DNA of 64,000 nucleotides from Monosiga brevicollis MX1. Taxonomy: Eukaryota > Opisthokonta > Choanoflagellata > Craspedida > Salpingoecidae. Positions 1-64,000 of this stretch are shown here, piece by piece. Below the pieces are notes generated by a model that was not told where the DNA came from, searched no databases, and saw nothing but the letters and a program-made list of their open reading frames with translations. The stretch is from the NCBI RefSeq assembly GCF_000002865.3, contig NW_001865054.1:58557-122556 (forward strand). Reading direction: 5' to 3'. A program made the position numbers and the translations under genes. Within the stretch, counting starts at the first letter, position 1. The number at the start of each line of letters is the position of its first letter.

Positions 1-99
1 AGCAATGCGGGAGCCTGCCAAGACTGGACGACGTGCAAGGCGACGCAGATTATCAAGGTCGAAGGCAATGCCACGTCTGACCGTGTGTGCGGTTGCGAG

Positions 100-165
<66 letters not shown>

Positions 166-2178
166 CTGGATTGAATCAGACGCTTATGCTGGGACTGACG
201 ACCTTTGGTGGGCGACTGCAGGACAACTTTTACTACGCGGCCGAGAGTGACACTTGTGTTCAGTGCAACAGCAGGTAGATGGCCTTGGATTTGGTGTAGA
301 AGATCCACAAACGCGAATGGCGGGCAGTCTGAACTTTTCTTTGTTGTCTGATTTCCCCCATGTCTTAACAGCCCTTGTTCTTTCTCGCATTGGCTGTATG
401 TCGTAGCTGCCCTGTCAACATGTACATGGCCGCCGAGTGTCGTGTCAACCAGGTGAGTGTAGTTTGAAGCGGGGAGGCGCCCGCCATCTGTGGTGGCGTG
501 TCTGACTCATGCGCACGGCCTTGTTGCTATTCATGGTGGGATGTGAAGGACATTTCATGCTTGGAGGTGACACTGTGTCCGGCGGGCGCGGAGGAGGTGA
601 CTGGTCCTACTGCTAGCAGCGATCGTGTTTGTTCGGCGTGCACGGTGCGTTTGTGCGGCGCTTGGCTTGTCTTGCTTGATTTGAGGGGGATTATGCGAGA
701 GACCGGATGCACGCAGGGCTCAAGGTGTTTTAAACGTGTTTGCGTCGACATGCTTTGCAGACTGGCACATTCAAGGTGTTGGAGGACACGCGTGAGTTGA
801 CAGGGTCGTGTGTTGCCAAAAGCACATGCGGGGACTATGACTATGAGTTGACGGGTGCCACGCGGACGAGCGACACGGTTTGTGCGCCGTTGTTGACAAC
901 GAACTTGGAGCTGCACCCTGGGGTTGAGCTGGACACGGTCGCGGATGAGCAAGACTTTGTAGATCGGATTATCCAGGCCGCGGGTACTGACGCCGGGTAC
1001 GCGTGTCAGTGTGTCAGTGTGTGTGTGTGTGTGTGTGTGTGTCTGCCTGTCTGCCTGTCTGTCTGTCTGTTTGTCTGTGTGTCTGTTTGTCTGTGTGTGT
1101 GTGTGTGTCTGTGTCTGCCTCACCTGGTTTTTTTTTTTTTCTGCGGATGTAGCATCGAACGGGTCTTGCTGCTGAACGGACAACGACGAGCGACGACCTA
1201 CACGTCCGCTGTAGCCCTGTTTCGCTCACGCACCAGGGCTAATGCATTTGAAGCACGCTTGCCGTTGTCTGTGGAGTTTCACTCGTCTACAGTCTCGGTG
1301 AGTCTTAGGTTTTCCCCGTGGTTTGCGTGACGGCTGGACGGTCCGCTGAGTGCTGGGTATAGAAAGGAATGAGGCAAGGGGAGATTGGGGAATCGAATGC
1401 GGAATGCGTCCTGTTTTTGCTCACGGTAGTGTGGTTCCGGGGGGTGTGGGACCCTGTGTGGCTTGCGTTAGGTATACAGCGAGGGGCAGGCACCTGGCGG
1501 CTCGACGGCAGCTCCCTCGAGCTCCGGTTCGGGATCACCTTCATCGCTGATTCCTATCATAGTGGGCGCTGTACTGGGCGCGGTGGTGGTGGTTATGCTA
1601 AGCATCTTTGTGGTACAACGACGACGCAAGGCGCGCAAGTTGAAGGCGCGGGATCGCGATGTTGTGGCTTTTGAGAACGTGCTGGTAGGTGTGGCGGTGC
1701 TTTGTCGTGGGGCTGAACTGGCAGCTGTCCTCAAGCTTGCACGCTAGCTAGCCTGGTCTCATGCTGGAATGTTTTGGTTGCGTGGCTCATCACGACATGA
1801 CAGTACGACAACACGAGCGATAGCGTCGTCCACAATCCCGTGTATAATCCCGACGATGAGACTTCCGGCCTATATGCAGAACCGACGCAAGCTGGAGTCA
1901 TTGACGGGGAGTATATGGAGGCAGACACTCCCTTGGGGCCCCCACACATTACTGCATCGGAAGAAGCAGGGTGTAAGTCGTCCACTACGTATGAACAGTG
2001 AAGACTCGCATGAAGAGTTGCAGGATGGTGTCGAGTGCTTATCACATGGTTTGACCCGTCTTTAGATTTGGACGTGGGTGAAGGGGACAACATGACACAG
2101 GACGGGTTTGGTGAATTTGACGCCAGCGATTTCGATTTGTCTCAGGAACCAATTGTCGATGATGAGGATGACGAGTAA
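1..2178 (+). CDS. Receptor A: TNFR-like cysteine-rich type I membrane protein (3' part)
   Basis: This is the C-terminal part of a cell-surface receptor whose 5' part lies left of the window. Exons can be followed from base 1: cysteine-rich repeats with the signature T-x-S-D-R-V-C (exon ending at 99, the exon ending about 276, and one near 560-645). Next comes a long exon (about 762-997) ending the repeats, then a membrane-proximal module (about 1153-1299). A Ser/Pro/Gly-rich stalk precedes one transmembrane helix (about 1553-1615, core VGAVLGAVVVVMLSIFVV), followed by an RRRKARKLKAR stop-transfer segment. The cytoplasmic tail is encoded by the end of that exon plus exons 1804-1972 and 2066-2178. 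It carries five tyrosines, including N-P-V-Y, L-Y-A-E-P and G-E-Y-M-E, and ends in a very acidic segment with the stop at 2176. There is no kinase or death domain. The ligand is unknown. It is a near-twin of receptor B over bases 1-1940. Confidence 0.85.
103..164 (+). repeat. (TG)n microsatellite in a receptor A intron
   Basis: An uninterrupted TG run of about 62 bases begins three bases after the GT of a 5' splice site (exon ends GAG at 99, intron starts gtatgtgtg). The matching intron of receptor B has a longer run on the other strand. Confidence 0.95.
1003..1120 (+). repeat. TG/TCTG-rich simple repeat in a receptor A intron
   Basis: Mixed GTGT, GTCA and TCTG runs, followed by a T11 tract near 1130-1140, fill the intron that begins just after the gtacgcg donor at about 998. 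The receptor B counterpart is at 9118-9210 and has a different repeat pattern, so this is the most variable part of the inverted repeat. Confidence 0.85.
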
Positions 2179-2376
2179 CTGTCGCGCGTTGGATTCACAC
2201 TTGAAGAACGTATAATGGTGACCACATGCGTGGTTTTATCAAAATTTAATTTTGAAGTCGAGTGAAGTCGAGTGTTTAAAAAAAAAAAGAAGAATGTCAG
2301 CATTTGAATGTCAAAAGCAACATCGAAACTTCTCGTGGTTGTCAGGTGGATTTTTTTTTTCTCCTCTCTGAAGAAG

Positions 2377-4140
2377 ATGAAGGAAATCAAGGCAAAAACG
2401 GTGCTGCACCCGGGGCAAGGCAAGGCAGAGTGGTCTGCCGGCGACAAGGTGTGCATGTTGGCAGGCATTCTTGTCCTGCGATGGCGTGGGCACTGGTAGA
2501 TTTGAACTGGCTCAAGACCAAGCTTCACTCTTGCTGCATGTGTGCTTCCAGGCTGTCTTTCATTTCGTGACACGCCGTGCCGACAACGGGACTGTGGTCG
2601 ATGACTCACGCAAGCTCGATAATGGTCAGTATGGCTTTGGTCAGCCCGTGGCGCAAAAGCCGGCTTCTCTCTTTTGCATCGTTGCTTTGCCGAAGCTCAC
2701 GGCGATTTCATAGGGCCCTTTGAGCTGCGCTTGGGCAAGCAGTTTCTCTTACCAGCGTGGGAAGAGGCCGTTCAATCGATGAGTATCGGTGAACGTGCCG
2801 CCTTCACTGTGAGCCCTGAGGTATGGTCGTCAACCGGGGGAAAAGATGTCTTCTCATTGGCATCCCCTTGCTGACACTGGGCTTCCCCTCTTCCTGCTCT
2901 TATCCATGCCAGCGTCACGAGGGCTACGCTCGCTTGGCACAAGTTCTTCGCGACGCGGCCACGGAGAAGCATGGTCACCATCACCATGATGACGACCATG
3001 GTCATAGTCATGGTCATGGCCATAGTCATGGCATGACTTCGCGCTGTGCCACCTCAGTGTTGCAAAGCGAACACAAGGATCTCTTTCAGCTCTTTCACAC
3101 AGACTTGATCTTTGAGATTGAATTGCTCAGGTACGTGTTTGCTTTTTGGCCTTGCTGGCCATTGATTTCATTGTCTGGTCACGGCGATTGATTTGAATTG
3201 TGGTCATTTGCTTGTCTGCTAGTGTCCAAAAAGCCGGCTCCTTTTCCAAGGATATGTGGGAAATGTCTCTTGAAGAGCGTGTGGCGGATGCAGCCGCTAA
3301 AAAGGCAAGCAAACAGCCATCTCACAATTTGTTTCCTTTCCATTTCGTGTTGCCCTTGCGTGCTTTCTGATGAGGTACTTTTGCCTGTTGGCTACAGGAA
3401 GAAGGAAACACGTTCTTCAAGAGCAAGCGCTATGCTGAGGCCATTATTGCGTATGAAAAATGCATGGCTCACATCGAAACCATCGAAAACAGTGCGCGCG
3501 TGCCAGAATCAGCGATTCCAGATGAGATGGTGAGGCCTGCCTACCATTTGCAATTGTTTTCAGCATCTTTTCTTTGAGTTTCTTGTCAACTCATGGCACC
3601 TCAAACTCTCGAACTTTGAACTTTCAGCTGAAGAGCTTGCAGCCATTGCGCGAAGCGGCCCTGCTCAACATGGCGGCATGCAAACTGCAAGTCAAAAAGT
3701 ACAAAGATGCCATCGATCACACGACGATGGTCATTGAACGAGGGACATCCAATCCCAAAGCCTATTATCGGCGAGCACAGGTAAACCGACTCAGCCCGAG
3801 TTGAGCTCTTATCATTATCATCATCATCTTTTGGAATGGAAGATTTGTTTTGTTTTTGTCTTTTTTCGGGAAAAACAACTCATGCTGTTGGTTTCGATAG
3901 GCGCATTTGTTGCGCGGGCGAGACTTGGAGCTTGCTCAGGCCGATATTGAGCTTGCCCTGGAGCTGGTACGTTAAAATGGCCATGTTCAGCACGCAACAG
4001 GCTAGAACTCATCCCTGCTGCTCACACGGTAGGCACCTGATGATAAGGGAATCGCAACTTTGCAACACAAGATCACGCTCGCGCTTGTGGAATCGGAAAA
4101 GGCTGATCGACAACGCTACAAGACTATGTTTTCGGTATAA
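2377..4140 (+). CDS. AIP: AIP-like FKBP/TPR co-chaperone
   Basis: Nine exons (2377-2448, 2552-2624, 2714-2820, 2913-3130, 3223-3304, 3398-3529, 3628-3780, 3901-3966, 4033-4140) keep frame and give 336 residues, close to the about 330 of animal AIP. The order matches AIP: an FKBP-type domain (F-H-F-V-T...V-V-D-D-S-R, then L-G-K-Q-F-L-L-P-A-W-E) followed by TPR repeats beginning E-E-G-N-T-F-F-K. The protein ends K-T-M-F-S-V, like the C-terminus of AIP. The family holds client receptors and kinases with Hsp90 in the cytosol. Two oddities: a histidine/aspartate-rich insertion in the FKBP region (11 His in 20 residues, 2970-3029), and a GC-AG intron after 3304. The start at 2377 was chosen because it gives the family length; an in-frame upstream ATG at 2308 is less likely. 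The gene is tail to tail with XPC, 79 bases apart. Confidence 0.93.
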
Positions 4141-4219
4141 CTCCAGCTCCAGTCTGGATTCGCTGCTCGCCTCGCAGCACATGCACACACACACACATAC
4201 GAAAACCGAGGCGTTTTGA

Positions 4220-7200
4220 TCAGGATTCGTCGTCATTTGCCGTGTGCTCTTCTACTTCAGCGCCAGAGTTCCATCGCTGTCGTCGGGCAGCCGCCTCTCT
4301 TAGGCGTGAGAAAATGAGCCCCTTGCGCAGCAAGGAACGCCAATTGTCAATGGCGCGCTGAGCGCGCTCAGAGACCTACGCATTGATAGGTGTGAGCCAT
4401 CGTCGGTGCCAAGGCACAGCTATACTTCCAATGCATCTCGCTGTATATCTCTGTCGAAAGCAATAGAATTCAAGCACGATTGTTCCGAACTGGAAACTGA
4501 CCTCAGCTTCGAGAGAGGCTTGCACCATGGTCGCCCATGCCTCTTGTATCAGCTGGGCGTGCTGTTGTGCTACCACAACACCGTCCTATTACAATACATG
4601 TTCACCCCGCCGAGAGAGCGTGTGAAGCGAAACAATTTAAAGCAAGTAGAAAGGTGACAATGACACGAAAGCAGGTGCAATGGGTCCAAAGAAATGATAC
4701 AGCGTACTTTCACGGGAAGCATACGGCCTTTGGTGTATCGGAAATCAATGACCGCCGGCGCGCTGTGAATGCCCAATTGTGTTGCCACCTTGCCTGTGAA
4801 GAAAGCAAAATCGTTGGTTTATTGCAGCAAAGTCTGTTAAGATCATCAGGCAGGAAAAAGCACGAACCGAGGCCATTAGTGTCCCCTCGAATGTGCGTTG
4901 CACCTTTCGGGCACATGTGAGGTTGAAACATGTCCACTGTGCCAAACTGTACCCACAAATATTTTCATAAACAGCAGAAACCCCAAGTTAGTCGTGCATA
5001 AGCTCTCCATGAACAACACACCAATGTCGGCGCCTGACACAGGCAAGCGCGCACCAGGAAACGTACTTTGTTAGTGGGAATCGTTCCATCTACGACTAGG
5101 GGTGCAACAAATCGCTGCAATTGATAATCAGCAAAGAGCTCAACAGGCTGACCATCCTCAGCATCCATTCGAGAGGCATCTCCAGCAGCCCCTCGATGAC
5201 GCGCGGGAACTACAGGTGGCAAGGAGCAAATCAAAGTGGGCGAGAAACAACATGCAAGACAGCAATAACACTGCAAAGAAGTTCTTACCAACTCGAAGTG
5301 GCTTCTCGCTCTCGCGAACGACAAAACCCATCTTCTGCAGCTGCCAGCGAGATAGCAGTGCAACAATGTCGGATCGCGCATATATCGCCTCGCCCTTGCA
5401 ATAACCCAGGATTGGGGCTATCAACACAAGGCGAGTTGAGTTTCCGGACATGCCAATCCCAGACAGGGCTTTGGTCGACATTTTGAATGACGTTTGCCTT
5501 CCTTTCCATTGTCAATGATGGCGAACTCTGGGTGGGTCCAGCCATACCGTTTGGTCGTAGGGCCTCATTTTGCTTCAAGTGGCGCTTCAAAACGTAAGCT
5601 GGGTGGTGTTGGATGGCTTTGAAGCTCTTTGGTAAAGATGCGACAGTATCTTGACGCTTGAATTGACCTTCTTCATGCTCACGCTCAGCCTATAGACGCG
5701 TCGCAGCAGAAGCTCTGAGCAAGATCTGTGTGCTGCGCTAAAAGAGTGAGTAGTTGGTAGAGATCGAATGAAGCACCACTTGTGGTTCGACCCAACCTTT
5801 GATTCACTGGCTTGAAAAGGAACCAAGCTTGCGCGCCACCACCGCTCACTGGAGCGCTGTTTTCGTGTGTGATGATGCCACCGCGTGGCATATCGTCGTG
5901 TGACATCGGTAACAGACCCGTCGGCCGCGAAAGCCACAACATAAGTCAAGGCTTGGCTACAAGCGCGCTCGAACCGAGTCTCGTCAAGAGCACGGCCTAT
6001 GAGTGCATGCCGTGGGTCAGATGTAGACTAATGGACGTCAACTCAAGACAATGAGTCTTCAGCCGCTCGACGAACACCGACCTGTGATAGAGCACAATGG
6101 AACCCACTGGCTCGCATTGTCATTATAAAACTCTGTCCAGGAATCAACCCGCAGTGAGCCTTCTCTGGAGTCAGCTCGACGGTCGCGAGGACTTGGAGAG
6201 GGATGACTATCAGTTCTTTGGTCTGGCAACAAGCGTGGCGCCTCTTTCACACCGTTGCGCCCGCCAGGCTCGGAAGCCCGCCGGGTTCGCCGGGCACTGA
6301 GGATGGAGTTTTCTCGGGGCACACTGAGGGGTAATGGGTGCAAAGCGCATATCCAGCGAGCTCGATATCCTAGCGCACGAAGAAGTGCCGTAAAAGTCAG
6401 AGATGCCTGTTCAGGAGTTTGCCTGGCTGTTTCAAACGAGGTCAACAGCCGGCCGCCAAGACGGATTGGACCATGATGCCAGGCATGAAGGGAGGCCGAA
6501 TGATGCGAATATTGATCCGTTTCAGCTTGAGGCTCGTCGTCACTGGATATTAAGATCGGGCTTGCAGCTGTCGATTGGCTGATGCGCGCTGACTCGTGAG
6601 GAGGAATAATAACCGTATAGCGCCGTAGCCACTTTGATAGATCGCAGGCTGACTTGACATCTAGGCTGTCATTCACGGCCAGAGTACGCGGGAGGAGTGA
6701 TAGAAGACTTGCTTGCAGCGTTGCACTTGTGATTGCGTGATGCTGCCGGGCCGACCGCCACAATAGGCAAAGGGTGTGGGTTTGGTGCATGTGTTGCTGC
6801 AGCTCCGCCTGCATGCGTCCAAGCGAAAGTTCAAAGGCCCTGAAAACAGTTAGCTTGCATGAGGCTAGCAAACGTGAAGCGCAGAAGCACGATGTGATGT
6901 TTATGAGCAATCACGGGCGCCCACTCTCAGCAACACACCGGTCCTCGGCAGACTGAGAGGTGACGGTGTTCTCATCGTCGGCTGCATCCAACGTAAAGGA
7001 GATAGTGCCGGAAGGTCGCGCCACTGGTGGTGTAGGGCCAGTCAAATCAACGGCATCTGCTGCACGGAGACTGGCCACGGCGTTCTCGCCGCCCGTATAG
7101 ACGGCGTCCTCAAACTCATCCTCAGTGTCATCCGTGTCGAGCGTGTGTGTATCGCCCAGCTGCCAAACCGCCGACGCCATGAGCCACTACACCCATAATA

Positions 7201-7520
7201 AGCGGCGCAAAACAAGGTCCAACGATTTACCTGCTTTGAGCGCTTCGGCGCTGGTTGCCACTCATCCGAGTCTTCTAAGCTTGCCTCCTCGCTATCGTCC
7301 TGCTCGCTGGCGTTTGTTGCATCAAAATGCTCGCAACCCGTGTCTACAAAGGGTTGGAGCCCATGAATATACGGCAGGCAATGAGCTCAATTTGCAAGGT
7401 CGCTCAAAAGCCAAGAAGCTTGGCATTCGTACCGGAATTTTCCACTGAAGCAACGGCCTCTCCTGCCTTCTCCTCGCTATCAGAGCCATCTTCGCCCGAC
7501 GAAAGGCCTCCCATGTCCAT
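4220..7520 (-). CDS. XPC: XPC/Rad4 DNA-damage recognition protein
   Basis: Twelve exons (7520-7433, 7343-7231, 7186-6939, 6839-6082, 5996-5797, 5689-5548, 5417-5289, 5209-5067, 4946-4868, 4793-4708, 4585-4502, 4375-4220) join in frame to 741 codons plus stop. The family detects helix-distorting lesions in global-genome nucleotide excision repair. The N-terminus is acidic (G-E-D-G-S-D-S-E-E). A transglutaminase-like core follows (H-T-L-C-L-L...; L-T-F-T-A-L-L-R-A-L-G-Y), then T-Y-V-V-A-F...D-V-T-R-R-Y. The beta-hairpin domains are A-Y-V-L-K-R-H-L-K-Q-N-E-A-L and I-L-G-Y-C-K-G-E-A-I-Y (BHD1/2), and V-D-G-T-I-P-T-N-K, F-G-T-V-D-M-F-Q-P and D-G-V-V-V-A-Q (BHD3). An in-frame TAG lies just upstream of the chosen ATG, which supports the start. 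It is shorter than human XPC (940), mainly in the N-terminal half and the C-terminal tail. Confidence 0.95.
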
Positions 7521-8033
7521 CCTGACGGCACAGAAGGAAAGAGCCTTCTAGTTTTTTTTTCAACTTCTCCACTTCTTTCTCAACTTGAAAAAATTAATTT
7601 TTTTTTTCATTTGATTATTGTCATCAAAGTCGTTCCGTGGCTGTGTCATTCATTGAGGTGAATGCCCAAGATGCCAGCACAAGACACGCTTTCAAAACGC
7701 GGTTATCCAACTACACCTAACTCCACAAAGAAAGAATCGCTGCCGAATGCTTCGGAACCGCAGGCAGAAGATAAAAGGGCATGATTTGTTCCCATCAAGT
7801 GTAACAAAGCCGCTCCGTAGGTGTCGCACATCCCCGAATCTCCATCATCGACATCGCGCGACTTCAACATTCAAGATTTAAGTTTAAATTGATATCGTGT
7901 TAACATTCACGGACAAATGTGCATCGTCCTCAACCCTCGAAATGTGTGGTGACACATGATTCTCATGTCCCCGAGAGGTTGACGATCGAAAAGAGGCCAG
8001 GGAGAATAGGAGGCAAATTCAGACACCAAAGAA
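7521..8033. other. Intergenic, XPC 5' flank and receptor B 3' flank
   Basis: About 510 bases with no supported gene. The segment next to XPC is T-rich (7551-7610, with T9 runs) and probably holds the XPC promoter. The rest would contain the receptor B 3' UTR. No clear TATA box or terminator motif was recognised. Confidence 0.6.
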
Positions 8034-10042
8034 TCACTCGTCGTTATCATCGATCTCGTCGTTATCATCGATCGGTTCCTCAAAGTCATCACCGTTGTCA
8101 AACTCACCGAAGCCATCCTGCGCAAAGTTCTCGCCCACATCCAAATCTGAAAACAAAGAGGCAACTTCATGTCACATTGTGTGTGGAAGCAGAAGCGAAG
8201 GAAACAACGACAGAAGAAAGAGCCGATGAAGCGATGATGTGACGTACATCCAGCTTCATGTGTAGCTGCAGGTTCGAGGTCATCTTGCCGGGTGACAGGC
8301 CCCAAGGGAGTGTCTGCCTCCATATACTCCCCGTCAATGACTCCAGCTTGCGTCGGTTCTGCATATAGGCCGGAAGTCTCATCGTCGGGATTATACACGG
8401 GATTGTGGACGACGCTATCGCTCGTGTTGTCGTACTGTCATGTCGTGATGAGCCACGCAACCAAAACATTCCAGCATGAGACCAGGCTAGCTAGCGTGCA
8501 AGCTGGAGGACAGCTGCCAGTTCAGCTCCAAGACAAAGCACCGCCACACCTACCAGCACGTTCTCAAAAGCCACAACATCGCGATCCCGCGCCTTCAACT
8601 TGCGCGCCTTGCGTCGTCGTTGTACCACAAAGATGCTTAGCATAACCAACACCACTGCGCCCAGTACAGCGCCCACTATGATAGGAATCAGCGATGAAGG
8701 TGATCCCGAACCGGAGCTCGAGGGAGCTGCCGTCGAGCCGCCAGGTGCCTGCCCCTCGCTGTATACCTAACGCAAGCCACACAGGGTCCCACACCCCCCG
8801 GAACCACACTACCGTGAGCAAAAACAGGACGCATTCCGCATTCGATTCCCCAATCTCCCCTTGCCTCATTCCTTTCTATACCCAGCACTCAGCGGACCGT
8901 CCAGCCGTCACGCAAACCACGGGGAAAACCTAAGACTCACCGAGACTGTAGACGAGTGAAACTCCACAGACAACGGCAAGCGTGCTTCAAATGCATTAGC
9001 CCTGGTGCGTGAGCGAAACAGGGCTACAGCGGACGTGTAGGTCGTCGCTCGTCGTTGTCCGTTCAGCAGCAGAACCCGTTCGATGCTACATCCGCAGAAA
9101 AAAAAAAGGCCGGTGAGGCAGACACAGACAGACAGACACACAGACAGACACACACACACACACACACACTGACACACTGACACACTGACACACTGACACA
9201 CTGACACACGTACCCGGCGTCAGTACCCGCGGCCTGGATAATCCGATCTACAAAGTCTTGCTCATCCGCGACCGTGTCCAGCTCAACCCCAGGGTGCAGC
9301 TCCAAGTTCGTTGTCAACAACGGCGCACAAACCGTGTCGCTCGTCCGCGTGGCACCCGTCAACTCATAGTCATAGTCCCCGCATGTGCTTTTGGCAACAC
9401 ACGACCCTGTCAACTCACGCGTGTCCTCCAACACCTTGAATGTGCCAGTCTGCAAAGCATGTCGACGCAAACACGTTTAAAACACCTTGAGCCCTGCGTG
9501 CATCCGGTCTCTCGCATAATCCCCCTCAAATCAAGCAAGACAAGCCAAGCGCCGCACAAACGCACCGTGCACGCCGAACAAACACGATCGCTGCTAGCAG
9601 TAGGACCAGTCACCTCCTCCGCGCCCGCCGGACACAGTGTCACCTCCAAGCATGAAATGTCCTTCACATCCCACCATGAATAGCAACAAGGCCGTGCGTG
9701 AGTCAGACACGCCACCACAGATGGCGGGCGCCTCCCCGCTTCAAACTGCACTCACCTGGTTGACACGACACTCGGCGGCCATGTACATGTTGACAGGGCA
9801 GCTACGACATACAGCCAATGCGAGAAAGAACAAGGGCTGTTAAGACATGGGGGAAATCAGACAACAAAGAAAAGTTCAGACTGCCCGCCATTTGCGTTTG
9901 CAGATGTTCTACACCAAACCCAAGGCCATCTACCTGCTGTTGCACTGAACACAAGTGTCACTCTCGGCCGCGTAGTAAAAGTTGTCCTGCAGTCGCCCAC
10001 CAAAAGTCGTCAGTCCCAGCATAAGCGTCTGATTCGATCCAG

Positions 10043-10134
<92 letters not shown>

Positions 10135-13100
10135 CTCGCAACCGCACACACGATCAGACGTGGCATTGCCTTCGACCTTGATAATCTGCGTCGCCTTGCA
10201 CGTCGTCCAGTCTTGGCAGGCTCCCGCATTGCTGCCCGTCGTGTACCCCGTCTCACACGCACTGCAGACGCGATCGCTCGTCACCGTGGCTGCCATAGCC
10301 ACATATGTCCCAGCCTCACACATCTGCGTGGCCGTGCACACCCCACTATGACCAGACCCCGCCGTATAGCCTTCACCCACAACACAGGCCACACACGCCG
10401 TAGATGACTGGTTGTCGTGATCCGTCGTTCCGGCCGCACACACAAACGCCTCACACGGGCCATAGCTACCCTCGGGCACAAAGGTCCCAGGGCCACATGC
10501 CACGCAAGCTGTCAAGCCATTGCTATCTTCGTCCACGCTCCCCGGTGCACACAGTCGGCAGCTGCGATCCGTGTCCGTACCCAACGCGACATCCACCTCC
10601 TGCCCGCGCGTGCAAATCGTCGCATTCTGACACAGTCGGTCCGTCGTCGCTGTTGCCTCGCGCGTCGCAAACTGATATTCCGCGCACACGCTCACACTCT
10701 GGCATTCCGTCTGCCGCGTCGAAGTACAGGCGTTTGACCGCCACTCCCCGATATCGCATGTGTTGCACTCCTCGCATACCTACATGGTTATGCACCGGGA
10801 AAACGCAGAAGAGACCACGCAAACACAAACACAAACACAACAAACAACGACAACGGCAACAAACAACGACAACGACAACGACAAAACAAACAACCCGTCC
10901 CGTCCCGCCCCCAGTCACCAGTCACCCGTCACCAGCCAAGATGAGTCATCATTGCGCGACGCCTCTTGCAACATGCATCTCTCAGCCAATGCCCCCAACA
11001 AAGGCTACACCATCAACGCCCAGCCCCCTTACCGAATCCTCCGTGGCCGTGCACTGCGTCTGCAGCGTTAGTGGAGGATTGGCAGTTGCATCACACACTT
11101 GACAACCCGAGCACACCTATTACACACCAAACACATGCCGCACTCAAACCATCATCAAACCAAACCTCAGTCAACGTCCGTGCCCACACGGCACAACATC
11201 CTGCCACAATCCATACCGTGTCGGCTCGCGCCGTGCACTCGCTCAGCGCGTATCGCGATCCCTCGCAAACCGTGCAGCTTGCACATGATGCCTATCAACC
11301 GGCACCGGCGCAATTGCAACAGAAAAGCAGCGAACAAGCCACACTCCCATATGAGTTCATCCCGCGCATTGGCAACAAGCAAAAACATGACCACACAAAC
11401 ATCAATCAATACAACATCCACAACATCCACAGCATCCACAGCATCCACAACATCCACAACGTCGACGCCACCGCACCGCACCGCATTGATCCCATCCGCA
11501 AAGGTGCCCTCCTCGCACGCCATACACTGCCGATTCGATGAGGGGGTCGAAGATGCCGTCACACGATACCAATGTACAATCTGACACTGGCGTACAGGCC
11601 CCCGAGGCCCCCGCCTCGCTCCGGAATCCTGTTGTCCCATCACATGGGGCACAAGACGTCGACGCATTGTTGTCATCATCTGTCGAGCCCGGTGCACATC
11701 GAAACAAATCACAGCTGCCTTGCGAGTTCGTAGGCACATAATGCCCCGACCCACACGGTACACACGGTGTCATTCCGTTCAGATCATCATCAGTGTACCC
11801 CGCCCTGCACGGCCGGCAGGTGCGGTCAACATTCGCCTGGAGTGCGCTGGCCACCTCATAGCCTGCCTCGCACACCGTGGCATTTCTGCATTGCCGATCT
11901 GTGGTTGCCGTCGCCGCCACCGACTCGTACTCCCAACTCTCGCAAGTCGTCAACATGGTGCATGTGGTCTGTGCTGTCGGGCTGCATGCCGCCGATTGCC
12001 AGTGCGTACTTGGGCACTGAACACAAGCCTCACATTGCTATCCAAAACACACACACACATGCACACACACACACCATCCCATTTGATGAGGACATGGTTC
12101 AAACAATGTGCCCCATTTGCTCCTCCTCCGGACCCTTCTCAGTCCTTCCTGCCCACGTTGCCACCTTTGCGCAGAGCTGAACACGCTCCAACATCATGCA
12201 GCTTCCCACCTACCGTGTCGATATAAGTGCTGCATGCGCGAGCCAGCGTTCTCGGCGTTGGCCCCGTTGCATCGCACACCGAGCAGCTCTGGCACGCTGT
12301 ATCCATCTGACTGGTGCAGTTGCGCGATACAAACTGGTTCGCTCCACATTCCGAACACGTTATACAAGCCCCCTAAAGCCCCCACCACATGAGCACGAGC
12401 ATCAGCATGAGCATCAGCACGAACAATCTCATCATCCTCACCACCAGCCAGCGGCCAATGCATCAATAAACAAACTTGCCCCACCATACTCCACATACAC
12501 ACACACACACCCACATACACATGGTCAGTCGGTCAAAACCAACCCCTAACACCACCTTCCAACAAACAACCTACCAGATTGCTATTGTCCGAGTAGCTAT
12601 TGGCTCCACAGGCTCCGCAGTCCCGATCCGAACTCGGCGTCCCCATCGTCACCACATATGACCCAGCTTCACAGTTGGTCATGCTCGTACATGCACCAAC
12701 GTTACCCGCCGCGCTCGTGTACTCGTCCACTCCGTTGCAAGCTGTACATGCTTGTGCCGCATCGTTTTCCGAGTCTGTCGTCCCCGCTGCGCACAAAAAC
12801 GTGTCGCAGGTCCCCTGCGAGCCGCTTGGCACATATGTTCCACCCTCACACGCCACACAGTCCGTCTTCCAATCAAGATCGTCGTCCGTCATGCCTGCAT
12901 CACAAGGCTTGCACGTTCGGTCTGACGTCGCGGTTGCCGCCACATCCTCCTCCTGCCCAGCAGTGCATGTACGCAAGTCTTGGCATTGGCGATCTGTCGT
13001 TGCCGTCGGCGCTGCCACCTCATACTGCTGGTCAGTGCACGCACTCACTGCGCGGCACTCCGTCTGTGTCGTGGCTGTACAGGCCGCAAACCGATATTGG

Positions 13101-16100
13101 CCAGTACCGCACACAGTGCATGCCTGGCACACCGTGTTGCTCGTTGAAGTGCAACTGGTCTGAAGCGTTTCCGGATTGGCTCCGGTTGGATCACACGCAT
13201 CGCAGCCACTGCACGTCGTGTCCTCGGTCACCGTACATGCTTCTGTCACATAGTGACCACTCGGGCACACGGAGCAGCTCGTACACTCCTATCCTCATAC
13301 CACCGCAATGGGGCATCTTATCGTTAGGTTCCTGATGCCGCCAGCCCGTCAAGTTTCCCCTCCCCCACCATCACGCAGGCTCCACACACAAACACAAACA
13401 CAAACACAAAACGCGTGCACCAATAGGGCGTACCCGATCGTTGGTTGAACTAGGCGCCTTCACCTCATACGTCACGGCTGCCGTACAAGCGGAATAGGCC
13501 GAGCACGCCTCCATGTTCAACTCGTCAGCAAAAAGACCCGCCCCACACTACAATTCGAGCACGCACACCGTTAGGTCTCACTTCAAACGCTACCTCATTT
13601 CAAACGCTACCCATCACCACCCACTCGCGCAACCAATCAAACCCGCCATCCAGATAACACCCTTGCATCCGCGCCACGTACCGCAGAGCAAGCTCGGTCT
13701 GAGGTGCTAGTGCCGGCCGTCGAAACGTACTCGCCCAGCTGACAAACGGTCCAATCTGTGCACGTACGGTCACCCGCGTTGTCGTACGAGTAGTACGCCT
13801 CCCCATCACACTCGGGCACCAGGCTACAGGCAAACTGCTGGTTGGCCCACGAGTGTGTGCTTGCACGAAACACGACTCCATCCGACCTGTTTCGATCCAT
13901 TCCCGTCAACAAACCAGACAAGCGCACCATTCGTAAGTGCCATTGATGCAGCAGAAGCCACCCTTCTCTCCCTTGCAGTTGAACCATTTCACCACTGCCG
14001 CAAGCCAACGCCACATTCATCAAGCCTGCCTCTCGGTCATACCGGATCATAAGTGTGGGTCCAATTCCCCGAGCCTTGGCATCCGCCGGCAAAATGACCA
14101 GCGTCGATGCGCTATCACTGGCAATGAGCCAGTCACCAATGACAATCTAGTACCCACCCAGCATAAGCAACGCGCATCATCGTTGGAGCCCACACAGCCC
14201 ATACATCCGTCTCGCTCAGCACACCCCATACCTTGTTCGTCGCCGTGCCGTCCAAACTATACGAGACCGCCGCTTGTGACGAGGCCCCCGCAAACCGCAG
14301 TGTCATATCACGCAACGCCACAAACTGAGGCCAAAACTCGGCTTGCGTCTTTGTGTTGATCACAAACGCCCCATCCTTGACACCCACCAGCCACTCGCCA
14401 ACCGCAATCACGCCGCTGTCCGCGGTGGCCAGTCCATATGCCGGCAACGCCTCTGCCACCCAGCTATTCCATAACACCTCGCTGTCCGACAGCACCAGGT
14501 TTGGGTATGCAGCATGCGCATGGCTCACAACAAATTGCTCGGACTTGACACCCACCAGCCATTCGCTGTCCAGAGACAGCGATGCCAGCGTCTGCTCATC
14601 AGATGTGACACAGTACTCCGGCGCCAACATCAACGTCGTCGGCGGTGTCATCACGTTGCTGCCAATCCAGATGTGACCGTCCTGGCGCAGCAGAAACTGA
14701 GGCAATGATGCTCCAATGCGATTGATGACAAAGTGATCCGCACTCTTCTGTCCTACCAACCAGTCTCCGATTCGAATCACGTCCGCATCCGATGTCGTCA
14801 ACGCCCAAGACGCTGGTGCTGGGTTGTTGAAATCTCCACCACTCAGATAAAACGTGCCACCCGATGAAATCACAAGCTGCGGAACCGATGCGCCGACTTG
14901 GTTGATCACAAAGTATGTATCGCTCTTTGGACCAAAGAAAAAGTCCCCTAGTCGCAGAACCGACGCACTGGCCGCCGTGTGGCACAAATCTCCGCTGGCC
15001 GCGGCATTGGCATAGGCCCCCGTAATGAAGCGGTAGTCGCTGGTCACAACGGCCGCTGGGCGCACGGCGCCCTTTGGATTCATGATAAAGCTGTACGCAT
15101 TGCGCGTTCCCAGCGTCCAACTGCCTAGCTCCAGGGTATCGTAGGTCCCGTCATACGTTCCGAAATAGGTCGGCCCTGCATCAATGTCGTGCTTGATGGA
15201 TGCCAGATAGCTTGCATTCACCAACTAGTTGACCCCACAAGAACAACAACAACAGCAGCCCGAGTGAAACCGTCAAGTCCTGCCTCGAAACGCGCACGCT
15301 TGTCTCTCAGACCCCAGGGGCCCATTCCCCCCTCCTGGTTCCAACGCCAAGCATCCTCGTACCTCCAAGCTGGCTGTATACACCGCACCGTTGCTGTAAA
15401 TGGCCATTGAAACTCGCAGGGATCCCAGGCGGTTAATCACAAAGATGTTGCCGTTATCAGGATGTGGGCCCATCACCCAGTCCCCGGCTTGATAGCAGTC
15501 CGAGGTCCCATCCAGTGGGGTCACGAGCCCGTCTGAATTGCCCGCACGGTTGGCAAACAGAGCACCATCGTTTCGCCACAGCATGGCGGGTGACCCTGCC
15601 CCGTTGTCGGTGGAAGTGTGCCTACCAGCCCAGACACCCGTCGTTACAACAACTTGACATTCAATCTTCAACCGATCGCGCCAGTAGTCGCAACGTCTTT
15701 TTCTTTTTCGCCAAACCCTTTGCCTGCTCGGCCATCACCCCGCTGCCTCACCACCATCCATCAAACACCAGCGTCCATTCACTTACGAAATTACAAAGTG
15801 GTCTGCGTTGTGCGGCCCAATGCGCCAATTGCCCAGCTGGCGCACCCCGCGTGTCATGGGCGTCACATGAGACCACTCGCTACCAGCAGCCCCGTTGTTG
15901 ATTGTCACCCGCACGCGATCCTCGGTAAACACGCCGGCCGCTAAAATAGCCAGTACAGAATCAACACACAACAAATCATCAGACCATTGTTGACATGCCG
16001 ATCCATCCACCAAATTCACCCCTCACCCCCCACCCCCTCCCTCCGCACCAACGTACCCGTATTCGTGGCCAGCAAGGCCAGGTTGTTGTTGCTCACAACG

Positions 16101-17336
16101 CCCATGCGCCAGTTGCCAAAGACTTCATCCCCAACCAAACGCTGAAACGCAATCCCATCCAAGCTGATCAGTGGGTCTGCATTCTCCGTATCCAACACTA
16201 CCTGCCCGGTCGTCAGCACCAGGATTTGGTGCATGCGCGCTCCCGATATGGACGAGACTGCAAAGCTCATCGTGCTTTCCGGTCGCATGTTGCTTGGCAA
16301 ATATCCCAGGATGGCCGCCTTGTCCGAGTCCACCGTCGTTGCCCGACGCACACGGCCACGCAGCACCACCGTGTCCCCACGCAGCCCATAGGCTGGCTCA
16401 TGGTACATGGTCGTGTCAGCCGCCACAAACACTTCGTGCAAGCTGGCAGGCAGCGTATCCAAGAGCGAGTGCCACTCGACATTGGCGCCGTTTTGGAAAA
16501 ACGCTCCATCCAGCGACACATATCCTTCAGACGAGCTGCTACGGCTGTAGACAGCCCCCGAAGGCTGGATCTCCAGCTGGATTGCCACCTCGTTGTCGTG
16601 TGAAATGGTGGCAAACGTCATCACCTTGGTCGGTCGAGCATTGGAAGGCAGCGTCATGATGAGCATGTTGACTGCAATGGGTCCTGTCGAGCATCGAGCC
16701 AAGCCGCGCAAGTACACCCAGCCATCATCCGCCACCAGGTAGCTCGGGTACTCCCAGTTGCTCCCACCATGCGCGACAAATCCATCGGCATAAGTTGATA
16801 CGTTGGTCCACCCAACGTTGCTTGCAGAAAATTCCATGCTGTCCAAGCGGGCCGACGTCGTGGTCGTGGAGTCCTCGGCCACATACACGTGGCCCTCGAG
16901 CCGAACGTCGATGCGATTGTAATCTGGACCAGAGCCCGAGTCACCAGCCGCCATATAAGCGACTCGAAGCGGGGGCCGATAGCCCGAAGGAATGTAGGCC
17001 ACGTCTGGCTGTTCTGCCGCCGAGGCTCCATCAACCACCGTCAGACTACCTTCCAACCGAATGCGCGAGACAGACACGCCTCCCACCGTGATCGGGATCA
17101 CGTAAAGGCGTGGACTGGCACCACCATCCGCGGCAGCTGTCCAGGCTGCAGACGTTGGAAGGGACATGGATCCAGCGGCAATGGGGTTTTCAAGTGAGAC
17201 ATAGATGCCGTCCAACTCAGCGTAGGTACTGCTGGCTGCTGAAGAGGAGGCCACAATACTGCCTATTGGATTGACAGAAACACCCCCAACGATGTCAGCC
17301 AAGAACTCTTCGTGTCGAACAGGAAGAGCGGGCGCG

Positions 17337-17373
<37 letters not shown>

Positions 17374-19409
17374 CGTCGGTATTGATGATGTAGGTGCGGG
17401 CATGGCCGCTGGTGTGAGCAATGCCCTGACTCAGGGTTCGGCGGGAGGGGCGGTAGCCCTCGGGTAGAATGGCAATTGTTTCCCCGCCGACGACGTTGCC
17501 ACTGGACCGCCTTGCCAAACCTGCAGTCCCACAAGAAACATCCCATGAGTTCCCATGCACGATCTGGTGGTTGACACAGAACCCAACAACAACAAGGTAT
17601 TGCATGGCCCGATACGACGGTATCCAACAGACGGCAGCCATGCAAAAACTCGTCAAAGTTATCGAGCTCACCAGAGACCAAAACACCAAACCGATCCAGG
17701 GTCAGAGCCACCGTGGACCATGATCCACCGTTATTCACGTAGTTGGAACCTAGCGTCATGCCAGTTCGGACCAGCTGGTGGCCACACCGGGCCATGCCAA
17801 AAGATACCATCGAGGTGAGCATGCATGAACAGATGGGTGGTCGGCGATAAACCTCTGAGAAAGGACATGCAAACCATAGCCTACCGCAAAACGAATACCA
17901 TCCAGACTGGCGTAGCCTGAGAGGATGCCGGTCTGAGAAGCTTTAGAGACAGCTCCAGAAGGAGACACGTCGATGCGACAGGTTTCGTATGACTGATGGG
18001 ATACGGTCGGAAAGGACAGGTCCATGGCGGGTCTCATTCCTGCAAGCCATAGCGATGGGCAGTCAGTACCAATGAGGTCAATGGCGATACGACGGGGGCG
18101 AGACCATTGCTTTTCTGACCTGCCGGCAAGGTGAACAAAGTGCCAAGAGAGTTGCGGCGAACGAGGCCTCGACACTCGACAACGTTATCCGTTGACAAGC
18201 GGCATTGTGGTATCTGCAGGCATTCAGCAACCAGTTTGACCATCCATTTTGGCACAGGCACTTGGTCGTGAGTAAGCTACACCACCGCACCGTCCTCACA
18301 GCACACAACAACAACAAAAAAAAAAAAAATTAAAAAAAAGGCGGGGGGACGGGCAAGTGCGCAGCAGCTGTGGTTGGGCACCGGTCAACGCACCGTCCAC
18401 CCGTTGCCGTTGGCTGATGCGTCTGTGGCCATGGACATTGTCTGGAACCTAGTGATACATCAGATCCCCATCGTCGAGTCATCAGCACGGTGTTCATGGC
18501 TTGGTGTTGCCAGCTGCGTTTTCCCAGCGACATTGTGGGAAACTGACATGCCATTGACACTATCTCCACCGTTTTGAGGCGCTACCGAATAGATGATGCG
18601 ATTGAGCGAGAAGTAGGTCGATCCTGGGACTTGAGCCGTGATGGCCACTTGTCCGCTCACGCGAACATCCACACTGCCATCCATTCAGGGTGAAGGTGAG
18701 TGTTTGTGGTGCTTCCGAAGATTAGTCACCTTTGGTGGGGCAATTGTGTCTGGGCATGTTTGCATGCAAAGACGCCATCAACGACTTTTTTCCCCAGTCT
18801 GGGTTTCGTCTGGGTTTATCCTTCTTCTTCCTTTCCCCCCCGCATGTTCGCATGCTTTGGGATACGGACCGATGTGAATAAATGGTGTCAGAAGTCGGAG
18901 CGGTGAAGGCCAGCGCAGCTTCAGGAGCATGGTCGGTCAGAATGGTGATGACGGATTTGGTCGCATCGACAATCTATAACACGATGCAGTGTAGTGGGTT
19001 CGGCATGACATTCAAGCATGGGCACGGGCCACTGCGCCAGGGGACCGCGCGTGCCCAGCTGGGCCCAGCGCTGGGGCGCATGACGATGAAAGCTCTGAGA
19101 CGCATTTACCTCGATATCACCACGTAGATACACGCGATCACCGTCGAGGGCGTACTCGGGCTGCATGTAGCCTGCCCGTGCAGCAAACCCCTCTTCCAGC
19201 TGCAACGGAATCCATTGGATTTGTCCTGCCCAACGTCAACGTCAGGAAACGTGTGAGATTGTGCGACCGATATCGTGCAGGGGCCGCCTTTATCACTGAA
19301 CCATACCTTGTGCAACCCCAACCAAAGAGACAAGCAGTAACATAGCTAGCCAAGGCCCATGCCCCAGCCCCGGCAGTGCCACCCGGCCCGGTTCTCTCAC
19401 AGCCACCAT
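8034..19409 (-). CDS. Receptor B: giant type I receptor with tail-fibre-like, W-L-V-G and TNFR-like repeats
   Basis: The start at 19409 gives a signal peptide (core AMLLLVSLVGVAQG). Many exons follow on the minus strand. (1) About 19.2-16.1 kb: degenerate repeats of the form I-P-x-G-Y-R-P...I-x-V...G-x-V...S-L-D-G-I-x-F with Y-L-x-x-D-G-x-V-Y-L-R-G, resembling bacterial/phage tail-fibre repeats. (2) About 16.1-14.1 kb: at least seven copies of G-D-W-L-V-G-x-K-S...F-V-I-N-R-x-G-A-S-L-P-Q, in no family I can name. (3) About 14.1-9.2 kb: TNFR-like cysteine-rich repeats with T-A-T-S-D-R-x-C. (4) A membrane-proximal module, a Ser/Pro stalk and one transmembrane helix (8640-8710). (5) A tail with five tyrosines and an acidic end, stop at 8034-8036. 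Individual exon edges in the middle are less certain than the ends. It is a probable adhesion or pattern-binding receptor; the function is inferred only from architecture. Confidence 0.82.
9118..9210 (-). repeat. CA/GACA-rich simple repeat in a receptor B intron
   Basis: Runs of ACAGACAG, CACACA and CTGACACA lie in the intron homologous to that at 1000-1150 of receptor A, beside a short A-run. Repeat composition and length differ between the two arms. Confidence 0.9.
10044..10131 (-). repeat. (CA)n microsatellite in a receptor B intron
   Basis: About 88 bases of pure CA. On the coding strand it is a (TG)n run starting almost at the 5' splice site (exon end GAG, then gtatgtgtg). It is about 26 bases longer than its partner at 103-164. 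Confidence 0.95.
11413..11457 (-). repeat. Nine-base tandem repeat within receptor B
   Basis: Five consecutive 9-base units (aacatccac / agcatccac) are followed by a degenerate sixth. The stretch is open in one minus-strand frame, where it would read as repeated V-D-V/V-D-A. It follows a cysteine-rich exon and is most likely intronic, but exon use is not excluded. Confidence 0.75.
17332..17373 (-). repeat. (GC)n(CA)n tract in a receptor B intron
   Basis: Alternating purine-pyrimidine GCGCGC followed by CACACA. On the gene strand the TG run abuts the donor directly (exon ends ACCGACG, intron begins gtgtgtgtg). Such alternating tracts are known to be prone to Z-DNA. Confidence 0.9.
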
Positions 19410-19640
19410 GATTGCCACTTGTACTTCAAAAACAATGCAGCTAGCAGTCAAGCCACCCGCCCCTCTTTTGCAAGGATCGCCTTCAAACAAGATTTCGTGG
19501 TTGAACACATTGTCGTAACGTTAAGCTTTGTCTGACATTTGTATTGTGGCAATTTCGAGACATCCCCATCAACCAGTTTGTTTGCCATTCTTTCTTTTCG
19601 ATGTGGCGAGGGCGCTGGTCCCTGGTTTGAACACAGCCGA

Positions 19641-22600
19641 TCACAGTCGTATATAGTCCAAAAGTTGCTGGTGAAGCTGCGCTACAACCTCGGCATGCTC
19701 CTCGTAATCAACCACATTGATATTCTCGCCGGGCCAGTCGAGATACAAGCCCATATCACCTGCAAGGCGAATGAATAAGTGAACAGATGCACGATATCTC
19801 TTGGCGCTTAACGTTCCAGTCGATTCTCACCGCGATGATCGTAGAGCTCCCGGCCCAATATATCCGTTCGACGCACAGACACAGTTTCGTTGTCAAAGCC
19901 AAACCAGCAGGTATAACGCCAGTCACGCACACGAATGGTGTATCTGTTCGAATACAAAGCATGCCGTGTCAGTCCAGTATCTCTTGATTCTCAAGAGGGT
20001 TCTTTTTCACATCATAGCAGCGTATGGTCTCACCCCATGATCTCCGTGCTGTTGCGTAAAAAGACGGAAGTAACGCTAAAGTTTGATATCTTCACCTCGC
20101 CAAGCACCCGAGTGAGAGGAAAAGGAAAGCCCTGTATTGCGACATTCAAAAACATGGATGCAAAGCCATGAAAAACTTGCAGACCCCCACCTTGCCGAAT
20201 TGGGAGAAAGCTGCTGGTTTCAGGTTCATCTGTGATGGATCATCAAAAATAGTTGCCAAAGATGTGCCATTCAAGTCTTGCCCTTGCTCCTGTGGGGCCG
20301 GGAGTCCTGTCGATGATGCCCATCGGCGTCGGAACGGACAACCACATTGCCATCACGAGCCCAACTAAATGAAGGAACTTCAAAAGGCATGAAAAAACGC
20401 CAACTGCAAAAGTACGCCTTGCTTACCTGCTAACTCGGCCAGCGTAGGATAAATGTCCACCATTTCGGCCAGTACTCGGGTATTTTTGCCCGTGCTGTTG
20501 GTCTTGAAAGGGGCACGGATGATCAAGGGGATATGGGTTGCTAGCTCAAAGCTATTGGCGTGTTTGTGCGGCATAAGGTTCCACAGTTCCCAGATCCAGC
20601 GAGATAGATGGCGAGATCATTACTTGGTCATTTTGGCCCACGTGTCATGCTCGCCCAGTTGCCATCCTGCCAGTGAGTGTGGCGCGACAATAGTCATGGC
20701 CCCATAGTATGTTAGAATGCAAAGAATGAAGCAGCGGCTAAACCCGTGCATGCATAGACGTGGTCACAAGAGGACGGACCGTGGTCTCCAAAAACGACAA
20801 CAATTGTGTCATTGGCCAGGCCGCTGTCATCGAGCGCTTGCAGCAGCTATAAAATCTTGTGAGAAACGGCTCGAAAAAATCTCCCCATTCCACGTCAGAT
20901 TAAAAGACCGACCTTGCCGATATTGTAGTCTTGATAGCTCACAGCGGCATAGTAGGCTCGGCGGTACCACTTGCTAATGGTCTCGTTGCAAGTACCATTG
21001 AACCCATAGGAAAGCCCGTGTACATCGGCAGCCGGATGCCATGCAGGCTGAAGCATTCAGGTTGATCGTTAGCCACAAGTACCAGCGTGACACAAAAGAG
21101 AAATGTGAGTCGTTGCCAATGTACTCAGGAGAAGCAACCACCGCGACGAAAACACGACAAACAACTCAAGCGCACCAGTGGCATGTCAACAGGTGCCCAG
21201 GGGTCCAAAGCGGCTGGTACTTCCTCCCAGGGCGGGATCATGTCGAAAAATGCCTTGGGAACAATCCAAGGCACCTGCAATAGCATGTGAAAGAAAGAGG
21301 GTCACGCCATCAAGAAAATGCAACAGACTGTGCCACTGTTGCCTCGACCGTTGCGACTATGACAGTGGCTATGACACCTAACGACAGGTCTTGATGTCTC
21401 ACATGGGGCTTGTGAAGGCCGCAACCAATGAAGAATGGTCGATTGCCACTCTCATTCTTGGCAATTTGAAGATGCGCCAGACAATTGCTCATAATTTGCT
21501 ACCAAGACGACAGTGAGCTGCATCCGTCTAGCGCAGGTTGAAAGGCATCACCTCCGCGATAGTTGAAGTTTATCACCTCTGCTCTTGCTGGAGAGCTAAG
21601 CACATACAGCGTACCTGGTCTTCAAGGATAACGTCATCCTTATCCACGTCAGCGACACAATAGGTGAGATCGTTGGAAGGAAATTGCTCAAGGCAGGTGT
21701 GATTCAAGTTGGCTGGCTCATTGGGATAATAGGGATATTCAGGCGTCCAGGAGTAAGGAAAATCATTTTGAGGAGGTACATTGGGATGATAGAGTTTGCC
21801 GCCACCGAGAGCCAGGTAGCCGTTCTGCTTGAAATACTCGGGCAATGAAAACCAAGAAGCACCCACGTCGTGCTGGCGAAAATGATTAATAAAATTCCAA
21901 ACCTAATGGCGTGACGGTGTTGATTTATTGACATGCACGTACGCGCGGGTGTTGGCTCGTGTTATCTCGGTCCAAGCTGTTTGAGCTCGACAAATGCAAA
22001 CGTTGAACAGGTACCTTGGTTGTGTCAGGGCGCCGGCCACTCATGAAGCTGTTGCGACTTGGCGCACAATACGCATATTGAACATAGGCGTTGTCAAAGC
22101 GAAGTCCTTGTGTCGCCAAGCGATCCATGTTAGGGGTATGGACCAAGGAAAAATTGTAGGTTCCAATGCTAGGACGCATGTCATCCACCTAAAGGGAATG
22201 GTCAAATTTTGAGCCCAGCGTTGCTGCGCATGCTAGAAAACATAGGGTGGAAAGCTTGAGGGATCATTCGAGCCATACCGGAATAAAGAGAATGTTCTTG
22301 GCGCCTGTTGGGGCGACCTTAATCGGTGGTCGTGGGGGCAGTGATGGTGATGGAATGTTGAGGCCTTTGACATATCCTACGGTACAGTCAGTCCGCTGCT
22401 TGCAAGGCATGAGTCGGTTCATAACTTGGCGCTCAACTTTGGCCAGGTCGTGGGCGTGCACGCCTGAGATTGTGTTTTAGTGCGTAGTCTGTGTATCTGT
22501 ATGTCAGTGTATCTGTCTTTGAGGGTCGAATCATACGTTGGGGTTGGTCACGTTCACCCAGCCACGCTTGAGATAGCAAGTAGAGCTTTGGTCGCTCGCG

Positions 22601-22972
22601 TCGGGAATGAGTTCAAAGGCCTCGCAGCCGGCATTGAGCATGCAATGCTCGCAACAATCACCAAAGTTGGTGCGATTGTAGACCTGAACCCAACTACCGT
22701 CGATGCAAAGGCCCTACACCAGCACGAGAATGCAAATGGCACGACACACATAATTCCAAGGCCGGCAGTTGCTCATACCAGGGGTCAAGAAGACAACATT
22801 CGCTTTAACGTATGAATCTCACCGTAACGGGCTGAGCACTACACGAATCAACCATGGCTGACACTGGTACGATTGTGGCACAGCCTAGCAGGGCCATCAA
22901 CCCCACTGCCGTCAGTGCCAGCCTGTGCTGGCTTCCTTTAGAACCACCATGGCGAGTGCCAAGCAAGAGCAT
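19641..22972 (-). CDS. IDS: Iduronate-2-sulfatase-like enzyme with PAN/apple module
   Basis: A secreted or lysosomal sulfatase. The start at 22972 gives a signal peptide. It is followed by a cysteine-rich PAN/apple-like module (22552-22710: C-I-D-G-S-W...C-C-E-H-C-M-L-N-A-G-C-E-A-F-E...C-Y-L-K-R-G-W), which I do not know from animal IDS. The sulfatase domain begins I-L-F-I-P-V then V-D-D-M-R-P-S. The formylglycine motif is C-A-P-S-R within Y-C-A-P-S-R-N-S-F-M-S-G-R-R-P-D-T-T (about 22030-22090). Later exons give G-G-G-K-L-Y-H-P, G-L-H-K-P-H, T-H-I-P-L-I-I-R-A-P and V-D-I-Y-P-T-L-A-E-L-A-G. The end is Y-T-C-W-F-G-F-D and Y-D-H-R-G-D-M-G-L, as in IDS. The family removes 2-O-sulfate from iduronic acid. 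One oddity: the first metal-binding segment reads I-P-V | V-D-D, with an intron between. It lies 230 bases upstream of receptor B on the same strand, with no evidence of co-transcription. Confidence 0.9.
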
Positions 22973-23348
22973 GATTGCCAGTACATGAATGGAACCTTGC
23001 TGCCCTATGATGAGCAGCACTTCAGCACGACCTCGCCTGCCTCGCCCCCCTCGCCACCAAAAAAAAAAAAACATCAACATGTCAACAAGCTCACAACAAG
23101 CATGTAACAAAGCATCGATTGTAAGACAAATATTGTAAGACAAATGTTGAACATCGAGAATACGTGTGTATTAGTGTGCGATGCCAGGAGCAGTTTCAGA
23201 CAAGCAGACGACGACGTGGCGACGACGCTGATGAGGAGCGGGTGGTTCCTTTGATGGTATCGAGGGTTGGCTAGCTTCTTGGCGGCAGGGAACAAGTGGC
23301 TGGAAGGCACGAAAGGGTTTTGGCGAGGAATCACGACTACCCGCCACC
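22973..23348. promoter_or_regulatory. Shared divergent promoter region, IDS (-) / VPS33 (+)
   Basis: About 376 bases lie between two head-to-head start codons. A12 sits at 23062-23073. Two similar 'attgtaagacaaat' segments are repeated around 23118-23145. No TATA box was recognised; the promoter role is inferred from position. Confidence 0.5.
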
Positions 23349-25995
23349 ATGGCCAAGTTCAACGTGAGCAACGTGGTGGTGGCCAACGCGAACGACATCG
23401 CGGACGCGCTTGACCAACTGCCACAAACACGCAAGATGTTATGCATCGACTCCAGACTCCTCAATCCCCTGCAGCGCATTTGCGGTGGCAAGATGCTACA
23501 GGCAAGTTCTTTTGCATCGGCTGTGTGTCTTTCCAATGTGCCACAAGCCGATGGCCGGTTCGGAGTGCGTCAAACTGAGCGTCTGGGTGTGGTCCACAAC
23601 TGGTAGGAGCACGGCGTGCGCATCCCTTACTACAGCCTCGACGACAATCCACCCCCCTTCAAGGAAGATCACAGGTGCGCAAAGTCGGGTCTGTCCTTCC
23701 CTCGGCGTCCTCAGTCCCCCCAGCTCTGCTTTTTTTTTTCCTCTGCGCACCAAGCTTGCGATCTTGCATACCTTGCTTGTGAGACCACCATCGATCCATG
23801 GATCCCCCAGCCGCCCTCAGCCTCTTTTGCGCTGCCCGCCCCATAGCCTTGTCTACATATGTCAGAACGACGCAGCAACCTTGCGGCGCATTGCCAAGCA
23901 CATTCGGCATTTCAGCCACGAGCGAGGACTGGATGCGCCGCCGCGAATCTGGGCGCATGTCTGGCAGGTTCCCTGTGCTGATACTCTTTCCGATATGGTG
24001 TGGGAGTCGGAGGGTGTGTACGGCTTGGTGGAGAGTCGGAGCTGTGAGCTATCCCTTATGAGCATTGACAACGATGCCTGGAGCCTGGGGCTGGGGCGGT
24101 CATGCTATCAGACGCACCTTCAGGGTGATTGGTCCGTAGTGGGATACTTGCACCAGGCGCTGCTTCGGCTCCATTTTGTCTACGGGCCCCTCCCGCAGCT
24201 GGCAGCACTGGGCCCTCTCAGTGCCGCCATCCTCAAGCTTTACGAGTCCTCAGTCTCCTTGAGTGCCGTGCCTATGCACCGTCGCGCGCCTCCTGAAGGC
24301 TCCTTTGATCAAGTTGTGCTGCTGGACCGCACTTGCGATATGATCACCCCACTGTGTACTCAACTCTCCTACCCTGGGCTACTGGCGGAAACCTGTGGTG
24401 TCCATGCCGGCATCGTCTCAAGTCGTACATTAGATCCGGAAGGCCCCTTGAGCAAGGTTGGTGGGGCATTCAAGACTTGTGATCAAATCTGTGCCTCTGG
24501 GCGCGATGTGTGAAGTTCTAAGCTTGGTATAACGCCGTAGGTGACGCTGCATAGCCATGAGGACGAGTTCTACAAGGAGCTGCGTGATCGGAACTACGGC
24601 GCAGCAGCCCCGGCTTGCAAGAGCCACATTGCCCGCTACGCGCGTGACTCTGATACATCTCAACTAGACGCCAACAACCGTGAGTTTACCCCGATTTAGC
24701 TAGCTGGTGGAACATTTCATCCAACCAACTGAGAGGTGCTTCTCCTGAAATGTGCTTTCCCTCATATGGGCTAATGCTTACCCATGTGTCAGTGGAGGCC
24801 ATGAAGAAGATAACCTCCGAGCTGCGTGGCATCAAGGTCAGTGCACAGAGGCGCCAGCTGCCTCTGAAAAGAACCATCGACGAGCGCGGCCGGCGTCATG
24901 AGCCACGCGTCTCATCAGCATCACGAGCAATAAGCAATGAGTCACCTCTCATGCCGAGCTCTTGATTGGACCCTGCAGGAACATGAACAATCATTGACGG
25001 CGCATCTCTCGCTCATGGGCCAAGTCAACAAGCTCAAGTCCACTGATGTCTTTTTACAGGCCATGGATGCGGAATGTGCCATTCTGGCTGGCCGCCTGTT
25101 TGAATGCACAACAGGAGCCATAGAAACGATTGAGGAGCTCATTTTCAGGCAATATGACAAGCGAGTGGTGTTACGCCTCCTGATGCTCTTGAGGCAAGTT
25201 CTCGTCTAATTTCTATTTGATTCTAAAAGCTGGCATTGTAGTCCCCAAACGCGCCCCGGTAATGTTTTTTTTTTTGTCGGTTTCACTGCCCCCTGACCTC
25301 GCATTCTGACCCAATGTCACCTCGTCACGGATCTAGGATTTGCTATGCCGACTTGGCCCCGCGTGAATGGGAGCGCCTCAAAGTGGCATTTTACCATGGC
25401 TATGGCTTTGACTACATTGCCATGTTTGAGTTTATGGAGGCTGCTGGGATCGAGCGGGTGTGTCTTTGATTCGAGGCGTGACCAACGCTTGGATACTCGC
25501 CCTTTTCTTGCGTGCTTTGAAAGCCTCATCCTCTGCATCTTTTTGTTTCTCTGCGTTTGGTGGTCATCACCGTTGATTGTGCTTCCTCTTCTCCGACACG
25601 AGCAGGCAGGGCGTTTTGGTGCACGCTGGCGTGACCTACGCGACAAGTGGCCAACTGTGCTGCCCGAAAATGAGGATGAGGAACAGCTGCTGTTTGGAGG
25701 TGCGCAACCCATGATTCCGCGGATCGTGAGCGATATCTTGGAGGAGAAGCTCACGGCCGAGCACGAGAAGATGCTGGCTGATGGCACCATCAATCTGATG
25801 CGATGGTCTCCCCCTTCGGATGGCCCACCTCCGCGTACCAAGCGCATTCTTGTCGTAATTGTTGGTGGCATCACATACCCAGAGCTGACTCTCCTGCGGC
25901 GGGTCGGCCAGAAATTGGGTCGCGAAATGATCATGCTCTCGGATCAGCTCCTCACAGGAAACCACCTCGTTGAGCCGTTGTTGACACATGCTTAA
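23349..25995 (+). CDS. VPS33: Vps33, Sec1/Munc18-family subunit of HOPS/CORVET
   Basis: An SM protein that binds SNARE bundles during endosome-lysosome fusion. Exons include 23349-23501, 23607-23674, 23847-24456 and 24541-24679, then several more to the stop at 25993. Family landmarks are S-L-V-Y-I-C-Q-N-D, D-T-L-S-D-M-V-W-E-S-E-G, D-R-T-C-D-M-I-T-P-L-C-T-Q-L-S-Y-P-G-L, E-E-L-I-F-R-Q-Y-D-K and the C-terminal V-V-I-V-G-G-I-T-Y-P-E-L-T-L-L-R. The T-P-L-x-T-Q-L-x-Y-x-G-L segment is closer to VPS33A than VPS33B as I recall them, but the paralogue is not settled. The first intron is GC-AG (exon ends CTACAG, intron begins gcaagt). The start ATG is preceded by CCGCCACC, a good initiation context. 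Confidence 0.92.
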
Positions 25996-26449
25996 CGCTT
26001 GACTGTGATGACTGAAAAAGGAGAAGAAAATTCAATGTCAGATAAAATTGTGATCCGTTATTTTGCATGTTCGCAGACAAACTCCCCTTCACAACACGCG
26101 ACTCAGTGGGTCTGGCTCCTCAGGGTTCGGGATAACCATAAATTTGAACCGTTAACGCCTGATGCGCGCGACTTCTTGACCACATCTTGCGCATCTTGAA
26201 GGCTTCGGCTCTACTATAGTGTCTGTGTGCAAAAGCCCCGGGAGAATAGGAAGAATATTATTATTATTATCAAGTGCGACTGGTGGGCGAGCGTGAATGC
26301 GACAGTTCTCGACACGAAGGCTCTCGAGCCTCGTTGTGTGGATGGAAAAAGCACGTCAACCTGCCCACCAAGACCGTGCCAGGGCGTGATAGCATTCGAG
26401 CACAAGGGCCGCAGGGCCCCCTTGTGCCCAACGTCGGCCCTCCTCTCTT
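25996..26449. other. Intergenic, VPS33 3' flank and kinase promoter
   Basis: About 450 bases without a supported gene. It contains a short ATT repeat (26257-26270). No recognisable promoter element. Confidence 0.5.
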
Positions 26450-29090
26450 ATGCCACAAGACGAGAATCGGCAAGGGGCTCCGGCCGCTGCAACCACGCCA
26501 GGTGGGCTATGCTTTGGCATGAGGCTGGTGCGGGGAGGACTCGATAGTGACGTTCCATCTTGCCTGAAGCATCATTTAAAGCGACAGGGAGCAGGATCAA
26601 GATCCAACATTCCACACCCTCCTTTGTCACGCACCCAGCTCACTGCGCCCTTGGAACTTGCATGATGTAGCGTCCGAGGCCCCCGACCTGGCAGAAGTAG
26701 GTGAGCTGATCAAGTCGCGATGGCGTGTCCAGACCAAGGTGGGCGCTGGCGGCTTTGGCCAAGTTTACCTTGTTGACGACGTTCTTGGGACTGGAACAGC
26801 CGCTGCCAAGGTGGAAAGCAACAAACTTCCCAAGGTCTGTGTAGCCCTGGCAGGCATGGCCTGCGTCGTCCAGCAAAGTGGCATCAGATTGCCTTTGGGT
26901 GTGGATCGATTAATTGTTGAATGGACGACAAGTCGTGTCAAGCCCTGACCCAACGCTAGAGCACTCATCGGCCTCGTGGCTTTGTCTAGGGCGTGTTAAA
27001 AATGGAGCTGGCCGTACTACGATTGGTGGGCGATCGGCCTCACTTTCCCACAGTGCTCGACTTTGGGCGTAATGAGCGCTTCAGCTACATGGTGCAGCCC
27101 TTGTTGGGTCGCAACCTGGCAGATCTACGCAAGTGCTCGCAGGGAGGCCGTCTTGAAAAACGTTCCGTCAGCTATTTTGCTTGCGAAGCGCTTCAGGCCC
27201 TCGAAGCTGTAAGTCGTGCGTGGAAGGCTCTTTGACACATGGCTTGTCCATCTGACAGGTCACCTACCTGCCTTGATTGTCTTAACCTTTACTGCCAATC
27301 CTCACGGCGCGGTCTGTCGACCTGCTCTTTCCATCTTTTTCTCTATTTCTTCTCCTCTCTGTGCACATCCTGCACACACATACACACACATTCTTGCGAA
27401 ATGGAACGATGGACAAACGAACATTATCTACTAGCTGCACGATCGCGGGATTTTGCATCGCGATATCAAACCGTCCAACTTTGTAGTGGGCGGTTCACCC
27501 GAGACATATCGAAAGATATACCTGATTGACTTTGGGCTCGCGCGGTTCTACAAGGACAACAACGGAGCAGTGCGGCCCCCTCGGCCGGTTGCGGCCTTTC
27601 GCGGCACTGGTCGTTACGCCAGCTTGGCTTCACATAATAATCAAGAGCTGGTAAGCCCATACCTGCTCTCCCAGTGCGAGTTGGCACCATTGTTCTTGGC
27701 TCAGGCATCATAACCCAAGCATCACTGCAAAGAAGAGTGTAAATTTGACCTTTGTTCCACACCACGGTGTCTTCCCTTAGGCTCCACGAGATGACTTAAT
27801 TTCATTGCTCTACTCGTTGATCGAGCTCATCCTGGGCGCCTTGCCCTGGCGTCATCTTCGTGACCGTGACGAGATTCGCAAGCTCAAGGAGCAGTATAGC
27901 TTGGATGCGCTCACCCAGGGTCTACCTACGCCCTACGTCCACTTGGTGACCCAAGTAGCCAACCTGGGTTTTGCAGACCGGCCCGACTATAGCGCTATGA
28001 TTCGAGTTTTCAGCATGGATGCCACGGACTCGAAGAGGCGCTATCCACCTCGGCGTGTGGCTTGGCGGCCTGACGAAGCCCTTGCTGCTCAGCACGGCCA
28101 ACCGGTCGTGGGCGAGCGCGTGGTAGCCCATGCCCATGTTCGGTCTGCATTATCATCCGGGCTGGCTGGTCTGCAGCTCAAGCAAGCTGCTGCCCAAGCT
28201 GCTTCACCTGCCCCTGCTGCGCCGGCTGTTGCCCCTGTGAAACCCAGTGGGCCTAAGATGACACTTGCCGTGAAACAGAAGGATTGCAATGCTGACCCCC
28301 CGCTTCTGCCGATTACAGAGCAACGGCCCACCCACAAGGGTCTGTTGCACGATCGAGTGCGCCAATTAGTCCAAGATGAGGGCGAAGCTGCCGTAGCATC
28401 CGGTGCTGGCGCCGATCATGGTGATGATGCAGCCAGACGTCGGGTCGAGGGTGGTACGCACGGCAAGGCGCGCGACCTTAAAGCAACCGCGAACACCAAA
28501 ACCGGTCTACTTGATAATCCAGCACTGGCCACTGCGCGACGGGGCTCTAATGCCAGCGCAGGGCGATCGGGCCAACATGCCTTTGCCCCATCATCAGCAC
28601 TGCACGCCGTTCAGGCAACCCAAGGCGTGTCCAAGGCAACTTCGATGCCTGGCTCGGAGCATGACAGTGGAGCTGACGTGCCTGATCCTGCGCCTGGCAG
28701 CACATTTGTGCAGCAGGTCTTGAAAGAACCTGCACCCGTTGAAGTTTTGGAGGAGTCTGATAGCCACTCGAACCTTTCAGTCGATTCGCCAACGCCGCGG
28801 CATGTCCAGCGGCTGCGGCGTGCAGGTACTCTGGAAGTCGAAGCTTCGCTTCCACGATCGGCTACGCCCCCGCGGCGTCGCAGCCACTTCCCTCAACCCC
28901 CACCCCCGCAGGAGCGACCGCGCCGGCCATCGGGCGCTGCTGTTCGACTCAGGTACGTTGCATTGTACACTGAGGCGTTGTTGAAGGCCATCAGAAGGCC
29001 CAAGTGCTTGGCTTCGTTCAACAAATACATGCGATAACGACTCACTTTCCCGTGCCTATGGGCTCTTGGTGTTATAGACATCGGCGCTGA
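26450..29090 (+). CDS. TTBK: Tau-tubulin-kinase-like CK1-superfamily kinase
   Basis: Six exons (26450-26501, 26671-26834, 26990-27208, 27435-27650, 27781-28952, 29078-29090) keep frame and give 611 residues. The kinase domain is N-terminal: glycine loop [10 protein letters not shown], then [16 protein letters not shown], catalytic loop [15 protein letters not shown], and R-G-T-G-R-Y-A-S in the substrate-binding loop. [15 protein letters not shown] and L-P-W-R follow. These match TTBK/Asator more than CK1 itself. A long low-complexity tail rich in Ala, Pro, Ser and charged residues follows, with no further domain recognised. The first exon (ATG at 26450) was chosen because its donor phase fits the acceptor at 26670. 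The short last exon is uncertain: without that splice the frame stays open to 29037. Confidence 0.88.
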
Positions 29091-29630
29091 GTGATCACAT
29101 GAGCTTGCTGCTGTCTGAAAGGGATAGCAGCAGGAAGAAGCTGAGCTTTCATTCAAATCTAGTATCCGTAACCCCCTTTCTTGTTGCGCTTCTTTCCACC
29201 AAACGGTCTGCTATCAATGCTCCATCCATCCAATCCCAAATGTTTTGAGCTGTACAAAGCACGAATACTTGACAATTGCAAACGATTGTCAAGAGGCAAA
29301 GGTCATAATACATGTGCATGTACAACAGTTAGGAGCTTATCATGAAAGCAGCCTGCAAAACGAGAAGCCCGCACACGCACACACATCACCCGATCTGCCC
29401 TGACTCATCCTGTACACGTTGTATCCTCCTTGTCCAAAAATTTGAATCAATCACACAGCTTGGTACTTGAAAGCGTGTTAAACTGTAACAAATCAAACAT
29501 GTGTGTTGAAACGGCTGTTTTCTTTGTGTGTGTCTCTTGTCTTTCTGTCCTCTCTCTCTCTCCCTCTATCTCTCTCTCTCTATCTCTCTCTTTCAATTTC
29601 GGTTGTGATTTTTGTCGTTGAACCGTCAAA
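29091..29630. promoter_or_regulatory. Intergenic, upstream of the HACD-TLC gene
   Basis: About 540 bases. A pyrimidine-rich TC repeat at 29540-29593 lies just before the start codon, a plausible core promoter or 5' leader. The remainder shows no gene. Confidence 0.45.
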
Positions 29631-32600
29631 ATGGCACCGCCACAGGGTCGCGGAGCCAGTGCTGCGGCCGACAAGGCCAGCTCAGGCGGAATTGTTGATG
29701 GCTACCTCATCATTTACAATGCGGTTCTTGCTGCTGGGTACGTGTATCTTGTTCGTCAAAAGCAAAGATTCACCGACGTGTTCTGAGCCATGGAGCGGCA
29801 ATGTGCCCCGTCAGCTGGACGACTTGCTCTGTCGCTCTCTTGCTCGCTCGACATGGCCATCCTCGGCATCGCTATCCTGCATTCTCCCTCTGTTTCTTCT
29901 TTTCCTCCCCGCTTTTCTGCGCACGTTTCCCGCTTCTTCCTCCACCTTGTTCGCCTCCACTGTTGGTCACGCTCTCTCAATCGGCATGCTCCGCCCTCTC
30001 TTCCCCTATTATTAGCTGGTCCATGATCTTGTATGATCTGCTCCGCCCGTTTCATCTCTGCAATGGGGTGGCTGGTGAGCGTGAGCTTGACCTCGCGCCA
30101 GCCTGGCTCCCCGCCCAAGCCCATGGCATCGTTTGCACCAATAGCACAAGTGGCATGCCCCTCTTCCACGCCCTGCAGGTCTGCCCTGTTTGCGAGCCCC
30201 TTGACTACTCTTGGTCGTATTGAGTGTCCAGTACCCAGACACAGAAAGAGCCAAACTCACTGTCTGGCACCTCTTGTAAAACCCCACGCGCAGATCTTCC
30301 AAACCGCTGCCATCCTCGAGGTCGTACACGCGGCCCTCGGCTTTGTCAAGGCCAAGGTCTCAACCACTTTTATGCAGGTCCGACCTCTTGCTCGCTCGGT
30401 CCCTCCCTCCTGCCCTTTCCTCCCTTGACCCGCAATTCCAGTTGTCAGAGGCCCTCGGCTCACGCGGCTTGCCTCGTTGCTCTACCCTCCTCCTGCCCCA
30501 ATCCGCTTGCTATAGGTCCTCTCGCGCGTAATGCTTGTCTGGGCGGCCTGCTGGATCAACCCCCGCATCATGAACTCCCTGGCCTTTTACACCATGACGT
30601 TTGCCTGGGCCGTCACTGAGGTTGGTGTCCTATCTTTTTTTTTTTTTTTTCCCCTCTCTTCACATTGACCAAGCGCTCCACATCACAGTCTCACCGACCG
30701 CTGCACGTCGTGCTAGGTGGTGCGCTACAACTGGTACTGGACCAAGCTCTTGCTTGGCGATGCCCCTGGTTTTCTGACCTGGTGCCGCTACTCCTTCTTT
30801 GTCGTCCTCTACCCGCTCGGCGTCGCGGTACGTCCCTCTAGCCCATCATCACAGCAACCCATCAGCACTCGCGTTCCACTCTTTCTGTCTATCTTTTTGT
30901 TTTCTCCCTCAATTTGAACCCCCTGTGTTGGCTCTCCGTACGATCCAGTCGGAAATTGCCTGCATTCTTCAAGCCATTGGCTACTATGATGCTCTGGCCG
31001 AGGAGCAGCGCGTACCGGATGACGACGAAACTGCCCAGTTCCTCGCTCGCGTCGCTCTCACCTTCAACTACACCATCATGGCCTTCCTGTCTCTCTATCC
31101 CATCGGTCAGCACTGCCGTTCTTTCTTTCTTGCTTTTGATGATTCCTTTGCCTTGACCTTTGTAAACCTCGCCGTGATATCTCAACGCTCGCTTCGTCGT
31201 CCAACGCCACCCCGCCCCTCGCTGCAGTTTTTCCGGGTCTCTACATGCACGTGTGGGCCCAGCGTCGCAAGGTCTTTGGCAAGCGCCGCCCTGCTCGCCC
31301 CGAGCCCACCGAGGGCATCCAGTGGCCTGCCGACGCTACTGGCACTCGCAGGTAACCATGGTTTTCTGCATAACTTGCATGCCCATGCATGTTCGCTGTT
31401 CCCTCAACCCCAAACTCACCCTGCCCCTCTATAGTACAAGCTCGACGGGTCAAGCCGTGCTTGCACGCAGCGTCATGGACGTGGATCCTCAGGCAGCGGT
31501 GGCCGTCATGAAGGAGCGCAACTGGCGCTTTGGCTACGGCAAGCATTTCATCGAGAACGTGCGCATCTCGCTGCGCACTCCCGAGACTGCTCTCAAGGTT
31601 GCCCAAACGGGTCTCGACTACATGCACAACCAGTTTGAGTTTGTTCGTGACGGCAAGGTCATGTCCTTGGCCACTGCCATGAGCACCATCACGGCCAGGT
31701 GCGTCTTGCCAAATCCGCCTGACTTCCCTCTCTGGCCTCATACGCTCGCGTCCGCCTCATGTTCCCCTTTCCACGTGGCTTGCCCCTGATCCAAAATTTG
31801 CACACGCAAATTCTGATTGGCTTCCCACAGCTTCCCGGGCACCATGACCATCAAGGGCTCGGGCAAACGCGACCCCGTGTACAAGGTGCCCTACCGTCGC
31901 AAACCTTACCCGGAGCAGTCTCCCCTTGAAGATCTCACCGGTTTGTCAAGCGTCATGACTAGGCATCCCCTGCTCAGTTGTAGTCGGTGCTTTGTTGTGC
32001 CTGCTGCTTCTCTCGTCCCAACTCATCCCGTATCACTCGTGTAGGCGAAGCGTTGAAGAAGCAACTTGATCAATGGGTCAAGAATGGCACCATCGAACCC
32101 AGGTCTGGCTTGAAGCTGTGTTTGACACCCCTACCTTTCTCTATCGTGCGTTGCCTAACACCTTCCTTAATTTTGACCTTTTGTGGTTCAGCGCCCGTGA
32201 TGCCATTGCTGCCGTGGCAGACCACGACGAATGGGTGGATCTCAGCGACAAGTACTTTGTCCTTCTTGGTGCCGGCTCTGGTTCGTCCTGTACACCCATA
32301 TCAGACAAGGTGTCTGGCGCACGCACCACCGCTGACCTCGCGCTTTGTGGTCCCTCGCCTCGCTGGCTGCATGCTGCCCTTAGCCATGGGCCCCTATCTT
32401 GTCCTCATGGCTCTCGGGGCCAACGTCATTGCCCTCGACCTCGACCGCCCGCAAATCTGGGAGCGTCTGATCAAGGTGGCTCGCGAGAGTGCCGGTACCT
32501 TGATCTTCCCGACCAAGGTACGACTCGGCTCTGGCTGTCAAGGCTGAACGCGTGGCTCGCCCACAGAAACGATGCTGCCACACTCAACCACGCTGCGTGT

Positions 32601-35600
32601 GCCGCATGCTGTAGAAACCCGTGGCTGAGCTGACTACGGACGAGCTGATCTATGCCAACGCTGGCGCCAACCTGTTCACCGACACGCCCGAAATTTGCAA
32701 CTGGGTGTCTGACCTCATGCCCAAGGAAGAATTTATTGTTGGCGGGTAGGCTGCCCCTCGTCCCATGGCGCTCCTTTTTGGTCTTCTTCGTTTTCTTTTG
32801 CTTGGTTTCGAGGTGGTGTTTTGCTGTGTACGTGCAGCAAGTGATTTACTTTGTTGTGCGCTTCAATAGATATGCCTATTTGGACGGCGAGAAGCATGTG
32901 CGCGTCTCGCTTGCCATGGATGCCATCAAGGCCGGTGTGATCCGTCGCCGCAAGACGGTGACAACTCTGGCCTACCTCTGCTCGCCCACCGACGTCTTTG
33001 TGGTGCGTGGATGACGCAGGCTGCGCATCATGGTCTGGTGTATTTGCTTTTGATTGATAGTTCTTCTCACGTCATAAATTTTGCTGCACTGGGTGCAGGT
33101 CAGCACGGATGCTCGTGATGCGGCCGCGGCCAACTACAAGAACCCTGGCTCGGTCAAGACATTTGTCTCTGTCCTTCGCACTGTCATGAAGAAGGCTTGC
33201 ACCAAGAACGTCTTGCCCCTGGTTCAGGATGCTTCCGGAACTCGCACCTATGCCATCAACGACGGTATTGTTGTGCAGCAAGGTGAGTTTGAGGCCCGGT
33301 AACCGGTCAGGTTCAAGTGTGGGCTATGATGAATGAATTTGTGGCATTTTTATGTGCTTTCTCTTTCCGTCAAAGCGTGGTTCCGTGTCTCGACCCCCGC
33401 TCTGCTGCCGCGTCTTTGTTTCTCTCTATTCATCTTCTGGCTCGTTTTGCCCCGAGTATAGGTCCCAACTATGCTTTGGCCAAGCGCCTGCAGCACTGGC
33501 GTGCCATGGTCGCTCGGTAAGAACCTTTTGCTTTGCAGCAGGCGTGGGAATTGTACAATTGCACTGGGTTCATGACAGTATTTTGGGGGCTCTGATAGCG
33601 CGGGGGGCTCTCGTGTGTCATCCAACATTGCCCCCTCCACGGCGACGCTGTCGGTCGTGCACAACAAGAGCTTTGCTGCAGCCTACGGAGGTTGGAAGCA
33701 CTTCCCGGCCTTTGAGGTTGCTTGGCAGGTCAGAGCACCAACCCTCGGTCACACTGCTTGCGCACAAGCTTGTATCTCACATTTTCTTGGGGTGCGGTGC
33801 GTTTGGGGGCCCATAGGAAACCTCCAACGCGGTCATGGGGGCGCTGCTGATCCACGACGTCCGCAACGAGCAGAGCAAGGCCAATCCGTCCTTTGAGTTG
33901 TCGAACCAGCTTGAACAATTTCGTTATGGCTCCTTCCATGGTGGCGTGTGGCGCTCGGGTTACAAGGTGGGTGGGACAGGCACACGAACATGCCTCGCAT
34001 GAGTGATGCATCACAGGTTCCGTGGCTCATTGGCATTGTTCCACTTGGCACTACAACAACAGGTCGGCTCGATTGGCGAGGCCTCGGCTCTGCTGTACTA
34101 TCTTAGCATCTACCGCTCAACGGTATGTCTCATCCAAACAAGGGCCGTAGAAGGGAATCTGGCTAGTGGACACTGTTGTGCTCGATCAATGTGCACATTT
34201 AAATTTCATCCTCACTGTTGTTTTTGTTTTGTTTTTCTTTTATCATAAATATTGTCTAGCTCCTCGTGTTGCTGACTCTGGCTGCCATCGCTATTGCACC
34301 TTTCTTCGATGTCTTCAATGAGGTAAAGCTCACTCAGAATTTGGCAGCAAGGCCCTCATCATTTGTCAAGGTTGCATCCAGCGTGGCTCACTCTTTGCAT
34401 CACATTGGTAGCCGCTGCAACAATTTCTCCTTGAGTATCGCCTGGACAAGCTCGTTGATGAACAGTTCTTGATCTTGCTGGGCACCCTTTTGTTCTTCCG
34501 CACCTTTGCGCAAATTGCTGGCAAACGATACAAGGCCGCGCCATACTTTTTCAAAGGTTTGTTCAAACATCCACTTGGTCGCTCATGCATCTCGTCGCTA
34601 GAAGTCTTCTCACAACGTCTTGCCCTGCCCGTGTCTTTGCCTGGCTGCCTTATGTTTATCCTGATCGTGTCAGTCATTTGGTTTACCGGAGTGGTTATCT
34701 GGCAATGGAGCATTCTGAGCCAGCAATCGTGGCTGCCTTGGTACTTTGGTGGGCCCTACGTGCACGATCCCACGCTGAAGCCGGATCCCGTCTGGGCTAT
34801 TGACTATGATATTGCCGTGCTTTACAAGGTATTGGCCTCGCGCCTTGCAAAGATTTGCACTCTCAACGATGCCCTGGCGCGTATGCAACTGCAACGACTC
34901 GGACCTTTCCTGACGTCATTTTCACGTGCACTACCTTCATCACCCACTTTATTAGGCTGGCTTTGCCTTCCATTTGCACAACGCCATCGTGGATGCGGTC
35001 ATTGGTGCCAAGGTGGCCTTTTACATTCACCACGTCATCACCGTTCTGCTGATTGCGTCTTCTTTCAGTCAAGGCTACCTGCGCTGTGGCTCGCTTGTTT
35101 TCTTTGTTCACGACATTCCCGACATCTTTGTCTCCTTGACCCGAGGTGCGTCCGTTAGAAATGGGCCTATGGGGTATCCACCTTGTTCGATCAATGTCCC
35201 CTTTGACGCGCGGTTGACTTGACTGTCCTGGTCATGGTTGATGTTCTTGTTTTTGGTTTTAGCCATGATTGCCATCAACAGCCCAGCCATGTCTGCGGTT
35301 GCCGGCTCCATGTTGTTGCTGTCATGGTTTGTCTGCCGTCTCGGATACATGGCTATGGTACGTTTGCAGCACCCATGGTCCTTGGTCTCGACTTTTTAAG
35401 ATTTTCTCATGAGATGCCTCAACCTTTGTTTTCGCTCTTTTTCAACATGCGTGGGCCAACCTTCGGTGATTGTATCAGCTGGCAACCGAAGTGGCCTACA
35501 CCTCGCGCTTCGACACCACGGAGATGACCTGCTTTCTCACTATGCACTGCGGCCTGATCGTTCTTCACGTCTACTGGTTTTTCTTGATCATCCGCATGTT

Positions 35601-35910
35601 CAGCAACTTTGGCAAATCAGGGGGCCGGGTCCGTATTTTGCAAACGGACAATGCTCCCATGGCTGCTCACGAAAGGCATTCAACTCACTCTCCTCTCATC
35701 CTTGCCGTGCCGTCTGCATGAATCCAACAGAAGGTTGAAGATCTTAGCGAAGTCAAGGGCCGTCTTTCTGCGTACGTGAGCCAGCTTGGCAAATTTTTGA
35801 TGTTGATAAACCATACGCTCGATCCTCATGATTTGCTGTTGGTGCTTTTCCGGTGCATAATCGACAGCGATGAACAACGCCGCGCACGCAAGAACAAGAA
35901 GAATGAGTAG
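29631..35910 (+). CDS. HACD - Rossmann-like - TLC fusion protein, predicted ER membrane
   Basis: One reading frame runs through compatible splice sites across three parts. (1) 29631 to about 31350: 3-hydroxyacyl-CoA dehydratase (HACD/Phs1). It shows Y-N-A-V-L-A-A-G-W, F-Q-T-A-A-I-L-E-V-V-H-A, V-L-S-R-V-M-L-V-W and T-E-V-V-R-Y-N-W-Y. The dyad is Tyr in V-L-Y-P-L-G-V and Glu seven residues later (A-S-E), the spacing known for Phs1. (2) About 31430-34120: soluble region with a dinucleotide-type loop L-L-G-A-G-S-A-M-G-P and strand A-N-V-I-A-L-D-L-D, family unknown. (3) About 34260-35740: transmembrane helices and a TLC/Lag1-like core with F-Y-I-H-H-V-I-T and V-H-D-I-P-D-I-F. The C-terminus K-K-N-E is a KKxx ER-retrieval signal. 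HACD enzymes dehydrate intermediates of very-long-chain fatty-acid elongation, and TLC ceramide synthases use such acyl-CoAs. Channelling is inferred. The exon between about 30070 and 30290 is uncertain. Two or three separate genes is the main alternative, but spliced phases argue against it. Confidence 0.82.
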
Positions 35911-36367
35911 CCAATGCACTAAACTGCATATCCCTGCTATCATCAATCTCGCCATCATGGCCTTTTCCTCCTTCGCCATCCTCCCCTTGCCCACCGTGCG
36001 CACTACTGGCCCGAGAGCCGAGCCGTCCTCGAACGCCCCCCGTTCAGGCTCAGCTCCTGTGCTGGCCGCTCGCGTGGCAATCCCTTTTAAACGTTCAGAG
36101 ACTCAACCGATTACACAATTGAGACCCACAACCCAACTGGGCCAAATGGTTTAATAAACATCGACCCGCCAGGTCGCTGTGAAAATGGCACGAGCCCACA
36201 CCAATGCCGTGTTGTCGAAGCCTTGTTGCTTTGCCTTCTTGCTTTAACACCTCGTTCACGACAAGTTGTCGCTCTCAACTTGCTTTCCTTTCATTCAAAC
36301 TTTTGGTCTTGAAATTTTAATTCCAACTTTCCCCAAATTTTTAATAAAAATTATAACGTTCACAAGC
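35911..36367. other. Intergenic, HACD-TLC 3' flank and PIG-O promoter
   Basis: About 460 bases without a gene. An AATAAA hexamer near 36151 could be the polyadenylation signal of the upstream gene. The region 36300-36355 is AT-rich, unlike its surroundings, and probably marks the promoter of the downstream gene. Confidence 0.45.
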
Positions 36368-39300
36368 GATGAGGGCAGACCAGCAACGTCGTGCGTCCTG
36401 GACGCGCATCGCAGGTGCGGTGACAAACTGAGCCTGTGGCAACTTGGGTTGATATGCTGGGCCACAGATAGGTGCAGGAGGCTGGAAGACGTATCAGCAT
36501 TCTCACCCACCCGCCCGTCTTCCACGTGGCCTTTGTGCTTCGAGCAGGCTGGGTCGGAACCACAGCACTGTGTCTGGCCATCGGCCTGTACACCTTTCTC
36601 AATGGGTTTTTGCTGGCGCGCCATGCCTTGGAGGCGACGAGCAGCTGCCATGATGCAGTGGCAGCCACTGCCATGCCCTCGGCCCATGTATCTAACCTGG
36701 GACAGTGCTGGTCACCCTTTCAACCGTGCGTCCTGGAGCGCCTCTGATGAAAGAACCTGATCTGCCAGCCCATGCCTCACACACTCACCATTGCGATGCT
36801 GCAGTTACAAGCGAGTGGTCATCCTAGTTGTAGATGCCCTACGACACGACTTTGTGGCACCTGATACAACTGCTGAGCCACCGACCTGGCACAACCAACT
36901 CCCGTACATGCAAAGGTTTGTTATCGACACCTGGAGGCTGGGAGGCCAGCGCGATTTTCGTCCGCCAGTGTCATGCAGTTGTGGCTCACGATGATCATGA
37001 TCATGCTAATTTTGGGACAAATTGGACCAACAGCTTACTGGTGCAGAATGCCTCTCAAGCGCGCTTGTTTGAGTTTTGGGCTGATGCGCCCACCACGACG
37101 CTGCAGCGGCTCAAAGGGTTGACTACTGGTGGACTCCCGACGTTCTTGGATCTGGATAGGTATGAATTAGACAATAGTCTTACAAGGCACGGCTTCACCC
37201 GATGCCACCTTGTCCGTACCCGTGGCATGGACTCTTCATCAACGGTGCACCCTTCCCTTGCACAGCAATTTTGCCGGTACTGCCATCACCGAAGACAACC
37301 TCATCGACCAGCTGAAACGTCAAGGCAAGCGGCTAGCCTTTGTCGGAGATGACACCTGGGAGGTGAGCCACGATCCCGTTGGGTTCTGTTTTTACCCCTT
37401 CTTTGCGACTTTTACCATCTCCTTTTCTTTTTTTGTCTGCTCCTGCTCCTGCTCCTCTCTACCTTTTTACCAGAGCCACCTTGCTCTTGGAAGCGCACTT
37501 GCTACCCTGACGCGTGCTGGATGTCATGGCAGGGCCTTTTCCCTACTCAGTTCGATGAGATGCATCCCTTTCCCTCCTTCAATGTGCGAGACTTGGAGAC
37601 GGTGGATCTGGGTGTGCGACGTCAAATGCCGAGTTTCCTTGCTGACCCCTCGTTGCAGGTCATTGTGGGTCACGAACTGGGCGTCGATCACTGTGGCCAT
37701 CGGTGCGCCTCATCACCTCCCCACCCCAACCCCTCACTTGCCTTGACACGCTGGCAATGCGTACTAACTTGGGCTGGATGTGGTTCACAGTTTTGGCCCT
37801 AGCCACCCGGCCATGGTGCGCAAGCTGCGCGAGGTGGATGATCATGTAGCACGAGTGAGTGATTGACCTCTGTCATTGTCTTGGTGCTACGATGGTGTCT
37901 ACGCCGTCAGCAGCAACGTCTCAACGCTTGACTACTATTCACTCTTCCTAGATCATCCAGTCACTGACTCCATCAGACTTGCTGCTCATCCTGGGCGACC
38001 ATGGCATGACAGCCTCGGGTGACCATGGTGGCGACAGCACTGCGTATGTTCAAGTTTGAGTTTGTTTTCATGTCGCAACTTTGGGGTGGGCGTACAGGCA
38101 GCTTCATTCATTCCCTGCCCCACGTTGCAAACTTATTTCCTTGGCTCTTACTCCTCAACTGTTCCATTTTATTGACATTTTCAGAGAGCTCGGCGCGGCT
38201 CTGTTTGCGTACGCTCCTGGTGGCCTGAGCTCGCCACCCTCGACACTAGCACGGAGGCGTGTGGATCAGCTTGATTTACCCGCAACTGTGGCCTTAGCGC
38301 TGGGTGTCCCCATCCCTTTCAACTCGCTGGGACGATTCATTTGGGATGTGCTGCCGCACAACGCCACACAAGCTCAGCTTGTTGAAACGGCCGGCATCAA
38401 TGCTGCTCAGGTCTGTCAATGATGGCCTTATACTACGGGCAATGGCCTTGGCTCCAAATCACAGACAAAGGTGATATCAAGCTGCGAAGGGGAGTCGAGG
38501 ATTCATCGTTCTGCACGATCCTAGGTGGAGCGCTTTTTAACTAGCTATGCGGCTGTATCTCCTGACTTTGCTGGTAAGCGCTGGCACGAAGGCATGTGAC
38601 ATCCATCTCGTGTTCCCGCCTTCACGCACAAGTCTTTGTTGTAGCCAATCGTCGGTCAGCTCTGCGCCAAGCCTACGCGCGCGTCCTCGACGCTTTGCAG
38701 GAAGCTCGACAAGAAAACTACTCGGTGTGTCAGCGTGTACACAGTTCTTTCACATCGCCTTCTAGTACACCTTGGTGCGCTCTCATCACACCCACTGCCT
38801 CGCTCCCCTTCTTTGCTTAACTGCCTCCTGCTTTGCTGGCAACCCATGCGACAACAGGAAGCAACTGCCACAAAGGCTGTTGGTGCAGCCTCTGAATTTA
38901 TTCACGATGTTCAACTCGTCGCACGACAATCGTGGGCCACCTTTGATATTGGTTGGCTTTGACGTAGCCCAGCGTTGACGGCTTTTGAACTGCGTCTCTA
39001 GTCCTGAATCTGACAACAATTTCGCTATGCCTGTTCAGTACCAATGTGTGCAGGTGTCGTCTTGCTGATGGCCATGGTTGCCTACCTGATCCTGGCTGTG
39101 GAACAAAATCAACTTCGTCACCAATGGCTTCAGATTCTTTCTGCACTTCTGGTGGGTGGCGCTGTGACGCGTGGCATGCTTGATGCGCTCACGCTGTTTT
39201 GACTTTGGACTTCTTTGTTGCCATTGTCTTGTTACCCCTAGCTGGGTGCAGGTGTTGGTGTGGCATTATTAAGCCTAGAACACTTGCTACCTGTGCCCAT

Positions 39301-42300
39301 TCATACTGTGACCAAGGCTGCGCCTGCAGCCATACTGGTAGCCTGCAGTGCGCTGGGCGCCACACTGGTCCTTCTAGTACTGGTTGCCCGTGCTTTGCTC
39401 CCACTCAGTTTTAAACTTGCCGGCCTGTCTTGGTCAACGGGCGCTCTCCTTGCAGCTTGGGTACGTACCGGGACTTTGAATTCAAGGCATATGCCGCGCC
39501 AAAGCAGTCAGACAAACTGTCAATCTTGGCGGGATTCATTGTTCAGTCGACTTGAGCCTTGCGTGCCCTCACCCTGTATGTTGCATTGGTAGATTGTGCG
39601 TGTAGCCACGCCCTTCTCCAACAGTTTGGTGGTGTACGAAGACTTGCAGGTTGCCTTTTTGGCAGCCTCGCTGGTGATGCTACAAGCAACGCGGTCCTTG
39701 CCTTGTACGTGTGGCTTCCATTGCTACGTTAACCATACCACTCTGGAACGCGACCAAGCTTCACTCAACTGCACGTCACACTCTGAACTAAACTATTATC
39801 GTGCTCTCATTTTTGGCCGGCAGACACAACAAGCCTTAAGCACCGCCTGGGCTTGGTTGGGGCTTTGGTTATAACGCTGGCTGCACTGCGTCTTGGGCAA
39901 GTGTTCCGGTACGATTTTCGGCGCCGATGCGTGATTGACTGATAGCACAAAGCCATGCAGCTTTTGCCGCCCTGGATGTTCATGTCCTGATGTGTTCGTA
40001 GCCACTGTCGCGAAGAACAAGATGCATGTTTCCACTCTTTTGATGAACACTTCAGTGGCACGGAAACAGCCACATCTTTGGCCTCGGCCTTCCTCCTTGC
40101 TGTCAACCTGGCGCATTACTGGTGGTGCGTAAGATGATCAAGCTTTTTTAAGAAACCTTGCGCCACGCTGGCGAGTATGACTGAATTCCAATATTTGCTA
40201 CATGGTGTGGCAGGGCATCTCGGCACTCGGCGCTCTTTGGGTTGGGGTGGTGGCGCTTGCGTGTCCTGCTGTGGCCACTGCTCTTGGCCATCTCCATGGA
40301 GTGGGCTTATGAGCAAGTGATGGGAGGTTTGACCGCAAATGGCAACAGCAACGCTTCTCAAGATCAAAACACTGCCCGGCGGGTAAGGCGGGTCTCAGAC
40401 CGGATGCAGGGGTGCTTGTTGCGGGAGAGTATGCGACGGCGGAGGCGGGCCGCACCTGCCTCTGCGCCCAATCGTTTGCCGTGGCAGGCCAGTAGTTTGC
40501 TCAAGTTGCTGGTTTTTACCTTAGGCCACTCACATCCTCTGGCTTTCGAGACGCTTGGGCATCGATCTCCTACAACCAGCTGCTCGATTGTTCTGGCCGC
40601 GTCTTGCCATGGCTATTAATGGTGTTTGCTGTAAGCGCCAGACAGTGTCTCCCAACTCGATGGTTGCAATGCTGTTAATTAGCAGCCGCAGTTGGCGATG
40701 CTGATCGCATTGTACCTCCGCTCCTTTTGCTAGTTATCGGCCTGCTCTGGCGCCCGGCTTCTGTTCGGCTCGACTTTGATGATCAGGGTAAGAAGAGAGT
40801 ATTGGCAACTTATCCCCATCTCGGGATATGGTTGTTGGCGACCAGAAACCGTGATGTGGCTTCTACTTTTGGTTTTGATTTTTGTTTTCAAAACTGTTGT
40901 TCGTTTTGTTTCATTCAGGCGTCTTCACATTGCAGGATCACAACCCACCATCTTTGCACATGGCCTGACTGTGGTTCACTCTGCAAGCTTTTTGCTGCTG
41001 GGTGCAACTGTTCTCACCCATCTCTTTTTAACGACACCTGCCTGGTGAGCCTCGTCCACTTGTCTTGATACCCCAAGTCAACCAAGTGGGAATTCATCAT
41101 ATTATTTTGCCGCCGTGCTGACCTAGGTTGGCTGTGCCCGTGGCTCTGATGGTCCTGACGTTCTGTGGATACCTCATGCTTTTGAGCCTACAGCGTCTTA
41201 TCAGGCAAGGCTACCAGAAAGCGAATTCGTTATTGACCTGGGTTTTGCAACTGCGCGCCTCTGGGCATGGAAGGCACTCATGTTAGCTTTGATCTTCTTG
41301 CCCTTGATCATTCTTTTTCACAATCTCAAAAGAACTGAAAGCCTAGCTGACAACCCGGAGATGGCGGATGCAGCCCCGCCTGGCACGGTAGGGCAACTGC
41401 GTTGTGCCCCAAAGCAACCAACTGCTGCCTTCGATTCCTTCGCGCCCTCGTTTACTCTGCTTCTTCTTCTTCTTTTGCATTTCTGCCATCATTATCAATT
41501 ATTTGCACAGGATCAGCTCGAACTGTCGTGGCTACAGTGCTTGACGTGGCTTCTTTTCGGGCATTGCTTCTTTTTTTGGACACACCACCAAGCAACCATA
41601 TCCTCCATCAAATGGGGGCCGGGGCTGATTGGACTTGAGGTGCGTATGCGCAGAGGGAAGCAGCTGCTTGCTGGCACTCTGTCCTGGTAGCACTCGGTCC
41701 CCTGGATGTCAAAGGGAATGAGCCTGACCTGAGTGCTTTATCGCAGGAGATGAACTTTGCCGTGTCAGGCATTCATGTCTTTTGGAGTACTTTTGGCACT
41801 TTTGTTGTGGCGGGGGCGACGCTGCCTTTGCAAATTTACTGGCCGCTCACCTTTGCTGTACGAAATTTGCCTTTTGCCATTTTTTTTTTTTTTTTTTTTT
41901 TTTGCGAGTGTCAGCAGATGTGTGGCTCATTTGCTTTGATCGCCTGGGTGATTGAACCTGTATCAGACCCATGATGGCCAGACGGAAGCAGGAGAGGATG
42001 ATCCGGGTAACCATGGCGATCTGTGGGCTGAGCACTACCATCCCAATGCACATCGCACGTCAGTTGTGGTTTTTGAATCGTGTTCATGTGTCGTACCACC
42101 GGCTGGCAATACCTGATGGACTGGTTTGATCTTGGGCTGTAACCCTGTCACAAGCAGAGGCCTACTGCGGAGTATGGTCAAGCTACTCGCGCTGCAAGGA
42201 GCACAACTGACAGCCACCGCCCTAGCAGCGCTTGTCTTGCGCCGCCATTTGATGGTCTGGAAGATTTTCGCACCCCGGTACGACTTGGCGGTTTTGTGGC

Positions 42301-42500
42301 CATTTGTGATCGCCGCTGTACATATGTAGAAGGTTCACCGAATCCCATCTCACACATCCCCCAGGCTATTATTTGAGGGGGCGAGCTTCTTGGCGGTGCT
42401 GCTCGGGGTGAGCCTCGCCGTGCTCCTGGCAAGGCGCTTGACTGTTCATGTGCGCCTCATCTCGCAGCGCATGCTGGCCTTTCGTAAGCGCCAACAATAA
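36368..42500 (+). CDS. PIGO: GPI ethanolamine phosphate transferase 3 (PIG-O)
   Basis: This enzyme adds the bridging ethanolamine phosphate to the third mannose of the GPI anchor in the ER. A membrane anchor is followed by G-F-L-L-A-R-H-A-L. The alkaline-phosphatase-type catalytic domain shows V-V-I-L-V-V-D-A-L-R-H-D-F, P-T-T-T-L-Q-R-L-K-G-L-T-T-G-G-L-P-T-F, E-D-N-L-I-D-Q-L, F-V-G-D-D-T-W, P-S-F-N-V-R-D-L-E-T-V-D, E-L-G-V-D-H-C-G-H, and G-D-H-G-M-T-A-S-G-D-H-G-G-D-S. P-I-P-F-N-S-L-G ends this part near 38330. The rest, to the stop at 42498, is a long multi-helix membrane region over many short exons, as in the family. The start at 36368 is tentative: it needs a gtgaca donor near 36418. The C-terminal end (F-R-K-R-Q-Q) is basic. 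Confidence 0.9.
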
Positions 42501-43144
42501 TTTGCGCACCTGCTCTCAAAGCGACACAAACACGGTCCGACTCGAATCCAACCCCTTCCATTCCAGCCAAAACATGTTCTGCGAAAGCCTTTGTAGATGT
42601 GCTTAGAAGTTTAATACCAAGTCGACTTGATGAGACAGGGCTCATGAGACACACACGACCCATGTTAATTTTTTTTTCTAGTGTTTTTTTTTTTCTTTTT
42701 TTTTTCTTTTTTTTCGAGCTTTGGTGAGTTCGCTTCGAAAGCCTTATGAGAGAAGTAGACATGTGAATCAAAATGGTCACGGAGAGGTCGAAGCTCGAAC
42801 ATACAAATTGGAGTGTGTTTTCATTATGACAGACACTGAGGGACGAATTTGACGCTACTAGCCGTATTGAGACTGCTGTTATTGATAGAGAAAAAAAATA
42901 AAGGGCTCAAACCCCCGCGCCCTCCCCCCATGATGTTTTTGCCTTGTTGCCAACGTCATCCTCCACAGCAGGGCGCCTTGGAGACTAGGGTAGTGGTCAA
43001 GGGACCAGGTTGTGTGTGCGTGTATGTGTGGTACGTCTCAAAAATTCGATTGGGCATGAGACACAGGGCGACCATCGGTCAGCCCGCTCCAATGGACTCG
43101 ATCCAACCACGACGAGCGACACTCTGCCTTCAGTCATAAGCGGT
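42501..43144. other. Intergenic between convergent PIG-O and NMT
   Basis: About 640 bases between two 3' ends. It holds broken T-rich runs at 42667-42716 and a short purine run near 42889. No gene was seen. Confidence 0.6.
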
Positions 43145-46100
43145 TTACAGAAGGACCAGACCAATGCTACTCTCGGCCTTCAGACGATAATTGTAGAGGT
43201 AATAGTTGAGCTTGCCATCGCCGGGGCCAAACTGCAATGCTTCGAAAACGGAGCCGTTATCCATGAGTTGCAGGGCGTTGTAGACATCAAAGCCACGTTC
43301 CTTGGCCAAGATCAGCGCGGAACGCATGAGCTCAGTCAGATCATGCTTGGTGGCGACGTTGTAGTAAGAGTAAGCCGCCTGTTGAAGATGTCATCAGTGA
43401 GATGACAAGGGACATATGGTGTTCAAACGAGCGCCAAGGAATAGAGAAAGAAGCGATAAAGGCAGTTTTGCTTCTATACTATAGGGCTCACCTTGAGATG
43501 GTTATGCTCAGGGTGCTTCATCACGGTGGAGGGGAGGTTGTAAAAGCTTAAGAAGTCTGTCACATTGCCCTCATCATCCTGTCACCGGGCAGTTCAAGAC
43601 AAGGTGGTTTGATCAAACGATGAGGCGGATTTAAAGGCCGTCCATATTTAAGATTCGCATGGTCCACGACGGCGGGCGCAAAAGACAGTCCAAGGCGTAC
43701 CTCAACAACGAAAGAATACACGACGTCTTCGCGGGTCAGCAGCCAGTGTTGCACCTCCTCGACCGAGAAGACGGGCGCGAGATCAAACCTGACTCGTGGC
43801 ACAGCGAGATGAGCAAGTGGTTGCAGGGCAGTACATACCGGCACTAGGCAAGCAGCGGCAGGGCACGAGCGCACCTGGCAAGGTAGTCATTCAGCATGAC
43901 CTTGACTTGCTCAGTGTGTTTCATCTCCATGGGTTTGAGGCCAGAAACCGTTGGCTCCGAAGGCAAAGTATACTTTTTGATGTGGTCCTTGCGCTTTTCA
44001 CGGGCCTTGAGGCCGCTGAATCGAATATCCAAAAGCTTGCCCGGGTTGAGGCTGCGGTGAAAGTATTGGCAAGAATTGACAGGGCGAGGAATCACAGCAC
44101 CCGCAGTGTAGCAGGCCTGGGTTGGGTGCGATGGGAGGAGGAGGAGGAGGAGGAGGAGGAGGGCAAGTGCATCAAATGTTCAGGCCACATGAGTCTTGAC
44201 CAGAATGCACGAGCCTGGTTGGGCCGGGGTCAAGAGCAGCTTTGGGCTAAGCCAGGCGCCGAGCTGACCTGGAAGATGCCCTCGCGATTTACGCGGCGAG
44301 TGATTTCGCTAATGAGGGAGGGGGCCACGCGTTTGGAGCGCAACTTCTTATGAGCGCATAAGAAGTTGATCTCGACCATGCGCTGGGTACTACATAGATA
44401 GCGCGGAATCAAAAGGCAAGGCGAACGAAAGCGGGCAGGTGAGGCATGGGTGAGCCAAAGAAGAGTAAGTGTCACACTATGGGCATTGGGTGCACCACAC
44501 GCCTCGAGACCAGACAAGTGCACCATCGTACTGTTCTTTGCAACGGATGTCGGCTGGAATGGCTGAGATGAAAGCCAACAAGCGGTTGGACTTTTCGCTG
44601 CGAATGCCAAGATGCCACACCGGCTTCCAGCCGGGGGGCATCAAAGCCCTACATTAAGATATGTACGAGATGGGCCAAGGCCGTGAGCCGGACACGATAA
44701 AGCGTACGAGTCCTAAATTTGCTTGTGCTCGTTGCAAATTGTTGCCGAGGCGTGAACGCACCACTTGAGAAAGTCTTTGCTGTAGTCGAAGCGGAACATG
44801 TTGTCATCGTCTTCGACATAGTTCTCGTTGAGCAGGACGTAGAGCTCGTCCAACTGAGCGGCATCGGTGAGATCGAGTTGGCTCCAAACAAAGCCTAGAC
44901 CGAGAGAAGTTGGTGGGTGGGGAAAAAGCGGGGGGGGGGGGGGGGGGGGGGGCCAAAAAAAATTGGGCAAANNNNNNNNNNNNNNNNNNNNNNNNNNNNN
45001 NNNNNNNNNNNNNNNNNNNNNCTTCCTGGCAGATCAAAGCGCCATGCAAAGGCGGGTGTTGTCAATAAGATCAGCAAGATCAAAGGGAGGTCATAGAACA
45101 GAACCCTTTCTGGGACTGGCCATGGCAGAGCAAGCTAAACAACTCGGGCATGAAGACGCCGACAAACCGGAGCATCAGCAGGGTCATCGAATTGAGGCAC
45201 GGGCTGCGTGCGCCAATAGCGATATTTCTAACGCAGAGCAGGGGGGAAGGCAGGGAAGGTTAAGGGCCGGGGTGGCGCTGCTGGTTGGTGTCGCGCGAGG
45301 GTACCACGCACCGGTTGCTCGCGGACTGAAAGCTGGGAAATGCGTTGCTGCAAAAGCTGCATGGCTAGCTGCTGTTGCTGTGCGCTTGACAGCATTGATC
45401 TAAGACCGGAGGTTGGCAGAGTTATCGTTGTGAGGGAGAGTCATGACTGGGTGAGACACTGAGGCGGCAATTCGGAACTGACTGGGCTGCAGAATCTTCC
45501 GTGCCCGTTTCCTCAGTATCGGCCTCACTGCCTGTGGCTGTTCCCACCAGAGCAGCAGGCCAGATCATAGATGCGATAAACACGGGCGGGGTATCCATGG
45601 GCGAGGGTGGAGTGGTGAGCACACCTCGGACTGCGCGCGGCCAGCTCGGCGAGCTTCACTTCAAGGGGGCTACACACAAACCTCCAGCTGCAGTGGTTTT
45701 CTTCTTCTTCTTTTTCTTGCGCTTCTTCTTGTCAGCGGCAGCCGCTCCTGCGGTTACGACTGAATTCATGTAGCACAAGGACAGGCAAGGTTACCACAGC
45801 ACGGCGTCAAGAGCACAGACCGGGATTGAAAAGCCAGGCTAATATGAGCCATGTGGGTCGCCAACGCACTTTCACCGCCGGTGGTGGCCTCGTCATCAGC
45901 CTCAGTCAGACCCGTGGGAACGGTATCGTCCTTGGTGGCCGCGGCCGCAACCTCCTCATTGACCTGCATGGCAAGCAAACATGAGGCAGCAGGCCCTCGT
46001 CATGAGCTGCTCCAAGCTGTGATCCGAGCTGGCGCACAAACACTGCCCCACTCGTGGGGCTGGTCCTTTCCTCAACCCACCACCCACCAATGCAGGGTAG

Positions 46101-46223
46101 GAAACAAGGAGAACGCCAACCCAGAGCAGCAGTTTCCATTCAACCCAGCTCGTCACAGTCCAGCGGTGGGCCAGTCGCGCGCCGACTCTTTTCGCTGACC
46201 TGGTTTTTTGCCTCGTCGGCCAT
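43145..46223 (-). CDS. NMT: Glycylpeptide N-tetradecanoyltransferase (N-myristoyltransferase)
   Basis: Transfers myristate to N-terminal glycines of cytosolic proteins. Exon 1 (46223-46200) encodes M-A-D-E-A-K-N-Q. An acidic exon and a lysine block ([11 protein letters not shown], about 45700-45750) typical of the family follow. The catalytic body shows [56 protein letters not shown] and G-F-D-V-Y-N-A-L. The C-terminus, [11 protein letters not shown] ... S-S-I-G-L-V-L-L, matches the family, where the terminal carboxylate is catalytic. An assembly gap of 50 N (44972-45021), next to a poly-G run, lies in or beside an intron, so the exon structure there is incomplete. A tandem GGA run at 44130-44160 is intronic. 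Confidence 0.93.
44930..44952 (+). repeat. Poly-G tract
   Basis: About 23 consecutive G bases immediately precede the run of N. It is likely the cause of the sequencing break. It falls in an NMT intron. Confidence 0.9.
44972..45021. other. Assembly gap (50 N)
   Basis: Fifty unknown bases inside the NMT gene. The round number suggests a placeholder, so true length is unknown. Confidence 0.99.
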
Positions 46224-47267
46224 CTTCGCGGTGGCGGAGACGGAGACGACACCCGACCGATGCAACGGTAAAACACAACATCTGTTTCTTCCTCTTGTCC
46301 TTGAAGAGGATGTACATCTGGTAGCAGACCGGGGGCCGTGAGTGGGTCGACTGTGGCTGGTGGAAATGTGAATTGTTTTGGCTGTATAAATAGGCGTCTA
46401 CTCATTCCTGTCGGACGTATCCCTCTGTACCAGAACTGCTTGGTGTTGGTGTGGGAGGCACTTAAAAGGCACCAGTCGCCGAGCCCAGCATCACCACCAC
46501 CACCACCACTCGTCTCATGTCGTGGTGTTGGAGGAAGAAGCACACACACACACCATCAGCGCACACACCATCCCAGCATCAGCAGGTGCCCTTAAGGGCT
46601 TGCTGGCAAAGCTACCAAAGGTCATTGCTTTCTGCTCCACATGAAAGGTGACTCTTTTACCGCAACGTGCTCGTGCTGATTCTCCTCGTCTCTCTTCTTT
46701 GTTCACACTCTTACAGCACTTCTCTGATTTCCCTCTGGTTCTCCTCAGCGTGCCGTTTCAACCCACCTCCTGTCTCTACAGAGTGAATCGCCAGCCGATC
46801 ACTCTCTCAAGAAGAACGCTCTGTCTCTCCCTCTGCTCTCTCTCTCCAAAAGTGCTCCAAGGCTATTTTATCCCGCACTGGTAAGCCCTGGAGGAGGATG
46901 GAGGAAGCATTCATGGCTCTCTGCCATGGCTTGGCGGTCGATGGAAATGGCAGCTCCCATGAGTGCATTGGTTGGGCAAAGCAGGATGGCCTGTTGAGGA
47001 AAGGCTGCCCTTTTCCTCAGCTTGTCTGCTGTGCCCAATCGTGTCACTGTGCGCCGCCACCGTGAACTCACTGAAGTGCACATCGCGTGTGTGTGGGCTG
47101 CGTGATTGGCCGCGCCGTTGATATTCCATAACCACCACGCCCCAGGCCTCTGGCGCTCCAGGAAAACACATGCCTTCAGCTCATTTTCTCTGCCGCTCGC
47201 CGCCCTCGAACTGATTGCTCTAGGTGGTGGCTCTTCCTTTGTTGGCAGCTTGCACACAACCAACACC
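46224..47267. promoter_or_regulatory. Divergent promoter region, NMT (-) / ATP6V1A (+)
   Basis: About 1.04 kb between head-to-head starts. A TATA-like tataaatag lies at 46384-46392 (+). A CT-rich stretch (46690-46860) may be the leader of the V-ATPase gene. No open frame with recognisable protein was found, although 5' untranslated exons are possible. Confidence 0.45.
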
Positions 47268-49946
47268 ATGGTGCGGCCTTCATATCTTGTTTTCTTATGC
47301 GCGCACGCGCTCTCCTTTTTTTTTCCCCGAAGAGCTGCGGATGGCTCGTGGGCTTATGTACTCACTTGCTGCTCTTGGATCTCGGGCTGGCTCTGCAGGC
47401 TGACTACAGTGACGCCAACAAGTATGGCCTCGTCTTCAGCGTCTCCGGTCCTGGTAAGTCGCGCCAACACATCTGCTTTGCTCTTTGCCTCAAGTTATTG
47501 CCGAGCCCTGTCTTGGCTGGCAGCTGGCATGCATTCGGGAGTGCACTTGGCACGATGCCAGTCCGTCAAGACAGACATTAGCTGATGTTCTCTTGTGCCT
47601 TTTCGCATCCCTTTTCCTCCAGTCGTTATTGCCGAGCGCATGAGCGGTGCGGCCATGTACGAGCTTGTCCGTGTCGGTCGCTCGCTCCTCGTCGGTGAAA
47701 TTATCCGTCTGGAAGGCGACCAGGCCACCATTCAGGTTGGTGCTCCATCTTGTCGCTGGAAGCATTGCCATTTTGTATGGTCATTTTTGTGCGGCAAGCG
47801 CCAACATTTTTTTAGGTCCACATCATGACGCTGCTGCTGCATCTGCCCCGTTCTTGTTTCCTCATGATGCGCATCGCACCTTGGCTACCGCCCCGTCCCC
47901 TTGTACTTATCAGGTGTACGAGGAAACCTCCGGTGTTACCGTTGGTGACCCCGTCATGCGCACCGGCAAGCCCCTTTCCGTCGAGCTTGGCCCTGGCATC
48001 CTCAACTCCATCTTCGATGGTATCCAGCGCCCCCTGGATGAGATTGCCACCCAGACCGAGAGCATTTACATTCCTCGGTACGCTGCTGTTCCTGGTCCCC
48101 CCTCCCATTCCGCACGTTTACGGCCCAAGGCCAGCTTCAAGCTCAGCCACTTCACTCATCACTTTTTGCCCGCCTTCTCGCGTCCGTGGCATCACAATGC
48201 ACAGTGGTGTGACCGTCAACTCGCTCGATCGCACAAAGAAGTGGAAGTTCACCCCCAGCAAGGACGTGAAGGTTGGCGATGCCATCTCGGGTGGTCACAT
48301 CTACGGCCACGTCTACGAAAACTCCCTCATCACGTATGTTTATAACCGCACCCCTCACCTTGATGTTGTTCAAAACACGGCCCATCAGTCACACACCCTG
48401 TGGTGTGTGTGGTGTGTGTGTGTGTATGCTCACGTTTAACCTCATGCTGGACCTCCTGCCTGTAGGGATCATCGTATCCTGACGCACCCCCGCAGCCGCG
48501 GTACTGTCACCTGGATCGCGCCCGAGGGTGAGTACACCATTGAAGATACGGTCCTCAAGACCGAGTTCATGGGCAAGGAAATGGAGCACCGCATGTTGCA
48601 AGTGTGGCCCGTCCGTCAGATGCGCCCCGTGACCGAGAAGCTGGCTGCCAACCATCCCCTCCTCACTGGCCAGCGTGTCCTGGACGCCCTCTTCCCTTGC
48701 GTCCAGGGTGGTACTACTGCCATTCCCGGTGCCTTTGGTTGCGGCAAGACTGTCATCTCCCAGTCTCTGTCCAAGTTCTCCAACTCGGACATTATCATTT
48801 ACGTCGGTTGCGGCGAGCGTGGTAACGAGATGTCTGAGGTGTTGGCTGAGTTCCCCGAGCTTGAGATTGAGATTGGAGACCGCAAGGAAACCATTATGAA
48901 GCGCACGGCCCTTGTTGCCAACACTTCCAACATGCCCGTGGCTGCCCGTGAGGCCTCCATTTACACTGGTATTACCCTGTCCGAGTATTTCCGTGACCAG
49001 GGCTACAACGTGGCCATGATGGCCGACTCTACCTCGCGTTGGGCCGAGGCTCTTCGTGAGATTTCCGGTCGTCTGGCCGAGATGCCTGCCGATAGCGGTT
49101 ACCCCGCCTACCTCGGTGCCCGTCTGGCCTCTTTCTACGAGCGCGCTGGCCGCGTCCAGTGCCTTGGCGTTCCCGAGCGTATCGGCTCCGTCTCCATTGT
49201 CGGTGCCGTGTCCCCTCCGGGTGGTGATTTCTCGGATCCCGTGACCTCGGCCACTCTTGGTATCGTGCAGGTCTTCTGGGGTCTCGACAAGAAGCTGGCT
49301 CAGCGCAAGCACTTTCCCTCAGTCAACTGGCTCATCTCCTACAGCAAATACATGCGTGCCCTTGACGACTTTTATGACAAGAACTTCCCCGACTTCCCCG
49401 CCCTGCGTACCACGGCCAAGGAAATTCTGCAGATGGAGGAGGATCTCTCCGAAATTGTCCAGCTCGTCGGCAAGGGCTCGCTCGCCGAGACAGACAAAAT
49501 CACCCTTGAGGTGGCCAAGTTGATCAAGGACGATTTCCTTCAGCAGAACGGGTACGCCATAAACCCAATGCGTGCTCGTAATCACATTCCTCATGCCGCT
49601 TTTATGTCATCTTCCGCCTTCTCATCTCTCTTTTTGCGTGCCTTTTGCTTGTCACAAATGCAGTTTCTCGCCCTATGATCGCTACTGCCCCTTCTGGAAG
49701 ACTGTGGCCATTCTGCGCAACATGGTTGCCTTCTACAACCAGGCCCGCAACGCTGTCGAGACGACCAGCAACAGCGACAAGAAGATCACCCTCTCTGTCA
49801 TCAAGGAGCAGATGGGTGACATCATGTACGAGATTAGCTCCATGAAGTTCCAAAACTCGTGGGAGAAGTCACAGGAGGACATCATGAAGGTCTACGACGA
49901 CCTCAGCGCTCGCATGGCCGAGAAGTTCCGCTCCCTTCTGGATTAG
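47268..49946 (+). CDS. ATP6V1A: V-type H+-ATPase catalytic subunit A
   Basis: The ATP-hydrolysing subunit of the V1 sector, which acidifies endosomes, lysosomes and other vacuoles. The first coding exon appears to hold only the ATG (47268-47270, donor gtgcgg), followed by [18 protein letters not shown] (47400 on). Later landmarks are [27 protein letters not shown], the Walker A loop [30 protein letters not shown], and [12 protein letters not shown]. The long exon from 48468 to 49551 carries most of the ATPase domain, and the last exon ends F-R-S-L-L-D. Nothing suggests an intein. Conservation with animal subunit A is very high. An intron near 48335-48466 contains GT-rich simple sequence. Confidence 0.97.
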
Positions 49947-50383
49947 GTGTGCCTCGGTGCCATCGCCCCGAGCGGCGCATGTGACGCATGTAGTCGTCCG
50001 CTGGGTGAGCCGGAGCTCTCGCTGTATTAGTGTGATACGGTGTTCATGTGCACGTTTTCCTCGTTTTGTTCCTTTACTCCAAAGTTTCTCTGTCGTCGAC
50101 TCCTTCCTTTTTTTTTTGTGAGTCCGACTCCCTTTTGCCCTTTTTTTTTTCCTCGTCGCACCCTATTTTCTTCTGTTCGTCCTCGCTTCGTGGAGACAAG
50201 GTGGTATAGAAGGAGGATGCGAGAAACAAATTCAGTAACCCTGACATGACACGGTGCTACAAGTCGACATGTTTGGTCAATCAACTCTAATACAAAGGCG
50301 ATGAGCATACAGAAGATACTTCAGAAGAGTTTAGAGGAGAGGTAAAGCTAGACACACCAAAACAACAAAACATCACTTCATAT
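49947..50383. other. Intergenic between convergent ATP6V1A and ARSK-like
   Basis: About 440 bases. The first part is pyrimidine-rich (50055-50190, with T-runs), and the second holds A-rich 3' flank of the opposite gene. No gene was seen. Confidence 0.6.
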
Positions 50384-53297
50384 TCATGGAAAAGCCCACT
50401 CAAAAGTGGAATTGGGAGTCTTCAACCAAGCCTCGATCGCGGCGTAGCTGCCCTCAGGGTCATACGACCAGGATGTGGACCAACGAAGGGTTGCTAGGTA
50501 TGCTTTGAACTTGTCCTCGTCATTGAAGGACGCGCGCAATAGCGCAAACGAATCTGGCATCAAAGAAAGACGAGCAGTCATTCAGATCACGAGACGGTTC
50601 AGTCCACGAGGGCACAGCAGGCATCGAGGCTCCATCAGATCGAGTGTAGCATACCTTTGTTGTAGCTCTCAGCTGTGGATGCAATGCTGGGGTAATCCCA
50701 GTAGCTGCGAAGCTCGGCATCGAGCTCCGCCACCAGGGAAGGATTGGAGGGCGCCAGATCATTCATCTCGAGTGGGTCCTCGCGCATGTTGAACAAGCGA
50801 GGTGCCACCTCCTTGCCACTGCCAAAGGTCACATACTTGTAGTCATCCTTGCCTATTGTGCACAAAGGGCACGAAAAATTGACAAGCAACCTTTCGTTCA
50901 GGAGATGCCGGAAAATCACGTTGTTGGGTCCCTCTTGTCAAATGAGCAAGGGGGCACGTACGAATCATAAACCAGCTGAGGTGAATCTCGTCACCGTGAA
51001 ATTGGCTCAAGGCTACATTCGGGCGGCCTGCGTCAACACCCGTCCGAAGGATCGGCACCAGCGAACGGCCTTCCAGTTGAACTTCGGCCGGTGCCGTGAT
51101 CTGCAAGGCCGAGAAACGGCGTAGGCAATTGCAAACATGTTCGTGAGCACTTGTCGCGAATTGCGGCCCAGCTACCTGCGAGCGTGGTGTGTACGCACAT
51201 TCGCCAGTTCCAGGAAAGTAGGGAAGAAGTCGAGGTGGGAGGTGAGGTTCTCATATGTCACATTTGCTTGAACCGTTGGGCCCGTGACAATCAAGGGCAC
51301 GCGGGCCGAGGGATCGTAGTATGTCATCTATATATTGGGTAGGAAAAGAGGGGTAAGCAAGGTGTGCACGCCGCGCAATGCACCAACACCAAGAGTTGGC
51401 GCATCCTTTGTTGCACCTACCTTGTAATACTGTTGATGCTCCATGTTCATGTCACCGTGGTCCGACGTCACAAAGATCTGCGCGCCGCACAAGCCAATGG
51501 CGAGGGTGCACGTAAGGGCAGCGCTTTGGAGTGCTGTATACATTCAAGCACAGCCAACGTGACCATGATCATGAGTGCTGCGAGTGCATGATTCGTTTCG
51601 TACATAGGTGTTGTCAGCTTCGCCCGATGCCTCCACTGCATCCAGGACGACGCCCAGAATGGCATCATATCTGGTAGGCCACGATAAACAAGCACAAAGC
51701 AGCATAACATCAATGTCCCAAGGTTGCAAAACGGTGCGACTGGATCAAGACAAGTTCCGAGACGCACTCGGCAATCATCCCATAGTAATGCTGGCGAACA
51801 CTCTTGATAAAGGCAGGGTCGTGCGTGAGGTTGGCCATGTTCTTCTTCATGGTGGCTTGAAAGTCCTCTGGATGCAGTTGATCGAGTGGAATCCACTCGG
51901 GGACGGTCACCTTGTCCATATCAACTTGATCAAGCCAGTAGGGGCTGCTCACATAATCTAGACAGGGCGAGGCAGACCGGGGAAACCATCTCCCGTGAGG
52001 GGCCCGCTTTCTAAGGACACAGGCTTGTCGAGTAGGGCTCAGACGTCTGCGGGATTGAGAGAGCACGACAAACCTGGATGCACAATATCAAAGCCAACGT
52101 ATGCTAGCCACGGCTCGTCGTGAGTGGCAGCATCAGCAATGAATTTGGCGGTCTGGTTGGCGTGGTTCCAATCAGAGACGTGGACAACCTGCACAGAGCA
52201 GAAAGAAAAATGAAGACACAGCCCTCATGGCAAGAGCTGTGTGAGCAAATAGGGGTACTAACGCACCTTGGAGACATTGACCGTTCGCACAAGCGGCCCT
52301 GTCTCGTCATACCAACCAGCACTGCCGTTCTGCAGGGTAAAGGGAAAGTTCACTTTATTGGTCCAAGCCGTCACGCGGGCGTCGACCGTGTGGCCACCGG
52401 CTGTGAAATCTGTTTTGCCAAAGATGCCCACATTGTAGCCACCCTTGTGTAAGACGTCGCTGTATTTAAGGTCGTAATTCTACGCAGCATAATTACAGCA
52501 CAGGGGTAGCAAACAGGTTGGTCGCATCAAGGTCAGAGCAGCAGAAATGTCAATAACCCTGCTCAGCCAGCGGATTTTCAGGCCAGGTGAGCCAAAGGAG
52601 CCGGTCGGACCTCGGGCAAGCCTTCGTAGTTGTTCCAAGCACCCGTCACAAACAAGCCAGTGGAAGGATTGGTTTGCTGATGGGGGATGTGGTGGATCTA
52701 ATGTGTAAACAGAGATAGGTGAGTAAGATGGCGCTCAGCGCAGCATCGAGCGAGGACATGCACAGGGCGGGAATGACAAGACCTACGTGACGGCCCGACC
52801 AAGTCGAAGTTCGGCTGGGACAGCATACAGGGGCTGGCATCCGGGAGGAAAAACGCGGATTGACGGCGCACATGATAGTGATATGAGTTCATGACATGGG
52901 CTGGTACCTGTTGAGACGGGCGGGCGATTGCATCGATTCATTCATTGACCTTGAACATATTGCTGGTTGAACGTGGTGCCTTGCTCCATCAAACGCTAGA
53001 GGCCATCATGCATCGGAATTAAGGGAGGGCACACGGTAAGCCATACTTGCCCCACGACAGGCATCACGGCATGGGTCGAGGCTCTATTCAGGCCATTGGG
53101 ATACATACGCGCAAGTTAGGCAGTGGCATTGGAGCCTTCTCTGGATTCTTGGCAAAGTAAGCCTTGGCATCGGTGCTCTCATCAATGACGAACAAGATGT
53201 TTGGCTGCTTGGCGGTGCCCAGTGTAGCACACACGAGCAAACTGGCAGCAACGATGAGCAGCGAGCCGCCACGGATGGGATTGCCCATCACATGCAT
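50384..53297 (-). CDS. ARSK: Arylsulfatase K-like sulfatase
   Basis: A secreted or lysosomal sulfatase. A signal peptide (G-G-S-L-L-I-V-A-A-S-L-L-V-C-A-T-L-G) is followed by P-N-I-L-F-V-I-D-E-S-T-D. The formylglycine motif is V-C-C-P-S-R-T-S-T-W-S-G-R-H (52790-52835). The C-C-P-S-R...W-S-G wording is that of ARSK rather than other sulfatases. Later exons give V-T-S-D-H-G-D-M-N-M-E-H-Q-Q-Y-Y-K, Q-F-H-G-D-E-I-H-L-S-W-F-M-I-R, L-F-N-M-R-E-D-P-L-E-M-N-D-L and L-R-W-S-T-S-W-S-Y-D-P-E-G-S-Y. The last resembles the tryptophan-bearing C-terminus of ARSK. ARSK is described as a glucuronate-2-sulfatase. The start is ambiguous: ATGs at 53360, 53297 and 53288 are in frame; 53297 or 53288 gives the better signal peptide. 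Confidence 0.9.
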
Positions 53298-53466
53298 GGC
53301 TGCCAGTTCTGAGCCAACAAGACCGATCGTTGTTGTTGATGTTTTCAAGCTCGCTTGCAAGTCAAAGTCAACGGATGTAAAATACAGAGGTCTTTACAAC
53401 TTGAGCGCGACATCTCAACGGATGTCAGAAAAAAGTTGACAATTCTTTCCCGCCAAAGTTGAGCTG

Positions 53467-53503
<37 letters not shown>

Positions 53504-53583
53504 GGAGGGGGACAGGGATGAGTGGTGGCGGCTGGTGTCGCTCATGTGGTACTTGAGGTCGAGACTGGGTGGAGCCCGTCGTG
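53298..53583. promoter_or_regulatory. Divergent promoter region, ARSK-like (-) / DPF protein (+)
   Basis: About 290 bases between head-to-head starts, containing an uninterrupted T30 tract at 53472-53501. Long dA:dT tracts are known to disfavour nucleosomes, so a role as an open promoter core is a reasonable inference. Confidence 0.5.
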
Positions 53584-54520
53584 ATGGCCAATGTTCCTCA
53601 GCAGTCAGATTTTCATCAAGACCCGTTTGGGCAAGACCCGTTTGGACAGGACCCATTTGCGGTGTCTGACGCGCCTGCCATTGACTTGGAGTCGACCCAG
53701 TTTTTGGCACAATTAAACCTGGCGCCACCACCTCGACTGCAACATGCTGCTTGGGCCGGTGCAAGGTCCGATGGTCCATTGAGCCCGACTGCGTCTGTTT
53801 CAACGACAGCCCCAGCTGATGTCCGTCGCTTGGCTCCCATCGATTTGGAGGCTCAGTTGCAGCGACGTAAGCACTCCACCCCTTCCTGGCGCTACGTGGT
53901 CAATGACCACGTCGGATCGCTCTGCGCGACATAATCCTCTATGATGCCCCGCTTTGACGTGTTGTAGACCGAATGCCGCGCGCTACTCGGCCAGGCCGGC
54001 ACATGACGCGTGAACTTGCCCTTGGTGCGTGATGGGTCCGGGTAGCATGCGGGGACAGCACTCACCGTTGGTCATGGTGCATGGCTCACCGTTTTTTTTA
54101 TCTTGAAATGCAGGTTATAGTGGTGGCGCACACACTGCTGACCGCGCAAATGCTAGGAAGCACTCGGCAGACGACGCGTTTAGTGAGCAGCTTGACGATA
54201 GCAGTGAATTTGAACGTCTCCTTGCAGAGCCCCACGCGTTGGGGGGAGGCCAAGGTGGATACGAGACGGATCAAGAGGCCTGGTCAGACGACGCTGCGAG
54301 TAGTGTCGACGTGGATAGCGATAGCAGCGATGGGCGGGATGAGGGGTCGTCATCACGCCTAGCTGACTTGTGGCGCCGCTCATGTGGCACTTGCTGCGGG
54401 CGCCGCCGGCGAGATAAGTCCCGAAGCGCGCGTTTGTACGAGTCAGTCAAGACCCAGCGGCAAGCACGCGATGGCCACCCTCTCATCAGCAACGATCCTG
54501 AGACAGATTCAGACGCTTGA
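53584..54520 (+). CDS. Small acidic protein with three DPF motifs
   Basis: Three exons (53584-53866, 53968-54024, 54114-54520) keep frame and give 248 residues. I recognise no family. The N-terminus carries the tandem D-P-F-G-Q-D-P-F-G-Q-D-P-F (residues about 13-25). D-P-F/W motifs are known to bind the AP-2 alpha-appendage in clathrin endocytosis, so an adaptor-binding role is possible. The middle is basic (R-P-G-R-H-M-T-R). The C-terminal exon is acidic with Asp/Ser runs, followed by W-R-R-S-C-G-T-C-C-G-R-R-R-R-D-K, a cysteine cluster beside arginines that could be palmitoylated. There is no signal peptide or transmembrane helix. An endocytic accessory role is inference only. Confidence 0.72.
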
Positions 54521-54945
54521 AGCTAGCAGTAACAGTCTGTGAAACGGCTTGGCCCTCATTCGAGTCCGCTTTGATCAATCGTGGGCTACCACAGCACCAG
54601 GGCGCAAGCGCAGCACACGCCACCGTCACAAATAACTCATGTGACGGTTTTCTAAAAAAAAAAAACTTGTTTGAGTTGTGCCATGTCGGGCAATAAGGCA
54701 TGGCGTTGTTGTTTGAGAGAAGTCTGACCAGATCCGAAACTTAGCTACCATCAATTAAAGAATCGTACCGGAAATGCACGTTTACACAACAAAGTAGGGC
54801 ACAAGTACCCAATCCGACGGGAGGTCACAGAGAACGAACAAAGATGCTGCTGGAGATATAAGTCCTTGACATGAGCACCAGCAGCCGACGACTATGGTCA
54901 GAGACCCGAGTGAGTTCAAGCAGAAACACGGGCGGAAAGTTTAGT
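54521..54945. other. Intergenic between convergent genes
   Basis: About 425 bases between the 3' ends of the DPF protein and the START protein, with an A12 run at 54654-54665. No gene was seen. Confidence 0.6.
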
Positions 54946-57403
54946 CTACAGGGACACGACACGCGTGTCAATGGTTTGTTCAATGGCTTGGGCCTCGTCG
55001 CCCGAGAGCTCGGCGAGATATGCGCGAAATCGTGTGAGTGGGGATGGCAGACCGTCCATGCGCTCGTGCCACCGCTCAACTAGTTGACTGGCTGCCTCCA
55101 TTGTTCGGCGTTGCATACTTCTCAACTCGCCTAGCATGAGGCCGTCCTCATCCGCCTCAACGTCGTCCATCTCAATCTCTGGAGCAAGCTGAAGCGAGGA
55201 CTCTTCCGTTGGCAAGGGCGATGCGGTGACGCTGTGATCACCGGACACAGAGCGGCGCAAAGCGCGAGCTTTGCTCAAGCTGGCCGTTTTAAAATTGCGG
55301 TACAGCACATTGGAGCGGTGCTGCGACAAAAAGTCATCGACGGCACCCATGCAGTCCTGACTCACGGTCGTAGGCAGCAGCGTGGACTGCGGTACTTGAT
55401 CAACAAACTCATCCACCTCAAAGCCACGCCAGCCACCGAGCCAGTATCGCAGCGACATTTCATTGATTGGTCCACCATAATTCCAAGTTCGAATGTTGTA
55501 CAGTCCATCCGTGACGTCGCCGGTCGAGCTACCCTCCCCGGCTTCGGAGTCTAGGTCCAGGCTCAGACTGTGGCGTGACGGTAGTGATTGACTACGCCGA
55601 TGTCGTGTGGGCGGCCGAGTTGGGGTCAAGCGGCCAGTCGCATGCTCGGGATACTCGTGCGCCTGCTTGCGACTGCGCTCTTGGGCGTCTGGCTCGGACT
55701 TGATCCGCTCCTGACTTGTGTTGATGGTGCTCGTTCGGCTGGTGCGGTCGCGCGATGGTTTGGGTGGCATGGGTCGCATGTAGCCTGCGCGTTAAGGAGA
55801 AGAAGAGTGGTGGTGAGTTGGATGGGACTATGCATAAAAAGAGATGAGGTGGGTGTTGAATTGGTATGCGCCCAAAGGTTGTTGAAAACTGCACAATTGA
55901 CCCTGTCCCGTAGGTGAGCACGGGATGAGACCATGGCCTGGTCGGCATGACGTACCAGCTGCGGGATCGAGGCGCAGGCGGGGTGGTAGTGGGGCGTCGG
56001 CCGGTAAGTTGCGTTGCGTTCTAGGTTCAACATCGAGCGCACAGAAAAGAACGCGTCGAGCATGTGAGATACGGCTCGCGGCAACAGGTTTGGACTGGCT
56101 GCTCCTTTGGTGTCGGCGGGCATTTTCTTACCGGTATTTGCCATATCGGCGAGTGCCATTGCGCAGTTCCTTCATGAAAGCGGGAATGGCGAATTTGCCA
56201 ACGTAATTGACAAACCAGGCAGGAATAGAACCTTCTGGGTTTTCCCACGCGCTACCGTCATAATCATCCAGCCATGCAGAAACGGGGGTGGGGTGGCCGT
56301 GTAAATTTGCCCATCACTCTCAGAAATACAGGCGGGATGATGTTCAAAGAAAGCTTGGCTGAGCTTGTTGCTTGTTGCCTCGCGCATCAAAACAGAAGAT
56401 GGGAGGTACTGACCTCACATACATACGCGGGTTGAGAGGGTCGTCGGGCTGCTCTTCGAGGACCATGCATTGCAAAGTGTCTTTGACACGCACGCGGCCT
56501 CGCTTGACACGTACATCGGCAAAGTCTTCGCCGCTCATCATGACCACGTAGGCTCGGCTGCCATTGGGTAGAGCCACGTAGCGAGATTCACGGTACACGA
56601 CATAGTCGCGGTCACTGAGTGGGAAAGGAAACTTGGTCACGCACTGGACAGGTCCAGGCTCTCCGTAGACAAAGTCGACGTCTATGTGGGGTTGAAGGAT
56701 TGTAGACATGAGCTGGCGACCAACGTGAAGGCTTGGCACTCGGCTCTTAGCCTAAGCATGAGTGCTACAAAGTAGGAGACACAAGCCCAGCAAATTCGGG
56801 CAGAGAAGCATGATGCTAGGCGGGATACCATAGGTAAATTGGGAGATTTCTTCCATGAAGCGCATGTCGAGGTAGGCGTCATGGAACAGCTTGGGATTGA
56901 TGTCAGTAAAAGTTCCCACCGCCTGATGCAAAACAACGCGTAAGGCGATGCGTGGCAAGTTCTAAAAGGCTGCTGTGCGCGCATCCTGTGCGCTGACCAC
57001 AAACGTACAGTGTACTCGTACAGGGATTGTCCGGCGCGCTTGCGGCGGTAGACATCGCATTCTGAAGAAGCATGACAAAGAGGGTCATGTTTGTGAGCCA
57101 AGGATGAGTGACTAGGTCGTAAAACATGCTACAGAGCACCAACGCACCGCCCACAGTGAGGGTGTATTCCCAGCCATCAATACAAGCTTCAAGGTCTCGA
57201 CTGCGAATGAAGAGGTCGATAAAGTCCTGGTCACAGAAATGCAAAAGCTTGTGACCAGCCTCGTCAAAGACCGGGGCATCGTTCCCCTTGGTCAAAGAGG
57301 CGTGGGAGGCGGTGGATGAGTTGGATGCTGCGCGACTGCGTGTTGGCGGACTTTGGGACAATTGTTCAGCGCCGACACTTTGTGCCGTCACGGGGGCGGC
57401 CAT
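54946..57403 (-). CDS. START-domain lipid-transfer protein, PCTP-like
   Basis: START domains bind one lipid in a hydrophobic pocket. Exon 1 starts at 57403 (M-A-A-P-V-T-A-Q-S-V-G) with a Ser-rich leader. The START domain follows: F-I-R-S-R-D-L-E-A-C-I-D-G-W-E-Y, E-C-D-V-Y-R-R-K-R-A-G, P-K-L-F-H-D-A-Y-L-D-M-R-F-M, V-T-K-F-P-F-P-L-S-D-R-D-Y-V-V-Y-R-E-S, and D-T-L-Q-C-M-V-L-E-E. The C-terminal helix reads P-A-W-F-V-N-Y-V-G-K-F-A-I-P-A-F-M-K-E-L-R. The K-F-P-F-P-L-S-D-R-D-Y wording points to the PCTP/STARD2 subgroup. A long C-terminal extension of about 275 residues (55779-54946), rich in Arg/Ser/Glu and without a recognised domain, is absent from PCTP. No membrane segment or signal peptide. The lipid ligand cannot be told from sequence alone. 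Confidence 0.88.
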
Positions 57404-57786
57404 GTTGCTGTGAGGGCTCGCTTGTGAGCGGAAGAACGGAGTGGGAGGAGGCAACAGGTGCAAAGCTGAGCTTGCGGGAGCAAAGCGTGGCTAAGTAATG
57501 CCGCAGCAGCGGGAGGAGCCTTGTGCAACCACGACCATGGCGAGCAGGCTCCACGCCCGCCTGTAAACAATTGTTATTGTCCGGGGGGTATGAGTTGCAC
57601 GAACGTCGGCTCTTTGGCAACTTTGATTGGACGGCCGCTCGTCAAAGGAAGGTGGGAGAAGCAAATCCCCCGCTCGGCCAGTGATCAAAAGCTGCCCTTA
57701 AAAAAAAGGCCAGCACCCCGAGCAGCACCGCGGTAAGAAGTCAGGGGTCACTCACGCCGCCAAAAGACGCAGAGGCAATAGCAAAC

Positions 57787-57902
<116 letters not shown>

Positions 57903-58172
57903 GCTTTTGGAACAGCAAAATAACACACACACACACACATACACAGTGGTGGAGGCGTTTTTGCTGGCAAACAGAGTCAATTGGCTTGAGGATCTAAGAG
58001 GGGGTGTTGGTGCGCGCACACACACGTACACACACATTATGACCAAGTGGCCAGCACGACCGATCCTTCCCCCACCGTCCATGGACATGCGCCGCCGCAC
58101 CGCAGGGGGCGCTGCCATCGACTGGGTACGCCGACGGAGCTCGATATCGTCACTGCATTCGCCAATCGATAC

Positions 58173-58173
<1 letters not shown>

Positions 58174-58246
<73 letters not shown>

Positions 58247-58288
58247 GACAGTCATAACTTCAGTGTGTGTGTGTGTGTGTGTGTGTGT
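58174..58288 (+). repeat. (CA)n ... (GT)n inverted microsatellite pair
   Basis: A 70-base CA run (58174-58243), a 19-base spacer and a 26-base GT run (58263-58288). The two runs are complementary, so one strand can fold into a hairpin with a stem of about 26 base pairs. Confidence 0.95.
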
Positions 58289-58652
58289 CTTTCTCTCCTC
58301 TTTTCTATTTTTTTTTTTTGTCTTGGCTCTTTGACAGGGCTGGGGCGGGGTATTTTTTAGATAGCCGGCTCCATCAGCCTTGTGCTTGGCGCGAGTCGTT
58401 GGATTGGGTGTTGAAGGTGTAGGGAAAGCATTGTGTTGGAGTAGCCATTGACTTGTGCTGTGCTCAAGGCAGTTACGCGCAACACGTCTCGATCAAGCAT
58501 GGCCGAGTAGGTTGCGTCGCATCCGCCTGTTCGCCCTCACGTGCTCCAGGTAGCATCGTCCGATGGGGCCAGTGCCGCTCACGACTCTTCTGCGCATGTG
58601 AATGATTCAAAGAAACAGGACTCACGCAACGCCCTCGGGCTGGCATTGGACC

Positions 58653-61600
58653 ATGCCCGAAAACTCGGCCACAAAGCTGCACATTTACAACAGCTGCACT
58701 CGCCGCAAGGTCTGGACACTGCTCTTCGCGCAACACACGAACACGGAATTGAAATTCAAAAACAGCTTGCTGCTTGGGGGCAGCGTTGATCCCAAGCACC
58801 AATCGAGGCTTGACCAACGACTTGTCTTGCGTAGGATGCCTTTGTGCCTCGTCATTCGGACCAGGTCTTTTGGTATTCCTGTGGCCCCACCGTTTACGAC
58901 GCGTCTCATATGGGCCATGCACGGTTGGTGGTCGCATCAGCGCTTCCTTCAAGATCTCAAAAATCTGCGCGATAGCGCGTGCTTGTCTCCGCAACGCAGT
59001 GTTATCATCTTCCATCATCTCACGCTGCCTCACTCTGCCTCGCTTGGCTTCTGGTTGGTCTTGGGCTGGTCTCGTCTCTAAACCGCTGGCTCCAGCTCTT
59101 ACATCACTTTTGACATTTTGCGTCGCGTGATGACTGACTACTTTGGCTACGACGTCAAGTTTGTCATGAACATCACCGACATTGATGATAAGGTAGCGCA
59201 GCGAGCGTGTCTGAAAGTACTGGCCCTTTTCCACGATCTGGTTTTCACTTGCGTGGGCCATTTCGTTGTTTCTTCCTAGATTATTGTGCGCGCGCGACAG
59301 CAGTATCTCTACGACCAATATGTGGCTAGCCATGCCAACGAGTCGGTCGAGGCCGACGTCCGCGCTGCTCTGGGTGCGCTGTTCTCTCTGTGACACGCAT
59401 TTTGCAAAACTAGTCACCTCTCTCACATGCAGGTGGTCCCTTGCCTATCCCAGCCGTTTATGTGGCCAAGCAGGAAAAGTCAGAGGAACCTGCGCTCAAG
59501 GCCATGATGCAGAAGACCATTGACGCTGTCGAAGCCCTGCTGGCGGCCGGCTCCGCCACTGAAAATGCGGTAGGCTCCTCAGCCCTCCCGTGCCCTCAAC
59601 TTGCACGACCTGCGCCAGTGCACACTTGTAAATCATATCGTGCATGGATCATGAATGTATTCGTCTTGAATCGCATCAGGACTTGCTAGCAGCTGCCCGT
59701 GATCCTCTGAGCTTGTTTTTGGACAAGCAGCACGGCTCCACTGTGGAGGATCACGCCATCTTTGCGCGCCTGACCCAGCATTGGGAGGCGGAGTACTTTG
59801 CTGATATGGCAGCTCTCAACGTGAGTTTGACTGACCTGTGCTTCTCAGTCCAAAGCTGATTGCTTACAACTTTGTGATTGTTGTATAACCTTGCAGGTTC
59901 GTCCACCCACCGTGCTGACGCGTGTGACCGAGTACGTCGAAGAGATTGTCACATTTATCGAGCAAATCATTAGCAACGGCTATGCCTATGCCTCCAATGG
60001 CTCGGTCTACTTTGATTCTCCGCGCTACGCCGCCAGCGATGCCCATGACTACCCCAAATTGGTGCCCGAGGCCTCCCAAGACGTGGCCAGCCTGGCTGAT
60101 GCCGAGGGTTCTCTGAGTAGCAGCGACAACGAGAAGCGCAGCCCCTATGACTTTGCTCTGTGGAAGGCCAGCAAGCCTGGCGAGCCAGCCTGGGATTCAC
60201 CGTGGGGCAAGGTTGGTTGGCTGTCTGGTCTTTGCTCCTTTCAAAAGACACCCGAGGCACTCCCCTTGAAAAATGCGCAACAGGGCCAAAATGGTTCAGC
60301 GAAAGGAGTGGCGCGGGTATCATGAGACCTGCATGCATCATCGATGTGTGATTTTCTCAATCATCGCTCACTTGCAATGCCATGGCAGGGTCGGCCGGGT
60401 TGGCACATTGAATGCAGTGCCATGTGCCACGCGGCATTTGGTGACAAGATTGACATTCATTCCGGTGGCATCGACCTCTGCTTCCCGCATCACGACAACG
60501 AGATTGCCCAGTCTGAGGTGGGCTGTTTTCCTTGCTCCTTGAGCTAGACTTTGGCCATGATCCGCGAGTGCTGGCTTCTTGTGCTCTGGTTTTTACGAAC
60601 GTTGTGTCGTCTCAGGCGTTTTACGACCAAGGCCAATGGTGCAATTATTTTTGCCACAGTGGCCACTTGACCATCGAGGGCTTGAAAATGTCCAAGTCAC
60701 TCAAAAACTTTATCACCATCAAGGTGCGACACTTGTGCTCATCATCAAGAGCTCTTCAGAACCTCACTTTGTCAGAGGGGATACGCTTTTGTGACAACCG
60801 AAACTGATTGCCTTTTGCGCTTGTTTATGGGGTGTATAGGACGCCTTGAAAAAGCACAACGCGACTCAAATTCGCCTCACGTTTTTGACTCATGGTTGGA
60901 ACTCTACCCTCGATTACAGTGAGGCTGGCATGGTCGAGGCCACCGTGCTCGAAAAGCAGTTCAAGGTGGGTCGTCTGCCCAGTTGCAACAAGTAATCGGG
61001 GGTTTCTCCTAGACACTCGTCTTGGCTGACTGGTCATTGGATTGATGATGTTTCAGGAATTCTTCTACACGGTCAATGCCTTGGTGCGCCGCGATGAGGG
61101 CCAGCCTTTCCGTGACATGACGGAGAATGACAAGGGCCTGTTGCAAACGTGAGCCGTTCATCCTTACTTGCTCAACTGCGTTCACGATGGCAAATTGAAT
61201 TGTCTGATCTGCTATTGTCCCTGGCGCGCAGGTTTGGCGTTCATCGTCAGCGGTTGCATGAAGCCCTCTGTGATAACTTTGATACGGTCCGTGCCATTGC
61301 AGTGTGTCTGCAGAGCTAGTTTGCAACATCCAGTTCTCTCAACCTCATTTCGGGATTTAATGTTGCCTGTTTATCTCCTTCCCGCCCTTCGGCGCAATAG
61401 GCGACCGCCATTGCTGCTATGCGCTCACTTATGACCGAGGCCAACAAGTATGTCAGCACTGAAGAGGCGGAGAAGCGCCAACCACATACCCAGCTCTTGC
61501 GCCAGGTACAAACGTCAGCGACCTAGTGCCCTTGGTCCTTTCCTTTTGGCGGGATGATGGGGTGTGCACCTCTTCATTGCTTGAACTTGTTACTGGTTGA

Positions 61601-61989
61601 TGACAGCTCATCGCAGCGCATCTTGAATGTTCCATTGTTGACTGTACACTCGCCAGGTTGGCCTCTATTTGACGAAGATTCTGAAGGTCTTCGGCGTCAT
61701 CGGGGCCAACGGTGCGGAGGAAATTGGTTTTCCAACGCAAACAGCCCTCGATGACTCGCAAGCCCAGGCGCAAAAGGCTCAGTTGAAGGAGGTGCGTTTC
61801 ATTTGTTTCCGCTCAGCCTGTTGCCATGCTTGAGAAACGTGAGTAGCTCACACCCCACCACCTTTCGTACAGATTGTGGACAATTTTGGTGAACAAGTCA
61901 AGGCCATGGCCGCCCAGAGTGAGAACGAGGAGCTTCAGAAGAAGTATGCCGAGATTCTCGAGCAAGCCAACGCTATTGCCTGGGGTTGA
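58653..61989 (+). CDS. CARS: Cysteinyl-tRNA synthetase, cytosolic type
   Basis: Charges tRNA-Cys. The start at 58653 ([14 protein letters not shown]) leads straight into the conserved L-x-I-Y-N-S-x-T-R segment. Then come [12 protein letters not shown] with the HIGH-type H-M-G-H (58880-58920), [21 protein letters not shown], and [20 protein letters not shown]. The zinc-site region gives [25 protein letters not shown] and the KMSKS loop K-M-S-K-S-L-K-N-F (about 60690). The long spacing between D-D-K and the L-N-V-R-P-P segment is the eukaryotic insertion. The protein ends with a charged helix and stop at 61987. Human CARS1 continues with a lysine-rich tail that is absent here. Confidence 0.95.
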
Positions 61990-62172
61990 GATAAGCTTTT
62001 TGCAGTTCCGCGGAAAGCTCTGCTGGGGCTAGTTCAAGTTTGATATCAATTCACACAATGTACGGCGATCGCTCATAATTGAGCTGAAAAATGAGAAGCC
62101 TTTGAAGGCATGCAAGAGCTACAACGTGCAGTTACTTGTGGGCGACAAACATCAATCACATGGCTTAAGAAA

Positions 62173-63351
62173 TCAAACCGTATTCTGTTGTTGCAGCAAC
62201 TCCTTCACCATGTTCCCCAAGCGGTCATGGAGAGGTTGTGAGAACTCCTTCCGCTCCTCAAACATGGCTTTGCCATCTTTCCAGACCATGCTTTCGATTG
62301 GGCAGACGGCATCGGAGAAGGAGGAGCTGCCGCCTTGGTTCAAGGCCGTTATGATGGGCAGCTCAACACCGTGAACCTTAAAAGGGATGTCGATACCATT
62401 GGTGTCAAAGTTTTTAGTCGTCGTAAAAAGGTGCAATGAAGTGTCTTTGCACAGCTCACTGATGATGTGGGCAGCGTAATACACTGTACCATAACTCTGC
62501 AGCTGGTCGACCAAAACGACGTGGTCAAACCCACTCAAAAAGGCTTCCATCGACTCGCTGCTTTCCACTTGCTTCTCAAGTTCGCATCTCCACTTTTCGA
62601 TCACTGGAGACATCACACGCTCATCAAAATTCTTTTTGTACTCGTTCCGTCGAGCTTCCTGGGCCTGTGAGTAAAAGTCGACCTTGTTGGAACTGAACTT
62701 GCTTTGACCAGAGAAAGGCAGGTAAATGGTCTGGAGAGTGCCTGAGCAGAGTTGGCATGTTTTGGAAAGCCAATAAGGGCTAGATCCCGTCGAAATGAGC
62801 AACACAGAGCCGTTTGGCAGGCTTTCAAGCAAGCTGTTGGCTCCAGATTGGAAGTGTTTCGCAGCACCTTCGAGCTTCAATCTATTGGCTTCACAGTCGC
62901 GTTTCCATGTCTGAACCAAATCGGGCAGTTGTTTCAAGTGCTTCAATAAATCTTCGCGATCATACTGATTCAATTTGCTCAAATCAGCTTGTGGCACGAG
63001 CCTCATAGCAGTTGCCAGCTTCTCAAGCAGTGCTGGCCAGGCAGTGGGCGTTGACGTCTCGTCCCGCCAGCCCTCAAGCTGGAGTTGCCGAAAACCATAG
63101 CGCACGCCCTGCACTGCTTGACAGGCCGTGCTGAAATGGACGAGTTCAAGCAAGTCTCTCGGCAGTTGCTCGAGTAAATCGGTCACCTGCGTTGCGATCT
63201 GATTGACATTGCTTTGGTCGTTGTCCGCCATTTTGACGAAGTGATGAAAAATGCGCTTGCTTGAGTGAATGTTTGGAGGAATAGAGTTCGAGATTTCACG
63301 CAGCACCAAACTAGGTTTTGGTGAAGTTTGAGATTGTTTTGTATCGCTCAC
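62173..63351 (-). CDS. Unrecognised single-exon protein
   Basis: One uninterrupted frame of 392 codons, which is unusual beside its intron-rich neighbours. I do not recognise a family. The first part is helical and charged (repeated L-L-E-Q-L-P type segments). The second part has an alternating beta/alpha look: G-S-V-L-L-I-S-T-G-S-S-P-Y-W-L, then H-V-V-L-V-D-Q-L-Q-S-Y-G-T-V-Y-Y-A-A. The latter faintly recalls the phosphoribosyl-binding loop of type I phosphoribosyltransferases, but the match is too weak to assign. No signal peptide or membrane helix. An in-frame ATG at 63231 (M-A-D-N-D-Q-S) is a good alternative start. Tail to tail with CARS, about 180 bases apart. Confidence 0.7.
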   Translation of the reverse strand: MSDTKQSQTSPKPSLVLREISNSIPPNIHSSKRIFHHFVKMADNDQSNVNQIATQVTDLLEQLPRDLLELVHFSTACQAVQGVRYGFRQLQLEGWRDETSTPTAWPALLEKLATAMRLVPQADLSKLNQYDREDLLKHLKQLPDLVQTWKRDCEANRLKLEGAAKHFQSGANSLLESLPNGSVLLISTGSSPYWLSKTCQLCSGTLQTIYLPFSGQSKFSSNKVDFYSQAQEARRNEYKKNFDERVMSPVIEKWRCELEKQVESSESMEAFLSGFDHVVLVDQLQSYGTVYYAAHIISELCKDTSLHLFTTTKNFDTNGIDIPFKVHGVELPIITALNQGGSSSFSDAVCPIESMVWKDGKAMFEERKEFSQPLHDRLGNMVKELLQQQNTV

Positions 63352-63520
63352 AGAGTTCGTGTGTTCTTGACCGTTTTCTTCTTTTCGATGCTCAAAACCC
63401 AGCTCTTCAAAGTCGTAGGGTGTTTTTGGCTTGTTTGCGCGAGAGACCGCTGTTAATAGGAATTATGACTGCACATGATGATATCACGTCAACATGTTCC
63501 TCTATTCCTGTCACTCGGAC

Positions 63521-63913
63521 TTAAACCAAATCTACGCGCGAGCGGGGGCTGGCACTAGGCGTTTCTCGCAAGACTGGTGTGCGAGCATTTCTGACGTGGC
63601 GGGCCACTTCCTCTACACCGTGATCGTTGCTCATGGCACTATCGCGTCTGCCACGCTGCGAGACGTGGTCGCCTGGATGCTCGTCCGCCGATTCGGTCAC
63701 GACAGCACTGTCTGTCATGCGCGCTCCGTCCGGGGCTGAATTGAGCATGGACGAGTTCTCCCGGGCGCCAGGCGGGATGTTGAGCTGCTCGCGACTGGCT
63801 CCTAGCTCCCGTTCGCCTGGCATGGCCAAAAGGCTCAGGTTTGAGGAGGCGGGTCGCAAACGAAAGTCATCATCAACCCGACTTCTGGCGTCCTCGTGCG
63901 CTGCTCCAGTCAA
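63521..63913 (-). CDS. Possible 3' coding exon at window edge
   Basis: An open minus-strand frame (130 codons, stop at 63521) of low-complexity composition rich in Arg, Asp, Ser and Ala, with no recognised domain. The opposite strand is also open over 63627-63920, so the coding strand is not certain. It could be the last exon of a gene extending right of the window, or non-coding. Bases 63352-63520 hold no other feature I can support. Confidence 0.25.
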   Translation of the reverse strand: MTGAAHEDARSRVDDDFRLRPASSNLSLLAMPGERELGASREQLNIPPGARENSSMLNSAPDGARMTDSAVVTESADEHPGDHVSQRGRRDSAMSNDHGVEEVARHVRNARTPVLRETPSASPRSRVDLV

Positions 63914-64000
63914 CGAATGACCGTCGTGCGCACGGCTGGGTGTCGTGCCCCCTTCAGCGGAGGTTGCGACAGGCTTTGGTGGACTGGGCGATGCGCCAGA

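Follow-up and report, generated by a model that had tools for sequence, protein, structure and literature searches.

Could a single polypeptide of the choanoflagellate Monosiga brevicollis MX1 join steps of fatty-acid elongation to the making of ceramide? The question is raised by a locus in the window, as we call the whole stretch of 64,000 nucleotides analysed here (C41:58557-122556 of a genome of 39.47 Mb on 57 contigs). An earlier note, written from the letters of the window, had read this locus as a fusion of a HACD dehydratase, a Rossmann-type part and a TLC part, and had suggested a multi-step enzyme in one ER protein should the middle domain be a reductase.

Gene structure and domain organization

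The gene begins with the ATG at 29631 and ends with a stop codon closing at 35910; its 27 exons splice to a coding sequence of 3,231 nt (1,076 aa), and 26 of 26 introns, 82-278 bp in size, are of the GT-AG type. The features discussed below are as follows.

29631..35910, + strand: whole gene, HACD - SDR/KR-like - TLC/CerS-like; 27 exons, 1,076-aa frame
30300..31283, + strand: HACD (PTPLA) domain, aa 93-261; PF04387, E 2.2e-48
30810-30812 and 30952-30954, + strand: dyad Y185 and E192, seven apart in YPLGVASE
31228..31351, + strand: exon 7, where the HACD ends and the bacterial-type domain begins with GIQWPAD (31314); intron-free joint
31314..34122, + strand: SDR/ketoreductase-like domain, aa 272-783, exons 7-19; from tblastn, models and structure comparison
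32268..32394, + strand: glycine-rich loop GAGSAMGP, aa 454-461, interrupted by intron 11; from conservation and hhalign
32982..32993, + strand: SPTD, aa 584-587, with a possible catalytic Ser/Thr that follows a beta strand; 31/31 rows have [ST]P[TS]D
33470..33484, + strand: Y655-A-L-A-K659, candidate SDR catalytic YxxxK; Y[ATV]LAK in 31/31 rows
33684..33698, + strand: YGGWK, aa 699-703, not conserved; Y in 3/30, K in 1/30, both in 0/30 relatives
34260..34322, + strand: exon 20, hydrophobic stretch aa 784-802 joining reductase and TLC part; Kyte-Doolittle 2.43
34550..35595, + strand: TLC domain, aa 851-1038, with H929, H930, H956, D957, D960 and R993; PF03798, E 1.6e-19
35896..35907, + strand: C-terminal KKNE, fitting a dilysine (KKxx) ER-retrieval signal

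Splice phases had been said to connect all three parts, and the frame is indeed open from end to end; since the splice sites were set by hand to preserve it, without RNA, this openness is by itself partly circular as support. Independent support comes from the Pfam matches, which span exons 3-7 (HACD) and 21-25 (TLC), from the end-to-end alignment of a bacterial homologue with the middle part, and from a paralogue on contig C3, whose exons match exons 2-19 in length and in AG/GT borders. The in-frame coding signal runs through exons 19-27, each of which had a positive score in frame and negative scores in both alternative frames under a codon model whose training set was exons 2-18 of the gene itself, the weakest in-frame values being those of exon 20 (0.05 per codon) and exon 23 (0.07). 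The motifs of the earlier note (the dyad, LLGAGSAMGP at aa 452-461, YGGWK, His-His, His-Asp and KKNE) all stand where it had read them, and the terminal KKNE would fit a dilysine signal. The domains and their order are observed, and a single transcript through the TLC part is what we infer.

The dehydratase and its joint with the middle domain

The N-terminal part scored 164.4 bits with PF04387 (cut-off 27) and matches the solved dehydratase hpo-8 (22of) at E 5.2e-29. The dyad reported as intact is so, with Tyr185 and Glu192, presumably the HACD catalytic dyad, at a spacing of seven in a YPxGxxxE pattern. Judged by sequence, this part is a predicted 3-hydroxyacyl-CoA dehydratase (HACD/Phs1).

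The middle part had been started at 31430, which we correct to aa 272 (31314), within exon 7. The bacterial N-terminus GIQFPADHRGVRST (L054) aligns with GIQWPADATGTRST of the window protein, the first 12 residues of which are encoded in exon 7. In most rows the bacterial relatives open with G[LIV]xFP...ST, and the window protein reads GIQWPADATGTR/STSSTG at the joint, the slash marking intron 7, which falls within an S codon. Because the two domains meet in one exon, no splicing choice can part them there. The proposed fusion of HACD and middle part is thus borne out by a joint inside exon 7 and by the same joint in the C3 gene, and the HACD-reductase chain is almost certainly real.

A paralogue that stops before the TLC domain

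The C3 gene (50184-54855, minus strand, 813 aa) encodes HACD and the middle part as the window gene does; after exon 19 it carries, in place of exon 20, an exon of 60 bp that encodes a hydrophobic tail followed by a stop codon, and the TLC profile search of the genome gave no match on C3. The two genes share 95% DNA identity over 4.1 kb (exons 98.0%, introns 92.5%), and over exons 2-19 they differ at 14 of 747 residues with a dN/dS of 0.14 (NG86). In the core the differences number 0-11 per 300 bp, and at the ends 51/299 and 25/281 (left) and 66/225 (right); intron 2 has 33/114 and intron 18 44/93, and exons 2, 18 and 19 have 18/163, 0/150 and 13/60, respectively. We read this pattern as that of an old gene pair with a recently homogenised core, in which case both genes would already have had the HACD-reductase fusion beforehand, and the dN/dS within the core is soft evidence. 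Since both genes carry the dehydratase-reductase pair, and C3 does so without TLC, that pair would be the core unit and the ceramide link optional. The TLC domain may accordingly be dispensable or separate, which counts against a three-part chain.

Relatives of the middle domain

Compared with the Pfam, NCBIfam and PHROG families, the middle part gave no credible match. By tblastn it has an end-to-end homologue in Acinetobacter (38% identity, 96% cover, E 4e-95), found in two records named 'Acinetobacter phage' and in six Acinetobacter baumannii records of a plasmid collection, three of which exceed 3.6 Mb. A phage origin of the homologue was rejected: the two 'phage' records look like pieces of bacterial chromosome, and the stretch of 'Acinetobacter phage MD-2021a' that was inspected holds metH, dsdA, pitA, cynT and similar genes. 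None of 89 pattern matches in viral_contigs was a relative of the middle domain, and BFVD yielded no match at E <= 0.001.

Two short peptide patterns, drawn from two sequences and run over the 84,980 species genomes of genome_contigs, returned at least 36 bacterial loci, namely 33 from Acinetobacter and one each from Alkanindiges, a Xanthomonadaceae MAG and a Bermanella MAG. The family is rare in the genome samples, with 1 of 398 genomes in the phylum and 3 of 390 in the order of the Bermanella genome, 6 of 398 in the order of the Xanthomonadaceae MAG and 36 of 149 in the family of an Acinetobacter, the centre genome being counted each time. Identity to the middle part is 35-43% in the close family and 22% in two remote members (L062 and L068). 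The bacterial relatives are standalone: in the sample of the Acinetobacter family, 36 of 36 full-length matches have frames of 493-603 aa, which leaves no room for a HACD fusion. Outside the two HACD-fused genes, the family was found, in the collections searched, in gammaproteobacteria only. In a tree of the 17-row close family the two eukaryotic copies form a branch of their own, where long branches meet and forks are open. The bacterial gene neighbourhoods, compared by eye from annotated names or first frame residues, revealed no consistent or fatty-acid partner, which counts against the function proposed below.

Evidence on a possible reductase in the middle domain

The profile search of the middle part against SDR and other families that had been proposed as a check assigned no family. 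The SDR Pfam models (PF00106 and kin) gave no SDR family at E <= 1, and among PDB sequences a profile retrieved no SDR and a single-sequence query only one, at E 0.65. Full-length hhalign against SDRs, with an alignment of 23 of 24 loci (L088 left out, and L093 included as a wrong 30-aa frame), returned a probability of 23%, or 4.6% without the remote rows. The YxxxK end alone, in segments picked after the full-length comparison, scored 14.8, not better than shuffles, which reach a maximum of 18.35. Against these results and a Foldseek search in which 1 of 947 matches had E <= 0.001, AlphaFold models of two bacterial members show an SDR/ketoreductase Rossmann fold, predicted for the bacteria and not for the window protein. 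In structure, these models match a FAS chain best, in the region of its ketoreductase, and the KR fold of fungal type I FAS occupies rows 1-22 and 1-14 of the two comparisons.

Conservation was followed in 31 rows, mostly from Acinetobacter (26 from alignment A3, four further genomes and the window protein). The loop GAGSAMGP may be a variant of the SDR TGxxxGxG, and the hhalign register agrees in setting it against TGxxxGIG; the pattern GAxxExGP occurs in 30 of 30 relatives and GAxxxxGP in 31 of 31 rows including the window protein. S584 of SPTD is a candidate for the catalytic Ser/Thr. YGGWK, which the earlier note had singled out in the central region, was rejected as an SDR catalytic pair, being peculiar to the window protein; Y655/K659 is the better pair and fits the catalytic YxxxK of SDRs. 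In SDRs the Y and K lie at the start of a helix ahead of the last beta strand, and both bacterial models place them there, at the start of helix 380-398, as judged by secondary structure alone. Against this assignment, both remote relatives keep the Y but have Q instead of K (K kept in 0/2). The predicted fold of the bacterial relatives together with the conserved YxxxK favours the reductase-like reading of the middle part; we consider it likely to be an active reductase, presumably NAD(P)-dependent, and lean towards 3-ketoacyl-CoA as its substrate.

The TLC part and its relation to ceramide synthases

The TLC part scored 71.1 bits with PF03798 (cut-off 24.6), and its best solved relatives by phmmer are LAG1 (8qtn, E 6e-4), LAC1 (0.002) and CerS6 (0.05). 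According to a study of CerS6, the active site of that enzyme contains or adjoins His211, His212, His238, Asp239, Asp242 and Arg275 (PMC11919693). Residues H929, H930, H956, D957, D960 and R993 occur at a spacing identical to that of these six, so that H929/H930 and D957/D960 correspond to H211/H212 and D239/D242 in the Lag1p motif and R993 fits, by spacing, the place of the side-pocket residue Arg275; the place of its side-pocket companion Tyr189, by spacing, holds F907, a point against. With most active-site residues at CerS6 spacing, the part noted earlier as TLC-like is ceramide-synthase-like.

Ceramide synthases have a first membrane helix before the TLC domain. Exon 20, which encodes the hydrophobic stretch ahead of the TLC part, is 63 nt long and could be skipped without a change of frame.

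One chain or separate products

Whether the parts are truly one gene product was weighed against two alternatives. An artefact of the gene model or assembly, merging unrelated neighbouring genes, is conceivable for a model built by hand without RNA, but the HACD-reductase joint lies in one exon at two loci on different contigs, all introns are GT-AG and the domain matches are continuous over exons; we consider it highly improbable, and for the HACD-reductase part largely refuted. Alternatively, the locus may give rise to a pair of products: a HACD-reductase protein that terminates in intron 19 or at a different 3' end, and a TLC protein expressed on its own from an internal promoter. The C3 gene encodes just such a two-part protein of 813 aa, and reading into intron 19 meets a stop after 41 residues. 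On the + strand of 29001-37000, however, AATAAA/ATTAAA first occurs at 36153, 243 nt past the stop codon, and both exon 20 and exon 21 have an open reading in the frame of the gene and favour it. The earlier note had named independent promoters and start codons as what would undo the single chain, and here its case stands in part: exons 20-23 contain no in-frame ATG, and the first in-frame Met of the TLC part, aa 969, comes after His929-Asp960 and before R993, but the ATG at 34652 in intron 21 opens into exon 22 (aa 854) and would retain almost the whole Pfam TLC match (from aa 851). Its product would want exons 20-21, and hence the first membrane helix preceding TLC. Alternative first-exon candidates number 14, 16, 20 and 35 for exons 20, 21, 22 and 23, of which 3, 3, 0 and 5 have a GTRxG donor; the ATGs concerned include 33926, 33938 and 34006, with 34806 and 34869 applying to exon 23 alone. 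We regard two products as rather doubtful, and the TLC domain as probably part of the same chain as HACD and reductase.

Proposed function

In the elongation cycle, 3-ketoacyl-CoA is reduced and then dehydrated. We propose that the product of the gene is a single protein of the ER membrane made up of three enzyme modules, a HACD, an SDR/KR-fold reductase and a CerS-like N-acyltransferase, and assign this reading a probability of about 0.5. The N-terminal membrane barrel would be the 3-hydroxyacyl-CoA dehydratase (HACD/Phs1), and the central reductase, cytosolic and NAD(P)H-dependent, would most likely turn 3-ketoacyl-CoA into 3-hydroxyacyl-CoA. Steps 2 and 3 of elongation would then lie side by side, and 3-hydroxyacyl-CoA could pass straight to the dehydratase. 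Ceramide synthases start on the luminal side; the exon-20 helix, on the basis of hydropathy, would take the chain there from the cytosolic reductase. The C-terminal TLC part, as a ceramide-synthase-like N-acyltransferase, could use the elongated acyl-CoA, and the terminal KKNE, as a dilysine signal, would face the cytosol. The substrates, the use of NAD(P), the handover and the topology are all putative. Predicted HACD models are described in the CerS6 study as having the six-helix barrel common to CerS6 (PMC11919693), so two barrels would flank a soluble reductase here.

An exon-wise PF04387 search of the genome, which gives a lower bound, found only the window and C3 genes and no separate HACD; ELO elongases are present. 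A search for KAR with one exact DNA pattern gave no match, and among the 19 of 81 candidates that were scored in an SDR family search one, on C37 (L101), is presumably KAR-like by its TGATDGIG...YSATKA signature. A CerS-like exon on C50 (PF03798, E 3.6e-25) matches the window TLC at E 2e-10 by blastp with three sequences compared, and TLC genes on C46 and C52 are less similar to it. Since the KAR-like SDR and the CerS-like gene exist, neither activity is needed from the window protein.

The middle reductase might have another substrate, such as 3-ketosphinganine to supply the CerS part, or be a non-catalytic scaffold. SDR substrates are very diverse, the genome has a KAR-like SDR at another locus, the remote relatives are without the K, and 3-ketosphinganine reductase is an SDR that acts directly before ceramide synthase. 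In C3, however, the reductase is fused to HACD also without TLC, which ties the reductase to HACD; most of its bacterial relatives come from Acinetobacter, a genus not known to make sphingolipids; structurally, the closest match is the ketoreductase region of a FAS chain; and Y and K are invariant in 31 of 31 rows, mostly Acinetobacter. We consider another substrate or a scaffold unlikely. A fuller history, in which a FAS-KR-shaped ketoreductase was captured from bacteria and permanently fused to the only dehydratase, with a CerS added in one gene to feed ceramide, is put forward tentatively.

A natural ketoreductase-dehydratase fusion would be direct evidence of physical coupling in elongation, which one account describes for eukaryotes as the work of four ER enzymes acting in concert (PMC10864336), and would be a ready tool for testing the handover of intermediates. 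With a CerS attached, one protein would suffice to test how chain length is coupled to ceramide type, and the middle family (~515 aa, 33 Acinetobacter loci, no Pfam or NCBIfam match) gains a first functional hypothesis.

Comparison with known systems

The earlier note knew of no described fusion of this kind, and among the matches listed in our literature search, seen as titles and abstract starts with few subscription papers or preprints, there was likewise no HACD-reductase or HACD-CerS fusion. The parts are of known kinds, save that the middle family lacks a curated model in the searched libraries, and their arrangement does not occur among those matches. An uncharacterised gammaproteobacterial protein of ~515 aa (for example Acinetobacter CAH1085240.1) resembles the middle part end to end but is standalone. 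For the ketoreductase of fungal type I FAS alpha the identity is 11-14%; the window protein has no ACP, ketosynthase or other FAS domain (only PTPLA and TLC being above cut-off) and its middle part presumably acts on CoA esters at the ER. KAR/HSD17B12/Ifa38 have the SDR fold and the proposed reaction in common with the middle part, but their signature TGATDGIG...YSATKA, characteristic of KAR/HSD17B12, is absent from the window protein, which has GAGSAMGP...YALAK. CerS1-6 and LAG1/LAC1 share the TLC domain and the His/Asp/Arg residues at CerS6 spacing, but the similarity is weak, the Tyr189 equivalent is without a match, and the window TLC ends a HACD-reductase chain. HACD1-4, Phs1 and PAS2 are like the window protein in the full Pfam domain and the YPxGxxxE dyad; the known HACDs are, as far as we are aware, single-domain proteins, whereas here the HACD is fused to a reductase-like domain of 512 aa, with a TLC domain in one of the genes.

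Homologues of the middle domain and neighbouring genes

Comparison of the window copy with its paralogue on contig C3 (L020) revealed a gene-conversion-like divergence profile. Loci on two other contigs of the genome and neighbours within the window are as follows.

G000:C3:50184-54855, minus strand: L020, HACD-reductase paralogue of the window gene, without TLC
G000:C37:676646-676972: SDR exon of L101, with TGATDGIG and YSATKA
23368-24510, plus strand: Sec1 family exon (E 2.3e-10)
36360-37500, plus strand: GPI ethanolamine-phosphate transferase-like exons downstream of the window gene
48440-49675, plus strand: match to the ATP-synt_ab family (PF00006, E 9e-73), resembling the A subunit of V/A-type ATPases

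The exons at 36360-37500 contain RVVILVVDALRHDFVAP, which resembles GPI ethanolamine-phosphate transferase; the single frame scanned within them (36472-36744) gave no Pfam match.

Among bacterial homologues, the full-length relative L019 lies in CAKLQH020000010.1, titled Acinetobacter phage MD-2021a, of which the stretch shown carries the ordinary chromosomal genes metH, dsdA and pitA; the phage name looks like a wrong label. In the remote subfamily comprising L062 and L068, Q replaces the candidate catalytic K. Behind L068 lies a putative oxidoreductase frame, at least 463 aa long.

The motif pair in L101 is presumably the KAR/HSD17B12 signature, and L101 accordingly appears to represent the genome's canonical KAR/HSD17B12.
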